From Deltaproteobacteria bacterium (GTDB lineage: Bacteria; Desulfobacterota; GWC2-55-46): 58,718 nucleotides of DNA. Every line of letters begins with the position of its first letter. Position 1 is the stretch's first letter. Position numbers and translations under genes: made by a program. The notes under the pieces were generated by a model. That model saw only the letters and a list, made by a program, of their open reading frames with translations. It was not told the DNA's origin and made no database searches. The DNA lies in assembly GCA_016234405.1 (NCBI GenBank), contig JACRCC010000037.1, positions 1 to 58,718 of the forward strand, in the 5' to 3' direction. Positions 1 through 58,718 of this stretch are shown in pieces.

Positions 1-1224
1 ATCCTCATAGGCGACGGCATGGGGGACTACCCCATCGAGTCGCTCGGCAACAAGACCCCGCTCGAATTCGCCAAGACCCCTAATATGGATTCGCTTGCCG
101 CTTCGGGCAGGTTTGGGCTTTTCGCCACGGTGCCAAAGGGGTATCCCCCGGGCAGCGACGTTGCCAACCTGTCCATCCTCGGTTACGCTCCCGCCAAATA
201 CTACACCGGGCGCGCCCCGCTCGAGGCCGCGTCAATCGGGGTTAAACTCGAACCAAAAGACATCGCCTTCAGGTGCAACCTCGTTACGCTCGCGGACAAA
301 AACGGGGTTGTAATAATGGACGACTACAGCTCCGGCCACATCACCACCCAAGACGCGGACGGGATAATAAAATCCCTTGACGCGGCCCTCAAAAAACAAG
401 GCGATATCCGTTTTTACACGGGCACGAGCTACAGGCACTTGATGGTCTGGAAGCAGGGGCCAAAGGACATAAAGACCACGCCGCCGCACGACATATCGGA
501 TAAGGACATTGCCGCCCATCTGCCCAAAGGCGAGATGTCCGATAAATTCGCCGCCCTGATGAAGGCGTCTCAGGAGATATTAAAAGACCACCCTGTGAAT
601 AAAAGGCGCGTCGCCGACGGCAAAAAACCCGCTACGTCCATCTGGCTCTGGGGACAAGGCATTGCCCCCTCCATGCCGACCTTCAAAGACCGCTTTGGCG
701 TAAGCGGCGCGATAATCTCCGCGGTAGACCTAATGAAGGGCATCGGCATATACGCGGGGCTTGAAGTTTTAAAAGTGCCGGGCGTTACCGGCTATATTGA
801 CACCAACTACAAGGGCAAGGCCGAATACTGCCTCGCGGCGCTTGAGAAAAAAGATTTCGTCTGCGTGCACGTGGAGGCCCCGGACGAGGCCGGACACAAC
901 GGCAACCTGAAAGACAAGCTCAAGGCAATAGAGGACTTCGACCGGGAGGTCGTAGGCCGGGTATTGGCGGGCTTGAAAAAATTCAACGACTATACCGTAA
1001 TGACCTTGACGGACCACCCCACACCGATTAGCCTCAAGACCCACACGTCCGACCCCGTGCCGTTTGCGCTTTATAAAACAGGGGCAATCGCGCGCAAAAA
1101 ACACGGCGTGAAATTCTGCGAGAAAGAGGCCGGGCAAACAGGCGTCCTCATCGAGGACTGCCATGCGCTCATCGAGGAGTTCTTTGGAAAGGGCCGCACC
1201 GAGACCGTGAGCGGCTTGAAATAA
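1..1224 (+). CDS. apgM: Cofactor-independent phosphoglycerate mutase, archaeal type (5' partial)
   Basis: Alkaline-phosphatase-superfamily enzyme that interconverts 2- and 3-phosphoglycerate in the cytoplasm (glycolysis/gluconeogenesis). The frame is open to base 1 and reads ILIGDGMGDYP, the conserved metal-binding N-terminus of this family, so the true start lies upstream and only a few residues are missing; the first internal ATG at 19 is not the start. Visible motifs are PPGSDVANLSILGY (nucleophile Ser loop), HVEAPDEAGHNG and TLTDHPTPISLKTH (metal ligands). Length of about 407 residues fits the family. Some bacterial members of this subfamily have been proposed to be homoserine kinases, so substrate is slightly uncertain. 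A clear terminator follows the stop. Confidence 0.93.
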   Translation: MLIGDGMGDYPIESLGNKTPLEFAKTPNMDSLAASGRFGLFATVPKGYPPGSDVANLSILGYAPAKYYTGRAPLEAASIGVKLEPKDIAFRCNLVTLADKNGVVIMDDYSSGHITTQDADGIIKSLDAALKKQGDIRFYTGTSYRHLMVWKQGPKDIKTTPPHDISDKDIAAHLPKGEMSDKFAALMKASQEILKDHPVNKRRVADGKKPATSIWLWGQGIAPSMPTFKDRFGVSGAIISAVDLMKGIGIYAGLEVLKVPGVTGYIDTNYKGKAEYCLAALEKKDFVCVHVEAPDEAGHNGNLKDKLKAIEDFDREVVGRVLAGLKKFNDYTVMTLTDHPTPISLKTHTSDPVPFALYKTGAIARKKHGVKFCEKEAGQTGVLIEDCHALIEEFFGKGRTETVSGLK

Positions 1225-1250
1225 AAAGTATAATGGACACGCAATAATTC

Positions 1251-1284
1251 GGGCTTCAGACCCGCTCTGAAGCCCTTGTTTTTT
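1251..1284 (+). terminator. Rho-independent terminator of apgM
   Basis: GGGCTTCAG (1251-1259) pairs with CTGAAGCCC (1267-1275) across a 7-nt loop and is followed by a T-rich tract to 1284. It ends the apgM transcript only 9 nt before mtgA. Confidence 0.88.
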
Positions 1285-1292
1285 ATAAACGA

Positions 1293-2096
1293 ATGAAAAA
1301 AACCTTTCTTTATGCAGCCATAATAATTACTGCGGCAATCGCCGCAGGCGCGTTTACCTTCTACCTCCTCATGCCGGACGCATCGGAATTCAAGGCCAAA
1401 AATCCGCAAAAGACCTCCTTGATGACGCACAGGGAACTTACGTGGAAGGCAAAAGGCCAAAAAAAAATAGCAGCGCACAGATGGGCTGCATTGCCCGATA
1501 TTTCCCCCTACCTCATAAAGGCCGTCATAATCTCCGAAGACGACAGGTTTTGGGAACACGCGGGATTCGATTACGGCGGCATGAAAGAAGCGATGGAGAA
1601 GAATTTAAAATCCGGCAAATTCCGGGCCGGCGGCTCCACCATAAGCCAGCAGCTCGCAAAAAACCTGTATCTCACGCCTGAGAGGACGTTTTTCAGAAAA
1701 ATAAAAGAGGCGGTCATCACATGGAAGATGGAGCGGACGCTTGCGAAGAGGCGCATACTTGAGCTGTATCTGAACGCCGTGGAATGGGGCGACGGCGTTT
1801 TCGGCGCTGAGGCGGCCTCGAATTTTTATTTCGGCAAAAGGGCGTCTGAGCTTACCCCCATCGAGGCCGCAAGACTTGCGGCAACGCTGCCAAGCCCTAA
1901 GAGGCTCAACCCCGCCGGAGACCAGCCATACCTTCTAAACAGGGCCGAGATAATCCACGAGATAATGGTCAAACGCGGCATCGTTGCGCCGGAATTTGAA
2001 ATTGAAAACGGGGATACGCCGGGAGAATCGCCCGTGCTTACCCCTCCTGACGCCGGAGCCGGTAATACGCCTCCAACCGGGCCAGACGCCAATTGA
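1293..2096 (+). CDS. mtgA: Monofunctional biosynthetic peptidoglycan transglycosylase
   Basis: GT51-family enzyme that polymerises lipid II into glycan strands at the outer face of the inner membrane. An N-terminal membrane anchor (about residues 5-27) is followed by the GT51 signatures: SEDDRFWEHAGFD with the catalytic Glu, GGSTISQQLAKNL, and KRRILELYLNAVEWG. There is no transpeptidase domain, and the 267-residue length is typical of MtgA. The C-terminal 30 residues are Pro/Gly-rich and low complexity. The stop overlaps the region before def, which appears to have its own promoter. Confidence 0.93.
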   Translation: MKKTFLYAAIIITAAIAAGAFTFYLLMPDASEFKAKNPQKTSLMTHRELTWKAKGQKKIAAHRWAALPDISPYLIKAVIISEDDRFWEHAGFDYGGMKEAMEKNLKSGKFRAGGSTISQQLAKNLYLTPERTFFRKIKEAVITWKMERTLAKRRILELYLNAVEWGDGVFGAEAASNFYFGKRASELTPIEAARLAATLPSPKRLNPAGDQPYLLNRAEIIHEIMVKRGIVAPEFEIENGDTPGESPVLTPPDAGAGNTPPTGPDAN

Positions 2097-2124
2097 ATAA
2101 TGCCCTGCCCGTTAAGAAAATCGT

Positions 2125-2152
2125 TTTAGATTTCCGAAAGTTGCGCTATAAT
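2125..2152 (+). promoter_or_regulatory. Putative def promoter
   Basis: TATAAT at 2147-2152 with a weak -35 (TTTAGA, 2125-2130, spacing 16). The predicted transcription start near 2159 leaves about 3 nt before the def ATG at 2162, so the mRNA would be nearly leaderless. Confidence 0.55.
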
Positions 2153-2161
2153 CATAGAAGT

Positions 2162-2722
2162 ATGGCTCTCCTCAATATACTCAAATACCCAGACCCCTTC
2201 CTCGCCGTAAAAGCGGCCCGCGTGGAGACCGTTGACGACGGCATAAAAACGCTCATCGCGGACATGACCGAGACCATGTACCACGCAAGGGGCATCGGGC
2301 TGGCGGCCACGCAGGTCAACGTGGCCAAAATGGTCGTGGTGCTCGACGTGCCCGACGAAGAGATACCTCCCCTCGAAGGCGAGGTTAAAGAGACCGGCTA
2401 CAAACGCGGGAAAAACCTCATCGCGCTCATAAACCCGGAAATACTCGTTGCAGAAGGCTCGATAAAATTCGAGGAAGGGTGCCTCTCCCTGCCGGGCGAG
2501 ACCGCCGAGGTGGAGAGGGCTACACACGTCAAGGCGCGCGCCATCAATCAAAAAGGGCAGGACGTGGAGTTCGAGGCCGCGGGCCTCTTCGCCATCGCCG
2601 TGCAGCACGAGATAGACCACTTGAACGGAATACTCTTCATAGACAGGCTCTCGCGCCTCAAAAGGGAATTCATAAAACGCAGACTAAAAAAGGCCCATGA
2701 GGCCGCTGTCCGCGCGCTGTAA
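2162..2722 (+). CDS. def: Peptide deformylase
   Basis: Metallohydrolase that removes the N-formyl group from nascent proteins. All three family motifs are present: GIGLAATQV (motif 1), EGCLSLPG (motif 2, metal Cys) and QHEIDHLNG (motif 3, two metal His and catalytic Glu). I chose the ATG at 2162 (MALLNILKYPDP) because family members begin here; the open frame extends upstream to 2093, but that part overlaps the mtgA end and is not conserved. The resulting 186 residues match usual length. It is followed 17 nt later by fmt, the natural partner that makes formyl-methionyl-tRNA. Confidence 0.94.
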   Translation: MALLNILKYPDPFLAVKAARVETVDDGIKTLIADMTETMYHARGIGLAATQVNVAKMVVVLDVPDEEIPPLEGEVKETGYKRGKNLIALINPEILVAEGSIKFEEGCLSLPGETAEVERATHVKARAINQKGQDVEFEAAGLFAIAVQHEIDHLNGILFIDRLSRLKREFIKRRLKKAHEAAVRAL

Positions 2723-2739
2723 TCATACAGGGGGCGTTT

Positions 2740-3678
2740 TTGAAGATTATCTTCATGGGCACGCCTGCGTTTGCACTCCCTTCGTTTGAGGCGCTCGTAG
2801 AGGCCGGGCACGAGGTTGCAGCCGTGGTAACGCAGCCCGATAAGCCCGTTGGCAGGGGTCTTGAAAACCGTCCTTCACCGGTTAAACAGGCGGCTGAAAA
2901 ACGCGCAATACCTGCGCTTACCCCCGTCAAAATACATGAGCGGGGTTTTGTCGAAAGGTTAAAAAGTTTAAAGCCCGATTGCATTGTGGTTGTTGCATAC
3001 GGTAAGATACTGCCGGAGGACGCGCTCGGCATCCCGCCCCTTGGGTGCATAAACGTCCACGCCTCGCTCCTGCCGAAATACAGGGGCGCGGCGCCCGTGA
3101 ACCGCGCGATAATAAACGGGGAGCGTGAAACGGGCGTGTGCACCATGCTCCTGGACAAGGGCATGGACACCGGGCCGGTCTTCCTCTGCGAGAGCACGCC
3201 CATCGGCGAGGATGAGACTTTTGCCTCTCTCTATGAGAGGCTCTCAAAACTCGGGGCAGCGCTGCTCGTAAAGACGCTCGGACTCGTGGAAAAGGGCAAG
3301 ATAACGCCCTCGGCGCAGGACGAAAAAAAAGCGTCTTATGCGCCCATGCTCAAAAAATCAGACGGCTTGATTGATTGGGCAAAGGACGCCGTTGCGATAA
3401 AAAACCTCGTGGCCGGCGTTTGCCCTTGGCCCGGGGCTTTTACGCATTGGAATAAAAAAACCTTAAAGATACATACCGGAGGCGCGGCCCATTGGGATAA
3501 CATCCCAACGGATGCAATGCCCGGCACGGTCATCTTGGCGTCAAACGGCCGGATAATCGTAAAATGCGGCAAAGGCGCGTTTGAGATGCGGGAACTTCAG
3601 CCGGAAAATAAAAACCGCATGGGCGCAACGGATTTCCTGAAGGGTTACAGGCTCAAAGAGGGAGAACGGTTTGAATAG
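2740..3678 (+). CDS. fmt: Methionyl-tRNA formyltransferase
   Basis: Transfers a formyl group from 10-formyl-THF to initiator Met-tRNA. The N-terminus MKIIFMGTPAFALPSFEAL is canonical. The catalytic core is visible as INVHASLLPKYRGAAPVNRA and the following Asp segment (LLDKGMDTGP), and the C-terminal tRNA-binding domain follows (about residues 205-312). The start codon is TTG at 2740, placed by the conserved N-terminus and a G-rich SD-like stretch just upstream. Its 3' end overlaps the next gene by 8 nt, so def-fmt-DUF116 is one translationally coupled operon. Confidence 0.94.
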   Translation: MKIIFMGTPAFALPSFEALVEAGHEVAAVVTQPDKPVGRGLENRPSPVKQAAEKRAIPALTPVKIHERGFVERLKSLKPDCIVVVAYGKILPEDALGIPPLGCINVHASLLPKYRGAAPVNRAIINGERETGVCTMLLDKGMDTGPVFLCESTPIGEDETFASLYERLSKLGAALLVKTLGLVEKGKITPSAQDEKKASYAPMLKKSDGLIDWAKDAVAIKNLVAGVCPWPGAFTHWNKKTLKIHTGGAAHWDNIPTDAMPGTVILASNGRIIVKCGKGAFEMRELQPENKNRMGATDFLKGYRLKEGERFE

Positions 3679-4477
3679 CAACGAAGAAAAATGGACAGGA
3701 AGTCCTGAGAGCGTGCCATATAACCCCGGCAGAGGCGCGTTCGCGGCGCTCATGGCATTCTCCGCCGTCGGCTTGATATTGGCCGGGTTTCTCTTTTGGG
3801 TTATCCCGACCATTGGGCTTTCCAACATCCATCCGATGCTCCCGTATGTTACGGGCGGGATACTCGCCGCCGGCAGCCTTGTGCTCGCCGGCGGCGCGAT
3901 ACTCATAACCATAGCGGCCATCAAGGGAAAATTCCTATTCTACTCTCCGTGGTTCAGGGGTCTGCTCGTAAAAGTCTTTTTGCCGCTCATGATAATGGCC
4001 GGCGGCATACTGAGGATTCCGAGGATAAAGATAGAGCAGGCGTTCATTGACCTCAATAACCAGATGGTCAAGCTCATGGGCAGAAAGTTCAAGCCCGAAA
4101 AACTCCTGATACTCATGCCGCACTGCATACAGTTCGACAACTGCAAGATAAAGGTTACGCGGAACGTCAGAAACTGCGTTGGATGCGGCAAATGCGAAAT
4201 AGGTGAACTCGTCTCTCTCTCGGACGAGTTCGGGATAACGCTCTACATTTCCACCGGCGGCACAGTGGCAAGGAGAAAGGTCTACGAAGAGCGGCCTGAC
4301 GCGGTCATAGCCGTGGCGTGCGAGCGCGACCTCACGAGCGGGGTGCAAGACGCCTATCCGCTGCCCGTGCTGGCCATCGTCAACAAAAGGCCGCGGGGCT
4401 ACTGCATGGAAACGGGCGTTGCCATCGAAGAGGTCAGGCAAGCCATCGTGGAGCTTATGCCGGCCGTTGGGGCTTGA
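3671..4477 (+). CDS. DUF116 family membrane protein with cysteine clusters
   Basis: Function unknown. The gene starts at a TTG overlapping the end of fmt, with GAGGGAG just upstream as ribosome site. The protein has three hydrophobic segments (roughly residues 22-45, 58-82 and 97-115). A cytoplasmic domain follows with many cysteines: CIQFDNC, NCVGCGKC, a lone Cys in VACERD, and GYCMETG. These arrangements suggest metal or Fe-S binding, though this is inference. DUF116 genes next to def/fmt recur in Deltaproteobacteria, which supports a conserved operon role connected to protein maturation or a neighbouring envelope process. Confidence 0.85.
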   Translation: MNSNEEKWTGSPESVPYNPGRGAFAALMAFSAVGLILAGFLFWVIPTIGLSNIHPMLPYVTGGILAAGSLVLAGGAILITIAAIKGKFLFYSPWFRGLLVKVFLPLMIMAGGILRIPRIKIEQAFIDLNNQMVKLMGRKFKPEKLLILMPHCIQFDNCKIKVTRNVRNCVGCGKCEIGELVSLSDEFGITLYISTGGTVARRKVYEERPDAVIAVACERDLTSGVQDAYPLPVLAIVNKRPRGYCMETGVAIEEVRQAIVELMPAVGA

Positions 4478-4561
4478 CAGGACGGAGTCTTTTTGCCATA
4501 CGATTATTATATACTGACGACTGTAGCTCAGGGTTTAGATGAGCAATTCCTTTTCCCCCTC

Positions 4562-4712
4562 CCCTTATGATGAACGCTTCCTTATCCCCCTCCTCCCTCG
4601 CGGGGGAGGGCAGGGTGGGGGCGGGAGAGACGGGTAACGGATGTAAAGACATGCTAAGGCATGTCTTTACGGGTGGGGGCAGCCCTGATATAATCAGACC
4701 GGTCTGAGCTAC
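4562..4712. repeat. Dispersed intergenic repeat, copy 1 (with 12-bp palindrome)
   Basis: Shares ATGATGAACGCTTCCTT, the CCTCGCGGGGGAGGGCAG hairpin and GCAGCCCTGA...CTGAGCTA with the stretch at 33196-33283, but carries an extra ~60 bp. That insert contains a perfect 12-bp palindrome, GTAAAGACATGC (4643-4654) / GCATGTCTTTAC (4659-4670). The copy fills most of the 263-bp gap before htpX. Confidence 0.75.
4666..4694 (+). promoter_or_regulatory. Putative htpX promoter
   Basis: TTTACG (4666-4671), 17-nt spacer, TATAAT (4689-4694). The -35 is formed by the right arm of the palindrome at 4643-4670, so hairpin and promoter overlap. Confidence 0.5.
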
Positions 4713-4740
4713 TATTCGATTAACGGGAGGACTTTGATAA

Positions 4741-5610
4741 ATGAACTACCTTAAAACAGCCGCGCTTCTCGCGGCGCTTACAGTTTTTCTGATATTCATC
4801 GGCGGCATAATCGGCGGCAGAGGCGGCGCAATCGTCGCGTTGATAATGGCCGGCGTCATGAACTTCGTAACATACTGGTGGAGCGACAAAATCGTGCTGA
4901 GGATGTACGGCGCAAAAGAGGTTGGCGTGTCCGAGGCCCCGACTCTTTACGGGATAGTGAGAGACCTTACCATGAAGGCCGGTATGCCCATGCCCAAGGT
5001 CTACACGATGGACTCGGACGCGCCCAACGCCTTTGCAACCGGCAGAAACCCGTCCCACGCGGCAGTTGCCGTCACGACCGGCATCATGAAGTTCCTCAGT
5101 AAAGAAGAACTCATGGGCGTCATGGGCCACGAACTCGCGCACATAAAGCACAGGGACATCTTGATAGCGACCGTGGCTGCGACCATTGCCGGGGCAATAA
5201 GTTATATGTCGCACATGGCCTACTACGCCTCTTTCTTCGGTGGGGGAGACCGCGACGACGACAGGGGATCCAACCCGCTGGTCGGGATAGTCATGATGAT
5301 AGTCGCGCCAATAGCGGCAATGGTGATACAGATGGCGATATCACGTTCACGCGAGTACGTCGCGGATGACGGAGGGGCCGCGATTGCCGGCAACCCGCTC
5401 TACCTCGCAAACGCCCTCAGAAAGCTCGACTACTACAACAAAAAAATACCCTTGGATGGCGTGAATCAGGCCACGTCGCACCTTTTCATCGTAAGCCCCG
5501 TAAGCAATCTGAGCGGCGGCGGTCTTGTGAAACTCTTCAGCACGCATCCTCCGATAGAGGAGCGGATACGGCGGCTTGAAGGCATGGTCGGGCTAGCCGG
5601 GATGCGCTGA
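4741..5610 (+). CDS. htpX: Membrane zinc metalloprotease HtpX
   Basis: Peptidase family M48B enzyme of the inner membrane that degrades misfolded membrane proteins. Two N-terminal membrane helices (about 5-25, 30-48) precede the HEXXH zinc motif in [12 protein letters not shown], with further hydrophobic segments at about 145-165 and 175-200 and the third ligand region [11 protein letters not shown]. The 289-residue length is standard. A good ribosome site, GGGAGG, lies 13 nt before the ATG. It is monocistronic, ending at a strong bidirectional terminator. HtpX is commonly stress-induced; here the promoter overlaps a perfect palindrome. Confidence 0.95.
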
Positions 5611-5637
5611 GGCGTTATCATCATAGGCGTTTAGCGG

Positions 5638-5673
5638 AAAAGGGGCTTAAACCGTCAGGTTTAAGCCCCTTTT
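5638..5673. terminator. Bidirectional terminator between convergent genes
   Basis: AAAAGGGGCTTAAACC (5638-5653) pairs perfectly with GGTTTAAGCCCCTTTT (5658-5673) across a 4-nt loop, with T runs on both strands. It serves htpX (+) and the membrane spermidine-synthase-like gene (-). Confidence 0.92.
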
Positions 5674-5710
5674 TTTGCGCCGCAATCATGCGCCACATCC
5701 AAGCCGCAGT

Positions 5711-8320
5711 TCAGGGTTTTAGCCCTGACTTAATCTCTTTTCTCAACGCCTTTGCATAAGCGGCCGCTTCTCTATTCTCAGGATTTTTCTCAAGCGCCTT
5801 TTCAAACAACTTCAGCGACTGATGCAGCCTGAAGTTATACTTGTTGTAACTCTTACCGAGGTCGGCATAAAACGACTCCTTTTCCCCCTCGGCCATTTCT
5901 ACGGGCGGCGCCGGGTCTTTCACGAGGGTAAGTATGTCTTCGATATTTTTGACGCCAACGCCCGGGTCCATGTACATGCGTTTGGGCAGCATGAACTCAA
6001 GATACGGGCGCTCGTCCGTATTTAAGGCCGCGCCTTTCAAGTATTCGCGCGCGTCTGCGTTGCCCATCAAGTATGTTGCGAAGACGTCATACGGATCTTT
6101 CAGTCCTATCTTCAAAAGTCCCTCCCTGACCATCCCCCCCTCCGGCGAGAAAATCTTTTTCAATCTTTCCAAATCGAGCGCATGCGGGGTCTTGGATGCC
6201 ATGACCACGAGATCGAGCGAATCCGTATAGTGAAACCATACGCTCACGTGCGGGAAGACGTCCGCAATGGTGTTGAGACCGGCCTTCAACTCCTCATGTG
6301 TTATCCTGTAGTTTTGAAACCATACGGCCGCCACGCCGTTTGCGTTGAGCTTATCCTTGACCTCGCTGAAGTACTCACGCGTAAAGAGGTTTGAGACGCC
6401 GGTTATCCACGGGTCGGAGACGCCGGACACTATGATGTCGTATTTTTTCTTCCCTGAAAAAAGAAAACCCCTGCCGTCGGTAACGTGGAGTTTCACGCGC
6501 GGGTCGGCCAGAGCGTTGCCGTTGGATTCCAAAAAAAAACCGGACGCCTCGACGACCGCAGACTCAAGTTCGATAACGTCGAAATTCTTGATAGGGTGAT
6601 GCGTCATTGCCCCGAGCGTTATGCCTGAGCCAAGCCCCACGACGAGCGCGTCCTGCGGGATACCCCCGTGCAAAAGCGCTGGCAGGTGTCCGAGGAGGGC
6701 CCACGCCGCGGACGGACGTCCGTCAACGGCGCGCGCCTCTTGCTTGCCGTTTGCCTGATACGCAACAGAGTCCGCCGACTTCCTCACGGTTATCACCGCG
6801 TTTATGCCCTCGCGGTAATAGACAAGCTCCCCGGCGGAGGCCGCCTTTGTTATTTCTTCAACCGTCTTGCCGGAGGCCTGGTTCACGTAAAGGCCGAGCG
6901 TCATGAGCGTCTTTTCCCATCGAGGCAGCATGAGCGCGGAAACGGCAAACGCGGCAACGAAGACGGCTGCGGCAACGGCCTTTACGGCGGCGCGCTCCGT
7001 TGAAACGAAGATTATCAAAACAGCCAGAGCAACGTTGAGGGCGGCCGTGATAACGACCCCTGCCTGGACCCCGATGAGCGGGATTATCACGAACCCGCCG
7101 ACAAAGGCGCCGAAGATGGCGCCGAAGGTGTTGAAAAAATATACTGCGCCTATGTTCCTTCCGATGGAATCAAGCCCTTTCGTATAAATCCTGCCGACGA
7201 GCGGGAATATTGCGCCCATGCAGAGGGTGGGTATTATCATCACCGCGGAGACAAGGAGGAACTGGAGGAAGAGGTAGAGCCAGAAATTCGCGCCAAAGGC
7301 CTCCTTCATGGAAAAGAGCGCGAAGGGAAGTTCTTTATAGAGGAAAATTCCTAAGAGGCTCGCAACGCCTATTATCGCCTCGAGCGACGCGAACCAGACG
7401 AGCGGGGTTTTTCTCCTGTCTATGAACGGCGCAAAGATTATGCTGCCTGCAGCTATCCCGATAAGGAACGTGGCGAGCATGACGGTAAATGCGTAGATGG
7501 AAGAACCTATTACGAGCGAGAGCACCCTTGACCACAAGACCTCATAGACGAGGCTTGCAAATCCGGACAACGTGAACGCGGCTATGACCGCCCTGTTTAT
7601 CCAACGCGACCCCTCCCCCCCCTTTGAGGTTGGCAATTCCGCATCCGTGCTTATGCCAACGCGCGGCTCCGGCTTCGCTCCCGTGCAATAGACGAGAAAA
7701 ACCGCGACGCCAACGAGTATGTCAACCGCGCCCGCGGCATATACCGTGGTCTTGACGCCTATGAAGTAGAGCGCGTAAAAACCGGTCAAAAGGCATCCCG
7801 CGACCGCGCCGAGCGTATTCACCGCATAGGGCACGGCCGTATGAAACCCCACCCTGCCGGAGCGCCCGGCAAAATACTTTACGAGCGCCGGAAACGTGCC
7901 GCCCATGAGCGTAGTCGGCACGATGAGCGCGAGAAACGACAGCATGAACTGCATTGCCTCGAACCCGGCAGCGTGAGCCGCGCTCTCTGGAACGACTGAG
8001 AGGCTCAAATAAAACCCCTTAACAGCCGAGAATATAAACGGGGAGAGGATGCAATATATGCCGAGGGCTGTCTCTATGGCCGCGTATGCCTTGAGGGGTG
8101 AGGAGAATCTGTCTATTATGCGCCCGAAGACGAGGCTGCCGAGGGCGAGTCCGGCCATGAAGGTGACGAGCACGGTCGTGACCGCGAACTGTGTGGAGCC
8201 GAAGGCAAGGATCAGGAGCCGTATCCATACAAGCTCGTAGGCAAGGCCGGTTAGGCCCGTGATGAAGAAAAAAAGGAGGATGAGGTTGTCGGGCCTGTTA
8301 TGAAGTGTTTGAGAGGACAT
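5711..8320 (-). CDS. Membrane-fused spermidine synthase-like protein
   Basis: Large two-part protein. The N-terminal half has about a dozen hydrophobic helices in MFS-like order, beginning with ILLFFFITGLTGLAYELVW. The C-terminal half is a spermidine-synthase-type Rossmann domain with ALVVGLGSGITLGA (nucleotide loop), FDVIELESAVVEA and VTDGRGFLFS. A short TPR-like tail ends the protein. I chose the ATG at 8320 (MSSQTLHNRPDN), giving about 869 residues; the frame is open to 8494, but the extra residues are Arg-rich and overlap the divergent gene's promoter. Members of this family are widespread and mostly uncharacterised; aminopropyl transfer is not proven, so the substrate is unknown. Confidence 0.85.
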   Translation of the reverse strand: MSSQTLHNRPDNLILLFFFITGLTGLAYELVWIRLLILAFGSTQFAVTTVLVTFMAGLALGSLVFGRIIDRFSSPLKAYAAIETALGIYCILSPFIFSAVKGFYLSLSVVPESAAHAAGFEAMQFMLSFLALIVPTTLMGGTFPALVKYFAGRSGRVGFHTAVPYAVNTLGAVAGCLLTGFYALYFIGVKTTVYAAGAVDILVGVAVFLVYCTGAKPEPRVGISTDAELPTSKGGEGSRWINRAVIAAFTLSGFASLVYEVLWSRVLSLVIGSSIYAFTVMLATFLIGIAAGSIIFAPFIDRRKTPLVWFASLEAIIGVASLLGIFLYKELPFALFSMKEAFGANFWLYLFLQFLLVSAVMIIPTLCMGAIFPLVGRIYTKGLDSIGRNIGAVYFFNTFGAIFGAFVGGFVIIPLIGVQAGVVITAALNVALAVLIIFVSTERAAVKAVAAAVFVAAFAVSALMLPRWEKTLMTLGLYVNQASGKTVEEITKAASAGELVYYREGINAVITVRKSADSVAYQANGKQEARAVDGRPSAAWALLGHLPALLHGGIPQDALVVGLGSGITLGAMTHHPIKNFDVIELESAVVEASGFFLESNGNALADPRVKLHVTDGRGFLFSGKKKYDIIVSGVSDPWITGVSNLFTREYFSEVKDKLNANGVAAVWFQNYRITHEELKAGLNTIADVFPHVSVWFHYTDSLDLVVMASKTPHALDLERLKKIFSPEGGMVREGLLKIGLKDPYDVFATYLMGNADAREYLKGAALNTDERPYLEFMLPKRMYMDPGVGVKNIEDILTLVKDPAPPVEMAEGEKESFYADLGKSYNKYNFRLHQSLKLFEKALEKNPENREAAAYAKALRKEIKSGLKP

Positions 8321-8458
8321 TGGAGACAAGGGTTCCGCTCCCGCTCGGAGGGCGCGGGGATATTTTTTCAGCCTGACTCGGAGAAAGAATACTACCACAA
8401 AAGAGGGAAGTGTAGAAGCGGAAAAGGCCGACGCCGGAGCGATTTTGCGCGCAATACG

Positions 8459-8487
8459 TTGACAACGACTTGGGTGTGGCATATAAT
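8459..8487 (+). promoter_or_regulatory. Consensus promoter of the winged-helix gene
   Basis: TTGACA (8459-8464), 17-nt spacer, TATAAT (8482-8487): a perfect consensus promoter, with GGAGGAAGG as ribosome site before the ATG at 8518. Confidence 0.92.
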
Positions 8488-8517
8488 GCCTCATATATTC
8501 AGATTGGAGGAAGGAAC

Positions 8518-8895
8518 ATGAAGATTAAGCACATTACTCTCAAGGTAAAGACGCTTGACGAAATGGCGGCGGACTTCAAGCGCGCGTGGAAGGAGGCGGG
8601 CAAAGGCAAATCCGTTCGTGAGGCCGCCGAGACCGTCTGCTTCGACAGCGTGGAGGATATGCACAAGTTCCTCTCGCCGGAGAGGATACGGCTTTTAAAG
8701 ACGGTGCATGAAAAAACCCCCAAGTCCATATATGAGCTTGCGAGGATGCTCGACCGGGACAGGAAGAACGTAACCGAGGACGTCAAGATGCTTGAGGCCG
8801 TCGGCCTCATTGAAAGAAAGGCCGCCAAACGCGGCAAGGAGAAGGTGGAACTCGTCGTCGACTACGACAGGATACAGATGGATATCGCGGTGTAG
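8518..8895 (+). CDS. Winged-helix DNA-binding protein, HVO_A0114-like
   Basis: A 125-residue protein. Its C-terminal half reads as a winged helix: SIYELARMLDRDRKNVTEDVK (recognition region) followed by MLEAVGLIERK. This resembles the HVO_A0114-type regulators that often act as antitoxin-like or transcription factors. The start at 8518 is set by the GGAGGAAGG site; the open frame runs further upstream through the promoter. It is transcribed divergently from the membrane spermidine-synthase-like gene. No toxin partner is adjacent, because the next gene downstream belongs to the inserted restriction island. A promoter this strong suggests constitutive or self-repressed expression. Confidence 0.8.
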   Translation: MKIKHITLKVKTLDEMAADFKRAWKEAGKGKSVREAAETVCFDSVEDMHKFLSPERIRLLKTVHEKTPKSIYELARMLDRDRKNVTEDVKMLEAVGLIERKAAKRGKEKVELVVDYDRIQMDIAV

Positions 8896-8929
8896 AAGGT
8901 TTGGGCGGAGATGGCGGGGCGAACCTTAC

Positions 8930-8942
8930 CTGCATAGACTTG
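8930..8942. repeat. Left flanking direct repeat of the restriction island
   Basis: CTGCATAGACTTG, matching CTGCATGGACTTG at 10711-10723 in 12 of 13 positions. The pair brackets the AT-rich restriction-modification genes and may be a relic of insertion. Confidence 0.4.
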
Positions 8943-8969
8943 ACGCCCGGACGAAACTGGGTTTATAAT
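8940..8969 (+). promoter_or_regulatory. Orphan promoter left of the restriction island
   Basis: TTGACG (8940-8945), 18-nt spacer, TATAAT (8964-8969). Nothing coding follows until the methylase, which has its own promoter. TGACGCCCG (8941-8949) is repeated inverted as CGGGCGTCA (8983-8991), and CCTCAC/GTGAGG just downstream can form a small hairpin. It could drive a short RNA or be the promoter of a gene displaced by insertion. Confidence 0.5.
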
Positions 8970-9065
8970 GACCTCACGGATTCGGGCGTCAGTGAGGGTT
9001 GAAGCAACGGGCGTGAGCCGCCACACTGCGCTTGGCATTTACAGCTTAAGAGTACTTCATCCCAC

Positions 9066-9094
9066 TTGACTAATAACCTATTATGGGTTATTCT
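9066..9094 (+). promoter_or_regulatory. Methylase promoter with controller-protein operator
   Basis: TTGACT (9066-9071), 17-nt spacer, TATTCT (9089-9094). The inverted pair AATAACC (9072-9078) / GGTTATT (9086-9092) fills the spacer and -10. GGGTTATTCT (9085-9094) is identical to a motif in the controller gene's promoter. The predicted transcript start falls on the ATG at 9101. Confidence 0.65.
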
Positions 9095-9100
9095 TTAATT

Positions 9101-9877
9101 ATGAAAATTCAGACACTTTTACCTTTTGACTCTGAAAAAAATAAAAAAAAGCGTATCCAAGGGGGTGAGGCAACTACTGACTTGGTGCTTTCAGCTTACT
9201 TGGGAAACAATGCAGATGTTTTTCCAAAAATATTGGCGTTGCATGTGCCAAATGGTGTTCGTATTGCCGATGTCACCTATGGTAATGGCGTTTTCTGGCG
9301 TAACGTTGATATGACCAACTATGTACTTCTCCCAACAGACATCTCAGACGGTGTAGATTGTCGTGCACTACCTTACGAAAATGCTTCGCTTGACGCTGTA
9401 GTGCTCGATCCTCCCTATATGGAAGGATTTTTCCGTCCTGAAGTCGGACACAAAGCTGCCGGTGGTTCGCATTCGACTTTCCGCAACTATTACAGCAATG
9501 GTGATGAGGTTTCTCACGAAGCAAAGTGGCATGCCGCAGTGACTGATTTGTACTTCAAGGCTGGGACAGAAGCTTACCGCGTATTGAAAGATAATGGCGT
9601 GTTGATAGTAAAATGTCAGGATGAAGTGAGTGCTAATCGCCAGTGTCTCACCCATGTAGAAATTATTATCGAATATGAGAAGAAAGGTTTCTATACCAAA
9701 GATCTATTTGTTGTCGTGCGCACAAACAAGCCGGGAATTAGCAGGTTAAAAAAACAGGTCCACGCAAGAAAAAACCATAGCTATTTCTTGGTTTTTGTAA
9801 AACTGCCGGAAGGGAAGAATCATCTGCATTTCCGATCGCGTACAAAGGTATCTAAGAGCGGGAATGGATCTTCGTAA
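9101..9877 (+). CDS. Type II DNA methyltransferase (N6-A or N4-C)
   Basis: SAM-dependent methylase that would protect host DNA from the endonuclease encoded opposite. [12 protein letters not shown] is the SAM-binding motif I and VLDPPY the catalytic motif IV, in the order I then [16 protein letters not shown] is a later strand. I chose the ATG at 9101 ([14 protein letters not shown]), because the earlier in-frame ATG at 9083 lies inside the predicted operator and promoter. The gene is AT-rich and unlike its neighbours in codon use, so recently acquired. Its 3' end overlaps the convergent endonuclease gene by 58 bp. Recognition sequence cannot be read from the protein. Confidence 0.83.
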
Positions 9878-10425
9878 AAAGGGAGCTTGGGCGGCCATGT
9901 AACTTCCATGAGTGTAGCAAGCAAACATTTACGTTGATCGAGTGTATAGCCTTTCCACTTACTACGAGGGAGGTCATCATTTTTTGCAAATATAAACCGC
10001 CATTTTTCTTCAAAAGCAAAAAGATTTACAGCAAGCAAATCGAACTCGCCTGTTACAAGACAAATTGTGCTTAGCACCTCACCGTTTGGTAAATGAACGG
10101 GGCGCTTATCGCTGGCATCCACTTGGGTTTTACCATACCAAGTGCCGTCATCCAATCTTCGAACGGTATTTGTTTGAAGCGACTTAACCTCGATTACTAT
10201 ATCTACACCTTTGTAAACGATATGCCTATCTCCTTTCTTTGACCGATCGTGGTCGTCGGCTTTTGCAACCCTTAAGATTCCAGCATGCCCAAGGAACATG
10301 TCTTGGAATTTCTTTTCAGCTACATAGCCGAGCAACACTCCTCTGAGACTGGGATTGTTCTCAACGAGAGAGGTCAACTCATCTGCCGTTATCTGCCACT
10401 TATCAAGTATTGTTTTTTGTATCAA
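9820..10425 (-). CDS. Type II restriction endonuclease, PD-(D/E)XK type
   Basis: A 201-residue protein whose centre reads [14 protein letters not shown], an acidic residue followed by E-x-K, as in PD-(D/E)XK nucleases. It is therefore the likely cleaving partner of the methylase at 9101. The start overlaps the controller gene by 23 nt (10403-10425), so controller and endonuclease form one coupled unit on the minus strand. The 3' ends of endonuclease and methylase overlap by 58 bp tail-to-tail, an unusually compact layout that allows antisense interference. I do not recognise the exact family, so the assignment rests on the motif and context. Confidence 0.72.
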
Positions 10426-10657
10426 GCTTTTCGAGTTCCTTTAAAATTTTATACGGTTCTATCCCTAACACCCTTGTTACCTCCAAGAATTCTACAACAT
10501 CAAGTCTTCTCTCTCCGCGCTCATATTTGGAAACGTATGACTGTAGTTTTCCGAGTTTCGTAGCAACGTCAACTTGTGTTAAACCCTTTTTTTCACGGGT
10601 CTTAATCAACCGTGTTCGAAGCAGGTTATAAGAATCTGAGAATATGGATTTACTCAT
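10403..10657 (-). CDS. XRE-family controller (C) protein of the restriction system
   Basis: An 84-residue HTH_3/XRE protein: TREKKGLTQVDVATKLGKLQ, SYVSKYERGERRLDVVEFLE is a complete five-helix cro/C1-type fold. Small proteins of this kind placed just upstream of an endonuclease are controller proteins that delay endonuclease expression until the DNA has been methylated. The reading frame overlaps the endonuclease start by 23 nt. The predicted promoter places the transcript start about 2 nt before the ATG at 10657. A GGGTTATTCT box lies over its own -35 and another over the methylase -10, consistent with self-regulation and control of the methylase. Confidence 0.84.
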   Translation of the reverse strand: MSKSIFSDSYNLLRTRLIKTREKKGLTQVDVATKLGKLQSYVSKYERGERRLDVVEFLEVTRVLGIEPYKILKELEKLDTKNNT

Positions 10658-10665
10658 AGGAGCAC

Positions 10666-10694
10666 ATTATATAACCTAATACAGAATAACCCAA
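10666..10694 (-). promoter_or_regulatory. Controller gene promoter and operator
   Basis: On the minus strand: TTGGGT (10694-10689), 17-nt spacer, TATAAT (10671-10666). GGGTTATTCT (10692-10683) overlaps the -35, and a second half-site AGGTTATA (10676-10669) overlaps the -10. The same 10-mer occurs at the methylase promoter. Confidence 0.62.
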
Positions 10695-10710
10695 AACAGG
10701 TTTATAAAAT

Positions 10711-10723
10711 CTGCATGGACTTG
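10711..10723. repeat. Right flanking direct repeat of the restriction island
   Basis: CTGCATGGACTTG, partner of 8930-8942 (12 of 13 identical). Confidence 0.4.
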
Positions 10724-10778
10724 CAGTGATATGCAGACGCGATGAGACCGCACCACTTATAACATCCGCCCCCCGCCC

Positions 10779-10807
10779 TTGACTTACTCATGCAAACGGT
10801 TTATTAT
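10779..10807 (+). promoter_or_regulatory. galU promoter (leaderless)
   Basis: TTGACT (10779-10784), 17-nt spacer, TATTAT (10802-10807). The predicted transcription start is at about 10814, the first base of the galU ATG. Confidence 0.8.
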
Positions 10808-10813
10808 CCGGCC

Positions 10814-11674
10814 ATGAGGATTAAAAAAGCGGTTTTCCCGGCCGCCGGGTTCGGCACCCGCTTCCTGCCGGCCACAAAGGCCATCCCGAAAGAGATGCTC
10901 CCGCTCGTTGACAAGCCGCTCATCCAGTATTCGGTGGAAGAGGCAAAGGCTTCGGGCCTCGAAGACATAATCATCGTAACGGGCATGGGCAAGACCGCCA
11001 TAGAAGACCACTTCGACACCTCTTTTGAATTGGAGATACTCCTTGAGGAGCGCGGGAAAATTGACCTATTGAGCCTCATGCAGGACGTATCGAACATGGT
11101 GCACTTTTCCTACACCCGCCAGAAAAAACCTTTGGGCCTCGGACACGCCATAGGCATCACTAAAAACCTCATAAACGACGAGCCGTTTGCAGTTTTTTTG
11201 GGCGATGATATAATCGACTCGAAGGTGCCGGCCATGCGGCAGATGATAGACGTTTACGACAGGTTCGGCGGAAGCGTCTTAGCCGTGCAGAAGGTGGCCA
11301 AGACTCAGACTCATTTATATGGCATAATAAAAGGCGAACGGGTCGGCCCGCGTGTATATAGGGTCCTCGACCTCGTTGAAAAGCCCAAAGCCGCGCCGCC
11401 CTCGGACATGGCCATAATCGGCAGATATATCCTCACGCCGGAGATATTCGGCGCCCTTGACGCGACGAAGCCCGGCAAGGGCGGGGAGATACAACTCACG
11501 GACGCGCTAAAAATACTCCTTAAAAAACAGGCCATCTACGCCTGCGAGTTCGAGGGCACAAGGTACGACGCCGGAGACAAACTCGGATTCCTTCAGGCCA
11601 ACATCGCATTTGCGCTCAAACGCCCGGATATGAGGAACGATTTGAAGAGATTCCTCAAAGGACTCAAGCTGTAA
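10814..11674 (+). CDS. galU: UTP-glucose-1-phosphate uridylyltransferase
   Basis: Makes UDP-glucose for envelope polysaccharides. The N-terminus MRIKKAVFPAAGFGTRFLP followed by TKAIPKEMLPLVDKP is diagnostic of GalU. Further conserved features are the FLGDDII metal site and VEKPKAAPPSDMAIIGRYIL. I chose the ATG at 10814 because the conserved sequence starts here; the frame is open to 10790, but those codons sit between the -35 and -10. The 286-residue length is normal. No SD is visible, in line with a leaderless transcript. It appears to be its own transcription unit just right of the restriction island. Confidence 0.95.
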   Translation: MRIKKAVFPAAGFGTRFLPATKAIPKEMLPLVDKPLIQYSVEEAKASGLEDIIIVTGMGKTAIEDHFDTSFELEILLEERGKIDLLSLMQDVSNMVHFSYTRQKKPLGLGHAIGITKNLINDEPFAVFLGDDIIDSKVPAMRQMIDVYDRFGGSVLAVQKVAKTQTHLYGIIKGERVGPRVYRVLDLVEKPKAAPPSDMAIIGRYILTPEIFGALDATKPGKGGEIQLTDALKILLKKQAIYACEFEGTRYDAGDKLGFLQANIAFALKRPDMRNDLKRFLKGLKL

Positions 11675-11698
11675 AAACGTTATCTGTTATCGGTTAAC

Positions 11699-11759
11699 GG
11701 TTATCGGTGAAGGTGAAAAGACGTTTTTCTTAAGAACGAAAACACATCAACCGATAACC
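11699..11759. repeat. Hairpin of TAACCGA-type heptamers
   Basis: GGTTATCGGT (11699-11708) pairs with ACCGATAACC (11750-11759); the left flank repeats the theme (GTTATCTGTTATCGGTTAACG). It fills the galU-hsp20 gap and belongs with the heptamer-built hairpins at 14727, 17218, 18105, 34093 and 48362. Confidence 0.7.
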
Positions 11760-11769
11760 GCCTTTAACT

Positions 11770-12216
11770 ATGGCCAAGATATCCAAAAAAAACTCGCGCA
11801 ACCCGCAAGACGCGGTCCCGGACGAGATATCCTTCGGCGGGTTTGCCGAGGGCGGGATACTCTCCCCCTCCGAACCCATGACGCAGGCCCCGAGCGTTGA
11901 CGTCTACTCCACCCCGGCGGAGATAATCGTCGAGGTGGAGGCCCCGGGCGTCAAAAGAGACGACTTGGACATATCCTTCTATAAAGACACCCTTACCGTA
12001 AAGGGCGTGAAGCGCGAGTGCATGGACGATGGCAAGGTCAACTACGTCTGCATGGAGAGGTCTTTCGGCAGGATATTCAGAACTATAGAGATGCCTTTTC
12101 CGGTGGACTCGTCGCGGATAAAGGCGTCATACAAAAACGGGATCCTCACCGTTAGGGTGCCGAGGGTCGAGGACAAAAGATGCGTAACGCGCAAGGTGCC
12201 GGTCGAGCCGCTGTAG
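11770..12216 (+). CDS. Small heat shock protein, Hsp20/alpha-crystallin family
   Basis: ATP-independent holdase chaperone. A disordered N-terminus of about 40 residues is followed by an alpha-crystallin domain beginning at PSVDVYSTPAEIIVEVEAPG and ending in KNGILTVRVPRVED, the conserved G-x-L motif of the last beta strand. The 148-residue length is typical. The ATG at 11770 fits the family's short N-terminal arm, but no clear SD is seen. It lies 56 nt before lon, so chaperone and protease may be co-transcribed as a heat-shock pair. No sigma32 or CIRCE site is visible upstream, only the hairpin at 11699. Confidence 0.92.
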   Translation: MAKISKKNSRNPQDAVPDEISFGGFAEGGILSPSEPMTQAPSVDVYSTPAEIIVEVEAPGVKRDDLDISFYKDTLTVKGVKRECMDDGKVNYVCMERSFGRIFRTIEMPFPVDSSRIKASYKNGILTVRVPRVEDKRCVTRKVPVEPL

Positions 12217-12272
12217 CGCCGGACGCCGGTAAAAAGACTGCCTGCAAAATATCACTTTAAAGGAACCTGAAA

Positions 12273-14717
12273 ATGGCGGAAGAAAAAAAGACACACGAAG
12301 AAGAAACGCTCAACATCCCCGACGTGCTGCCGCTTCTGCCGGTGCGCGACGTAGTCATCTTCCCGTTCATGATAGTCCCCCTCTTCGTGGGCAGGGAACG
12401 CTCCATCGGCGCGGTTGACGCGGCGCTTTCAAAAGACAGGCTGATATTCGCCGCGACGCAAAAGGACGTCTCAAAGGAAGACCCTGACCCCGCTGACCTC
12501 TACACCTCCGGCACCGTGTGCATGATAATGCGGATGCTCAAACTCCCGGACGGCAGGGTAAAGATTCTGGCGCAGGGGCTTGCGCGCGCGCGGATAAACT
12601 CCTTCACGCAGACAAAACCCTCCTACACCGTAAACGTCGGCAGGGTGAAAGAGTCCGCGGTCGAGAAGGCGCCTCTCGAAGTCGAGGCCCTCATGCGCAC
12701 CGTAAAGGAAGAGCTCGAAAAACTCTCCACTTACGGCAAGGTGGTCTTTCAGGAAGTGATGATGGTCCTCGAAAACATTCAGGACCCCGGGCGCATGGCC
12801 GACCTCGTGGCCGCGAACCTCGGACTCAAGATCGAAGAGGCGCAGACCATCCTCGAAAACCTCGACCCCATAAAACGCCTGCAGGCCGTCAACGAGTATT
12901 TAGTCAGGGAACTTCAGGTCGCGCAGATGCAGATGAAGATCCAATCGCAGGCCAAAGAGGAGATGGACAAGTCCCAGCGCGAATACTATCTGCGCGAACA
13001 GATGCGCGCCATCAAAAACGAACTCGGCGACATGGAAGAGGCCGCCGAGGAAATGGATGAAATCAGGGACAAGGTAAAAAAGGCAAAGATGCCGGCCGAG
13101 GTGGACAAAGAGGCCAATAAACAGGTGGACAGGCTTGAGATGATGCACCCTGACGCGGCCGAGGCTGCGCTCATCAGGACTTATCTCGAGTGGCTCGTTG
13201 ACCTCCCGTGGGATAAGCAGACAAAGGACACGCTCGACATCGCAAAGGCCAAAGAGGTCCTCGACGCCGACCACTACGACCTTGAGAAGATAAAGGAAAG
13301 GATACTCGAATACTTGGCCGTAAGAAAACTCCAGAAAAAAACCAAAGGCCCGATACTCTGCTTTGTCGGCCCTCCGGGCGTGGGAAAGACCTCTCTTGGA
13401 AGGTCTATAGCGCGGGCAATGGGCAGAAAATTCGTCCGCATCTCGCTCGGCGGGATAAAAGACGAGGCCGAGATACGCGGCCACAGGCGTACTTACGTCG
13501 GCGCCCTGCCCGGCAGGATCATCCAGGGCATAAAACAGGCGGGCACCAATAACCCCGTGTTCATGATGGACGAGATAGACAAGATAGGCATGGACTTCAG
13601 GGGCGACCCGTCTTCGGCCCTGCTTGAAGTGCTCGACCCGGAACAGAACACCGCCTTCAGCGACCATTATTTGAACGTCCCCTTCGACCTATCGAAGGTC
13701 ATGTTCATCACGACGGCGAATATGTCGGACCCAATACCGGACGCGCTCCTTGACAGGATGGAGGTCATAAACCTGCCCGGTTATACGGAGGAAGAAAAGA
13801 TAGAAATCGCCAAAAAGTTCATCATACCGAGGCAGATACACGACCACGGGCTAAACAAAAAACTTGTCACCATCCCGGATAACGCCATAAGAAAGATCGC
13901 CTCGGAATACACGAGAGAGGCGGGGCTTAGAAACCTTGAGCGCGAGATAGCCTCGGTTTGCCGCAAGATAGCAAAAAAGGTCGCCTCAGGCAGCGCGGTA
14001 ACGACCACCGTAACGTCTGAATTGATACATGAATTCCTCGGCGTGCCCAAATTCCTGCCCGAGACCGAGCAGGAGAGCGACGACGTGGGCGTGGCAACCG
14101 GACTTGCGTGGACGCCGGTGGGAGGAGAGATACTCCACATAGAGGCCACCATAATGCCCGGCAAGGGGCAGCTGACCCTCACCGGACATCTCGGCGACGT
14201 AATGAAGGAGAGCGCGCACGCGGCCTTGAGCTATGCGCGCAGCAGGGCCGAGGAATTAAGCCTCCCGCCGGATTTTTACAAGGACGTGGACATACACATA
14301 CACGTCCCGTCAGGGGCAATCCCCAAAGACGGCCCGTCGGCCGGGATAACCATGGCTACGGCCTTGATATCCGCCCTGAGTAAGATTCCGGCAAACAAGG
14401 AAATCGCCATGACGGGCGAGATAACGCTTCGCGGACGGGTCCTGCCGGTCGGGGGCATAAAGGAAAAATCCCTTGCTGCGCTGCGCGCCAAGATGAAAGC
14501 CGTCATTATACCGGAGCGCAATAAAAAAGACCTCGAGGAGATACCCAAAGACATCAGGGACAAGATGCGGTTCATCCCGGTAAAACACATGGACGAAGTC
14601 TTAAAGATTATATTCGCCAAGAAAAAAAACGAGAACCCCCCCCAAAAAAACCCCGGAAGCCGGAGGCAAAAACCGGTCAGCGCAGGTCTCGGAAGAAAGG
14701 CGCACATACGGCCGTAA
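12273..14717 (+). CDS. lon: ATP-dependent Lon protease
   Basis: Cytoplasmic AAA+ serine protease for damaged and regulatory proteins. Domain order is LonN (about 15-205), coiled-coil linker, AAA+ with Walker [10 protein letters not shown] and Walker [12 protein letters not shown], and the Lon protease domain. The catalytic Ser is in [11 protein letters not shown] (near residue 689) with Lys near 732 in GGIKEKSL, the usual 43-residue spacing. The start has SD AAAGGAAC. Of 814 residues, the last ~35 (basic, Pro-rich) extend beyond the usual end. A C8-A6 homopolymer near 14637 is in frame. It follows hsp20 by 56 nt. Confidence 0.97.
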
Positions 14718-14726
14718 CGGCCGTGA

Positions 14727-14799
14727 AGCGTGAATCGTGAAACGTGATAACGATGCTTCGCTTTACACGTCTCGCAAATCACGCCTCACGATTCACGCT
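14727..14799. repeat. Hairpin of CGTGAATC-type heptamers
   Basis: AGCGTGAATCGTGA (14727-14740) pairs perfectly with TCACGATTCACGCT (14786-14799). The 14-bp stem lies between lon and thiL, preceded by CGGCCGTGA as in the copies at 17218 and 48362. Confidence 0.8.
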
Positions 14800-14806
14800 A
14801 TTAAAA

Positions 14807-15838
14807 ATGCTCATCAAGGACCTCGGCGAGGAACGCCTGATAAAATACCTCTCCAAGAGGTTCACCCAACGCCACCCGCGTCTCATAAAGGCGATAGGCG
14901 ATGACGCGAGCGTAACCGTCCAAAGGGGCGGCTGGGCGCTCCTTTCGACCACCGACGTCCTCATCGAGGGAGTGCACTTCAAAAAAGGCCGAACCCCCGC
15001 ATATCTACTCGGAAAAAAGGCGCTCGCAATATCCCTTTCCGATATCGCGGCCATGGGGGGAAACCCCCTTTTTTACCTCGTCTCCATAGCCGTGCCGCCC
15101 GATACGCCGGTGAGATTTCTTACGGACGTCTATAGGGGCATGTATGAACGCGCCAAAAAATGCGGGGCATTTCTCGCCGGAGGAAATACGGCAAGGCTGC
15201 CCGGCAGAATTGTAATTGAAACGACCGTAATCGGCGAGGCGCAAAAAAATCGGGTCGTTTACAGGGCAGGGGCCAAAAAAGGCGATATGATATTCCTGAC
15301 CGGGGCAGCTGGCGACTCGGCGCTCGGTCTCCTTGAATTGAAACGCAGGGACAAGGGCGCGTTAAAGGGGCCTTTTAAGAAATTGGCATTGAGGCACCTC
15401 GACCCTGAGCCGAGGTTGGAGGCCGGGGCAGCGCTCGGCGCGCAGGGGCTTATCTCCTCGATGATTGACGTAAGCGACGGCGTGCTCCTTGACCTGAAAC
15501 GCCTTTGCGCGGCAAGCGGCGTGAGCGCGGCCATTGACATCGCGTGCCTGCCTATCTCGAAAGAATTCAAAAGATACGAGGCACAAAGACGCAGGTCTTT
15601 CGCAACGCTTGCGCTCATTGGCGGCGAAGACTACGAGCTGCTCTTCACGGCGCGTCCTGAAAACGAGGCCCGCGTCATGAGAGCGGCATCAGGATTGAAG
15701 CTGAGGATTACAAAAATAGGCGCGATAACCGGCGGCCCGCGCACCCGTGTAAAGGTATTTGGAGCCGATGGAAAGGCCGTAAAGACAAAGTCCTCCGGCT
15801 ATCTTCACTTCCGGCCTCCGCTGCGCGCGATGACATGA
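14807..15838 (+). CDS. thiL: Thiamine-monophosphate kinase
   Basis: Phosphorylates thiamine monophosphate to thiamine diphosphate, the cofactor of the PDH E1 encoded later in this window. The PurM/ThiL-like fold is shown by IKAIGDDASV (metal-binding Asp pair), STTDVLIEGVHF, ISLSDIAAMGG, and the C-terminal LIGGEDYELLFT. I chose the ATG at 14807 (MLIKDLGEERLIKYL), since upstream codons from 14744 are made of the hairpin repeat. The 343-residue length is typical. It is the last gene before the chemotaxis promoter. Confidence 0.94.
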   Translation: MLIKDLGEERLIKYLSKRFTQRHPRLIKAIGDDASVTVQRGGWALLSTTDVLIEGVHFKKGRTPAYLLGKKALAISLSDIAAMGGNPLFYLVSIAVPPDTPVRFLTDVYRGMYERAKKCGAFLAGGNTARLPGRIVIETTVIGEAQKNRVVYRAGAKKGDMIFLTGAAGDSALGLLELKRRDKGALKGPFKKLALRHLDPEPRLEAGAALGAQGLISSMIDVSDGVLLDLKRLCAASGVSAAIDIACLPISKEFKRYEAQRRRSFATLALIGGEDYELLFTARPENEARVMRAASGLKLRITKIGAITGGPRTRVKVFGADGKAVKTKSSGYLHFRPPLRAMT

Positions 15839-15888
15839 TTTTATCCGCGTAATCAAATATTTAACTGGGCGTTGTCCCGTTAACATGG

Positions 15889-15917
15889 TTGACTTTAGTT
15901 TGAAACAATCTTAGAAT
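15889..15917 (+). promoter_or_regulatory. Promoter of the chemotaxis-lar cluster
   Basis: TTGACT (15889-15894), 17-nt spacer, TAGAAT (15912-15917), then AGGAAGGG as ribosome site before the ATG at 15951. This is a sigma70-type promoter; no sigma28 signature was seen. Confidence 0.85.
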
Positions 15918-15950
15918 AGACGCGTAAATAACACAGGAAGGGCTAAAAAA

Positions 15951-17219
15951 ATGAACGTCCGTATACCCGTTGGATACAAATTCATTTTCGGGTTCATCGC
16001 GGTTGTGGCGGCCGCGGCCTTTGTCCCGGATATAATCGAACGGTTCGACATAATAGAGTGGCTCAAAAAACCCGTGAGTTTCCTCACGGCCATGATCATC
16101 GGCCTCATACTCGGCTCGCTCTTCGCGCGGAGCTTCACCAAACACTTCAGCTTCCTTTCAAACGTCGCCCGCAAGATCAGCCAGGGGGATCTCACCTACG
16201 ACGCATCCATCAGACATCGCGCCCAGTTATTCACGGACGAGACCACCGACCTGGAAGAGTCCATATCCATAATGTCCGACAGCCTGCGCGCCCTCGTCGA
16301 GCACATGAAAGAGACCGTTGAGAATTTGAGCGGGGCGCAAACCATGTTCAGCGCGATAATCGAAAAAAACAAGGAATCTTCCAAAGAGGTTAAAACCGGC
16401 ACCAAAAATATATACGACGGGGCGCTCGCGCAGTCCACCCACATGGGCAACGCCTCTAACGCGGTAAAGTCCATGTCCGAGCTCGCCGACGACGTCGCGC
16501 AAAAGGTGACCGAAAACGCCAACGCCTCCCAGAAGGTAAATTCCATGGTCCAGCGCGGCTCCACCACCGCCACGTCGGTCATGGAAAAGATGGAGACCCT
16601 GTTCAAGGGCATAGAAAATACCGAGTCGGTCGCCATGCGCCTCAAGGATAAGATCAACGACATACCAAAGATACTCGACGTTATAACGCACATCTCCCGG
16701 CAGACCGACCTCTTGGCCTTGAACGCCACGATAGAGGCCTCGAAGGCCGGCGAGCACGGCAGGGGTTTTGCCATGGTGGCCGAAGAGGTGCGCAGATTCG
16801 CGGACAACACCAACGCGAGCGTTCAGGACGTATCCCTCATCGTAAAGGAACTGAAGCTCGAGGTCGAGCGCGTGGTGTCTTCCGCAAGCGAAGGGACGTC
16901 TTATCTGAAAGACGGCAGGGACGACCTCAGAAAGATACGCGAGATACTCGTTGACATCACCAACTACACCGCCGAGGTGGCCGAGAGGGGCACCACGATA
17001 CTCTCCCTCACGCACAGGCAAAAAGAAAAGGCCGAAAAGACCGTGGACACCATCGCCGACGTGGCCGGCATCGCCAAGGAAAACCTCGGCAGCACGGAAA
17101 AGGTCGAGGCCGCCGTGGCAAGGCACGGCTCCGCGTTGGAGGAGACTATCGCGGCCTCCAAGAAACTCTCTGAGCTTTCAAGCGAGCTTAAGGCCGTGGT
17201 CTCGAAGTTCAACCTTTAA
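15951..17219 (+). CDS. Methyl-accepting chemotaxis protein without a sensor domain
   Basis: Receptor that controls CheA activity. Two N-terminal membrane helices (about 8-28 and 41-60) are joined by only about a dozen residues, so there is no periplasmic ligand domain. A HAMP-like linker and a long coiled coil follow, with the hairpin tip IEASKAGEHGRGFAMVAEEV, the CheA/CheW contact region. The tip departs modestly from the usual sequence (HISRQTDLLALNATIEASKAG). It is the first gene of the MCP-cheW-cheY-cheA cluster. The input may be membrane state or a partner protein, which is inference. 422 residues. Confidence 0.9.
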   Translation: MNVRIPVGYKFIFGFIAVVAAAAFVPDIIERFDIIEWLKKPVSFLTAMIIGLILGSLFARSFTKHFSFLSNVARKISQGDLTYDASIRHRAQLFTDETTDLEESISIMSDSLRALVEHMKETVENLSGAQTMFSAIIEKNKESSKEVKTGTKNIYDGALAQSTHMGNASNAVKSMSELADDVAQKVTENANASQKVNSMVQRGSTTATSVMEKMETLFKGIENTESVAMRLKDKINDIPKILDVITHISRQTDLLALNATIEASKAGEHGRGFAMVAEEVRRFADNTNASVQDVSLIVKELKLEVERVVSSASEGTSYLKDGRDDLRKIREILVDITNYTAEVAERGTTILSLTHRQKEKAEKTVDTIADVAGIAKENLGSTEKVEAAVARHGSALEETIAASKKLSELSSELKAVVSKFNL

Positions 17220-17297
17220 CGGCCGTGAATCGTGAGACGATAACGTCCGTGAAACGACTCACGGTTCACGATTCACGGCTCACGATTCACGGCCGTT
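17218..17297. repeat. Hairpin of CGTGAATC-type heptamers with 18-bp perfect arms
   Basis: AACGGCCGTGAATCGTGA (17218-17235) pairs perfectly with TCACGATTCACGGCCGTT (17280-17297). It starts inside the MCP stop codon and ends 7 nt before the cheW start. Confidence 0.88.
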
Positions 17298-17303
17298 ATA
17301 TAT

Positions 17304-17753
17304 ATGACCGGAGACAAACTCGTAATAGCCCTTAAAGACATTAGCGTTGCGCTGGGCACAAAGACCGTAGCCGGCATAGTCTCGGCTGAGAAGACCTCGT
17401 TCGTCCCGGGTTCCCGCGGGTTCATAAACGGCGTCATCAGTCTGCGGGGCGAGCCGGTCGCGGTGGTGAGCCTCGGAAGGGCCTTCGGGCAGGACGCGCA
17501 GTACGGCGCGCCGGGGCTGCACAAGATAATCGTCGTAAGGGACAAGGCGCGCATACTCGGCCTTGACATCGGCTCATCCGACGTCACGTTTATATGGGAT
17601 GAGGAGATAAAAGACGCCGTAACAAGGCCGCCGGAGATGAAGTTCACAAAGGGCGTCATCGAGTTCAACGAATGGAAGCTGCACCTCCTCGACTGGGAGG
17701 GGCTCTTCGCGGAGGCAACCGGGATGCTTTCAACTGACGGCGCGCATGTCTAA
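17304..17753 (+). CDS. cheW: CheW-like coupling protein
   Basis: Adaptor that links the MCP tip to CheA. The 149-residue protein is a single CheW/SH3-like domain: VAGIVSAEKTSFVPGSRGFINGVISLRGEPVAVVSL is the conserved first half (quoted in two parts, 'FVPGSRGFINGVISLRG' being most diagnostic), and HKIIVVRDKARILGLDI the second. The 8-nt overlap with cheY shows co-translation. The start codon comes immediately after an 80-bp hairpin, which probably limits the influence of the upstream gene on its translation. Confidence 0.86.
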   Translation: MTGDKLVIALKDISVALGTKTVAGIVSAEKTSFVPGSRGFINGVISLRGEPVAVVSLGRAFGQDAQYGAPGLHKIIVVRDKARILGLDIGSSDVTFIWDEEIKDAVTRPPEMKFTKGVIEFNEWKLHLLDWEGLFAEATGMLSTDGAHV

Positions 17754-18102
17754 AACGGTGCTCATAGCCGACGACCTCCCGTTTTTCAGGGTCGCGCTCA
17801 AGGATATACTCATGAAGGGCGGCTATGAAGTGGTGGGTGAGGCGACAAACGGGGTTGAGGCCGTTGAAAAGGCCAAGTCGCTCCTGCCGGACATCATCAT
17901 CCTTGACGTGGTCATGCCCGTGAAGACGGGCTTGGATGCGGCAAAGGAAATACGCCTCTTGAGGCTCCAGGCAAAGGTCGTGATGTGCTCCAGTCTCGGC
18001 AACGAGGCGATAGTGGACGAGGCGCTCAAATCCGGCGCATGCGCCTACATCCTCAAACCCCTTAACGAACAGACCGTGCTGAGCACGCTGGAAAGGCTTT
18101 AG
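17746..18102 (+). CDS. cheY: CheY-like single-domain response regulator
   Basis: Receiver-only output protein of the pathway. The acidic pair sits in LIADDLPF (residues 9-10), the phospho-acceptor is Asp54 in IIILDVVMP, the switch Ser pair is in VVMCSSLG and the conserved Lys is 104 in YILKP. Length 118 residues. It overlaps cheW by 8 nt and is followed by a 94-nt hairpin gap before cheA. No DNA-binding output domain is present, so it would act by protein binding, on a motor or another target. No flagellar or pilus genes are in the window. Confidence 0.92.
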   Translation: MSKTVLIADDLPFFRVALKDILMKGGYEVVGEATNGVEAVEKAKSLLPDIIILDVVMPVKTGLDAAKEIRLLRLQAKVVMCSSLGNEAIVDEALKSGACAYILKPLNEQTVLSTLERL

Positions 18103-18104
18103 GG

Positions 18105-18190
18105 GAGCGGGAGGTAGGAGGTGGGATGTGGGGCGTAGGATGTGGGGCGTGGTAAAGACTTTACTACCTCCCGCCTCCTACCCCCCTTTT
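18105..18190. repeat. Hairpin of GTAGGAGG/GTGGGATG-type units
   Basis: A left side of GGAGGTAGGAGGTGGGATG-like units ending GGTAAAG meets TTTACTACCTCCCGCCTCCTACC on the right, forming a long imperfect stem. It fills the cheY-cheA gap and resembles 34093-34210. Confidence 0.72.
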
Positions 18191-18196
18191 TCAAAC

Positions 18197-19906
18197 ATGG
18201 ACACCTCAAAATACAAAGCGCTCTATCTTCAGGAGGCCGGGGAGCACGTCGCCGGCATCGAGCAGGGACTCCTTGCCCTTGAGAAAAACCTCGCGGACTC
18301 CGCTACGGTTGACGCGCTCTTCAGGCACTACCACTCGATAAAAGGCATGTCCGCCTCCATGGGCTACGTCCCGATTCAGAAACTCGCCCATGCCCAGGAA
18401 GACCTGCTCGACAATATCCGCTCGAAAAAACTCAGCCCCGCGCCGGGGATAACGAATACGCTTTTCGAATGCCTCGACGCCATGAAGGGCCTCATAAGAA
18501 AGGTCGAGGAGGATTCCCCGCTGGGTGACGACGTCGCCCCTTTCGCGGCGAAGATAAAGGCGGTCATGGAAGCGGCGTCAAGCGCCCCAGAAGGGGGCGC
18601 TTCCACCTTGCCGCCTCAGGCAAAAGAGGCCGCCGTTGCTCAGCCTTCCGCGCCCGCAGGAATTGCAAGCACGGCGGATCTGAAGCTCTCCCACGTGATG
18701 AAGGTCGAGGGCCGGGTCTTCGACGAGCTGCTTAGCTGCGTCGGAGACCTTGTAATGGCGCTTTCCTCGTTCAAGACCCTGACCCAGATGTCCCGCTCCG
18801 TGGAGTTCAAGGACGGCATCCACACGCTCGGCAAGGCGATAGCCGCCCTGCACGGCAACATCCTTTCGGCCCGGATGCTCCCCATCTCAGACCTCACCGA
18901 GGGGCTGCCGAGGGTGATACGCGACATATCGCAGAGAAGCGGAAAGGAGGTCTCCCTCAAGATAGAAGGGGCCGAGCTGAAACTCGACCGCGCGATTCTC
19001 GAAGGCCTCGGCTCCCCGCTCGTGCATATTATCAGAAATGCAGTAGACCACGGCATCGAATCAATGGCAGAGCGCGAAAAAGCCGGAAAACCGCGCGAAG
19101 GGACTATCATCATAAAGGCATACCGCAGAAGGGAGCGCGTCATCATCGAGGTCTCGGACGACGGCAAGGGCATTAACGTCGAGAAGATAAAAAAGAAGGC
19201 CATCGCCGCCGGAATAGCCGAGGGCAAGGTCTCCTCCATGACCGACAAAGAGGCATGGATGTTGGTCTGTCTGCCGGGCGTTACGAGCGCGGATACCGTG
19301 ACGGACACGTCGGGCAGGGGCGTGGGCATGGACGTCGTTAAGGGCGTGATTGACGGCCTCGGCGGCTTCCTTGAAATTGAGAGCGCGCCGGGCGCGGGCA
19401 CGCGCATAATACTCGAGCTGCCGCTTACCACCGCAATTATAAAAACCCTTCTCGTGGCCGTCAAAGACGAGATATTTCTCCTGCCCCTTGCAAGGATAGA
19501 GCGCGTCATCGAGGTTTCCTGTGACTCCATCTCCTCCGGCGTCTACAAATACGGCGACGCTGACGTGCCGGTGGTGCCGCTTGGAGCGGCGCTGGGCATG
19601 AGCGAAGGCCCTGACAGGGACAAATACACGCTCATAATCGTCGAGACGAAAAACATGTCCTCGCGCGCTCCCCGATTAAATCACTCGGGGACAAGCTTAA
19701 GCGGGGAAGGGACGGAATCGCCGGAAGCCTCGGGCCGCACTGCCCTGAGAGTTGACGCGTTCGGAGACGAAATAGACGCATACGTAAAACCGCTCCTGCC
19801 CCCCATAGCGAAATTGTGGGGGGTCTCCGGCATAACCGTGATGGGCGACGGCAGGGCCGTATTTCTGGTGGACGTCGGCCAGATCACGTCAAACGCCGTA
19901 AAATAA
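18197..19906 (+). CDS. cheA: Chemotaxis histidine kinase CheA
   Basis: Cytoplasmic kinase that passes phosphate to CheY. Domains: HPt with His46 in FRHYHSIKGMS (residues 1-110), a short Ala/Pro linker without an obvious P2 CheY-binding domain, the P3 dimerisation helices, the P4 ATPase with HIIRNAVDHGIE (N box), SDDGKGIN (G1) and GRGVGMDVVKG (G2), and a C-terminal CheW-like P5. I chose the ATG at 18197 (MDTSKYKALYLQEAG); the open frame to 18128 is repeat-encoded. P5 has a ~25-residue Ser/Gly-rich insert (near NHSGTSLSGEG). No CheR or CheB is present here. Confidence 0.94.
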   Translation: MDTSKYKALYLQEAGEHVAGIEQGLLALEKNLADSATVDALFRHYHSIKGMSASMGYVPIQKLAHAQEDLLDNIRSKKLSPAPGITNTLFECLDAMKGLIRKVEEDSPLGDDVAPFAAKIKAVMEAASSAPEGGASTLPPQAKEAAVAQPSAPAGIASTADLKLSHVMKVEGRVFDELLSCVGDLVMALSSFKTLTQMSRSVEFKDGIHTLGKAIAALHGNILSARMLPISDLTEGLPRVIRDISQRSGKEVSLKIEGAELKLDRAILEGLGSPLVHIIRNAVDHGIESMAEREKAGKPREGTIIIKAYRRRERVIIEVSDDGKGINVEKIKKKAIAAGIAEGKVSSMTDKEAWMLVCLPGVTSADTVTDTSGRGVGMDVVKGVIDGLGGFLEIESAPGAGTRIILELPLTTAIIKTLLVAVKDEIFLLPLARIERVIEVSCDSISSGVYKYGDADVPVVPLGAALGMSEGPDRDKYTLIIVETKNMSSRAPRLNHSGTSLSGEGTESPEASGRTALRVDAFGDEIDAYVKPLLPPIAKLWGVSGITVMGDGRAVFLVDVGQITSNAVK

Positions 19907-19933
19907 TCGAGTCCGTCTCCCATATATCCAAAC

Positions 19934-20680
19934 ATGAACGCAGAGGCCTTGAAAAAACTGATGCTCGGCGTTAGAAAAGGGAGCATCGGCGTCGAGGGCG
20001 CCTTGCAGGCCCTAAAATCCCTGCCGTTTGAAGACCTTTCATTCGCCACCGTTGACACGCACAGGTCGCTGCGCCGAGGCTTTCCGGAGGTCATCTACGG
20101 CGAGGGCAAAAGCGCCGCGCAGATAAAGGCCATTGCAACGGCCATGCTTGCGCGGAAGGAAAACGTCCTTGTAACGAGGCTTGACGTTGCAAAGGCGCGC
20201 ATACTGAAAAAAACGTTCCGGGCCTCGGTCTACAACGATACCGCGAGAACTTTTTTCATAAAATCGCACCCAGTCGTCAAAAAAGGCCGGGGCACTATCC
20301 TTGTTGTATGCGCCGGCACATCCGACGTGCCCGTTGCTGAAGAGGCTGCAATCGTGGCCGGATACATGGGCAACGACGTTGAAAGACTCTACGACGTCGG
20401 GGTCTCCGGCATCCACAGGTTGCTGCACAAAAAAGACGCGATTATGTCAGCAAACGTGCTTATCGTGGTCGCGGGCATGGAAGGGGCGCTGCCGAGCGTG
20501 GTGGCCGGTCTCGTGGACAGGCCAGTCATCGCCGTGCCCACGAGCGTGGGCTACGGCGCAAACCTCGGCGGGCTGACCACGCTTTTGTCCATGCTCAATT
20601 CCTGCGCCTCCGGCGTTTCGGTCGTGAACATAGACAACGGCTTTGGCGCGGCCTACGCGGCGTCCCTGATAAACAGATGA
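19934..20680 (+). CDS. larB: LarB, pyridinium-3,5-biscarboxylate synthase
   Basis: First enzyme of the nickel-pincer cofactor (NPN) pathway, which carboxylates nicotinic acid adenine dinucleotide. The N-terminal ~90 residues are LarB-specific (RRGFPEVIYGEGKSAAQI), and the C-terminal part is a PurE-like domain with VVCAGTSDVPVAEEAA, GVSGIHRLL and TSVGYGANLGGLTTLLSML. It overlaps larC by 4 nt (ATGA). The pathway also needs LarE and an acceptor such as the racemase LarA; neither is in this window. Co-direction with the che genes, 27 nt after cheA, suggests one long transcript but not a shared function. Confidence 0.92.
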   Translation: MNAEALKKLMLGVRKGSIGVEGALQALKSLPFEDLSFATVDTHRSLRRGFPEVIYGEGKSAAQIKAIATAMLARKENVLVTRLDVAKARILKKTFRASVYNDTARTFFIKSHPVVKKGRGTILVVCAGTSDVPVAEEAAIVAGYMGNDVERLYDVGVSGIHRLLHKKDAIMSANVLIVVAGMEGALPSVVAGLVDRPVIAVPTSVGYGANLGGLTTLLSMLNSCASGVSVVNIDNGFGAAYAASLINR

Positions 20681-21897
20681 GGATTCTCTACTTCGATTGC
20701 CCAATGGGCATAAGCGGGGACATGTGCCTTGCCGCGCTTATTGACCTCGGCGTTGACCTGAAGTTCATAATGCGGGAGCTTAAAAAACTCCCCCCCGGCA
20801 AAACAGACAAAATTGACGTGTCGGTGACGAAAGAGACGCGCCACTCCATAACCGGCACTGCCTTCCGCGTAAAACTCCATGATGCTCATCACCACAGGAC
20901 TTACAAAGACATCAAAGGCATAATCGCGGGGAGCAAACTCTCTCCCGGCGTAAAAGGTTTAAGCGCGGCCATATTCAAAACCATCGCCGAGGCCGAGGCC
21001 AAGATACACGGCACGACCGCCGACAAGGTTCACTTCCACGAGGTTGGGGCAATGGATTCCATCATTGACATAGTCGGCGCGGCAATTGCGCTCGATTCCC
21101 TCAATATTTCAAGGTTCATGTCGTCTCCCATACCGTTAGGCGGAGGCTGGGCCAAAACCATGCACGGAACCATCCCCATCCCGGCGCCGGCGACCATGGA
21201 GATTTTAAAAGGCGTCCCTATTGCCTTATCCGAAGCCCCGTTCGAGTTGACGACCCCCACCGGGGCCGCGATAATAAAGACGGTCTCGAGCGGCTTCGGG
21301 CCTATTCCGGCGATGATAGTGGAGAAGACCGGATACGGCGCCGGAAAAAAAGATTTCAAGGACGCCGCGAATCTCTTGAGGATAATCATCGGAGACGCGC
21401 CGGATGAAAAAAAAGCCGCGCCGCATGGGGAACGTCTTTTTATACTTGAGACGAACATAGACGACATGACCCCTCAGGTGGCCGGATACCTGATGGAGCG
21501 GCTTTTGGCCGCGGGCGCCCTCGACGTATTTTTCACGGCCGTTCAGATGAAAAAAAATAGGCCGGCCATCCTCTTGACCGTGCTCGCGGACGCGGCGAGG
21601 AAGGAACGGCTGACCGGCATCATCTTCTCGGAGTCCACTTCCATCGGCGTAAGGACGTTCCCCGTCGAGAGGGAGTGCCTTAGCCGGAGGGTTGAAAAGG
21701 TCAAAACCCCGTTCGGCGCGGTTCGCGTAAAGGTATCGCTCAAGGACGGCGTGATTGTAAACGCGCAACCTGAGTACGAAGATTGCAAGACGCTCTCCGA
21801 AAAAAAGGGCATACCGTTAAAACAGGTAATGGACGCGGCGCGCGCAGCGCCGCTTTGCATTACGAAAGCATGTTGGTTGACAAAATCCTCCGTATAG
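20677..21897 (+). CDS. larC: LarC, nickel-pincer cofactor nickel-insertase
   Basis: CTP-dependent cyclometallase that inserts nickel into the pyridinium dithiocarboxylate precursor. The N-terminus MRILYFDCPMGISGDMCLAA and a His-rich stretch (HDAHHH) are characteristic, with TTPTGAAI and GYGAGKKDF further on. It is a single 406-residue frame, unlike species where larC is split and read by frameshift. The last ~18 codons (from residue about 389, PLCITKACWLTKSSV) lie inside a palindromic element, so the original C-terminus seems replaced. Starts by 4-nt overlap with larB. Confidence 0.93.
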   Translation: MRILYFDCPMGISGDMCLAALIDLGVDLKFIMRELKKLPPGKTDKIDVSVTKETRHSITGTAFRVKLHDAHHHRTYKDIKGIIAGSKLSPGVKGLSAAIFKTIAEAEAKIHGTTADKVHFHEVGAMDSIIDIVGAAIALDSLNISRFMSSPIPLGGGWAKTMHGTIPIPAPATMEILKGVPIALSEAPFELTTPTGAAIIKTVSSGFGPIPAMIVEKTGYGAGKKDFKDAANLLRIIIGDAPDEKKAAPHGERLFILETNIDDMTPQVAGYLMERLLAAGALDVFFTAVQMKKNRPAILLTVLADAARKERLTGIIFSESTSIGVRTFPVERECLSRRVEKVKTPFGAVRVKVSLKDGVIVNAQPEYEDCKTLSEKKGIPLKQVMDAARAAPLCITKACWLTKSSV

Positions 21898-21917
21898 CAA
21901 AGTGGCGCTGGGCGCGC
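21840..21917. repeat. Palindromic element, copy at the larC 3' end
   Basis: GCGCGCAGCGCCGCTTTGC (21840-21858) pairs with GCAAAGTGGCGCTGGGCGCG and one more base (21897-21917), with a 2-nt bulge. The internal sequence (ATTACGAAAGCATG...GGTTGACAA) matches the copy at 51709-51780. Same element as in uvrC at 26470-26539. It supplies the larC stop codon. Confidence 0.85.
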
Positions 21918-21957
21918 AATAAACGGCGGGAACGTCAAACATCGCGGAAAAAATTAA

Positions 21958-22003
21958 CATACCGCGGTATGCTTGTTGACTCTATTTCATTTTTTGTTAT
22001 AAT
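21958..22003 (+). promoter_or_regulatory. Promoter and adjacent 14-bp palindrome of the MBL gene
   Basis: CATACCGCGGTATG (21958-21971) is a perfect palindrome ending 4 nt before the -35. The promoter is TTGACT (21976-21981), 16-nt spacer, TATAAT (21998-22003). The palindrome's position fits an activator or repressor site. Confidence 0.75.
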
Positions 22004-22054
22004 GCGAAGTCGTAAAGCTATGGATAAAAATCCCTTTCTTAAAAAAGGATACCT

Positions 22055-22894
22055 ATGCTAATCCGTTGCTGGGGGGCTCGCGGGTCAATATCCGTTTCAG
22101 GCAAGGAATTCCTTAAATACGGCGGCGACACAAGCTGCATCGAGGTCATAAGCGGCAACGGCGACCTCATCATATTGGACGCCGGCACCGGTATCCGCGC
22201 GCTCGGCAACAGGCTCGTGAAAGAGGAGAGGCGCACCATAAACCTGCTGCTCTCCCACGCGCATTGGGACCACCTCTCCGGTTTTCCGTTCTTCAAACCC
22301 ATATACAATAAGGATTTTACGGTAAAGGTCTTCGGGCCTCAGACCACGCAGGACTCGGTCAAAAGCATACTCTCCAAGGCCATGACCGCGCCTTACTTCC
22401 CTATAGAGCTCGAGGACATAAACGCGGAGATAACCTTCCTCGGCATGGGCAATAAGGGTTATTCGGTAGGCTCGGTCAAGATAACGACCATCCCCTTGAG
22501 CCACCCGAATCAAGGCTCCGGCTATAGGCTCGCGGAAGAGGGAAAGTCCTTCGTGTTTCTCACGGACAACGAACTTACGCTCCACCACCCGACCGGCATG
22601 GATTATAAAGACTACGTGAACTTCGCCAAGGACGCGGACCTTCTGTTCCACGACTCCGAATTTACAAGGGAGGAATATAAACTTACGAAGGGATGGGGGC
22701 ACTCGGTCTATAACGACACAGTCAACCTCGCGCTCGACGCGGGGGTTAAGCGCTTGGGGCTATTCCACCACAATCAGGACAGGACGGACGCGGAGGTGGA
22801 AAGAATAGAAAAAGAATGCAAAGAGCAGATAGCGAAGAAAGGCTCAAAGATGAAGTGCGTGGCGGTGGCAACGGGGATGGAGTTCAAGCTGTAA
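22055..22894 (+). CDS. Metallo-beta-lactamase-fold hydrolase
   Basis: Zinc hydrolase with the signature LLLSHAHWDHLSGFPFF (HxHxDH), then TIPLSHPN, LFHDSEFT and LFHHNQDRTD as further metal ligands. The N-terminus MLIRCWGARGSISVSGKEFLKYGGDTSC is typical of the phosphodiesterase-like MBL branch that may act on cyclic nucleotides or nucleic acids; substrate is unknown. Start ATG at 22055 with AAAGGA as ribosome site. 279 residues. It is monocistronic, with its own strong promoter next to a perfect palindrome. Confidence 0.88.
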   Translation: MLIRCWGARGSISVSGKEFLKYGGDTSCIEVISGNGDLIILDAGTGIRALGNRLVKEERRTINLLLSHAHWDHLSGFPFFKPIYNKDFTVKVFGPQTTQDSVKSILSKAMTAPYFPIELEDINAEITFLGMGNKGYSVGSVKITTIPLSHPNQGSGYRLAEEGKSFVFLTDNELTLHHPTGMDYKDYVNFAKDADLLFHDSEFTREEYKLTKGWGHSVYNDTVNLALDAGVKRLGLFHHNQDRTDAEVERIEKECKEQIAKKGSKMKCVAVATGMEFKL

Positions 22895-23050
22895 CTGCCG
22901 CAAGTTACTCCGCACAAAACAGCCTCACCCCCTTGTAATAATCCCCGCTCTGACAAAACCCTTTAATCACCCATGCAGGCAAGCGCCCTCTATAGCCCTG
23001 ACGGGCCGTTGAGCATCTTTAAACAATAACGCCGGAGCCTTTATCTCCAC

Positions 23051-23590
23051 CTACTCCCCCCGCACCTCCCGTGGGACTCCGGCAAACGTGGCCTGTCTCC
23101 TCAGTTCATCAAGCTCGCCCTTCCACTTGGCGATGTTAGCTTCGTCTTCCACGACCTCTTTTTTGTACCGCTCGTAGGTCTCTATGTCTTTTTTCTCGAA
23201 TATCTGGCCCAAGCGTCTTCCCTTTTCGAATATGGAGATGAATTGCCGCTTCGCGTCAAGGTCCGTTTCGAGCTTGGTTATTTCCTTCGTCCTTTTCCCA
23301 AACTCGCCCTTCCACCACTCAAGGGGTTTATCCCCGTAAAGTTCCTGAGCGGCATCGGACGGCGGAGCCCCTGCATCGCTGCCCGTTGTCGCAGGCGCAA
23401 CGGACGGAGAGGACTTCTCCTGAGGCGCAGTAATTCTCACCGTGACCTTGCGCCTGTACTCCTGCGGCACCTTCTCCATAGAGTCGGTCATGTGGATGGC
23501 GCCGGATTTGTCTTCCCATTGATAAATGTCCGCGTAGGCGTTTGCGGCGAGTAAAACGACGATGGCCATTGCCGTGAGCAGCGACTTCAT
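23051..23590 (-). CDS. Periplasmic DUF4124-domain protein with coiled coil
   Basis: Function unknown. A signal peptide (KSLLTAMAIVVLLAANAYA) is followed at once by DIYQWEDKSGAIHMTDSMEKVP, the DUF4124 motif. A Pro/Ala/Ser-rich linker and then a charged helical coiled coil (about residues 95-170) rich in Lys and Glu complete the protein. I chose the ATG at 23590 because the signal peptide begins there and AAAGGGGGG precedes it. It is downstream of comEC on the same strand, separated by a GGGGAGAGGGT hairpin. Probably secreted to the periplasm. Confidence 0.8.
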   Translation of the reverse strand: MKSLLTAMAIVVLLAANAYADIYQWEDKSGAIHMTDSMEKVPQEYRRKVTVRITAPQEKSSPSVAPATTGSDAGAPPSDAAQELYGDKPLEWWKGEFGKRTKEITKLETDLDAKRQFISIFEKGRRLGQIFEKKDIETYERYKKEVVEDEANIAKWKGELDELRRQATFAGVPREVRGE

Positions 23591-23633
23591 GAAATAAAAA
23601 CCCCCTTTTTGTCTCAAGCCTCGTTATCCCCCT

Positions 23634-23657
23634 ACCCTCTCCCCAAGGGGAGAGGGT
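23634..23657. repeat. CCCTCTCCCC/GGGGAGAGGG palindrome
   Basis: ACCCTCTCCCC (23634-23644) pairs perfectly with GGGGAGAGGGT (23647-23657). It sits between comEC and the DUF4124 gene and lacks a T run on the minus strand, so is better called a dispersed repeat than a terminator. Confidence 0.6.
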
Positions 23658-23679
23658 GTCGTAAACCGAGTATACTCCA

Positions 23680-26088
23680 TTACACGCCTCCGGTCAAATA
23701 CGCCTCCTCGGTTATCCCATCCGGCCCGATGACTATAGTCACCGCCCCCTGCCTATCCGTCCTGTATACCCTCACGTTGCGCCGCCCATACCTGTCGAGG
23801 GTCTGTGTGTGCGGAAAACCGAATACGTTGCCCCTGCCTGCGGATATGACCGCTATCGTTGGCGCCGCCTTGACGACAAACTCATCTGACGAAGAATAAC
23901 GACTCCCGTGATGCGGGACCTTTAGCACGTCCGTTTTTATATCTTTCCCTGAGAGTTTTTCTTCCGCATCCGCAGCAATGTCGCCGGTAAAGAGAACTCT
24001 CTTGTCCATATATTCGAGCCTCAAAACCAAAGAATTGTTGTTTTTGTCAAACCCAGATCCATCCTCCGGATTAAACGTCTCCGCCCTGACGCCGTCAATC
24101 TCAAACACGTCTCCGGCGCGCAATATCTTCACCGGGATTTTCTTCCTTGAAAGAATCGCGCCGAGCCTTCCAAGCGACCCGCCGCCGTTCCACCAAAATT
24201 CGCCTATATCGAAGTTCTCGGCCACGAATTTAAGCCCTGAGATATGGTCGCGCTGCACGTGGCTCAAGACCATGTAGTCTATCTTTGATATCTTCTTATA
24301 TCTCAAAAACGGCGCAACTATCCTCTCTCCGGTGTCGAACTCGGCGCCGTAAAACCCCCCGCCGTCCACGAGCATGGTTTTGCCGCGGGGCAGTTCGACA
24401 AGCGCGCAGTCCCCCTGACCTATGCTGATGAAACTCACCTTTAGCTCGTCGGAGGCCTTTGCCTTGTATGTCCAATAGCCCCAGCTCGACACGAGGATGA
24501 GCGCCGAGGCGACTGCCGCATACGCCCAGACCCTTCTTTTGTTCAGGTTAGCCGCCGCCAATAGCGCCGCATATATAAGCCCTGTCTCAAAGGGCGTGGG
24601 TTTCGAGACCCAATACCATGAAAACGGAATTCGCGTAAACGTTACCACTATCCATTTGACCGCCTCAAGACATAAATCCGCGCCATAGAGCATCACGGCC
24701 GCGCCGCCCTCCCATACAAAAGATATTGCCGAGGATAAAAACACAAGCGGAATAATCACGCCCGTCAGCGGTATGACAATGGCGTTGGCAACGGCGCCCG
24801 TTGCCGAGACCATGTTGAAGTGATAGGCCATGAGCGGAGCGGTTCCGAGCCACGCGGCAACGGTCACGGCAAAGGCCGGAAAAACCCTTCTTTGAGTAAA
24901 CCTTTTTATAATACCGTTTTTCTTATTGTCTTCGTCCTCCTCCCTTTCGAAGAAACCTTTGAACCTCGGCAAAAAATAAACGATGCCGAATACGGCGGCG
25001 AAGGAGAGCTGAAACCCTATGTCCCAAACGGAATACGGCGCAATCAGGAGTATAATAAGCGCCGCGACGGCAAGCGTGTTGTAAAAATCCTTGCCCCTGT
25101 CGAACAGAAACGCGATGACGAATACTACGGCCATCACCACAGCCCTCTGGGCCGAAGTCGGAAAACCGGCAAGCGCGCCGTAGACGATTACAAACGGCAG
25201 CGAGAGCATTGCGGCGGTTTTTTTTGCGTTTAAGGCCAAGAGCAGTCTTTCCGACCGCTTGAGACCGAAGAGGATGAACCTGTAGAAAAAGAACGCAACC
25301 ACTCCCACGTGCAAGCCTGATATGGCGAGTATGTGCGCGGTTCCCGTTTTTACGAAGGCGTCTCTCAAGGCAGGCTCGACCCCGCCGCGCTCCGCGATAA
25401 CGAGCGCCTTTAAGACCTCGGCGTTGTCCGAGTTTTTTTCGATAAATAACCTTACCCTTTCCCTTACGTCTTCCGTAAACCGCGCCAGCCCCGCCTCGCC
25501 ATCCTGTATCTTCACCAATAATTTCCCGTCCTTCAGCCATCCCGTCGTAAAAATCCCCCGCAGATTGAGCCTTCCGCTGAAATCATACTCGCCCGGGTTG
25601 CCGAAGTTTGCGGGTTCTTTGAGCCTTGCGATGAACCTTACGCGGTCGCCGGTCCTCCAACCTTCGAGTTGGCCTTCGGAGACAAGCTGAACAAGCCCAG
25701 TTGTTTGTATCCTTTTTCCGGCGGCATTCAAGGCGTCCGCGCTTACGAGGAGCCTCGTCGTATGAGCGGTAAACTCAGGCGAAGCCGCGATAACGCCCTC
25801 CACGTCATGTCCGAGGGCGCTTGCATAATCTTCTTTCATGATGAAATTTTTGATGTGCTCAGGCGGAAACTCAGGCCGGGCAAACGGGGAGATAAAGAGC
25901 GCCCCGAGCATGAAAAACGCGGGCGCTGATGAAAGCGCGATGAACCGGGAGCCCTTGTAATACAAGATGACGGGGATGGATAGAGTTACGGCAAACGGAA
26001 CGTAGACGGATGCGGCAGGGATTTCCCCGTGCCTTGAAAATATGATACCGCAGATGAATGCGATGAGGCCTGGTATGAGCGGGTGCAT
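23680..26088 (-). CDS. comEC: DNA internalization protein ComEC/Rec2
   Basis: Inner-membrane channel for single-stranded DNA in natural transformation. An N-terminal DUF4131-like membrane and OB-fold region is followed by the competence domain with about ten helices (ILAISGLHVGVVAFFFYRFI is a hallmark). A C-terminal metallo-beta-lactamase domain carries SFISIGQGDCALVELPRGK, VLSHVQRDHISGLKF and KVPHHGSRYSSSDEF. The MBL motif reads SHVQRDH, with Val and Gln instead of the usual residues, but the Asp-His pair is kept. 802 residues, full length. It lies 60 nt after uvrC on the same strand. Confidence 0.94.
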   Translation of the reverse strand: MHPLIPGLIAFICGIIFSRHGEIPAASVYVPFAVTLSIPVILYYKGSRFIALSSAPAFFMLGALFISPFARPEFPPEHIKNFIMKEDYASALGHDVEGVIAASPEFTAHTTRLLVSADALNAAGKRIQTTGLVQLVSEGQLEGWRTGDRVRFIARLKEPANFGNPGEYDFSGRLNLRGIFTTGWLKDGKLLVKIQDGEAGLARFTEDVRERVRLFIEKNSDNAEVLKALVIAERGGVEPALRDAFVKTGTAHILAISGLHVGVVAFFFYRFILFGLKRSERLLLALNAKKTAAMLSLPFVIVYGALAGFPTSAQRAVVMAVVFVIAFLFDRGKDFYNTLAVAALIILLIAPYSVWDIGFQLSFAAVFGIVYFLPRFKGFFEREEDEDNKKNGIIKRFTQRRVFPAFAVTVAAWLGTAPLMAYHFNMVSATGAVANAIVIPLTGVIIPLVFLSSAISFVWEGGAAVMLYGADLCLEAVKWIVVTFTRIPFSWYWVSKPTPFETGLIYAALLAAANLNKRRVWAYAAVASALILVSSWGYWTYKAKASDELKVSFISIGQGDCALVELPRGKTMLVDGGGFYGAEFDTGERIVAPFLRYKKISKIDYMVLSHVQRDHISGLKFVAENFDIGEFWWNGGGSLGRLGAILSRKKIPVKILRAGDVFEIDGVRAETFNPEDGSGFDKNNNSLVLRLEYMDKRVLFTGDIAADAEEKLSGKDIKTDVLKVPHHGSRYSSSDEFVVKAAPTIAVISAGRGNVFGFPHTQTLDRYGRRNVRVYRTDRQGAVTIVIGPDGITEEAYLTGGV

Positions 26089-26148
26089 TGAGTTGCCCCT
26101 TAAAAATTTTAGGGTTTTGCGTCGCAGCTTTGAGGATTGGCTTTTGAG

Positions 26149-28008
26149 TTATTCCTTCCCTCCGGTCTTCAACCCCAATATCAGCGCGGCAATCCGGGGC
26201 GAAACCCCGGCCACCGAACCAAGCTCTTCAACGGAGGAGTTTATCATCCCTTCGATGTCTCCGAATCTTTCAAAGAGCGCCTTCTTGGTCTTAATCCCTA
26301 TGCCGGGGATAGCGTCAATGACCGATGATACCGCCTTTGACCTGAGCCTTCTGTGATAGGTTACGGCTAACCTGTGCACCGTATCGCGTATCCTCCTTAT
26401 GAGGAGGTCGGGTCTTGAGTTTTCTTTGAGCGCCACGGGGTCTTTGACGTTGGGCCGGAAGACCCTCTCGCCCAGCGCCACTTTTCGAAACGGAAGTTTT
26501 TTCATACACGCTCCTTCGTGCTGAAAAGTGGCGCTGGGCCTGTCTTTGGCGAGCGCGGCAACGTCCACCCCCCGTACCCCCAATTCCGTTAAAACCCTGC
26601 AAGTGATGTTCAACTGCCCCTTTCCGCCGTCAACGAGGATGAGGTCGGGCGGGACCGCGTCTTGGCCGCCCCTATACCGCCTCTCTAACACCTCGCGCAT
26701 CATCGCGTAGTCATCAGGGCCTTCTGCGCCTTTTATTTTGTAACGCCTGTAAGAGTCTTTGTGCGGCTCTCCGTTCTTAAAGACCGCCATCGCGCCTACT
26801 GCCATTGCCCCGCCGATATTGGATATGTCGAAGGCCTCAATCGTATTTGGGAGATTTAGAAGGTGAAGCCTGTCTTTGAGTTCCGATATAACCGTTGCGC
26901 GTGAAACGGACGCATCCCCCTTTTTCGTCAGACTCTCCCTTGCGTTCTCCAAGGCCATCTTGAGGAGTTTCAATTTCTCCCCCCGGAGAGGCGCGAATAT
27001 GCGCGCCTTCCGCCCTTTTTTCTCGCTGAGCCATTCGGACAAAAAAGCCGCGTCTTCGATTTGAAGGGGGATAATCACCTCATCCGGCACATACCGACTG
27101 CCCATGTAGAACCGCGCCAAAAAAGACGATATGGCCTCGTCATCCGGCAGCCCGGCATCCTCGAAGAAGTAACCCTCGCCCCCCACGAGCCTTCCGTCCC
27201 TTACGAAAAGCGCCTGAATGACGCACGCCCCGTGGTCTTTTGCCGCCGCGAAAACATCCCTGTCTATCGGCTTGTGCGTTACGGCCTTTTGCTCCTCGAG
27301 CATCCCTTTTATTGACTCCATCCTGTCCCTGAGTTTTGCCGCCTCCTCGAAATCAAGACGCATCGAGGCGGAGCGCATCTTATCCTTGAGGAGTTTCAGG
27401 AGTTCCCTATTCTTGCCTTTAAGGAAAAGAACCGCTCCTTTTACGAGTTCCTTGTACCCGTCTTCGGTTATAAGCCCCATTGCCGGCGCAGCGCACAGCC
27501 CCAACTGATAATCGAGACATGGTCTAACTCTATTCCTGAAAACGGACTCGCCGCACACGCGCAGAGGGAAGAGCCTTCTCAGGAACTTCACCGTGTCGCG
27601 CACCGCGCGGGTGGAGACATAGGGGCCGAAATAGAGGCCGCCGTCTTTTTTAATATCGCGCGTTACGAGTATGCGCGGAAATTTTTCGTAAGCGGTTATC
27701 TTGATGGAGCAGTAGGTCTTGCTGTCTTTGAGCCTTATGTTGCAGCGGGGTTTGTATTTCTTGAGGAGCGTGTCCTCTAAAAAGAGCGCCTCTTTTTCGT
27801 TGGCCGTGATTATCCAATCAATATCCGTTGCCCTTGACGCGAGGAATTTGACCGACGGGCGCGAATCGCCCGAAGAACGGAAATAAGACACAACCCTCTC
27901 CCGCAGGTTCTTGGCCTTGCCGATGTAGAGCGCTTCCCCAGATTTACCCTTCATCAGATATACGCCCGGCGCGGCCGGCAGGCTTTTGAGTTTATCCTCT
28001 ATCCCCAT
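26149..28008 (-). CDS. uvrC: Excinuclease ABC subunit C, with in-frame palindromic element
   Basis: Dual-incision nuclease of nucleotide excision repair. Domains in order: GIY-YIG (PGVYLMKGKSGEALYIGKAK), UVR motif (LDFEEAAKLRDRMESIKGM), RNase H-like endonuclease (AFDISNIGGAMAVGAMAVF; DLILVDGGKGQL) and C-terminal HhH pair (DAIPGIGIKTKKALFERFG). Residues 491-513, between ALAKDR and RVFRPN, are encoded by a 70-bp palindromic element that also occurs at 21840 and 51709. That site is a length-variable loop in UvrC proteins, so the protein is probably functional. 619 residues. Confidence 0.95.
   Translation of the reverse strand: MGIEDKLKSLPAAPGVYLMKGKSGEALYIGKAKNLRERVVSYFRSSGDSRPSVKFLASRATDIDWIITANEKEALFLEDTLLKKYKPRCNIRLKDSKTYCSIKITAYEKFPRILVTRDIKKDGGLYFGPYVSTRAVRDTVKFLRRLFPLRVCGESVFRNRVRPCLDYQLGLCAAPAMGLITEDGYKELVKGAVLFLKGKNRELLKLLKDKMRSASMRLDFEEAAKLRDRMESIKGMLEEQKAVTHKPIDRDVFAAAKDHGACVIQALFVRDGRLVGGEGYFFEDAGLPDDEAISSFLARFYMGSRYVPDEVIIPLQIEDAAFLSEWLSEKKGRKARIFAPLRGEKLKLLKMALENARESLTKKGDASVSRATVISELKDRLHLLNLPNTIEAFDISNIGGAMAVGAMAVFKNGEPHKDSYRRYKIKGAEGPDDYAMMREVLERRYRGGQDAVPPDLILVDGGKGQLNITCRVLTELGVRGVDVAALAKDRPSATFQHEGACMKKLPFRKVALGERVFRPNVKDPVALKENSRPDLLIRRIRDTVHRLAVTYHRRLRSKAVSSVIDAIPGIGIKTKKALFERFGDIEGMINSSVEELGSVAGVSPRIAALILGLKTGGKE
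26470..26539. repeat. Palindromic element inside the uvrC coding sequence
   Basis: GCCCAGCGCCACTTTTC (26470-26486) and GAAAAGTGGCGCTGGGC (26523-26539) are perfect 17-bp inverted arms around a 36-bp centre. Read on the minus strand, the centre begins AGCACGAAGGAGCGTGTATG, matching ATCACGAAGATGCGTCTGTA in the intergenic copy at 51726. It is translated as part of UvrC. Confidence 0.93.
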
Positions 28009-28052
28009 AACGGCTATTATTACACAACGGAAAAACGGATTACAACCCGCGT

Positions 28053-28100
28053 AAAAATAAAAATCCCCGCCGCATTTAAGCGGCGGGGATTTTTATTTTT
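28053..28100 (-). terminator. Strong terminator downstream of efp
   Basis: A 21-bp perfect stem: AAAAATAAAAATCCCCGCCG + C (28053-28073) with its complement at 28080-28100, 6-nt loop. T-rich arms on both strands make it bidirectional in form; only efp needs it. Confidence 0.93.
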
Positions 28101-28116
28101 CTAACCGTCAAACCCG

Positions 28117-28680
28117 CTAACCCTTAGCCCTCTCCAAATATTTCCCCTCTCCCGTGTCCACCCTTATTGTCTCTCCGGATTCTATAAACGGGGGGACGTT
28201 TACGACAAGGCCGGTTTCAAGCGTTGCGGGTTTCACCGAGGCCGTAACGGTCGCGCCCCTCATGTTCGGGGCGGTCTCTACGACCTTGAGCTCGACCACC
28301 TTTGGCGGGTCAACTCCGACCGGCGCCCCCTCGTAATACTCAATCATGAACTTGATGTTCGGCGTGAGGTAATAGACGTTGTCGCCGAGAACGTCGGCTG
28401 AAAGGGACATCTGCTCGTAGGTCGCGCTGTTCATGAAGTGATAGTCCGTGCCGTCATTGTAGAGATACTCCATCTCGTGCTGCTCGAGGTGCGCCTTTTC
28501 GAGCTTATCTTCTGACCTGAACCTGTTCTCGGCCGATGAGCCGGTCTTGAGGTTTTTGAGTTTTGTCTGCACCATGCCGCGCCAATTGCCAGGCGTGATG
28601 TGCTGGACCGTGGCGACCCTGTACGGTTCTCCGTTATAGAGGATCGTCATCCCTACTCTCAGCTGCGTTGCCGGTATCAT
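28117..28680 (-). CDS. efp: Elongation factor P with an Asn-tipped loop
   Basis: Three-domain tRNA-mimic that relieves ribosome stalling at polyproline. MIPATQLRVGMTILYNGEPYR starts the KOW-like domain I, and the OB domains II and III follow, ending TIRVDTGEGKYLERAKG. The loop that reaches the peptidyl-transferase centre reads HITPGNWRGM. Aligned with PGKG of E. coli EF-P, the tip position is Asn32, not Lys or Arg, so neither beta-lysylation nor rhamnosylation is expected at that site. 187 residues. AGAAGGAG lies 12 nt before the ATG, and it has its own promoter. Confidence 0.95.
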   Translation of the reverse strand: MIPATQLRVGMTILYNGEPYRVATVQHITPGNWRGMVQTKLKNLKTGSSAENRFRSEDKLEKAHLEQHEMEYLYNDGTDYHFMNSATYEQMSLSADVLGDNVYYLTPNIKFMIEYYEGAPVGVDPPKVVELKVVETAPNMRGATVTASVKPATLETGLVVNVPPFIESGETIRVDTGEGKYLERAKG

Positions 28681-28739
28681 GCTGCCCTGCGGCTCCTTCT
28701 CTCGTATTTGCGCCCATGCGGCGCGGTCTTGAATGTTTA

Positions 28740-28768
28740 ATTATATCATTTGAGAGTTGCCCCCGCAA
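28740..28768 (-). promoter_or_regulatory. efp promoter
   Basis: Minus strand TTGCGG (28768-28763), 17-nt spacer, TATAAT (28745-28740). The leader before the efp ATG would be about 53 nt. Confidence 0.7.
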
Positions 28769-28774
28769 CAACAT

Positions 28775-30115
28775 TCAGCCCACGAACTTTTTCACATAGC
28801 CGGCCGTGTTGACCGCGTTGAGCTTGCGAAAGAGCAAGTCGAACCTGTCTTCGAGTTCCTTGCCTATGGCGGCCTTTACCACATCGCCCATGTTCCACAT
28901 CTTTTCCTTGAACGGGCCGAAGCCCTTTTTTCTGGTCTTATAAATAAATTGTTCGTCCGTGTCCTCTTTTTTCCGCTCATCGGCGCACTTGGACATGAGG
29001 TGCGCGTATATCTCTTTTTTCAACGCAGCCGGGAAATACGCGCTGTCGTAGACCATGTTCTGAAAACCCGTTGCCAGATGCACCTCGGCCGCGCTCTTCT
29101 TGGGGAATAGATCGAATGCGTCGTCCGGCAGAGTCGAGGCCCCGTGCTGAACGACTCCGGCAAGGCCAAGAGTCCGTGATATCTTGGAGAGCTTCTCGAT
29201 GGTGTCGAAGTCAACCTTCACCTTTGCGATTGTTCCGTCAGGCAAAGGCACGCCGCCGTGCGTGGTGCCGGTCTGGATGCTAATCTTACTTATGCCTTTC
29301 ATACCCTTTGGCAGGCGCCCCTTGTACCCGTCCATAAAGGCGCGGAGTTCTTCTTCGGTCGAGTTCTTGCCGCCGACCTCGCCTATCTCTCCGCCGACCG
29401 AGATAGTCACGCCCTTTGGTTCGTTCAGCCGGATGTATTCGGTAAGTATGGCCGTTGTCTCGAAGTTCGGCCTCTGCTGCTCCGTGACATCCGGTTTCGA
29501 GAGGTCAACGACCGTGGATGAATCGATGTCAATGTTGTAGAATTCCGCCTCTATCGCCTCTTTTATGAGTTTCTTGACGTCGTTTATCTCGGCGTTTTTA
29601 TCCTGGCTGAACTTTTTTGCGTTAATCTGGAAGTGGTCTCCCTGCACGAAGACCGGGCCTTTATAGCCTTCTTTGACGGCAGCCGCGATGCAGCAGGCCG
29701 TATACTCCGCGGGCCTCTGGTCAGTGTAACCTATCTCGCTCTTGGCTATCTCGAAGAGGAATGCCCCCGCCTTATTTTTCCGCGCAGCCCTGAATATCGC
29801 GGCCGCCGTGTCGTACGTCAGCCCGCGTATGTTTATGGCCGGGACCGTGAACCCGCCGCACTCTCCCCTGCCGAAGGCCTCGTAAAGCCTCTGAATGGAG
29901 GCGGAGCGAACCCCGAGCCTTGCGCCAATCGTCTTTATCAAAAGCCTGCACTCGTCCCTGACTTCCTTTTCCCTGCTGAATACGGCGTTATAGATGAGTC
30001 CGTCAATGCACTTTGAGCGTATGAGTTTTTCGTCCGTAACCTCGACGGCCGCGCCGACGCCCTTTACCGCGCCCTTGAGGAAATCATAAACCGCGCCAGT
30101 AGACTTCAGTTCCAT
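28775..30115 (-). CDS. fba: Class II fructose-bisphosphate aldolase family protein
   Basis: Zinc-dependent aldolase of glycolysis/gluconeogenesis. Ligand and active-site motifs are FVQGDHFQIN (Asp-His), GGEIGEVGG (Glu/Gly-rich loop) and VVQHGAST (His). The core aligns from about residue 71 (SIQRLYEAFGRGECGGFTVPA). The first ~70 residues are an extension beyond usual FBA proteins, and 446 residues is long, so it belongs to a divergent class II branch whose precise substrate is not certain. AAAGGAGGGAG is a strong ribosome site. It is a separate gene after the glycosyltransferase. Confidence 0.85.
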   Translation of the reverse strand: MELKSTGAVYDFLKGAVKGVGAAVEVTDEKLIRSKCIDGLIYNAVFSREKEVRDECRLLIKTIGARLGVRSASIQRLYEAFGRGECGGFTVPAINIRGLTYDTAAAIFRAARKNKAGAFLFEIAKSEIGYTDQRPAEYTACCIAAAVKEGYKGPVFVQGDHFQINAKKFSQDKNAEINDVKKLIKEAIEAEFYNIDIDSSTVVDLSKPDVTEQQRPNFETTAILTEYIRLNEPKGVTISVGGEIGEVGGKNSTEEELRAFMDGYKGRLPKGMKGISKISIQTGTTHGGVPLPDGTIAKVKVDFDTIEKLSKISRTLGLAGVVQHGASTLPDDAFDLFPKKSAAEVHLATGFQNMVYDSAYFPAALKKEIYAHLMSKCADERKKEDTDEQFIYKTRKKGFGPFKEKMWNMGDVVKAAIGKELEDRFDLLFRKLNAVNTAGYVKKFVG

Positions 30116-30153
30116 AAACTCCCTCCTTTAGAGCTTTTATTTTATAAATACGG

Positions 30154-30834
30154 CTATTCCTGCGCATAATAAATCCCGTATAGACGCGCCGGAGAGACCC
30201 CGATGAACCAAAGCAATAAAACGAGCCAATTCCTGAGCGTGGAGCGCGCAACGCCGTTCTTCTCCCATCGCCGGGCCGAGGTCTTGACGCGGTCTTTGAG
30301 CACGACGACGCGCCCAAACTTCCTTAATCTCTTAACACAATCAACGTCCTCCATCAAGGGGAGTTTATTGAAGCCGCCGCAGTTTAAAAACGCCTCTCTC
30401 CTTGCGAATATCGCCTGATCGCCGTAGATGAGGCCGAGCCTTGAGGCCCTGAAATTAACCGCAGCCTCGATGACCCTGAATATCCGTCTATCGGAAACTA
30501 TCGAAAGGGAAAACGCTCCGGCAACCACCCCGTCATCCGCCAACGCCGCTTTCACCATTCCTGCCCAACCCTCCGGCAAAATAGAGTCGGCGTGCAAAAA
30601 CAAAAGCGCGTCCCCCGAAGACGCATCGGCCCCGGCGTCCATCTGACGACCCCTACTGGGCCTGCCGGCCCGCGTGGATATTACCTTTGCCCCGCATCGC
30701 GCCGCTCTTTGCAAAATCCCGTCAAGGCTGCCGCCGTCAGCCACGATAACCTCAAAGGCGTCTACCGCGGATTTGAGCGTCTCTTCGATAACCCCGGCCT
30801 CGTTCAACGCCGGGACTATCACGGATACCTTCAC
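30154..30834 (-). CDS. Family 2 glycosyltransferase (TIGR04283-like)
   Basis: GT-A-fold glycosyltransferase. The N-terminus VSVIVPALNEAGVIEETLKS, the DGGSLDG loop, LLFLHADSILPEGW (metal-binding Asp region) and LIYGDQAIFARREAF are as in the TIGR04283 family. One C-terminal hydrophobic segment (LRNWLVLLLWFIG) suggests membrane association. The start overlaps the histidine kinase stop by 4 nt, so the two are co-translated. Substrate is unknown; relatives are annotated in arsenosugar or envelope glycan pathways, but nothing else in the window supports either role. Confidence 0.85.
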   Translation of the reverse strand: MKVSVIVPALNEAGVIEETLKSAVDAFEVIVADGGSLDGILQRAARCGAKVISTRAGRPSRGRQMDAGADASSGDALLFLHADSILPEGWAGMVKAALADDGVVAGAFSLSIVSDRRIFRVIEAAVNFRASRLGLIYGDQAIFARREAFLNCGGFNKLPLMEDVDCVKRLRKFGRVVVLKDRVKTSARRWEKNGVARSTLRNWLVLLLWFIGVSPARLYGIYYAQE

Positions 30835-32153
30835 TTTGCGCCCTCAACCGCCTTTTTCACCTCAAGCCACTGTTCCTTTTCCACCACCGGCAGCTCGATA
30901 GTCACAAGGGCGCCGCCTTCCGGCGGCGCGGAGAGTGAGATGCTCCCGCCGTGCTCGGTTATTATGCCGTGCGCCATGGAAAGCCCCAACCCTGCGCCCT
31001 TGCCAACTGCCTTTGTCGTAAAAAACGGGTCAAAGGCCTTGTTTATAACGTCCTGCGGTATGCCGGGGCCGTTGTCCTTGACGGATATCTCGATTTTGCG
31101 CTTCCGCGTTCGCGTGGTTATCTCGATCCTGCCCTCTTTTTTGGCTGAGACGATTGCGTCCTCGGCGTTGCTGATGAGGTTTATGAATATCTGCTGCATC
31201 TGTTGGGCGTCCAACATGGTCATGGGCAGCCCCAAATCGAGGTTGAGGCCAACCTCTACGTTGTTCGCGGACAATGAATATACCCTAAGCTCTAACGCCT
31301 TCCTTATTATGTCATTTATGTTCTGGTATTCCCTCTCCGCCCTTTTCGACCGGGCGAAGGAGAGAAGGTTACTTACTATCTTGGCGGTTCTCAGGGATTC
31401 GTTGTAAATCTTGCCGAGTTTTTCTCTCACCTCGGAGATTGTTTTATCCCCGGGCGCATCCATCAGTATCTGGGAAAACCCCATTATTCCCATAAGTGGG
31501 TTATTTATCTCATGCGCGATGCCGGCCACGAGTTTTCCGACGGTCGAGAGCCTCTCGGACTGGACGAGCTGGTCTCTCAAAAACTTTTCGCGCGTAATGT
31601 CGCGCGCTATAAACACGCAGGCAGGGACGTCATTTCCCGCAATCTTCAATTTGAAGGGAAAGGTCGTTACCCTGTAGACGCCGTCGAAGACCATGTCGTC
31701 CACGTCCGCCTCCATCGCGGAGCATGACTCAATGGTCTTTGCGACCATGCACTTGCCGGATGCGGCGTCCCGTCCATAGTATATCTCGGAGCAGCTTTTG
31801 CCGATAAGGTCCTGCGGCCTTACGTTCTTCTTTTCCGCCAATGCCAGGTTTACCTTTATCGTTCCGCTCTGCGCGTCGTGGATCGAGATGAGGTCGGCAA
31901 TCGAGTCGAAGGTGGTTTCCCACTCCTTTTTGCTCCTCTCAATCTCGCCCAACAGTTTTTTATTCTCGGCCTCTTTTTTCTCCGAGGCGTTGAGCAGATT
32001 CAAGGCGCAGACGAGAGCAACAACGAATACGGCCCCGGAAATCCATGCGCCGTTATAAAACGACCAGACTGCTCCTAAAACAAGAAGCACGCACACAAAG
32101 GCCGCGAGTTTGAAGGGGGTATTGCCCCCATGCCGTATGTTGCTTTTTTGCAT
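30831..32153 (-). CDS. PAS-domain sensor histidine kinase
   Basis: Two N-terminal membrane helices (about 14-30, 36-50) are followed by a short coiled coil, a PAS domain (TTFDSIADLISIHDAQSG to FIARDITREKF), a HisKA domain with GKLVAGIAHEINNPLMGIMG (phospho-His) and an HATPase with IFINLISNAEDAI (N), VKDNGPGIP (G1) and GKGAGLGLSMAHGII (G2). The PAS segment holds Cys residues (KSCSEIYYGRDAASGKCM) that could bind a metal or react to redox state, though this is speculation. No response regulator is adjacent. It lies 17 nt after gpsA. 440 residues. Confidence 0.92.
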   Translation of the reverse strand: MQKSNIRHGGNTPFKLAAFVCVLLVLGAVWSFYNGAWISGAVFVVALVCALNLLNASEKKEAENKKLLGEIERSKKEWETTFDSIADLISIHDAQSGTIKVNLALAEKKNVRPQDLIGKSCSEIYYGRDAASGKCMVAKTIESCSAMEADVDDMVFDGVYRVTTFPFKLKIAGNDVPACVFIARDITREKFLRDQLVQSERLSTVGKLVAGIAHEINNPLMGIMGFSQILMDAPGDKTISEVREKLGKIYNESLRTAKIVSNLLSFARSKRAEREYQNINDIIRKALELRVYSLSANNVEVGLNLDLGLPMTMLDAQQMQQIFINLISNAEDAIVSAKKEGRIEITTRTRKRKIEISVKDNGPGIPQDVINKAFDPFFTTKAVGKGAGLGLSMAHGIITEHGGSISLSAPPEGGALVTIELPVVEKEQWLEVKKAVEGAK

Positions 32154-32170
32154 AAAAAGGCCGCCCTGCG

Positions 32171-33169
32171 TTATTCGCCTTTTAGTCCCCGCGTCATGAG
32201 TTCCATGACAGCGGCCTTAGGGGATTTGCCCTCGGCGATAACCTTGAAGACCTCGGCGATTATGGGCATCTCAACGCCGAGGCTATTAGCAAGCCCCATT
32301 GCGGCCTTGGAAGTCCTGACGCCTTCGGCGACCATCTTCATGCCGGAGGTTATTTCCTTTATGGTCTTACCCCTGCCGACCGCGACGCCGGTTGAGTAGT
32401 TTCTGCTCAAGGACGCGGTGCAGGTCAAGACCAAATCCCCGAGGCCTGAGAGTCCCGCGAAGGTCTCCGGCCGCGCCCCGAGCGCGCAACCGAGCCTCGA
32501 CATCTCCGCAAGCCCCCTTGTGATGAGCGCTGCCCTTGCGTTTAACCCAAGCTCCAAGCCGTCCGATATGCCCGCGGCTATGGCAATGACGTTTTTAAAC
32601 GCGCCGCCAAGCTCGACCCCGACCGCGTCTGAGTTCGTATATACGCGGAAATACGGCGTTGAAAACGCCTCCTGCACGGCCTTGGCCGCAGTTGAAGAAG
32701 CGGATGCCGCGCATATTGCCGCCGGCAGCCTCCTCACGACCTCTTTTGCGAAGGACGGACCTGACAATACCGCTATACCGGAGTAAAGGACTTCTTTGAG
32801 CGCGTCCTTCAACACCGCGGACGGCGTTAAAAACGTCTCCTCCTCGATGCCCTTTGTCGCGCTCACGATTACTGCGTCCTTAGCGATAAACGCGCGCGCC
32901 GTGTCCCAAACATGACGCAGCCCGTGGGATGGAATTGCGCTGACCACAAGACCCGCGCCGCCCAGCGCCTCTTCGAGGAGGAAGGTCGTCCGCAGGTCTT
33001 TGCAGAGTTTTACCCCCGGCAGGTAGACGCTGTTTTCGCGGTCTTTCTCCATTGAAGCCGCAAGGCCGCTGTCGCGCGCCCAGAGCGTGGTTTCAAAACC
33101 CTTTGAGGCAAGGAGGTCGGCAAGTGTAGTCCCCCAGCTTCCCGCGCCCAAGACTGTATATTTTTTCAT
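32171..33169 (-). CDS. gpsA: Glycerol-3-phosphate dehydrogenase [NAD(P)+]
   Basis: Makes sn-glycerol-3-phosphate for phospholipids. The N-terminal Rossmann motif VLGAGSWGTTLA, SATKGIEEETFLTPSA, the catalytic Lys in GGAFKNVIAIAAGISDG, and SRLGCALGARPETFAGLSGLGDL are diagnostic. I chose the ATG at 33169 (MKKYTVLGAG), with GAGGA upstream; the open frame extends to 33256 only by reading through the dispersed repeat at 33196. 332 residues, full length. It heads a cluster gpsA, histidine kinase, glycosyltransferase with tight spacing. Confidence 0.95.
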   Translation of the reverse strand: MKKYTVLGAGSWGTTLADLLASKGFETTLWARDSGLAASMEKDRENSVYLPGVKLCKDLRTTFLLEEALGGAGLVVSAIPSHGLRHVWDTARAFIAKDAVIVSATKGIEEETFLTPSAVLKDALKEVLYSGIAVLSGPSFAKEVVRRLPAAICAASASSTAAKAVQEAFSTPYFRVYTNSDAVGVELGGAFKNVIAIAAGISDGLELGLNARAALITRGLAEMSRLGCALGARPETFAGLSGLGDLVLTCTASLSRNYSTGVAVGRGKTIKEITSGMKMVAEGVRTSKAAMGLANSLGVEMPIIAEVFKVIAEGKSPKAAVMELMTRGLKGE

Positions 33170-33195
33170 TGAGTCCTCGTGCCCGCAGCTCCGGG

Positions 33196-33283
33196 CTATG
33201 ATGAACGCTTCCTTTTCCCTCTCCCCCCTCGCGGGGGAGGGCAGCCCTGACGGCATCAGGCCTGAAGGCCTGAGCTACAGGCT
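33196..33283. repeat. Dispersed intergenic repeat, copy 2
   Basis: Shares ATGATGAACGCTTCCTT, CCTCGCGGGGGAGGGCAG and GCAGCCCTGA...CTGAGCTA with 4562-4712 and lacks the 60-bp insert seen there. It occupies the gap between the TPR lipoprotein and gpsA and contains the palindrome CAGGCCTGAAGGCCTG. Confidence 0.78.
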
Positions 33284-34187
33284 ATGGCGGATTTACCCCC
33301 GGCGGCAGCGTCTTAGGGTCATGGCCGTCTTTGAGCCGCGCCTCTATCCACTCGCGCAGGGCCGTAACCGCGGCCTTGTTGTGATACTGCGGCTCTATCT
33401 CACGGAGGAGCACGAGCGCCTCTCCCTGACGCCCGGTCTCGTTTAGTACCTTGGCCTTATAGAACTCGGCCTCGAGCACAAAGGGGTCTTTCGGATATTT
33501 GGATATAAGTTTATCATACCATTCCATTGCCTCGGATGTCTTGCCCTCCACGTAGCTCATGCCGCCCATGTTGAAATATATCTGAGGTATCAGGACGTGG
33601 CTGCCCGTGGTCCTGAGAAGCTCCGAGAACTCTACCCTTGCCTGCGCCAAGTCGTTCATCTTCATATATTCGGAGGCAACCGCGAAGTGAAACCTCTGTG
33701 CATCGCCGGGCCTCTCGACCATGAGCCTCTGGTAATGCGCTATGGCCTTCCTGTGGTCTCCTAAGTCCGAGTAGATCTGCGCGAGGTCTTCCCTCGCGTC
33801 CACGGTTTCGGCGCTTCCCGGATACATGTAATAGAGGGTGGCGTAGGCGTCAAGCGCCCTTTTACGCTCGCCGAGGTATTTGTTGTAGATGTAGGCTATC
33901 TTGTATTGGCTCTTGGGGGCGTAGGAACTCTCAGGGTGCTTGTTTACGACGTAGGAGTACTGCAAGAGCGCCTCCTCGAAGCTCCCGGTCCCGAGGGATT
34001 TTTCGGCCTTCTCGAATACGTGCTCCGCCGGGTCTGTCGAGCATCCCGCAAAAAAGACGACGAGCGCGATGAGGAGATTAATCAGGGATGCGCAATGGGG
34101 TGTAGGACGTAGGAGGTGGGTAGTGGTAAAAGATTTTACCACGCGCCGCGTCCTACTCCCCGCACCCCATTCTTCCATACTCCCCAT
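33282..34187 (-). CDS. TPR-repeat lipoprotein (BamD/YbgF-like)
   Basis: Outer-membrane-directed lipoprotein: hydrophobic stretch NLLIALVVFFAGC ends in a lipobox Cys, followed by five to six TPR-like repeats (AEKSLGTGSFEEALLQYSYV; DLGDHRKAIAHYQRLM; EGKTSEAMEWYDKLIS). It may scaffold envelope assembly, as BamD and CpoB do. Start is uncertain. The ATG at 34187 gives ~30 residues ahead of the hydrophobic core, translated from the hairpin repeat; an in-frame GTG at 34142 or a non-ATG start closer in is possible. The protein ends about 110 nt before gpsA, separated by a dispersed repeat. Confidence 0.8.
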   Translation of the reverse strand: MGSMEEWGAGSRTRRVVKSFTTTHLLRPTPHCASLINLLIALVVFFAGCSTDPAEHVFEKAEKSLGTGSFEEALLQYSYVVNKHPESSYAPKSQYKIAYIYNKYLGERKRALDAYATLYYMYPGSAETVDAREDLAQIYSDLGDHRKAIAHYQRLMVERPGDAQRFHFAVASEYMKMNDLAQARVEFSELLRTTGSHVLIPQIYFNMGGMSYVEGKTSEAMEWYDKLISKYPKDPFVLEAEFYKAKVLNETGRQGEALVLLREIEPQYHNKAAVTALREWIEARLKDGHDPKTLPPGVNPP

Positions 34188-34210
34188 TTACCACCTCCCG
34201 CGTCCTACTC
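34093..34210. repeat. Hairpin of GTAGGACG/GTAGGAGG-type units
   Basis: GTGTAGGACGTAGGAGG through GTGGTAAAA meets TTTTACCACG through GTCCTACTCCCC at a 2-bp loop near 34131-34136, and further CCTCCCGCGTCCTACTCC units follow. It spans the gyrA 3' flank and runs into the 5' codons of the TPR lipoprotein. Confidence 0.75.
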
Positions 34211-34221
34211 CCCACATCCAA

Positions 34222-36687
34222 TTACTCATCTTCCACTATCTCAGCGTCTTCAATAACCTCCGCGTCGTCATCCTTTTCCGCGATGGGCGCTATCCCCGTG
34301 ATATGCTCGTCCTTTTCTATATCCATGAGCTTCACGCCCTGAGTGTTCCTGCCGATGACGGCCACGTCTTTCATGGCTATCCTTATTATTTTACCCGTGC
34401 TCGTGGATATCATAAGCTCATCCGTTCCAATCACCTTGACGATGCCCGTGACATGCCCGTTCTTATCGGTTATCTTTATGTTGATTATCCCGCTGCCGCC
34501 CCTGCCCTGAACCTTGTACTCCGAGAACTCCGTCCTCTTGCCGTAACCGCGCTCGGTCACGGTCAATACGGTAGCGTTGCCCTCGACCATCTCCATGGCG
34601 ACCACGCGGTCGCCCTTCCCGAGCTTCATCGCCTTCACGCCCCTTGCCTGACGGCCCATCTCCCTCACGTCTTCCTCGTTGAAACGTATGGCCTGACCGT
34701 CTCGCGTGCCTATGAAAAGCTCGTTCTTGCCGTCGGTAAGCCGTGCCGATATGAGGCTGTCTTTTTCATCGAGGCTTATGGCGATAAGCCCGCCGGAGCG
34801 GATGTTGGCAAACGACATGAGGTCTGATTTTTTTATCACGCCCTGTGCAGTGGCCATTACGATGTATTTGCCCTCGACGAACTCCCTGACGGGCAGAAAG
34901 GCCGTTATCTTTTCGCCCGCCGCGACGTTCAGGATGTTGATTATGGCCTTGCCCTTGGCTGCCCTCCCGGCCTGCGGGATGTCGTAGACCTTGAGGCAAT
35001 AGACCTTTCCCTTGTCCGTGAAAAAGAGGATGTGGCTGTGCGTCGAGGCGATGAAGAGGTCCGAGACAAAGTCCTCTTCTTTGGTGGTCATGCCCATCTT
35101 CCCCTTTCCGCCGCGCCTTTGTATGCGGAAGAGCGACGTGGGATTTCTCTTTATGTAGCCGCCCATGGTTATCGTAACCGCCATGTCCTCTTCGGCGATG
35201 ATGTCCTCTATCGTTATGTCGCCGGTCTCCTCGACTATCTCGGTTCTCCTCTCGTCCCCGTACCGCTCCTTTATCTCTTTGAGTTCTCCCACGATGATAT
35301 CCATGAGGAGCCTTTCGCTTCCGAGTATCTCCACGAGGGCCTTTATGAGCCTCATCACCTCTTTGTATTCCTCTATTATCTTATCCCTCTCGAGGGCCGT
35401 GAGCCTCTGGAGCTTCATGTCCAATATGGCCTGAGCCTGTATGTCGGAGAGCTTGAAGCCCTTCATCAGTCCGGCCTTGGCCTCGACGGGCCCCTTAGAG
35501 GCCCGGATGAGCTTTATCACCGCGTCGAGGTGGTCTATGGCTATCTTCAACCCTTCGAGTATATGGGCGCGTTCGCGCGCCTTTTTAAGCTCGAAGACCG
35601 TCCTCCTCGTCACGACCTCTTTTCTGAACCGCACGAACTCCTTGAGGAGAGAGATTATCGGGAGGACACGGGGCATACCGTCCACGATGGCGAGATTTAT
35701 TATGCCGAACGAGGTCTTCATCTGCGTGTGCAGATAGAGGTTATTCAGTATCACCTCCGCCACCTCGTCCCTCTTGAGGTCCACGACTATCCTCATGCCC
35801 TCGCGGGACGACTCGTCGCGCACGTCGGAAATGCCTTCCACCTTTTTGTCCCTCACAAGGTCCGCGATGCTCTCGATGAGCTTTGCCTTGTTGACCATGT
35901 AGGGTATCTCGGTTACGACTATGGCCTGCCTGTTAGTCCTCGGGTTTTTCTCTATGTTCGCCCGCGCGCGCAGCTGGAGCACGCCTCTGCCCGTTTCATA
36001 CGCGCTCTTGATGCCCTTTCTTCCGTGTATGTAGCCGGCGGTCGGAAAATCCGGCCCTGGCACGGCCTTCATTATCTCTTTAACGCTTGCGTCGGGATTT
36101 TTTATGATGAGCAAAAGCGCGGCGATTATCTCGGAGATGTTGTGCGGCGGCATGTTCGTGGCCATGCCGACCGCGATGCCCGTGGAGCCGTTTACCAAAA
36201 GGTTGGGGAACCCGGCGGGAAGCACCGTGGGCTCGTGCGAATTGCCGTCGTAGTTCGGCCTGAAATCCACCGTCTCTTTTGCGATGTCGCCCAAGAGTTC
36301 GCTCGTAAGGCGCGCCATCCTCACTTCGGTGTAACGCATGGCAGCCGGGGGGTCTCCGTCAATGGAGCCGAAGTTGCCCTGACCGTCTATGAGCGGGTAT
36401 CTGAGGGAAAAATCCTGCACCATCCGCGTTATGGCGTCGTATATGGCCGCGTCGCCGTGGGGGTGGTATTTACCCATGACGTCTCCGACCACGCGGGCCG
36501 ACTTCTTATAAGACTTGTTCCACTCAAGCCCCATCTCGTGCATGCCGAAGAGTATCCTCCTGTGCACGGGCTTCAGGCCGTCCCTTACGTCGGGCAAGGC
36601 CCTGCCGACTATGACGGACATCGCATAGTCGAGATACGACTTTTTCATCTGGTCTTCTATATAGACCGGTATCTGCTCTTGAGCCAT
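34222..36687 (-). CDS. gyrA: DNA gyrase subunit A
   Basis: Breakage-reunion subunit of gyrase. The winged-helix/tower domain has the catalytic Tyr119 ([12 protein letters not shown]) and the quinolone region [12 protein letters not shown]. The C-terminal beta-pinwheel has the GyrA box QRRGGKG, which separates it from ParC, and an acidic tail ([15 protein letters not shown]). The position matching E. coli Ser83 is Ala80, while Asp84 (E. coli Asp87) is kept. 821 residues. AAGAGG lies before the ATG. It is preceded by a clear promoter with a ~62-nt leader. Confidence 0.97.
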
Positions 36688-36755
36688 CTCTATCCTCTTA
36701 AAAAAGTCCTTTTATAGTCCCCCAACGCATGGGAGGCGCCGCGCGAAATACGAGT

Positions 36756-36784
36756 ATGATATGTTTGTTTTCGCGGACTGTCAA
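36756..36784 (-). promoter_or_regulatory. gyrA promoter
   Basis: Minus strand TTGACA (36784-36779), 17-nt spacer, TATCAT (36761-36756). The gap 36688-37056 holds this promoter and the MITE at 36864; nothing coding was found. Confidence 0.85.
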
Positions 36785-36863
36785 GCGCATACCCTTGGGT
36801 AGGGTGACAAAACTCGAAGGGGTGTAGTGTTGATTTTTGAACGGCCTCAAGATAACTGCAAAA

Positions 36864-36996
36864 CTAAGGAACCTCTGATTTATTCTACGATGGTGTCATT
36901 CAGAGCGAGGCGAAGAATGGCATGAAAAATATAAGCAGATCATTCGCTTCGCTCATGATGACAGAAAGAAAGTGAATTAATCAGAGCTTCCCTAAG
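36864..36996. mobile_element. MITE-like foldback element, complete copy
   Basis: Terminal inverted repeats CTAAGGAACCTCTGATT.. (36864-36885) and ..AATCAGAGCTTCCCTAAG (36974-36996) match at about 18 of 22 positions. The interior forms a second inverted pair (GTCATTCAGAGCGAGGCGAA against TTCGCTTCGCTCATGATGAC). A related copy in opposite orientation lies at 58482-58603. No coding capacity. Confidence 0.85.
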
Positions 36997-37056
36997 ACGC
37001 GGGGACGGACGAAATTTTTGGCAACGCCATCAATTATTATTTTTGAAATTTTCATA

Positions 37057-38175
37057 TCAATTGGCTTGTTTCAAAAATTCATACTCCACCTTCGAAAATA
37101 AACTACTTGGCAAATCACTGAGCCGTTTCTGCACAACCTTAATCGCCGGTTCCGATTTATCAATTCCAATCCAATTCCGATTGAGCGATTGCGCCGCGAC
37201 GAGCGTTGTGCCAGAACCGCAAAAACAATCAAGCACCAATCCACTCTCGTTTGATGAGGCTTCCACGATAAATTTCAACAAATCCAAACTTTTCTCCGTT
37301 GGATATTGTGGATATTGAGGGTCTTTAAATTCCCAAATGTCCTGCATTTTCTTTCCGTCTTTTTCATCAAGAAAGATTTTTTTACGCGGCACTCCGTTTG
37401 ACGACCATTCAATAAGTCCCTGCTTGTCCAACTCCTCCAAAACAACCGGCTCGCTTCGCCAATGACGACCCTTAGGCGGCATCATGCCTTTCCACTTCTT
37501 TCCGGTATTGCCGTTTGAAGTTTCCCCGGGCGCATGAAGCGGAATTGTTGTATATCGCCGCCCATCTTTATCAATTTTCTTAAACAAACGATCTTCGTCC
37601 TCTTCCGAAAAGGGAAGATGAGGGTCATTCCAAATTGGTGTTTCGGATTTAGAGTAAAAAAGTATTAAGTCCTTGATATTGCCGTACGCCTTGCGATGAA
37701 AATTTTTAGGGTTGCACTTGATACGAGTAATGTCGTTTCGGAACATCTCGCGTCCAAAAACTTCATCCATGATGAGCTTCACATAATGTCCGATTTTATA
37801 ATCAATATGGAGATAAATTGAGCCACGCTCCGATAGAAGTTCGCGCAAAAAAATCAAGCGTTCGCGCAAAAATTCTAAGAAATCAGCCCCAACCAAAATG
37901 TCGCTGTATGCTATAGCGTCACCATTACTGCTGCTGATTGTATTTGCGCGATCCTCGCTGATTTTGAAATGTCCGTTTGTCGCAAACGGAGGATCAATAT
38001 AAATCAAATCAACTTTGCCTGAATAGTCATCGAGGAGCATTTTAAGGGCAGAAAGATTATCAGCGTGTATGAGCTTATTTTTCGCTCCCTTGCCGTAGAT
38101 TGTATTTAGTTCTACTCTCGAAGTTTTTTCGAGAATATCTTTCTTGTGTTTTTTATTGTCATAAGTGATAAACAT
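37057..38175 (-). CDS. Type II DNA methyltransferase, beta class
   Basis: Motif IV comes first (VDLIYIDPPFATNG) and motif I last (LDCFCGSGTTLVAAQSLNRNW, 'DCFCGSGTTLVAA'), the order of beta-class amino-methylases (N6-A or N4-C). 372 residues, complete. It starts 5 nt after the stop of the frameshifted endonuclease, so both formed one operon on the minus strand. Low GC and codon choice (TTT, AAA, ATT) differ from gyrA and ppdK on either side, a sign of transfer. With the endonuclease broken it may act as an orphan methylase. No controller gene is seen. Confidence 0.9.
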   Translation of the reverse strand: MFITYDNKKHKKDILEKTSRVELNTIYGKGAKNKLIHADNLSALKMLLDDYSGKVDLIYIDPPFATNGHFKISEDRANTISSSNGDAIAYSDILVGADFLEFLRERLIFLRELLSERGSIYLHIDYKIGHYVKLIMDEVFGREMFRNDITRIKCNPKNFHRKAYGNIKDLILFYSKSETPIWNDPHLPFSEEDEDRLFKKIDKDGRRYTTIPLHAPGETSNGNTGKKWKGMMPPKGRHWRSEPVVLEELDKQGLIEWSSNGVPRKKIFLDEKDGKKMQDIWEFKDPQYPQYPTEKSLDLLKFIVEASSNESGLVLDCFCGSGTTLVAAQSLNRNWIGIDKSEPAIKVVQKRLSDLPSSLFSKVEYEFLKQAN

Positions 38176-38180
38176 AACAT

Positions 38181-38974
38181 TTATATTTGATAGAGAAATT
38201 CGCGCAAAACAAGCGCACTCATTATGTTTTCTTTTTTGAGCTTGCCTGTAATGTCCTTATACATTTTATTCTTACCCTCAATATAAAGAACGCCGTCAAG
38301 AATTGCGACAGTTATAGCTTCCACGACTTTTGCTTTTACTGTCGCAATAGCATCGTTGAATTGTGCGTTTTGATGTCCACCAAAATCGGTTAGAAATTTT
38401 GCCTCACCGATAACATACTTTCCATTGAAGCGGCCAATGAAGCCAATCCCTTATTGTGTTTATAGTTCAGATGTTCGCGGGCAAAAGCCATCATTTCCGC
38501 ATCGCTGCCATCCAGGATGACGTTTCCTTTTGCTTTCAAAAATTCATCGAGTTTTACCGGCTGAATTCCTAACGCTTTCTTGTTGAGCCAGCGTTTGAAA
38601 AGCGGCCCGATTTGCCGATTTGTTTCCTTTGGTTCAGAACAACGAGCAAAAATCGTATCAAGCCCCATTTCATACAAGCGTCCAGAAAGCCGGGCAGAGG
38701 TTGCTGGGTTTCGCTCTAACGCGGTTTTATCTCGTTTTAGGTAAGCAACGTAGGAATCTTTAATCGGAAATAAATCCAATTTCAAAAGATTTTTCATAAG
38801 CGTAACATTGTCCCGCTTTTCAAACGCCTTTTCTACGCCCTTCCAAAGCTCGCCGTTGGGTTCGCGTATTCCTTCGGGAATTGTTGGGTATACTTGAAAT
38901 AAATCGTCCAAGTAGCTCCGCTGACTTGCGTATTCAATGCTTAATTGTGTCCAAGAATTTATGTTTTTTTTCAT
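38181..38974 (-). pseudogene. Type II restriction endonuclease, frameshifted
   Basis: The frame from 38974 (MKKNINSWTQLSIEYASQR) ends prematurely at 38390 with unrelated residues. One base earlier in register, minus strand from 38450 continues GIGFIGRFNGKYVIGEAKF, LTDFGGHQNAQFNDAIATVK and on to REFLYQI with a stop at 38183-38181. The break lies at a run of three G (CCC at 38448-38450 on the plus strand), where a fourth base would restore the frame. The restored part contains the E-A-K catalytic residues, so the truncated product lacks its active site. A sequencing error cannot be excluded. An alternative start is 38995. Confidence 0.82.
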
Positions 38975-39036
38975 AATTAATTTTCCCACATTCAATGTCG
39001 AAGCGCAACGCCACGAGAAAAGCAGCCTCTCTGCTC

Positions 39037-39066
39037 TTTATATCACGGAAACTGTCAGCCTGTCAA
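39037..39066 (-). promoter_or_regulatory. Promoter of the second restriction-modification operon
   Basis: Minus strand TTGACA (39066-39061), 18-nt spacer, TATAAA (39042-39037), about 60 nt before the endonuclease start. Confidence 0.7.
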
Positions 39067-39243
39067 AATCATAGGCCGGGGTATACAATGTTATAGTTAA
39101 GTAAAAACTACTAAGTCAAAAGAACGCTTCTCTCCGGCGCGGGAGCGGTATTTGCGTGTTAACCCCGACAAATACCTATTGGACTTTTTACGGCTTTTTT
39201 GGTAATCTTCCTTTCTCTTCCTGATTACATATAAGGGGGCAGT

Positions 39244-41940
39244 ATGGCTAACAAACACGTTTATTTCTTCGGAGGCGGACGCGCCGAGGGCAAGGGAAAC
39301 ATGAAGGATATCCTCGGCGGCAAAGGCGCCGGGCTTGCCGAGATGACCAACATCGGGCTGCCCGTGCCCGCCGGCTTTACCATAACGACCGAGGTCTGCG
39401 ACTATTTCTACAAAAACTCCAGAAAATACCCCTTAGGGTTCGATAAAGAGGTCTTAAAAGCCCTTGCGAGACTCGAAAAACTCGCGGGCAAAAAGTTCGG
39501 AGACTCGGCCGACCCTCTCCTCATTTCCGTGAGGTCGGGCGCCAGCCGCTCCATGCCGGGCATGATGGATACCATCTTGAACCTCGGCCTGAACGACAAA
39601 TCCGTCGAAGGGCTTGCAAAAAAGACCTCCAACAGGAGATTTGCCCTTGACGCCTACAGGCGCTTCATCACCATGTACGGCGCCACGGCCATGGGCGTGC
39701 CGAGAGTGAAGTTCGACGACGAATTCGACGAGGTCAAAGAAAGCCGCACGCGGGGAAGGCTCGGCCAAAGAGGCGGTATCATCCAAGACACGGACGTAAA
39801 CGAGGCGGAACTCGCGGAACTCATCGGCAGGCTAAAAGACGCATATAAGGCGAATACGAAAAAGGACTTCCCGCAAGACCCCAACGAGCAGCTCTGGGGT
39901 TCCATTGACGCGGTTATCGGCTCGTGGATGGCGGAAAAGGCCGTCACCTACAGAAGGGTCGAAAAGATTTCCGGCCTTCTCGGCACCGCCGTAAACATAG
40001 TCCAGATGGTCTTCGGGAACATGGGCGATCATTCGGGAACCGGGGTATGCTTCACCCGCGACCCGAATTCCGGGAAAAACGCCTTTTACGGGGATATGCT
40101 CATGAACGCTCAAGGCGAAGACGTCGTCGCCGGCATCCGCACCCCTTTGCACCTCTCGTATCTCGAAAAAACGCTACCCGTCATTTACAAACAGCTCTGC
40201 AATGTCCGCGCGGCCCTCGAAAAACATTTCAAAGAAATGCAGGACATAGAGTTCACCATCGAGACCGGAAAACTCTACATCCTCCAGTGCAGGACGGGCA
40301 AACGCTCGCCAATGGCCGCGTTCAGCATAGCGGTCGGCATGGTCAAAGAAAAACTTATAACGAAAAACGACGCCATCCTGCGCATAACGGATAAAGACAT
40401 CGAGGGGCTTTTTTACCCGGTCATTGACCCAAACATCCCAAAGGAAGAACTGAAAAAGGCGCTCTTTGCCACGGGCATTGACGCGGTGCCGGGCGCGGCG
40501 TCAGGCTCGGTGGTTTTTAACGCAAAAGACGCGGAGGCGTGGGCGGGCCAGGGCAAAAACGTCATACTCGTCAGAAAAGAGACGTCCCCGGAAGACGTCG
40601 GGGGCATGCACGCGGCAAAGGGAATACTGACGGCCACGGGCGGCAAGACCTCTCACGCGGCGGTCGTGGCGCGCGGCTGGGGGAAATGCTGCGTGGTGGG
40701 CTGCGAAGACCTTGTAATTGACTACGAGGCAAAGACCATGTCCGTTGGCAAAACCGTCATAAACGAAGGGGACGAATTGACGCTCAACGGCTCCACCGGA
40801 GAGGTCTTCAAAGGCGGGATGCCGCTCATAAAACCGGAACTGCCGGAGGCCTATTATACCCTGATGAAGTGGGCGGACGAGACCCGCGTCCTCAAGGTGC
40901 GAACCAACGTTGACACCCCATATGACGCGGAAAACGCCATACGCCTCGGCGCAGAAGGCATTGGGCTTTGCAGGACCGAGCACATGTTCTTCGACACGGA
41001 CGAGAGGAGGCTGGCCATCCAGAGCATGATAGTCGCCGACAACTTGGAGGCGCGCGAAAAAGCACTTGCGGAGATACTCCCCTTTCAAAGAAAAGACTTC
41101 ACCGGCATATTCAGGGCAATGGACGGCAAACCCGTCACCATACGGCTCATTGACCCGCCGCTCCATGAATTCGTGCCGCATACCGAGAACGACCAGAAGC
41201 ACCTCGCGCAGAGGCTGAACCTGCCCTTCCACGTCGTTAAGAGAAAGATAGACAGGCTCCACGAGGCAAACCCCATGCTCGGTCACAGGGGGTCCCGCCT
41301 TTGCATCACCTACCCTGAGATACTCGACATGCAGGTGCGGGCCATAATCGAGGCCGCGTGCGAATGCAAGGCAAAGGGCATCAAGGTATTGCCTGAGATA
41401 ATGCTCCCGCTCATAATCGCCGTCAAGGAACTCTCCATCCTCGTGGACAGGATACGCAAGGTCGCCGACGAGGTCTTGGCCGCAAACGGCGCGAAGGTGG
41501 ATTATCTCGTGGGCACCATGATAGAGGTCCCAAGGGCCGCGCTCCTCGCGGACGAGCTGGCCCGCGTGGCGGAATTTTTCTCTTTCGGCACCAACGACCT
41601 CACCCAGATGACGCTTGGGATGTCAAGGGACGACGCAGGCAGATTTCTGCCCGAATACGTTGACGAGAAAAAGGCGGGGATATTGAAGTCCGACCCGTTT
41701 CAATCTCTCGACGTGGACGGCGTCGGGCTTCTGATAAAGCTCGGCATCGAAAAAGGCAGACGCACCAGAAAAAATATCAAGATAGGAATCTGCGGGGAAC
41801 ACGGTGGAGACCCGGCTACGGTAAAATTCTGCCACGCGAACGGATTCAACTACGTCTCATGCTCGCCCTTCAGGGTCCCGATAGCGCGCCTCGCCGCGGC
41901 TCAGGCCGCGCTTGCAGAGACGAGGAAGAAGGGGAGATAG
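39244..41940 (+). CDS. ppdK: Pyruvate, phosphate dikinase
   Basis: Interconverts pyruvate + ATP + Pi with PEP + AMP + PPi, reversibly linking glycolysis and gluconeogenesis. The N-terminal ATP-grasp domain starts GGKGAGLAEMTNIGLPVPAG, the phospho-His swivel domain has GGKTSHAAVVARGWGKCC, and the C-terminal PEP-binding TIM barrel has the active Cys in GICGEHGGDP. 898 residues, full length. AAGGGGGC is the ribosome site. No paired regulator (PDRP) is in the window. Presence of PPDK is common in anaerobes and fits an energy-saving pyrophosphate-based metabolism. Confidence 0.97.
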   Translation: MANKHVYFFGGGRAEGKGNMKDILGGKGAGLAEMTNIGLPVPAGFTITTEVCDYFYKNSRKYPLGFDKEVLKALARLEKLAGKKFGDSADPLLISVRSGASRSMPGMMDTILNLGLNDKSVEGLAKKTSNRRFALDAYRRFITMYGATAMGVPRVKFDDEFDEVKESRTRGRLGQRGGIIQDTDVNEAELAELIGRLKDAYKANTKKDFPQDPNEQLWGSIDAVIGSWMAEKAVTYRRVEKISGLLGTAVNIVQMVFGNMGDHSGTGVCFTRDPNSGKNAFYGDMLMNAQGEDVVAGIRTPLHLSYLEKTLPVIYKQLCNVRAALEKHFKEMQDIEFTIETGKLYILQCRTGKRSPMAAFSIAVGMVKEKLITKNDAILRITDKDIEGLFYPVIDPNIPKEELKKALFATGIDAVPGAASGSVVFNAKDAEAWAGQGKNVILVRKETSPEDVGGMHAAKGILTATGGKTSHAAVVARGWGKCCVVGCEDLVIDYEAKTMSVGKTVINEGDELTLNGSTGEVFKGGMPLIKPELPEAYYTLMKWADETRVLKVRTNVDTPYDAENAIRLGAEGIGLCRTEHMFFDTDERRLAIQSMIVADNLEAREKALAEILPFQRKDFTGIFRAMDGKPVTIRLIDPPLHEFVPHTENDQKHLAQRLNLPFHVVKRKIDRLHEANPMLGHRGSRLCITYPEILDMQVRAIIEAACECKAKGIKVLPEIMLPLIIAVKELSILVDRIRKVADEVLAANGAKVDYLVGTMIEVPRAALLADELARVAEFFSFGTNDLTQMTLGMSRDDAGRFLPEYVDEKKAGILKSDPFQSLDVDGVGLLIKLGIEKGRRTRKNIKIGICGEHGGDPATVKFCHANGFNYVSCSPFRVPIARLAAAQAALAETRKKGR

Positions 41941-41967
41941 AAGATTTTGAATTTCATGTTGAATAAT

Positions 41968-42116
41968 ATGAAGCAATACGAAGCAGTAATAAAAGTGATG
42001 GAAAAAATGGCGGCTTTGCAACGCTTGGTTATCTCAATCAGCAGGTTTTGAAAGCGCCTGGAGTTGAATGGAAAACGCCTTTTGCAAGATTAAGAAATAG
42101 AATATTTATGGAATAA
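41968..42116 (+). pseudogene. Frameshifted fragment of a winged-helix-type conserved protein
   Basis: From ATG 41968 the frame reads MKQYEAVIKVMEK and then runs off after an A6 run at 42002-42007. One base shifted, it continues NGGFATLGYLNQQVLKAPG and VEWKTPFARLRNRIFME to a stop at 42114-42116. One extra A would join them. The joined ~48 residues match by memory the N-terminus of a widespread protein family of unknown function; the rest is missing. So this is a truncated and frameshifted relic. Confidence 0.6.
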
Positions 42117-42146
42117 ACAAACGATCAATACAGGATAGGGTGATGC

Positions 42147-42168
42147 GCCGGACGCTCCGGCGTCCGGC
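42147..42168. repeat. REP palindrome, left of the RAYT fragment
   Basis: GCCGGACG-CTCCGG-CGTCCGGC: an 8-bp perfect stem with loop CTCCGG. The same loop and core recur at 42352-42369. Confidence 0.75.
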
Positions 42169-42192
42169 AACACCGGCAAATAAAAGACCCTG

Positions 42193-42432
42193 ATGCCAAG
42201 AAGCCGCTACGTCATAACCGAACCTGACAAGCCGCATTTTCTCACCTACACGGTAATGGAATGGCTGCCGGTCTTTACCCGCCCTCAAACGGTCGACATC
42301 CTCCTTGAAAGCTGGCGTTATCGGCGCAATATTACCGTGGGAACGCATCAGGGGACGCTCCGGCGTCCCACAAAAAACTACGGCAGTCCTTTGAAACCGC
42401 CTTTCTCCTTGCCTTTCCCTATCCACCCGTAA
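42193..42432 (+). pseudogene. REP-associated tyrosine transposase (RAYT) N-terminal fragment
   Basis: The frame begins MPRSRYVITEPDKPHFLTYT followed by VMEWLPVFTRPQTVDILLES, which is the standard N-terminus of RAYT (Y1-type, TnpA_REP) proteins. After about residue 45 it loses similarity where a REP palindrome (42352-42369) lies, and it stops at 79 residues. The HUH metal motif and catalytic Tyr are absent, so it cannot be active. REP sequences on its left and inside its 3' end are consistent with the element that RAYTs mobilise. Confidence 0.78.
42352..42369. repeat. REP palindrome inside the RAYT fragment
   Basis: GGGACG-CTCCGG-CGTCCC, 6-bp stem with the same CTCCGG loop as the copy at 42147. 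Confidence 0.75.
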
Positions 42433-42455
42433 TCTCGATTCTCGATGTCTGACAC

Positions 42456-42492
42456 AAAAACCCCGTTGCGGCTTGAGCCGCAACGGGGTTTT
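42456..42492. terminator. Terminator of the Spy-like gene
   Basis: AAAAACCCCGTTGCGGC (42456-42472) and GCCGCAACGGGGTTTT (42477-42492) form a 16-bp stem with a TTGA loop. T tracts exist on both strands; on the minus strand it ends the gene at 42560. Confidence 0.92.
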
Positions 42493-42559
42493 ACGCCCTC
42501 TCGGGCTGTCCGGATGGAGATCCGGATTATGGGTTCAGGCCCGTCAACGTCAGGCCCGG

Positions 42560-43021
42560 TCATTTGCCATGCCACTTCTCGATGTGCTCCGCCATCTCCT
42601 TGAGCGCGTTCAAAAACTTTTTCTTCTGGCCGTTGTCGAGGCTCATATGGAAGTCGTTGAAGCTGTCGGCTATGGCGTCCATGCCGTCGCGCTTGCCGCC
42701 GTTTATCTCCTTAACGGTCTTGACAAGGGCGTTAAAGTCAGGCGTTTCTTTCGCGGCCTCGACGTTCAACGCCTTAACGGCCTTGCCCATGGAGTCCTTG
42801 TGGTAGTTTATGTACTCGGCCACTTTTTGCTTCACCGCTTCGAACTTCATCTTCTGGGCGTCCGTAAGCCCGAGTTCGAGCTTCTCTATCTTTGAGTCCA
42901 TCTTCTTCAAGACCCAATCCGCGTCGTGGCGCCTGTGCCACCAGCCCGCGCACCCCGAAACCGACACGGCCATGAAAACAACGGCCAGCGCCGCTAATAA
43001 GACCCTCACTTTTTTCCGCAT
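42560..43021 (-). CDS. Spy/CpxP-like periplasmic lipoprotein
   Basis: Likely a periplasmic ATP-independent chaperone or metal/stress sensor-modulator of the Spy/CpxP type. The signal peptide ends in a lipobox (AVSVSGC), so it is membrane-anchored by lipid. The mature part is all-helical with an LTxxQ-like motif LTDAQKMKFEAVKQKV and a second one (SLDNGQKKKFLNALKEM). An HRRHD and terminal HGK add possible metal-binding His. 153 residues. It is a single gene ending at a strong terminator. Confidence 0.84.
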   Translation of the reverse strand: MRKKVRVLLAALAVVFMAVSVSGCAGWWHRRHDADWVLKKMDSKIEKLELGLTDAQKMKFEAVKQKVAEYINYHKDSMGKAVKALNVEAAKETPDFNALVKTVKEINGGKRDGMDAIADSFNDFHMSLDNGQKKKFLNALKEMAEHIEKWHGK

Positions 43022-43222
43022 AATGCGCCTCCATTTTACAACCTGCCGTTAAAATATCGCCCCTTGCGGCAAACGGAGATTAGTTCAACGCCTGCCCTTA
43101 CTTTTAAGTATATCAGAAAAACGGCGTTTTTTAGCGCATTTGGCTGATTAGGCGCATATATGGCCGCCCCCTACATATTGTGCCTACTCAGTTATTTTTA
43201 TACCTTCTATGGTATTTTTCCC

Positions 43223-43251
43223 TTTACAAAGATAATAAACTCTGCTACGAT
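43223..43251 (+). promoter_or_regulatory. smc promoter
   Basis: TTTACA (43223-43228), 17-nt spacer, TACGAT (43246-43251). Predicted start near 43258, about 5 nt before the smc ATG. Confidence 0.6.
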
Positions 43252-43262
43252 TACGCCGAAAT

Positions 43263-46200
43263 ATGAAAATCAAAAAACTCATTGTCCACGGATTCAAATC
43301 CTTCGTAGACAGGACTACCCTTAATTTCCCGGCAGGCACGTCCGGCGTCATCGGCCCTAACGGGTGCGGTAAGAGCAACATCGTTGACGCCATCAGATGG
43401 GTCCTCGGAGAGCAGAACGCCCGGCACCTTCGCGGCAAGCTGATGGAGGACGTGATATTCAACGGGAGCGACGCGAGAAAGCCCCTGGGCATGGCCGAGG
43501 TGGTTCTCACCTTCTCCAACGATCAGGGGCAGGCCCCGGCAAGCTTCGCCAACTTCACCGAAATCGAGGTAGCGCGCCGCCTTTACAGATCGGGCGAGAG
43601 CGAATACTACATCAACAAGGTCCCGAGCAGGCTGCGTGACATCGTAGACCTCTTTGCGGATACGGGCATCGGCACGCGCGCGTATTCCATCATCGAGCAG
43701 GGGCAGGTCGGCTGGCTCATAAACGCAAAACCCGAGGAGAGGCGCGCCATCTTTGAAGAGGCCGCCGGCATAAGCAAGTTCAAACACAAAAAAGAAGCTG
43801 CGCTGCGCAGGCTCGAGGCCGCAAAGGAAAACCTCACAAGGGTCAACGACATCATAAGCGAGGTAAAGCGCCAGCTCAACTCCCTTAACCGTCAGGCCAA
43901 AAAGGCCGAGAGATACAAGGCCTTGAAGGAAGAACTCACTGCCGCGGATCTAAAGCTCGCCGCAATGGAATACCGCCGCCTTGCCGCGGAAATATCCGAG
44001 ACAACCAAAAAACTAAACGCCATAAAAGACAATGAAGCGGCGCTTGGGGCCGAGTTAAGCGCAAAAGACGCGATGACCGAGGATGTCCGCTCAAAGCGCT
44101 CGGCCCTTGAAGCGCAATACCGTTCAATAAAGGATGCCATCTACGAACTCGAAAAAGAAATACAAAACGCCGAGCGCGCCAATGAACTTGCGCGCCTTCG
44201 CATATCCGAGATAAAGAGAACCGAAGAGCGGGTATCACGGGATATCGAGGAACTCGACTGCGCGAGGCAAAACGCGCTCATTGAACAAGAGGCCCTCCAA
44301 AAAGCATTAACTGAAATAGCCGCGCTGATTGCCAGGGATGCCGCGAGGCTCACTGAAGTAAGCGCGCGGCTCGAAGCGCTCACCAACGCGCATAAGGCCA
44401 AAGAAGAAGAGAGAAGAACAAAGGCTGCAGACATACTTAAAAATGCCTCGCGCATCAGTGAGATTCGCCACGCAATACAGGCGCAGATAAAGGACGAAGA
44501 ATACTCCCGCATAAAAGAGACAAAGGCCATAACCGAGCTTGACGCGCTCTCAAGGACCGTCGCGTCGAAGGAAGAGCCTCTATCAAGACTCAAACAAGAA
44601 CTCGCGTCCACCCTTTCGAGAAAAGAGAATATCGAGGCCGAGGTCGCCGGACTGCGCGGAAGTCTTGACGGCCTTGAAAAGACCGTTGCCGGAGGCGAGA
44701 GGGCGTTAAACGCGCTCAAGGACGATTTTTCCAAGTCCCAAGCGCGGCTCACTACGCTTGAGGAAATGGAAAAGAACTTCGAGAGCCTCGCCTCCGGACC
44801 CAAGGCCATGATGCAAAACGCCCCGCCCCCGGACGGTTTCCGCCTTATGGGTCTGCTTGCCGACGCCATAGAAACCAACCGGGGCTTTGAAAAGGCGGTG
44901 GAGGCGGCGTTGGGCGACAAGCTGCAATACATACTCGTCGAGAGCCACAACGAGGGCATGGAGGCGATCGAATACTTAAAACTCACGGGGGCCGGCCGTG
45001 TGAGCTTCGCCCCGGTCAGGGAAACCCGCCAGCTCTCGGCCCCTGTCACGGTGCCCGCGGGCATCGGGTTTGACGGCGCAAAGGAACTTATAACCGAGGT
45101 AAGGGTAAGAGACGAATTCAGAAACGTCGTAAATTCACTTTTGGGCGACGTGCTCGTGGCTGAAGACCTCTCCGGCGCAATCGCCCTTTGGAGGCAATGG
45201 GGCGCAAACGGCGTCTATAAGACCGTTGTCACGCCGGACGGTGACGTAATCGCCGCAAACGGCATAATCACGGGCGGCTGGGGCGCCGGAGAGGGTCTCC
45301 TTCAGAAAAAGACCGAGATAAAAAACATCCGCGCCTCATGCGCGGGCATCGAGGGCCGGACGCTTTCGGCGGAGGCTGAGTTGAATTCATCCCGCCAATC
45401 TTTGGCGGCCGCAAAGTCGCTCCTTGAAGAAAAAAAAGAGCGGCTCCACGCCGCAGAAATAGAAAGCCTCAACATAGATGCCGGCTTAAAGACCCTCACG
45501 GACGAGGCGTTGAGGCTGACGAATCTCAAGACGTCGGCGCAGACTGAGATACGGGATGCAGCGGCCAGGATCGCCGAGTGTCATTCCAAAAAGGCTTCGC
45601 TCTCGGTTGAGCGGGACGCGCTTGAGAAAGAAGTAACGCTGCTTGAAGACGGCATGAACGCCGTCACCAAGGCAATCTCCGTCATTGACAATCAGAAGGA
45701 CGCGCTCTTGGCAACTGTAACCGAAATAAAGGTGGCGTTGGCCTCTTCAGGCATAAGCGAAGGCGCGATAAAAAGGCAGATATCCGAAAAGACCGCGTTT
45801 ATGGAGGAATCTACCGTAAAGACCGCCGTTAAAAAGGCCGAGATGGAAGCCGGCCTCGATGAATCCGCCGCAAAGGCAATCGAGGCCGCGGAAAATAAGA
45901 CCCGCGCCGAGGAACTGCTGCATCAAGTCGAGGCGATAAAGATAGACGAAATCAAGTTGTCGGAGACGCTCGCCCTCATATCAACGGATATGGCCGGAAT
46001 GGAAAACTCCGCGAAGGAACTCAAGGCACGACACTCGGAGATGCAGGAATTGAAGGGCGAGCTTTCCATCGAGCTTAAAGAAAACGAACTCAGCATCGCA
46101 AACCTGAAAGACAGGATTACCGAAAAATACGGCCGCGACATCGCGCAATACAGCGCGGAGGCGGATGGCGCAGGGCAAGAAGTCCGGTTTGCCGAAGGCG

Positions 46201-46868
46201 CGGAACATCACAACGTCGAGCTTGACATTGAAACCGTCGAGTCTCAGACAAGGGAGCTGCGCGAAAAGATTATCGCCCTCGGCGAGGTGAGCCTCTCGGC
46301 TCTCGAAGAGTACAACGACCTCGACAAGAGACATCAGTTCCTCGTTGACCAGCAGACCGACCTTAATAAATCCGTCGAGAGCCTCATGAACGCCATCACG
46401 AGGATAAACAGGACTTCCCGCGAAAAATTCATGATTGCATTCGATGAGATAAACGCCAAGTTCAAGGATACGTTCCCGCGCTTTTTCAGGGGCGGTAAGG
46501 CCGAGGTGAGGCTCGCCGAGGAAGTTGACGTGCTCGATGCGGGCATAGAAATTGTCGCGCAGCCTCCGGGCAAAAAACTCCAGAACATAACGCTTCTGTC
46601 GGGCGGAGAAAAGGCCTTGACCGCAACCGCCCTCATATTCGCCATCTTCCTCACGAAACCGTCCCCGTTTTGCATCCTCGACGAGGTGGACGCCCCGCTT
46701 GACGACGCCAACATAGACAGGTTCAACATGTTCGTGAAAGACATGTCGCAGCTCAGCCAATTCATCCTCATAACCCACAACAAAAAGACGATGGAGATGA
46801 CCGACTCGCTCTACGGCGTTACGATGGAAGAGCCGGGCGTCTCGAAGATGCTGAGCGTAAGTTTTTAA
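43263..46868 (+). CDS. smc: Chromosome segregation ATPase SMC
   Basis: Ring-forming condensin ATPase. Walker A is GPNGCGKSN in the N-terminal head, the signature motif LLSGGEKALTATAL and Walker B FCILDEVDAPLDDAN are in the C-terminal head. About 900 residues of heptad coiled coil are interrupted by a hinge near residues 520-640 (GFRLMGLLADAIETNRGFEK to GGWGAGEGLLQKK). The N-terminus MKIKKLIVHGFKSFVDRT fixes the start. 1201 residues. ScpA and ScpB are not in the window. Confidence 0.97.
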   Translation: MKIKKLIVHGFKSFVDRTTLNFPAGTSGVIGPNGCGKSNIVDAIRWVLGEQNARHLRGKLMEDVIFNGSDARKPLGMAEVVLTFSNDQGQAPASFANFTEIEVARRLYRSGESEYYINKVPSRLRDIVDLFADTGIGTRAYSIIEQGQVGWLINAKPEERRAIFEEAAGISKFKHKKEAALRRLEAAKENLTRVNDIISEVKRQLNSLNRQAKKAERYKALKEELTAADLKLAAMEYRRLAAEISETTKKLNAIKDNEAALGAELSAKDAMTEDVRSKRSALEAQYRSIKDAIYELEKEIQNAERANELARLRISEIKRTEERVSRDIEELDCARQNALIEQEALQKALTEIAALIARDAARLTEVSARLEALTNAHKAKEEERRTKAADILKNASRISEIRHAIQAQIKDEEYSRIKETKAITELDALSRTVASKEEPLSRLKQELASTLSRKENIEAEVAGLRGSLDGLEKTVAGGERALNALKDDFSKSQARLTTLEEMEKNFESLASGPKAMMQNAPPPDGFRLMGLLADAIETNRGFEKAVEAALGDKLQYILVESHNEGMEAIEYLKLTGAGRVSFAPVRETRQLSAPVTVPAGIGFDGAKELITEVRVRDEFRNVVNSLLGDVLVAEDLSGAIALWRQWGANGVYKTVVTPDGDVIAANGIITGGWGAGEGLLQKKTEIKNIRASCAGIEGRTLSAEAELNSSRQSLAAAKSLLEEKKERLHAAEIESLNIDAGLKTLTDEALRLTNLKTSAQTEIRDAAARIAECHSKKASLSVERDALEKEVTLLEDGMNAVTKAISVIDNQKDALLATVTEIKVALASSGISEGAIKRQISEKTAFMEESTVKTAVKKAEMEAGLDESAAKAIEAAENKTRAEELLHQVEAIKIDEIKLSETLALISTDMAGMENSAKELKARHSEMQELKGELSIELKENELSIANLKDRITEKYGRDIAQYSAEADGAGQEVRFAEGAEHHNVELDIETVESQTRELREKIIALGEVSLSALEEYNDLDKRHQFLVDQQTDLNKSVESLMNAITRINRTSREKFMIAFDEINAKFKDTFPRFFRGGKAEVRLAEEVDVLDAGIEIVAQPPGKKLQNITLLSGGEKALTATALIFAIFLTKPSPFCILDEVDAPLDDANIDRFNMFVKDMSQLSQFILITHNKKTMEMTDSLYGVTMEEPGVSKMLSVSF

Positions 46869-46937
46869 CCCTTCAAACCTAAGCCGCCGATGTGGTAATA
46901 TTAACCGGGCGGCTGTCGTTTTGTCTTGTATCCGCCC

Positions 46938-47306
46938 ATGGCAAATATGCCCTTTACCTCGATATTAAAAAACCTTGCCGAAAGGTCCGGCGCAACCGGC
47001 GCGGTGATGCTCGACTGGGAGGGCGAGATAGTGGCCTCCTACGCGGGCGTGGAGAGGTTGGAGCTTGACCTCATCGGCGCGCATCACGGGATAATCCTCG
47101 ACATCATAAAAGACGCGGTCAACAAAGAAAAAGACTCCGGCGGCGTAAAGACGGTCTTCATCACGACGGATGCAAACCGGCTGGCCATAACGTCTCTCAA
47201 GGAAGGCTATTACATCGTCCTTACGATACCCAAGACCGGCCTCGGCGTCCGCGCCGTATATGAATCCAATAAGGCGGTGGCGCGGATAGAAGAGGAGATG
47301 GGGTAA
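46938..47306 (+). CDS. Roadblock/LC7-domain protein
   Basis: A 122-residue single-domain protein of the MglB/roadblock fold: ILKNLAERSGATGAVMLDWEGEIVASYAG, with GYYIVLTIPKTGLGVRAVYE (GYYIVLTIPKTGLG) as central strand and helix. Such proteins regulate small Ras-like GTPases or act as scaffolds for polarity and gliding. I chose the ATG at 46938 (MANMPFTS); an in-frame TTG at 46926 is possible. No MglA-like GTPase is in the window. It follows smc by 70 nt on the same strand. Confidence 0.82.
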   Translation: MANMPFTSILKNLAERSGATGAVMLDWEGEIVASYAGVERLELDLIGAHHGIILDIIKDAVNKEKDSGGVKTVFITTDANRLAITSLKEGYYIVLTIPKTGLGVRAVYESNKAVARIEEEMG

Positions 47307-47348
47307 AAAACGCCCGGCGCCTTTCGCCATAACCGTTGTATTCGTTCT

Positions 47349-47433
47349 CGTTACCAAGCAGAGCTTGGTAACGCAATTATCGGGAAGCTATGGCTTCCCG
47401 CGCAAATCCGTTCCCAAACTCAGCTTGGGAACG
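47349..47433. repeat. Cluster of GTTACCAAGC/GTTCCCAA-type palindromes
   Basis: Three hairpins in a row: CGTTACCAAGC/GCTTGGTAACG (47349-47373), CGGGAAGC/GCTTCCCG (47381-47400) and CGTTCCCAA/TTGGGAACG (47409-47433). The middle one lies in a 34-bp block (47371-47404) repeated exactly at 48321-48354. Confidence 0.85.
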
Positions 47434-47541
47434 AGGAAAAATCAATGTAAGCTCTTTTACTGGAGGAGTCATGGTCAAAGTCGCCGGTTCAATAACGAAG
47501 TGCAACACTTGAGAGGGGAGAAGGAGAATCCGTTTTTTTCT

Positions 47542-47836
47542 CTATGGATGCGGAGTTATTGCAATAACCGTTATCTGTTTTTGACCGGAACCGTAGTACC
47601 AAAAGATTCGGTATGCCGCTGATGTGGATTGTTCAGCATAAGCTTCAAAAACCTTTTCCCCCTTTCGGGCCTTTAAGAGTTGTAAACTCGTGAGTTTGCA
47701 AACTTGGGTGTCTTGGATTTGTAGAAAGATAGCTGAGGGTTTTCTTGACCGCTTTATATCTTTTAGAAAGTCCTTTGTCGGCCTTAATCCTGTTTAACTG
47801 CTCTTTGGCTTCATCAGTGAGATAGATATCAAACAA
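47542..47836 (-). pseudogene. RelE/ParE-family toxin, frameshifted
   Basis: From ATG 47836 the frame reads MFDIYLTDEAKEQLNRIKAD and ends early at residue 63 (KGGKGF stop, 47645). Shifting one base at a G5 run (CCCCC at 47658-47662 on the plus strand) gives VFEAYAEQSTSAAYRIFWYY and GSGQKQITVIAITPHP, the expected C-terminus, stopping at 47544-47542. Removing one G restores KGEKVFEAY. The lost half carries the core beta-sheet, so the toxin is probably inactive. The antitoxin gene just upstream is intact. Confidence 0.85.
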
Positions 47837-47847
47837 TGAAGATTCTC

Positions 47848-48096
47848 CTACAGTTTGTCAATGTTGAACTTTGATACCTTGCCTTTGGCGGCATCTTTAA
47901 GCCCTCTGCGGACGCTCTCAAGGGCTTCATTGTTTTTATAAAGCCAGATCTCTGAGGCGGGGATAATATCTATCAATGCCTTTAGCCGGATGAAATCCTC
48001 AATCTCAATAACCGCAGCCACCTTATGACCCTTAGTATCGGTTATATATTGCTTAACTTTGATTCGGTTTTCCTTACGTTTCATCGCCGTGGCCAT
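47848..48096 (-). CDS. Phd/YefM-like antitoxin
   Basis: An 82-residue protein beginning ATAMKRKENRIKVKQYITDT with GHKVAAVIEIEDFIRLKALI, which resembles the N-terminal DNA-binding domain of Phd/YefM-type antitoxins, and a charged C-terminus for toxin neutralisation (GLKDAAKGKVSKFNIDKL). It ends 11 nt before the RelE-type toxin frame, in the usual antitoxin-first order. AAGGGAGGGAAGG is a strong ribosome site. With the toxin broken, its retention would rest on DNA binding or recent decay of the toxin. Confidence 0.78.
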   Translation of the reverse strand: MATAMKRKENRIKVKQYITDTKGHKVAAVIEIEDFIRLKALIDIIPASEIWLYKNNEALESVRRGLKDAAKGKVSKFNIDKL

Positions 48097-48121
48097 ACCT
48101 TCCCTCCCTTTTGTTCTTTAT

Positions 48122-48147
48122 CGTTCCCACGCTCCTGCGTGGGAACG
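48122..48147. repeat. GTTCCCACGC palindrome
   Basis: CGTTCCCACGC (48122-48132) / GCGTGGGAACG (48137-48147), an 11-bp perfect stem, upstream of the antitoxin gene. Confidence 0.85.
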
Positions 48148-48222
48148 CCATTATATCAAGTTGCCGCATTTTGTAAAATTTTTTTTGGGAAAAATAAACT
48201 GAATAAATTCATAGCACATCCT

Positions 48223-48356
48223 CGTTACCAAGCTCTTCCGAGCGGAGTGAAGCCCTTAGCCCTGAGCGGCGCTGCAAGCATAATGTCAGCGCACAAGCGG
48301 CGAACGGGGAAGAATCTTTAACGCAATTATCGGGAAGCTATGGCTTCCCGCGCATA
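48223..48356. repeat. Second copy of the composite palindrome, split by ~85 bp
   Basis: CGTTACCAAGC (48223-48233) is followed by unrelated sequence and then by the 34-bp block at 48321-48354 that is identical to 47371-47404. The inverted half of the first hairpin is missing. The 340-bp gap 48097-48436 holds only this and other repeats. Confidence 0.82.
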
Positions 48357-48361
48357 ATCCC

Positions 48362-48434
48362 CCCTAACGGCCGTGACCGTTGACCGTAAAGGGATCGTTT
48401 TTTACACGGTCACGGTTCACGGTCACGGCCGCTA
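48362..48434. repeat. Hairpin of CCGTGACCGT-type units
   Basis: CGGCCGTGACCGT on the left and ACGGTCACGGCCG on the right, with further ACGGT units between, form a long imperfect stem 3' of pdhB. It is a sequence variant of the 17218 hairpin. Confidence 0.75.
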
Positions 48435-48436
48435 AA

Positions 48437-49399
48437 TCAAAACTCCATCACTGTCTCGAACGCTTTTTTTATGCGTTCGATTGACGGCTTGTAATCGTCC
48501 TCGAGCCTTGCCATAGGCACTACCGCCTCAGGCCCGGCCACGCGCATTATCGGGGCGCTTAAATATCCAAAACACTCCTCGGCAACGAAGGCCGAAATCT
48601 CCGCTCCCAAGCCGCCCATGCGGGTTGCCTCATGCACAATCACGAGTCTGCCGGTTTTTTTGACGGAATTCATTATGGTCTCTTCGTCATAAGGTTTTAA
48701 CGTGAGGAGATCTATTATCTCGCAGTCAAACCCTACGGCGGCCTCGGCCACCGTCTCGACCATCGCGCCCCACGCGACTACCGTGATGTCTTTGCCTTCT
48801 TGGCGCACCTCGGCATGGCCGAGCGGGAGCGTGTATTCGGCATCCGGGACTTCCGTCTTGATTGCTCGATAGAGCCTCGAGGGTTCAAGAAAGATAACCG
48901 GGTCGGGGTCCCGAATGGCGGATTTTAAAAGCCCCTTTGCGTTATACGGGGATGACGGCGCAACGACCTTTATTCCGGGCATGTGGCAGAAAAACGCCTC
49001 CGACGATTCCGAGTGCAGCTCCGGCGCTTTTATGCCGATGCCGTACGGAGTCCTTATCACGATAGGGCATGTAAATCTTCCCCTGGTCCGCGAGCGTATC
49101 CTCGCGGCGTGCGAAAAGACCTGCTCAAAGGCCGCGTATATGAAGCCCATGAATTGTATCTCCGCGACCGGTTTAAGGCCGTAAGCGGCCATGCCTATCG
49201 CCGCGCCGACTATGCCAAGCTCCGCAAGCGGGGTGTCCATCACCCTATCGGAGCCGAATTTGTCAAATAGTCCCTCGGTTATCCGAAAAACCCCTCCGTC
49301 AGCGCCAACGTCTTCGCCGAGTATGACAACGCCCTTGTCGCGGGCCATCTCCTCGGACAGGGCGGCGTTTATCGCCTGCACCATGTTTTTCTTTCCCAC
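48437..49399 (-). CDS. pdhB: Pyruvate dehydrogenase E1 component, beta subunit
   Basis: Second half of the TPP-dependent E1 heterotetramer that oxidatively decarboxylates a 2-oxo acid. VQAINAALSEEMARDKGVVILGEDVGADGG opens the transketolase-like domain (key stretch 'VILGEDVGADGG'). RVMDTPLAELGIVGAAIGMA follows, and the C-terminal domain begins near TVVAWGAMVETVAEA. 320 residues. It starts 20 nt after pdhA and is co-transcribed. E2 and E3 are not in the window. Substrate could be pyruvate or another 2-oxo acid or acetoin; the sequence alone does not decide. Confidence 0.92.
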   Translation of the reverse strand: MGKKNMVQAINAALSEEMARDKGVVILGEDVGADGGVFRITEGLFDKFGSDRVMDTPLAELGIVGAAIGMAAYGLKPVAEIQFMGFIYAAFEQVFSHAARIRSRTRGRFTCPIVIRTPYGIGIKAPELHSESSEAFFCHMPGIKVVAPSSPYNAKGLLKSAIRDPDPVIFLEPSRLYRAIKTEVPDAEYTLPLGHAEVRQEGKDITVVAWGAMVETVAEAAVGFDCEIIDLLTLKPYDEETIMNSVKKTGRLVIVHEATRMGGLGAEISAFVAEECFGYLSAPIMRVAGPEAVVPMARLEDDYKPSIERIKKAFETVMEF

Positions 49400-49418
49400 T
49401 CGAACTCCTCTAAATCTT

Positions 49419-50495
49419 TCAGCTTTGTTTACTTTCCCATCCGTGCTCCTTCAACTCATTAACCTGTCTTGGGGAGAGGTCTTTGGATGTATGTCTCACC
49501 ATATCGGAGGGCACGGGCTTGGGGAACGCCTCGGCCTCGCCAACCGCCTTGTGGACCGCGGCCTCGCATCTATTGGCGACGCCGTCTTCATAGTCTTTCG
49601 TAAGGATGCCCTTTTTTTCCATGAAGGATTTGAGTCTAATGAGCGGCTCTTTTTTCTTCCACTCCTCGACCTCTTCCTTTGCCCTGTAGCGCGACGCGTC
49701 GTCGGACGTAGTATGGTCGTCGAGCCTGTATGTGAAACATTCGATGAGGGTGGCCCCATTGCCGTTTTTCGCCTTGGTAACCGCGTCGAGCGTCGCCTTG
49801 TAAACGGCTATAACGTCGTTGCCGTCCACCTGTATGCCCTCAAAGCCGTACGCGGCCGCCCTCTGCGCGATGGTTTTGCCTGCGCTCTGGCGCGAGCGCG
49901 GCACCGATATAGCCCACTGGTTGTTCTGGCAAAGAAAGACCACCGGCGCATTGAAGACCCCCGCGAAGTTCATCCCCTCGTGAAAATCACCGCGTGAAGA
50001 CCCGCCGTCGCCGAAATAAACGCCTACGGCCTTTTTATCGCCCTTGTATTTCATGGCCATGCCCACGCCCGCCCCCTGCGTTATCTGCGAACCGACTGGC
50101 ACGCACATCGGAAATATATTCAGATTTTCAGGGCACTTCATCCCGCGCTCGTCTCCCATCCAGTAGCGATACAACATCCATAAGGGATACCCCTTTGCGA
50201 TAAAAACTCCGGACTCCCTGAATGACGGTATGAGCCAGTCCGCGTCATCAAAAGCAAGGGCGCTGCCAATTTGCGAGGCCTCCTGACCGAGGATGGACGC
50301 ATACGTGCCAATGCGTCCCTCCCTCTGGAGCGCAAGGGCCGTGCGGTTGAACGCGCGGGCGAGAATCATGGCCTCGTATATCTTTTTGTAATCCGCGTCA
50401 TTGAGGGGAGGAAGAAGGGCTGAGTCCGCCACTCCGTTTTCGGCGATTATCCGGAGGAATTTTACGTCAAAGCTCTCGATGGTCTTGAGGGGCAT
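49419..50495 (-). CDS. pdhA: Pyruvate dehydrogenase E1 component, alpha subunit
   Basis: TPP-binding half of E1. The TPP motif reads [18 protein letters not shown] ending near [15 protein letters not shown], with the phosphorylation-loop-like [18 protein letters not shown] chose the ATG at 50495 ([15 protein letters not shown]), since the family starts here; the frame is open to 50546 through the promoter. 358 residues. No SD is visible and the predicted transcription start is one base upstream of the ATG, so the mRNA is probably leaderless. First gene of pdhAB. Confidence 0.93.
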
Positions 50496-50502
50496 AAATT
50501 TG

Positions 50503-50531
50503 AGTTTACACGCAAAGACCCGCGCCGTCAA
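50503..50531 (-). promoter_or_regulatory. pdhA promoter (leaderless)
   Basis: Minus strand TTGACG (50531-50526), 17-nt spacer, TAAACT (50508-50503). Predicted start about 50496, next to the ATG at 50495. Confidence 0.65.
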
Positions 50532-50570
50532 GTTCAGCCGAGACATGACGCCTCGCCTATCAGGACTTTG

Positions 50571-50599
50571 TTGACAAGCCCCGACCGTTATTATATTCT
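50571..50599 (+). promoter_or_regulatory. hisIE promoter
   Basis: TTGACA (50571-50576), then TATATT (50592-50597, spacer 15) or TATTCT (50594-50599, spacer 17). Predicted start near 50604-50606, about 4-6 nt before the ATG at 50610. It is divergent from the pdhA promoter. Confidence 0.6.
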
Positions 50600-50609
50600 C
50601 GACTGTAGC

Positions 50610-51272
50610 ATGGACATATCAAAGATAAAATTCGGCGTTGACGGCCTTATTCCCGCGATAGCGCAGGACGCTGAAACGCTTGAAGTTCTAATGCTCGCGT
50701 ACATGAACGCGGAGGCGCTTACAAAAACCCTTTCAACCGGCAAGGCGCACTTTTTCAGCCGGTCTCGCAAAAAACTATGGTTAAAGGGCGAGACCTCCGG
50801 GAATTTCCTCGACGTGAAATCCGTCTATTACGACTGCGACGCCGACGCCTTGCTTCTTTTGACCGCCCCATACGGCCCGGCCTGCCACACGGGAGAGAAG
50901 AGTTGTTTTTACTCCCTCTTATCAGGCGAGAAAAAAACGGGAAGCCCGGGGCCTTTGATACTCAGGGAATTATCAGGCGTCATAGAATCGAGAAAAACCG
51001 CCTCAAGCGAAAGGTCTTATGTCGCGTCGCTTTTTTCCAAAGGTCTGCCCAAAATCCTCGATAAGATTCAGGAAGAGTCGGGCGAGCTTATCGAGGCCGG
51101 ACGGGAAAAGACCGGCAAGGACGTAATCCACGAGACCGTTGACCTCTGGTTTCACACCATGGTGCTTTTGTCGCAGCGCGGCATAAAAATCGTCGAGGTG
51201 TGGAAGGAATTTGGGAGAAGGTTCGGCGCGTCGGGGATTGACGAAAAAAATCTTAGAGGCAAGGACGGCTAA
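50610..51272 (+). CDS. hisIE: Bifunctional phosphoribosyl-AMP cyclohydrolase/phosphoribosyl-ATP pyrophosphatase
   Basis: Catalyses steps 2 and 3 of histidine biosynthesis. The HisI half (about 1-115) shows [46 protein letters not shown] and the metal-binding [12 protein letters not shown]. The HisE half (about 125-220) shows [20 protein letters not shown] and [21 protein letters not shown]. The start at 50610 ([13 protein letters not shown]) is fixed by family alignment; the frame opens at a TTG in the -35. No other his gene is nearby. Confidence 0.95.
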
Positions 51273-51292
51273 ACCGAGGCCGTAAAACCCTC

Positions 51293-51341
51293 GCGGAGTT
51301 TACACTGAAGCACATTCGCAACGCTTCAGTGTAAACTCCGC
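51293..51341. other. Perfect 19-bp hairpin after hisIE
   Basis: GCGGAGTTTACACTGAAGC (51293-51311) pairs perfectly with GCTTCAGTGTAAACTCCGC (51323-51341). No T run follows, so it is not a classical terminator. CACATT in the loop region (51311-51316) is complementary to AATGTG (51343-51348) just before the HIT gene's ribosome site, which would allow an alternative fold. Confidence 0.75.
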
Positions 51342-51366
51342 CAATGTGCCCAAAAGGGAGGCTCAA

Positions 51367-51702
51367 ATGGAATGTATCTTCTGCTCCATCGCGTCGAAGA
51401 AGATGAAGTCCACGGTCGTGCATGAGACCGAGCGCTTCATAGTCATCAGCGACATAAGCCCTCAGGCCCCCAATCACCTGCTCGTGCTGCCCAAGGAGCA
51501 CTTCGAGACCGTCCTCGAGTGCAAGGACAGGGACCTCTTGGGGGAGATGCTTGAGGTCGCCGCCGCTGCCGCCAAAAAAATAGGCGTGGCGGAGCGCGGT
51601 TTCCGGATTATCATAAACACTAACGACGAGGGCGGGCAGACCGTATTCCATTTGCATCTGCACCTGCTGGCCGGCAGACCCCTGCACGGCAAGATGGGTT
51701 AG
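51367..51702 (+). CDS. HIT-family nucleotide hydrolase/transferase
   Basis: HINT-type purine nucleoside phosphoramidase-like protein. The zinc-site N-terminus MECIFCSIASKK and the histidine triad HLHLHLLAGRP are both present, with NHLLVLPKEHFETV between them. I chose the ATG at 51367 because AAAGGGAGGC precedes it and the family starts MxxCIFC. 111 residues. Substrate in vivo is not known. Its stop is 6 nt before a palindromic element. Confidence 0.94.
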   Translation: MECIFCSIASKKMKSTVVHETERFIVISDISPQAPNHLLVLPKEHFETVLECKDRDLLGEMLEVAAAAAKKIGVAERGFRIIINTNDEGGQTVFHLHLHLLAGRPLHGKMG

Positions 51703-51708
51703 CAGCTT

Positions 51709-51780
51709 GCCCAGCGCCGCTTTTCATCACGAAGATGCGTCTGTAGTTGACAAGTTTCGCGCAGAAAAGTGGCGCTGGGC
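51709..51780. repeat. Palindromic element, intergenic copy
   Basis: GCCCAGCGCCGCTTTTC (51709-51725) and GAAAAGTGGCGCTGGGC (51764-51780) pair at 16 of 17 positions around a 38-bp centre. It is related in arms and centre to the elements in uvrC (26470) and larC (21840). Its right end abuts the -35 of the next gene. Confidence 0.92.
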
Positions 51781-51810
51781 TTGACTTCGACGCCGTGTTG
51801 TCCCTATACT
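51781..51810 (+). promoter_or_regulatory. Promoter of the zinc-ribbon gene
   Basis: TTGACT (51781-51786), 18-nt spacer, TATACT (51805-51810). GGAGGT (51834-51839) is the ribosome site, so this gene has a normal leader. Confidence 0.82.
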
Positions 51811-51845
51811 ATAACCAACGACAAGTCTCACGCGGAGGTAACAAC

Positions 51846-52124
51846 ATGGCTGAAAATCTGCTTGGCCCGACGTGCCAAAGTTGCGGCATCCCCCTTATGA
51901 GGGCGGACGACTTCGGCAGGGAGGCCAACTTCGTCATAAAGGTGGATTACTGCAGGTACTGTTACGACAAGGGAAAGTTCCACGAGCCTGACATCACCTT
52001 TGACCAGATGGTCGAGAAGGTGGCAAAGTTCATGATGTCAAGAAGGGAGATGCCCATTGACAACGCCAAGGCTCAGGCAAAGGCTCTTTTAAGTCAGCTC
52101 AAGAGGTGGCAAGGGCAACGGTAG
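51846..52124 (+). CDS. Small zinc-ribbon protein
   Basis: A 92-residue cytoplasmic protein. CQSCGIPL and CRYCYDKG form a four-Cys zinc ribbon (PF12674-like), followed by a helical region (MVEKVAKFMMSRREMP). Proteins of this type are common, usually uncharacterised, and thought to bind zinc and a partner protein. A strong ribosome site and promoter suggest good expression. The downstream gene is a MazF relic on the opposite strand. Confidence 0.85.
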   Translation: MAENLLGPTCQSCGIPLMRADDFGREANFVIKVDYCRYCYDKGKFHEPDITFDQMVEKVAKFMMSRREMPIDNAKAQAKALLSQLKRWQGQR

Positions 52125-52138
52125 GTTTTGATACCGGT

Positions 52139-52288
52139 TGGCGACAGCCGGGTTAGCTTTATTACTGCTACCATTAGCATCCTGCTCTCATAAAAGGCGT
52201 TATTCTGCGCTACGACGTGAGGGAGACAATATCCCGGCTCGGCGCCTTCGGGATGCTCATTTCGACACAGAATATATTCCACTGCCAT
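52139..52288 (-). pseudogene. MazF-like remnant
   Basis: Minus-strand reading gives HPEGAEPGYCLPHVVAQNNA then FYESRMLMVAVIKLTRLSP, which matches PKGSEPGYRHPHVVVQNN and NESRINTVIVCALTSNL of the intact mazF at 53997. The N-terminal strand is altered (AVEYILCRNE in place of IRQGDIFWVEL) and the C-terminal half is gone. It is therefore a decayed relative of the neighbouring toxin. The gap 52125-52421 holds this and the ATPase operator. Confidence 0.75.
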
Positions 52289-52349
52289 AAATACACCTTC
52301 GAACACCCTAAAAACCCCTTTAAAATCAGCTAATTACAATGTTTATCGG

Positions 52350-52416
52350 AATAGTATCAAGGGCTTGACATTATTTAGCTCTACCGATATAATAGCATCA
52401 AGGTCGTGATACTATT
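52350..52416 (+). promoter_or_regulatory. AAA-ATPase promoter with triple operator
   Basis: TTGACA (52365-52370), 17-nt spacer, TATAAT (52388-52393). The half-site AATAGTATCA occurs at 52350-52359 and, with one change, at 52391-52400; it occurs inverted as TGATACTATT at 52407-52416. The last two form a 10-bp inverted repeat across the transcription start. Confidence 0.85.
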
Positions 52417-52421
52417 TTGTT

Positions 52422-53828
52422 ATGAAGAAAATTACCAGAGACGAGATAGCCCGCAGGATACGGTATGAAAATCCTTGGTGGGACGAGCAAAGAGCCATTG
52501 ACGGTTATTTCCGAAAGATGGTCCCGAGGGCGTATCTTGACGCCTTTCACAAGCTCGTAACCCAAAAGGACGTCAACCGCGCAGTCGTCCTCATGGGGCC
52601 GCGCAGGGTCGGCAAGACCGTCCTCATCCACCACTTCATACAGAGGCTGATAGACGGCGGCGTTGACCCGCGCCGCATCTGTTATGTATCCATCGAGGCG
52701 CCGGTCTATACCGGCTGCTCCCTTGAGGAGATAACAGGGTATTACCGCGAAATCTTCAGCTTCGACAACCTCAAAGACTGCTACATCTTCTTTGACGAGA
52801 TACAGTATCTCAAGGACTGGGAGAAACACCTGAAGAGACTTGTTGACGACCACCGAGACGCAACGTTTGTCGCCTCCGGTTCTGCTGCAGCCGCGCTAAA
52901 ACGCAAAAGCATGGAATCCGGGGCAGGGAGGTTTACGGACATATACCTGCCGCCGCTTACCTTCCATGAGTTCATACGTCTACGCGGTAAAGAAACACTT
53001 ATGGACTTGGATGGTAACAAGGCAAAGGACTTGGCCGGCTTGAACGACGAGTTCATCAATTATATAAACTTCGGCGGATACCCTGAGGCCATTTTTTCAG
53101 AGGCCATTCAATCAGACCCGGGCAGATACATAAGGAGCGACGTTATTGACAAGGTCTTACTGAGGGACCTGCCGAGCATCTACGGGATTGCGGATATTCA
53201 GGAACTTAATAAGCTCTTCATGACCATCGCCTATAACACCGGCAACGAGGTCTCGCTCGACGCGCTCTCGCAAAGCGCGGGCGTCGCCAAGAACACGATT
53301 AAAAAATACCTTGAATACCTCGAGGCCGCTTTTCTTGTAAAGATTATTCACAGGGTTGACCAATCCGGCAAGCGGTTTTTGAAGGCGAACTTCTTCAAGG
53401 TCTACCTTACGAATCCGTCTATTCGATGCGCCCTTTTCGGCCCGGTCTCAACAGACCATGAGGCAATGGGCAACATGGTAGAGACCGCGATTGTGAGCCA
53501 ATTGTTCAGTTTTGACAATATCTATTACGCGAGATGGAAAGGCGGGGAAGTTGACGTTGTCTTTCTTAAAGATAGTCAGGTTTCGTCATGTCATGAAATA
53601 AAATGGTCAAATCGGTTCTTCGATCAGCCCGGAGAACTCCAAAACCTTATTAAATTTGCTAAGAGGCACGGCCTCGAAAACACATATGCGACGACCATTG
53701 ACAAGTCTGGAAAGCGCGTTGTGGACAATGTGTTTATATCCTTCATGCCCGCAAGCATAATGTCTTATCGCTTGAGTAAAGCGGCCGCAGAACTGCATAC
53801 CATGTTCGACCTCAAATTACATCTGTAA
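52422..53828 (+). CDS. AAA_14/DUF4143 ATPase
   Basis: A 468-residue P-loop ATPase. Walker A is GPRRVGKT and Walker B CYIFFDEIQYL; ATFVASGSAAAAL is the sensor. A winged helix lies between (LDALSQSAGVAKNTIKKYLE), and the DUF4143 nuclease-like C-terminal domain follows, with WKGGEVDVVFLKDSQ and SCHEIKWSN, an E-V-D...E-I-K arrangement like PD-(D/E)XK folds. Role is unknown; such genes are mobile and abundant in genomes. The winged helix and the repeated operator suggest self-regulation. No SD lies before the ATG. Confidence 0.88.
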   Translation: MKKITRDEIARRIRYENPWWDEQRAIDGYFRKMVPRAYLDAFHKLVTQKDVNRAVVLMGPRRVGKTVLIHHFIQRLIDGGVDPRRICYVSIEAPVYTGCSLEEITGYYREIFSFDNLKDCYIFFDEIQYLKDWEKHLKRLVDDHRDATFVASGSAAAALKRKSMESGAGRFTDIYLPPLTFHEFIRLRGKETLMDLDGNKAKDLAGLNDEFINYINFGGYPEAIFSEAIQSDPGRYIRSDVIDKVLLRDLPSIYGIADIQELNKLFMTIAYNTGNEVSLDALSQSAGVAKNTIKKYLEYLEAAFLVKIIHRVDQSGKRFLKANFFKVYLTNPSIRCALFGPVSTDHEAMGNMVETAIVSQLFSFDNIYYARWKGGEVDVVFLKDSQVSSCHEIKWSNRFFDQPGELQNLIKFAKRHGLENTYATTIDKSGKRVVDNVFISFMPASIMSYRLSKAAAELHTMFDLKLHL

Positions 53829-53836
53829 TACCCCCC

Positions 53837-53910
53837 TCATATCTCCACCAACTTCAAGGCGTTTTCCATGGCCTTTTCCCAGTCCCTGCCCTGTCTTTTT
53901 ATTGAGGTTT
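53837..53910 (-). pseudogene. Duplicate 3' end of the phospholipase C-like gene
   Basis: Minus-strand reading KRQGRDWEKAMENALKLVEI stop matches KRQGRDWEKDMENALKLVEM, the end of the gene at 54645. The DNA is about 88% identical by eye over 74 bp (53831-53905 against 54639-54713). The two copies flank the mazEF genes as direct repeats. Confidence 0.82.
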
Positions 53911-53952
53911 CGATTTCTTGCATAGATTGCCGTTGTGATTATTGCTTTAACA

Positions 53953-53973
53953 CCCCTCTTTCCTAAAGAGGGG
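53953..53973. repeat. CCCCTCTTT/AAAGAGGGG palindrome
   Basis: CCCCTCTTT (53953-53961) / AAAGAGGGG (53965-53973), 3-nt loop, just downstream of mazF. No T run follows on the minus strand. Confidence 0.7.
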
Positions 53974-53996
53974 CTGGGGAGATTCTGCCGTCTTTT

Positions 53997-54350
53997 TCAA
54001 ATGACACTCGGCGTAATCAGCAAACGTATCCCCTCTATTATCTGATTAACCCGGCCTTGAGACAGCGAGCCTATCTTTTCAATAAGGTCTCCTTTGTCTA
54101 CCGTCACGACCTGCGACACGTTAACCGCGCTTTCTTTCTTAAGGCCGCCTTCGCCTTTGTGCAGGGAGACGTTACCGGGCGCGTTGCCCCTTTTTAAATT
54201 CGACGTCAGGGCGCATACGATTACCGTATTTATCCTGCTCTCATTAAAGACGTTATTTTGCACTACGACGTGAGGATGACGATATCCCGGCTCGGAGCCT
54301 TTCGGAGCGCCCAACTCGACCCAGAATATATCCCCCTGCCTGATATTCAA
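53997..54350 (-). CDS. mazF: MazF-family mRNA interferase toxin
   Basis: PemK/MazF-fold endoribonuclease. IRQGDIFWVELGAPKGSEPG, the GYRHPHVVVQNNVFNESR strand with the catalytic Arg, and ESAVNVSQVVTVDKGDL are as in the family. 117 residues, complete. It overlaps its antitoxin by 4 nt (ATGA), so translation is coupled and the antitoxin is made first. A decayed relative lies at 52139. The module sits between two copies of the phospholipase gene's 3' end. Confidence 0.92.
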   Translation of the reverse strand: MNIRQGDIFWVELGAPKGSEPGYRHPHVVVQNNVFNESRINTVIVCALTSNLKRGNAPGNVSLHKGEGGLKKESAVNVSQVVTVDKGDLIEKIGSLSQGRVNQIIEGIRLLITPSVI

Positions 54351-54592
54351 TAACGCTCCTTAAGATTAGAACGGTAGCGCTTCTTGGCGGAGGCCCTCAC
54401 CCTTGCCTCTTCCGCGGTTTCCGCTTCGGAATAAGCCTCGTTGACGGCCTCTAAGAGCCTTTGCGATTTTATCTTTTCCAAAAAATCCTTTACGGCCATG
54501 CTGAAGACCGCGCTCCTTGAACAATGGCGCTTTTTTGCGAAGGTCTCAACCTCGTTGAACATCTCGTCTTTAACGGATATCGCTATCTTCAT
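54347..54592 (-). CDS. Ribbon-helix-helix antitoxin paired with MazF
   Basis: An 81-residue antitoxin. The N-terminus KIAISVKDEMFNEVETFAKK with RHCSRSAVFSMAVKDFLEK is a CopG/MetJ-type RHH DNA-binding domain. The C-terminus is charged (SEAETAEEARVRASAKKRYR), suited to wrap the toxin. The predicted transcription start coincides with the ATG, and an ATACTT-based palindrome covers start codon and -10, so it should repress its own promoter. Confidence 0.88.
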   Translation of the reverse strand: MKIAISVKDEMFNEVETFAKKRHCSRSAVFSMAVKDFLEKIKSQRLLEAVNEAYSEAETAEEARVRASAKKRYRSNLKERY

Positions 54593-54627
54593 ACTTTAAG
54601 TATCACATAAAGTCATACTTTTGTCAA
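54591..54627 (-). promoter_or_regulatory. Promoter and operator of the mazEF module
   Basis: Minus strand TTGACA (54627-54622), 17-nt spacer, GATACT (54604-54599); predicted start at 54592, the first base of the antitoxin. ATACTT-T-AAGTAT (54591-54603) is a perfect palindrome, with another ATACTT half-site at 54615-54620. Confidence 0.75.
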
Positions 54628-54644
54628 TATCGGCCATGCCCCCC

Positions 54645-55499
54645 TCACATCTCCACCAACTTCAATGCGTTCTCCATGTCCTTTTCCCAGTCCCTGCCCT
54701 GCCTCTTCATGGTCTTGAGGCTTTTTCTCAGGTGCACGGCGGAATTCAAGGCGTGCCTGCCTGTCGGGTCTTTTTTGAGGCATTGGGCCTTGTTCGGGTG
54801 ATTTAAAAACTCAATCGCGGCGTCAAGGGAACGTTGGAAGTATCTTTCCTTATCTTCCCTGTGCAAAGACCACTTGGAATTAGCTGAAAGTATGTGGAGC
54901 ATCCTGTGCCAGCGCTCGAATCTATGCAGTGAGAGTATGCCGGAAAATATCATTTTATTCGTCCTGAAAGAGAGCGGGGCATCCTCTATGACCGAGCCGA
55001 GGAGCCTGTCGTTATCGTCGTGGATCTCCTTGACTATCTTTTTCGGGAGCAGCCAAACCCTCTTGTCCGCAAGCGCGTCGAACCTCATCTCCCAGTATAT
55101 GTGCCTTAATGTGCGGGCGGAAAAGGTCCGTATCATCCTGTCGGGTATGAAGTGGTTGTGCGCGACGGTGTCCGCGGCAAGGTGGCTCAGGTACCCGTAG
55201 GCGAAGGCCCTTTGTGAATCGCTCCCGGCTTTTTTCAGGAGCTTAAAACCCATCTTCCAGTTATGGCAATGTTTGAGTTCCTCGACCAGATTCTTTCCGA
55301 CGACGATATCCGCGCTGATGTTCCCGTAGAGGAAATCATAAGGGAAGCGCTCGATAAGGAGTTTTGCGGGGACTGAAATCAGGGATATGTTATGGAGAAG
55401 GGTATTGCCTATCTCAAGGTGTGTCGCCGGCCCCCACGCGAGGGCGTCGGGCGGGAAGACTAATATGATAAAAACGCTCAAGGCAACGATGGCCAACAT
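54645..55499 (-). CDS. Zinc-dependent phospholipase C-like secreted protein
   Basis: Signal peptide ends at PPDALA with Trp next, so the mature protein would start WGPATHLEIG; in zinc-dependent phospholipase C the N-terminal Trp itself binds zinc. Further ligands are in place: Asp in YGNISADIV, His in KHCHNW, SHLAADTVAHNHF (H-x3-D-x3-H) and RHIYWE (H-x3-E). 284 residues. It may act on lipids outside the inner membrane; substrate is unknown. Its 3' end is duplicated at 53837. It is divergent from the UDG-like gene. Confidence 0.86.
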   Translation of the reverse strand: MLAIVALSVFIILVFPPDALAWGPATHLEIGNTLLHNISLISVPAKLLIERFPYDFLYGNISADIVVGKNLVEELKHCHNWKMGFKLLKKAGSDSQRAFAYGYLSHLAADTVAHNHFIPDRMIRTFSARTLRHIYWEMRFDALADKRVWLLPKKIVKEIHDDNDRLLGSVIEDAPLSFRTNKMIFSGILSLHRFERWHRMLHILSANSKWSLHREDKERYFQRSLDAAIEFLNHPNKAQCLKKDPTGRHALNSAVHLRKSLKTMKRQGRDWEKDMENALKLVEM

Positions 55500-55547
55500 A
55501 CCCTTATTATGCTATATTATGTCCGAATTGTTGTAAAGGAGAAATGC

Positions 55548-56069
55548 GTGGCAGCCGTTGAAGAATATATAAAGACGGTAAACGCCCTCATTGACAGGTT
55601 TGAATTTCTGCGGGCCTCAGGGGTATATTTCATCGCGCCGCCGCCGAGCGCATTGCAAACCTCCGGTAATCCGGCAGCTGGTCTTGCAATCTTATGTGAT
55701 GAAGACGTCGCGCGAGACGGCGCAACGGGCAAACTCCTTGTCGGCATATTGAACGCCATGAAGTTCGGCATGGAAGATGTCTTTATCATAAGCGGCGTTA
55801 AGTCCGCATTATCGGACAAAGGGGGCAGTACCCTCTTGAATGAACTTGCGAAATTGACGCCCAAGGCCATCGTGGCTTTCGGCAAAGCCTCGGCTAACGC
55901 CCTTGCAGGTCTTGCCCCGTCAGAGGCCGCGCCCTTTTCGGATTGGAAGCGCATAAAAGTCCTTCAAGCGCCATGCCTCAAAGATATGCCGGAAAATAAA
56001 GACCTTAAACGCAAGACATGGCGCGACCTTCAGGCCGTGATGAAGGAGTTGGGCAAAGCGCCGGGCTGA
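55548..56069 (+). CDS. Uracil-DNA-glycosylase-superfamily-like protein, degenerate
   Basis: The middle aligns with family 4 UDG: GATGKLLVGILNAMKFGMED, VFIISGVKS, ELAKLTPKAIVAFGKASANA, and a C-terminal RKTWRDLQAVMKELGK. But the Fe-S cysteines, the GEAPG catalytic loop (here LAILCDEDVARD) and the HPAYL motif (here QAPCLKDMPENK) are all absent, so glycosylase activity is unlikely. I chose the GTG at 55548, which has AAGGAG at the right distance; an ATG at 55509 is in frame without an SD. 173 residues. It may bind DNA or a partner; role unknown. Confidence 0.68.
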   Translation: MAAVEEYIKTVNALIDRFEFLRASGVYFIAPPPSALQTSGNPAAGLAILCDEDVARDGATGKLLVGILNAMKFGMEDVFIISGVKSALSDKGGSTLLNELAKLTPKAIVAFGKASANALAGLAPSEAAPFSDWKRIKVLQAPCLKDMPENKDLKRKTWRDLQAVMKELGKAPG

Positions 56070-56129
56070 CGACACGGAAAAACCCCGCGATTATATTTAC
56101 CCGCGCGCGCTTTTCTATCCTCTGTGAAA

Positions 56130-56158
56130 TTGCAATACGCATTTTTACCTGATAGAAT
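56130..56158 (+). promoter_or_regulatory. nfeD-slipin promoter (leaderless)
   Basis: TTGCAA (56130-56135), 17-nt spacer, TAGAAT (56153-56158). Predicted start about 56165, next to the ATG at 56166. Confidence 0.65.
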
Positions 56159-56165
56159 CGGAGAT

Positions 56166-57470
56166 ATGAAGAAATCAGTTTTATTCCTTTTAACCCTTGC
56201 CGCGCCGGTCTTTTTCTCGCTCGCCTCCGCGTCTTTCGCAAAAGAGATTCACTACGTCAAGACCGAAGGCATCGTGAACCCGGTGATGGCCGAGTTCCTC
56301 GTAAAGGCCGTCAAGGACGCCGAGGAGTCAAAGGCCGAGGCCCTTATAATCCAGCTCGACACCCCCGGCGGGCTTGACCTCTCCATGAGGGACATCGTAA
56401 AGGCCATCCTCTCATCCAACGTTCCGGTCGTCGTCTACGTGGCCCCGGCTGGTTCGCGCGCCGCGTCAGCAGGGGTGTTTATCGCTTATGCCGCAAACGT
56501 CGCGGCAATGGCGCCCGGCACTAATATCGGCTCAGCCCACCCGGTAACTCTCGGCGGGGGCGGAGAAAAGCCGGATGCGACAATGATGAAAAAAGTCGAG
56601 AACGACGCGGCTGCCTACATCAAGGGCATCGCGTTAAAGAGGGGCAGGAACGCCGAGTGGGCTGAAAAGGCCGTGCGGGAGAGCGTGAACATAACGGCCG
56701 AAGATGCGCTCAAACTCGGGGTCATAAACTTTGTGGCCGAAAACAGGGAAGCGCTTTTATTGAAACTCGACGGCATGAAGACCGAGACCGTAAGCGGGCC
56801 GCGATTGATAGCCGCAAAGGGCGCGGTGATTGTAGAATCAGAGATGAACTGGCGCTCCCGCGTCTTGAGCGCCGTCACAAACCCCAACGTCGCCTACATC
56901 CTCCTGATGATAGGTCTCATCGGTTTGTACTTCGAGCTTTCAAACCCCGGGGCAGTGCTCCCCGGGGTCATAGGCGCGGTCTGTCTCGTGCTCGCCTTTT
57001 ATTCGCTGCAAACGCTCTCAGTCAATTACGCCGGGCTTTTGCTCATCGCCCTTGCCGTGATATTTTTTATACTGGAGCTAAAGGTCGTGAGCTACGGGCT
57101 TTTGACCGTTGCAGGCATAATCTCGCTCATACTTGGCTCACTCATGCTCTTTGATTCCCCTGAGCCTTTTATGAGGGTCTCCGTCTGGGTGGTGATGCCT
57201 ACGGTCGCATTCATGACAATATTTATTATCGGCACGATGTACTACGCCTTACGGATACACAAGAAAAAACCGATAAGCGGCGTTGAGGGCATCATAAAAA
57301 GCACGGGGGTCGTCTCAGACGACTTTGTGGATGGCACGGGTAAGATTTTCATGGAAGGCGAATACTGGGACGCGGTGAGCGCCGAGCCTTTGAAAAAAGG
57401 GGACCGCGCGAGGGTGCTTGAAGTCAAGGGGCTTGTCGCAAAGGTCGAGAAGGAAAAATCGTCTTTTTAA
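56166..57470 (+). CDS. nfeD: NfeD-family membrane serine protease (long form)
   Basis: Long NfeD (1b type). A signal peptide ([20 protein letters not shown]) precedes a ClpP-like periplasmic protease domain with [19 protein letters not shown], the catalytic Ser in [13 protein letters not shown] and a Lys in the following helix. Four to five membrane helices follow (about 235-345), and an OB-fold NfeD domain ends the protein ([18 protein letters not shown]). I chose the ATG at 56166, since the signal peptide starts there; the frame opens at 56124 inside the -35. It lies 11 nt before slipin, its usual partner. Confidence 0.92.
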
Positions 57471-57481
57471 GGAGGAGTGCG

Positions 57482-58246
57482 ATGGTGGCTTTTTTTGGAA
57501 CAGGGACGATAGTCGTCATTATAATTGCGCTGATGATACTCTGGAGCGCGGTGAAGATACTGCCGGAGTATGAAAGGGGAGTCGTCTTTTTCCTCGGCAG
57601 GTATCAGGCCGTAAAGGGGCCGGGGCTCGTGCTGATACTCCCCGCCGTTCAGCGCATGGTGCGCGTGAGCCTCCGGACGGTCACCATGGACGTGCCGCCG
57701 CAGGACGTAATAACAAGGGACAACGTCTCGGTAAAGGTCAACGCGGTGGTGTATTTCAGGGTAATGGCCGCGGAAAGAGCGATAATATCGGTTGAAAACT
57801 ACCTCTACGCCACGTCCCAGCTCGCGCAGACCACCTTGAGGAGCGTGTGCGGGCAGGGGGATCTCGACGAGCTTTTGACGGAGCGCGACAAGATCAACAA
57901 GGTCATCCAGACCATATTGGATAAGCAGACCGACCCCTGGGGCATAAAGGTGTCTCTTGTGGAGGTGAAGGGCATAGATCTGCCCGACGAGATGAAGCGC
58001 GCAATGGCCAAACAGGCCGAGGCCGAGAGGGAAAAGAGGGCCAAGATAATCCACGCCGAGGGAGAGATGCAGGCCTCGCAGAAAATCCTCGAGGCATCCG
58101 ACATACTCTCGAAAAACCCCCTGTCCCTGCAGCTACGCTACCTCCAGACGCTGACCGAGATATCGGCCGAGAAGAACTCCACTATCATCTTCCCGATACC
58201 CATCGAGCTTATAAAACCGTTTCTGAAGGCGTTTGAAAGACCCTGA
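57482..58246 (+). CDS. Slipin, SPFH/stomatin-family membrane protein
   Basis: Scaffold of membrane microdomains and known substrate/partner of long NfeD proteases. One N-terminal membrane segment ([18 protein letters not shown]) is followed by the SPFH domain ([40 protein letters not shown]) and a helical tail rich in Glu/Ala ([19 protein letters not shown]). 254 residues. AAGGAGG is its ribosome site. Its last six codons and stop are duplicated 74 bp downstream. Confidence 0.93.
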
Positions 58247-58321
58247 CCTCGCGCCATGTCAAGGGGACGGGATGGCGACAAACGGTGATGGGGCAATTAA
58301 AGGCGTTTGAAAAACCCTGAC
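58226..58321. repeat. Duplication of the slipin 3' end
   Basis: AAGGCGTTTGAAAGACCCTG.. (58226-58247) recurs at 58300-58321 with one mismatch. The copy again encodes KAFE(K/R)P and stop. Confidence 0.85.
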
Positions 58322-58338
58322 GCCCGGCCCTTCCCGGC

Positions 58339-58371
58339 AAAAACCCCTCTTGCGAAAGCAAGGGGGTTTTT
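58339..58371 (+). terminator. Terminator of the nfeD-slipin operon
   Basis: AAAAACCCCTCTTGC (58339-58353) pairs with GCAAGGGGGTTTTT (58358-58371) with one bulge and a GAAA tetraloop, followed by TGTTTT. Confidence 0.9.
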
Positions 58372-58453
58372 GTTTTAAAAACCCGAAGCGGCAAACTGCT
58401 TCGAGTTTTACAAGTAAGGAATCTTTACGATTGCCGTTCGCTCGCTATGCTTG

Positions 58454-58483
58454 TTGACCTCACGGGGCGGACGGAGTTATATT
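58454..58483 (+). promoter_or_regulatory. Orphan promoter near the window end
   Basis: TTGACC (58454-58459), 18-nt spacer, TATATT (58478-58483). The -10 runs into the left end of the MITE copy at 58482. No gene follows before the window end. Confidence 0.45.
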
Positions 58484-58603
58484 AAGGAAGCTCTGAATAA
58501 TTTACTTTCTTTCTGTCATCCTGAGCGAAGCGAAGGATCTGCTTTTGCTTCGCACCTCAACGGCAACGAAACAAGCGGATTCTTCGCTCCGCTCTGTTAG
58601 ACT
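58482..58603. mobile_element. MITE-like element, second copy (opposite orientation, 3' end decayed)
   Basis: The first ~62 bp match the reverse complement of 36996-36935 at about 88% by eye (GGAAGCTCTGA, ACTTTCTTTCTGTCATC, TGAGCGAAGCGAA, GATCTGCTT). The interior then diverges but keeps TTCTTCGCTCCGCTCTG as the inverted partner. The far terminal repeat is not recognisable. Confidence 0.78.
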
Positions 58604-58640
58604 TAATACGTCTGGCGGAGTATGTTAAACGTTGTGCCGA

Positions 58641-58711
58641 GTAAGGGTTGAACAAGTCTATGCTTGCTCAAGGCTTTTAAGCCTATATTCTGAAAGAGAC
58701 CCAACCCTTAC
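58641..58711. other. 10-bp inverted repeat enclosing a small hairpin at the window end
   Basis: GTAAGGGTTG (58641-58650) and CAACCCTTAC (58702-58711) are perfect complements. Between them AGGCTT/AAGCCT (58671-58684) makes an inner stem. It could be a structured RNA or another foldback element; the window ends before context is clear. Confidence 0.5.
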
Positions 58712-58718
58712 AGTGAAT

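Follow-up and report, generated by a model that had tools for sequence, protein, structure and literature searches.

A palindrome translated in the middle of a repair enzyme raises the question of where such a sequence came from and how the gene tolerates it. An earlier note on the 58,718-nucleotide stretch of DNA analysed here (the window) had placed a palindromic element in frame in uvrC, where 17-bp arms frame a segment encoding residues 491-513. Our analysis bears this out. The arms (26470-26486 and 26523-26539, 17 nt each) are 100% complementary, and the element lies entirely inside the ORF, within the RNase H endonuclease domain, where its in-frame translation reads PSATFQHEGACMKKLPFRKVALG. 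The portion kept in all copies is the CCAGC...GCTGG core, while the outer GC/GC, though the flank seen most often, differs from copy to copy. Folded as a single strand and compared with shuffles, the 70-bp element scored z = -7.5 as DNA and z = -7.2 as RNA. The arm sequence was matched six times in the window against 0.21 matches expected by chance, which corresponds to three elements and agrees with the earlier placement of further copies in an intergenic region and at the larC 3' end. The larC ORF runs into its copy and terminates inside it, giving the tail AAPLCITKACWLTKSSV. No Rfam family was matched in the window at the gathering score, and the Rfam matches in the element loci were tRNAs, riboswitches, the cspA thermoregulator and RNase P, none of them the element itself. 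The uvrC element is very probably one copy of a mobile palindrome family that inserts in frame. The family itself is in all likelihood non-autonomous, selfish hairpin DNA that has spread through the host genome and, patchily, through related species.

Table 1 Features of the window that bear on the palindromic element.
Feature	Position	Strand	Remarks
uvrC	26149..28008	-	619 aa, single copy, uninterrupted; identity by Pfam
Palindromic element in uvrC	26470..26539	-	perfect 17-bp arms, 36-nt centre
Conserved core of the uvrC element	26472-26537		66 bp, divisible by three
larC, nickel insertion protein	20677..21897	+	PF01969; C-terminal codons supplied by the element
Second copy	21842..21913		larC 3' end
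Third copy	51709..51780		intergenic; neighbours are a HIT-domain gene (51346-51702) and, from ~51849, a zinc-ribbon gene

The host genome (2.04 Mb in 106 contigs) contains 57 pairs of the exact two-arm pattern, while reversed-pattern controls gave none. A mismatch-tolerant scan of the retrieved host-genome loci yielded 77 copies, mostly intergenic and with about ten in frame inside ORFs, in keeping with the resemblance to the palindromic elements of Rickettsia proposed earlier. A covariance model run over both strands of the host genome returned 148 hits. Across copies the core measures 65-69 bp and is bounded by near-invariant 13-bp ends (CCAGCRCCRCTTT and AAAGYGGYGCTGG), which are almost unchanged across families of the class. 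Several subfamilies share these ends and differ in their centres. Just past the ends, the pairs of the inner stem change on both sides, and position 14/56 is found as GC, CG and UA. Pairing holds in 91% of cells versus 84% after shuffling, and the covariation score of 0.234 compares with 0.119 for shuffled alignments (0 of 500 shuffles as high) and with at most 0.098 for slid registers. The shuffles disregard relatedness; the slid registers are the safer control. A paired stem, beyond the mere sequence of the ends, has been maintained, and because the stem covaries it is the hairpin itself that has been maintained. Three nested or three-arm composites, in which an element lies within an element, were also observed (L187:1957-2089, L204:344-432 and L218:1950-2066), two of them without the outer right arm.

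Target-site duplication was tested at several offsets and rejected, as an excess of 4-nt direct repeats fades at longer lengths and no direct repeats of at least 7 nt were found at the element boundaries. The modest excess of short direct repeats probably reflects the palindromic GCGC flank. These results bear on an ordinary MITE, whose arms would be terminal inverted repeats cut by a DDE-type transposase that a full-length insertion sequence sharing those ends provides in trans. A short non-coding unit with conserved ends, subfamilies that keep the ends and change the centre, and the nesting of one copy in another all suit such an element. Nevertheless, no target-site duplication exceeds chance, and terminal repeats alone do not require the inner stem to covary. 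The unpaired arms in the retrieved loci, which are decayed copies or third arms, flank no gene, although the search of the host genome for an autonomous copy was not exhaustive. We therefore consider a MITE rather unlikely, without dismissing it.

Among 63 species of the class, 10 carry the family; they fall in three families, and the distribution is patchy, with congeners that carry no copy. The carriers include G000, G003, G006, G010, G043, G044 and G057, whereas G051 and G054 are congeners without the element. The genomes compared are drafts, mostly multi-contig. Spread via phages or plasmids was considered and rejected, since neither a two-arm pattern search of viral contigs nor a 70-mer query of plasmids gave a match. 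A REPIN, in which paired REPs are mobilised by a RAYT (a Y1 HUH transposase), resembles the element in size and hairpin shape, and the host genome does possess one RAYT-like gene (ORF L402:1087-1626). Against this, no Y1_Tnp match was obtained in four element-rich genomes (G003, G006, G018 and G044), the local RAYT adjoins its own GTAG-type REPs with no element arm in the surrounding 3 kb, and the element arms lack the GTAG tag. A RAYT is thus excluded as the mobiliser, and a REPIN origin is scarcely credible. The RAYT-like gene on contig C2, a lone Y1 transposase among GTAG-type REPs (GTAGGATGGGTGAAGCGCAGCGCACCCATC), belongs to a second, unrelated palindrome system.

About ten copies are read through in frame within ORFs, as judged from domain searches and translations at the sequence level, without protein data. 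The ORFs encode UvrC, UvrA, Era, BioD, CheA, an NtrC-type regulator, an SLT-LysM protein, the C-terminal tail of RsmI, a C39 peptidase and a membrane protein without a Pfam match. The last of these (L184) was counted despite having no Pfam domain; its translation before and after the element looks like that of a single membrane protein with several spans. The C39-type peptidase (L183:1444-2151) remains uncertain because the element splits its signal peptide, and a later start or an impaired gene is possible. A read-through of TrmFO (L226) was left out, the true start probably lying after the element, and read-through ORFs without domain support (L168, L216, L181 and L200) were not counted as coding. 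Four further genes, namely larC, tsaD, folC and an aminotransferase gene, terminate inside a copy.

The in-frame copies are not a random sample of the family. The frame that yields PSATF...KVALG is used by 8 of the 10 (P = 0.0016, post hoc test), and the openness of this frame does not account for its preference. Core length is divisible by three in 9 of the 10, compared with 26 of 77 overall (P = 1.5e-4). The exception is UvrA, where a 67-bp core and a 23-nt third arm total 90 and the extra arm restores the frame. With nine of ten cores divisible by three, any additional gain or loss at the target itself must usually have been a multiple of three as well, which implies reproducible boundaries. 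The earlier note had reasoned that 70 bp is not a multiple of three and that insertion must have come with a duplication or deletion at the target. This inference has to be revised: the conserved core of the uvrC copy is 66 bp, Era has gained 63 bp net, and the puzzle has largely gone.

Comparison with relatives distinguished UvrC from Era. None of 27 aligned UvrC proteins from the family and order carries the element residues. The loop from ALAKDR to GERVF, which the earlier note had already identified as variable in length, ranges from about 3 to 22 residues and measures 22 in the host genome. Because it varies in relatives anyway, uvrC alone does not prove insertion by length, and the case for insertion there rests on sequence identity with the family. 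In the AlphaFold model of UvrC, just two stretches have a pLDDT below 50, residues 239-244 and residues 492-511; the second, which is the element and lies between two strands, is the sole such stretch in the RNase H domain. The translated element is thus predicted to form a 23-residue loop, probably disordered, and its presence is probably near-neutral. The closest named relative of this UvrC is from the deltaproteobacterial MAG NC_groundwater_1646, whose UvrC matches that of G018 across the aligned region. In Era a 24-residue element segment directly follows the DTPGIH motif. It is absent from all 27 aligned relatives, which read DTPGIH-KGRG-LLNEFM or similar, and the net gain is 21 residues. 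As far as the alignment can tell, Era is a clean case of insertion. Era is essential in most bacteria and the host genome has one clear copy, so the protein presumably works with the element in place.

Most copies are intergenic, some adjoin T-runs and some lengthen terminator-like stems. A functional motif (a terminator, an mRNA stabiliser or a protein-binding site) that selection preserves at many loci, and that lies in genes only by accident, could give this picture. Such a motif would not, however, be expected to be missing entirely from congeners of carriers, nor to stand inside UvrC, UvrA, Era, CheA and RNase P RNA, where copies do occur. We regard this explanation as improbable.

The RNase P RNA gene, rnpB, provided a series of filled and plain sites within one conserved RNA frame, from which the rules of insertion can be read directly. 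Helices are named here as we interpret the Rfam alignment. In G006 the gene holds three elements and still scores 270 bits. In an alignment of 13 rnpB genes, the element occupies P3, P12 and the 3' hairpin in G006 and G044, P12 in G010, and P3 together with a second helix in G057. The relatives, among them a species from the genus of G057 (G051), bear unrelated short stems at these positions. For P3, P12 and the 3' hairpin, the entire stem has been exchanged and only the basal C/G pairs are retained. Peripheral stem-loops have therefore been replaced in G006, G010, G044 and G057; the native stem is gone and has not merely been extended. Separately, the rnpB genes of G054 and G057 (L363 and L375) have a P12 enlarged by other long palindromic inserts that are unrelated to the element.

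The rnpB gene of the host genome (L217:1776-2258, contig C93) also carries the element, and its contig passes from the apparent P3 directly to P12, the conserved GGAGGAAAGTCCGG being absent from the assembly. The assembly probably collapsed here between one copy of the element and another. The host genome is a multi-contig draft in which repeats can give wrong joins, and misjoins at repeats could in principle have put the element into genes; the rnpB contig, in which the P3-P12 core is missing precisely where the element lies, is the observation that favours such an artefact. On the other hand, on either side of the element UvrC, Era, BioD and CheA continue collinearly and without interruption, and several genomes behave alike in RNase P RNA. 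An artefact as the general explanation is consequently very hard to sustain.

Analysis of the flanks gave a mixed picture. Among the 77 host-genome copies, flank stems of at least 8 bp were found in 8 cases versus 0.34 expected after partner shuffling, and the flank pairing of some copies is specific to the locus. A majority (44 of 77, the uvrC copy included) have just 0-2 paired flank bases. G043 has near-identical copies at unrelated flanks, and the seven flanks sampled there form no stem. In G006, the tip of two larger outer repeats is taken up in some copies by the element and in others by a different hairpin. One large repeat of that genome (L308, L313, L322 and L323) has the ends GGAAGCTCTGATTAATTC/GAATTAATCAGAGCTTCC with the element or another loop at its tip, and it contains an internal CATTGCGAGC...GGCAATCT hairpin that resembles CGTC-type REPs. 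A loop form considered for the second outer repeat of G006 was discarded, being absent from plasmids and from the retrieved loci; plain copies bear a different tip hairpin.

Such tip exchanges could arise without any mobility enzyme, by template switching during replication or by recombination between hairpins that share short stem bases, so that the tips are swapped. The wholesale exchange of RNase P stems down to their basal C/G pairs, the different tip hairpins on the same outer repeats, the locus-specific flank palindromes and the three-arm composites would all follow. In contrast, the 13-bp ends hardly vary from one family of the class to another, and this constancy suggests that their sequence is recognised; the near-identical copies of G043, moreover, stand in flanks without hairpins. 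Enzyme-free exchange is possible, though we doubt that it is the explanation.

We return to a mobile, selfish hairpin. The element is repeated, paired along its stem, near-identical at unrelated sites and in frame in conserved single-copy genes, and the evidence that the unit is mobile is strong. How it moves can only be inferred, since no movement has been observed and no transposase has been linked to it. The unit would move as a folded hairpin, would insert without duplicating its target, and may often displace the tip of an existing hairpin. Copies that break genes would be purged, and the survivors would be those in intergenic DNA, at the tips of functional-RNA hairpins or, provided that the length changes overall by a multiple of three, in surface loops of proteins. 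Spread through hairpin tips is proposed tentatively, falls somewhat short of an even chance in our judgement, and would be a tendency and not a strict rule. It remains speculative, and on present evidence unlikely, that the family represents a new class of mobile hairpin. Such a hairpin would take over the tip of an existing one, whether in a cruciform of DNA or in the gene for an RNA stem-loop, with no duplication of the target; within one bacterial class it would repeatedly have rebuilt helices at the periphery of RNase P RNA and given essential proteins new peptide loops.

Protein-coding palindromes in Rickettsia were reportedly called 'unique but recurrent'. The Rickettsia palindromic elements (RPEs; Ogata et al. 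2000, 2002, as described in PMC2229807 and PMC10969869) are in-frame palindromes, with fusions to tmRNA and RNase P RNA as well (PMC2229807), and in-frame examples are further described in PMC10969869. Like the present element, they are palindromic, non-autonomous long stem-loops found both in frame in conserved ORFs and between genes, and they too occur in RNA genes (tmRNA and the RNase P M1 RNA, where the present element is known from RNase P RNA). The present element differs in its size (66-70 bp versus a reported 105-146 bp; PMC2229807), its ends and its host, which does not belong to the Rickettsiales. Furthermore, unlike RPEs, most of its in-frame copies use one frame with the fixed peptide ends PSATF/KVALG, and it replaces RNase P stems.

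ORFs can also harbour REPs with GTAG and CGTC tags, and repair genes, uvrA and uvrB for instance, are recurrent targets (PMC3733652). The likeness extends to short palindromes in ORFs, to the recurrence of uvr and other repair genes and, for CGTC REPs, to the lack of a known dedicated transposase. The element nevertheless has neither tag and no RAYT link, and it is one long hairpin of ~66 bp with invariant 13-bp ends where the REPs are units of 20-40 bp or dimers. CGTC-tagged REPs are defined by the CGTC tag, an 8-9-bp stem and a 4-5-nt loop (PMC3733652); the element has a 15-17-bp outer stem, a ~36-nt centre and no CGTC tag. Like REPIN/RAYT systems, it populates the whole genome with short hairpins whose ends are conserved and whose centre varies, but four carriers have no RAYT, the sole local RAYT stands beside GTAG-tagged REPs, and the element ends in CCAGC/GCTGG. 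Bacterial MITEs (Correia, RUP, ERIC and others) are similarly small, non-autonomous, bounded by terminal inverted repeats and prone to nesting; the element departs from them in its covarying inner stem, in the replacement of hairpin tips, and in that neither a target-site duplication nor a parent insertion sequence was found in a genome not exhaustively scanned.

The earlier note knew of no such family in this kind of bacterium, and the papers searched indeed describe comparable in-frame palindromes of Rickettsia and of some species with REPs but not this one. A text search for the end sequence gave no match, which is weak evidence as only open-licence papers were covered. The element is apparently a separate, undescribed family, distinct from RPEs and intragenic REPs, although no direct sequence alignment with RPEs was made. 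A second and apparently unrelated family outside the Rickettsiales suggests that the in-frame habit is general and not peculiar to reduced intracellular genomes. With it come new peptide loops in core enzymes, Era among them, that can be put to the test. Its targets are also of familiar kinds: core proteins and, once again, uvr genes and RNase P RNA.
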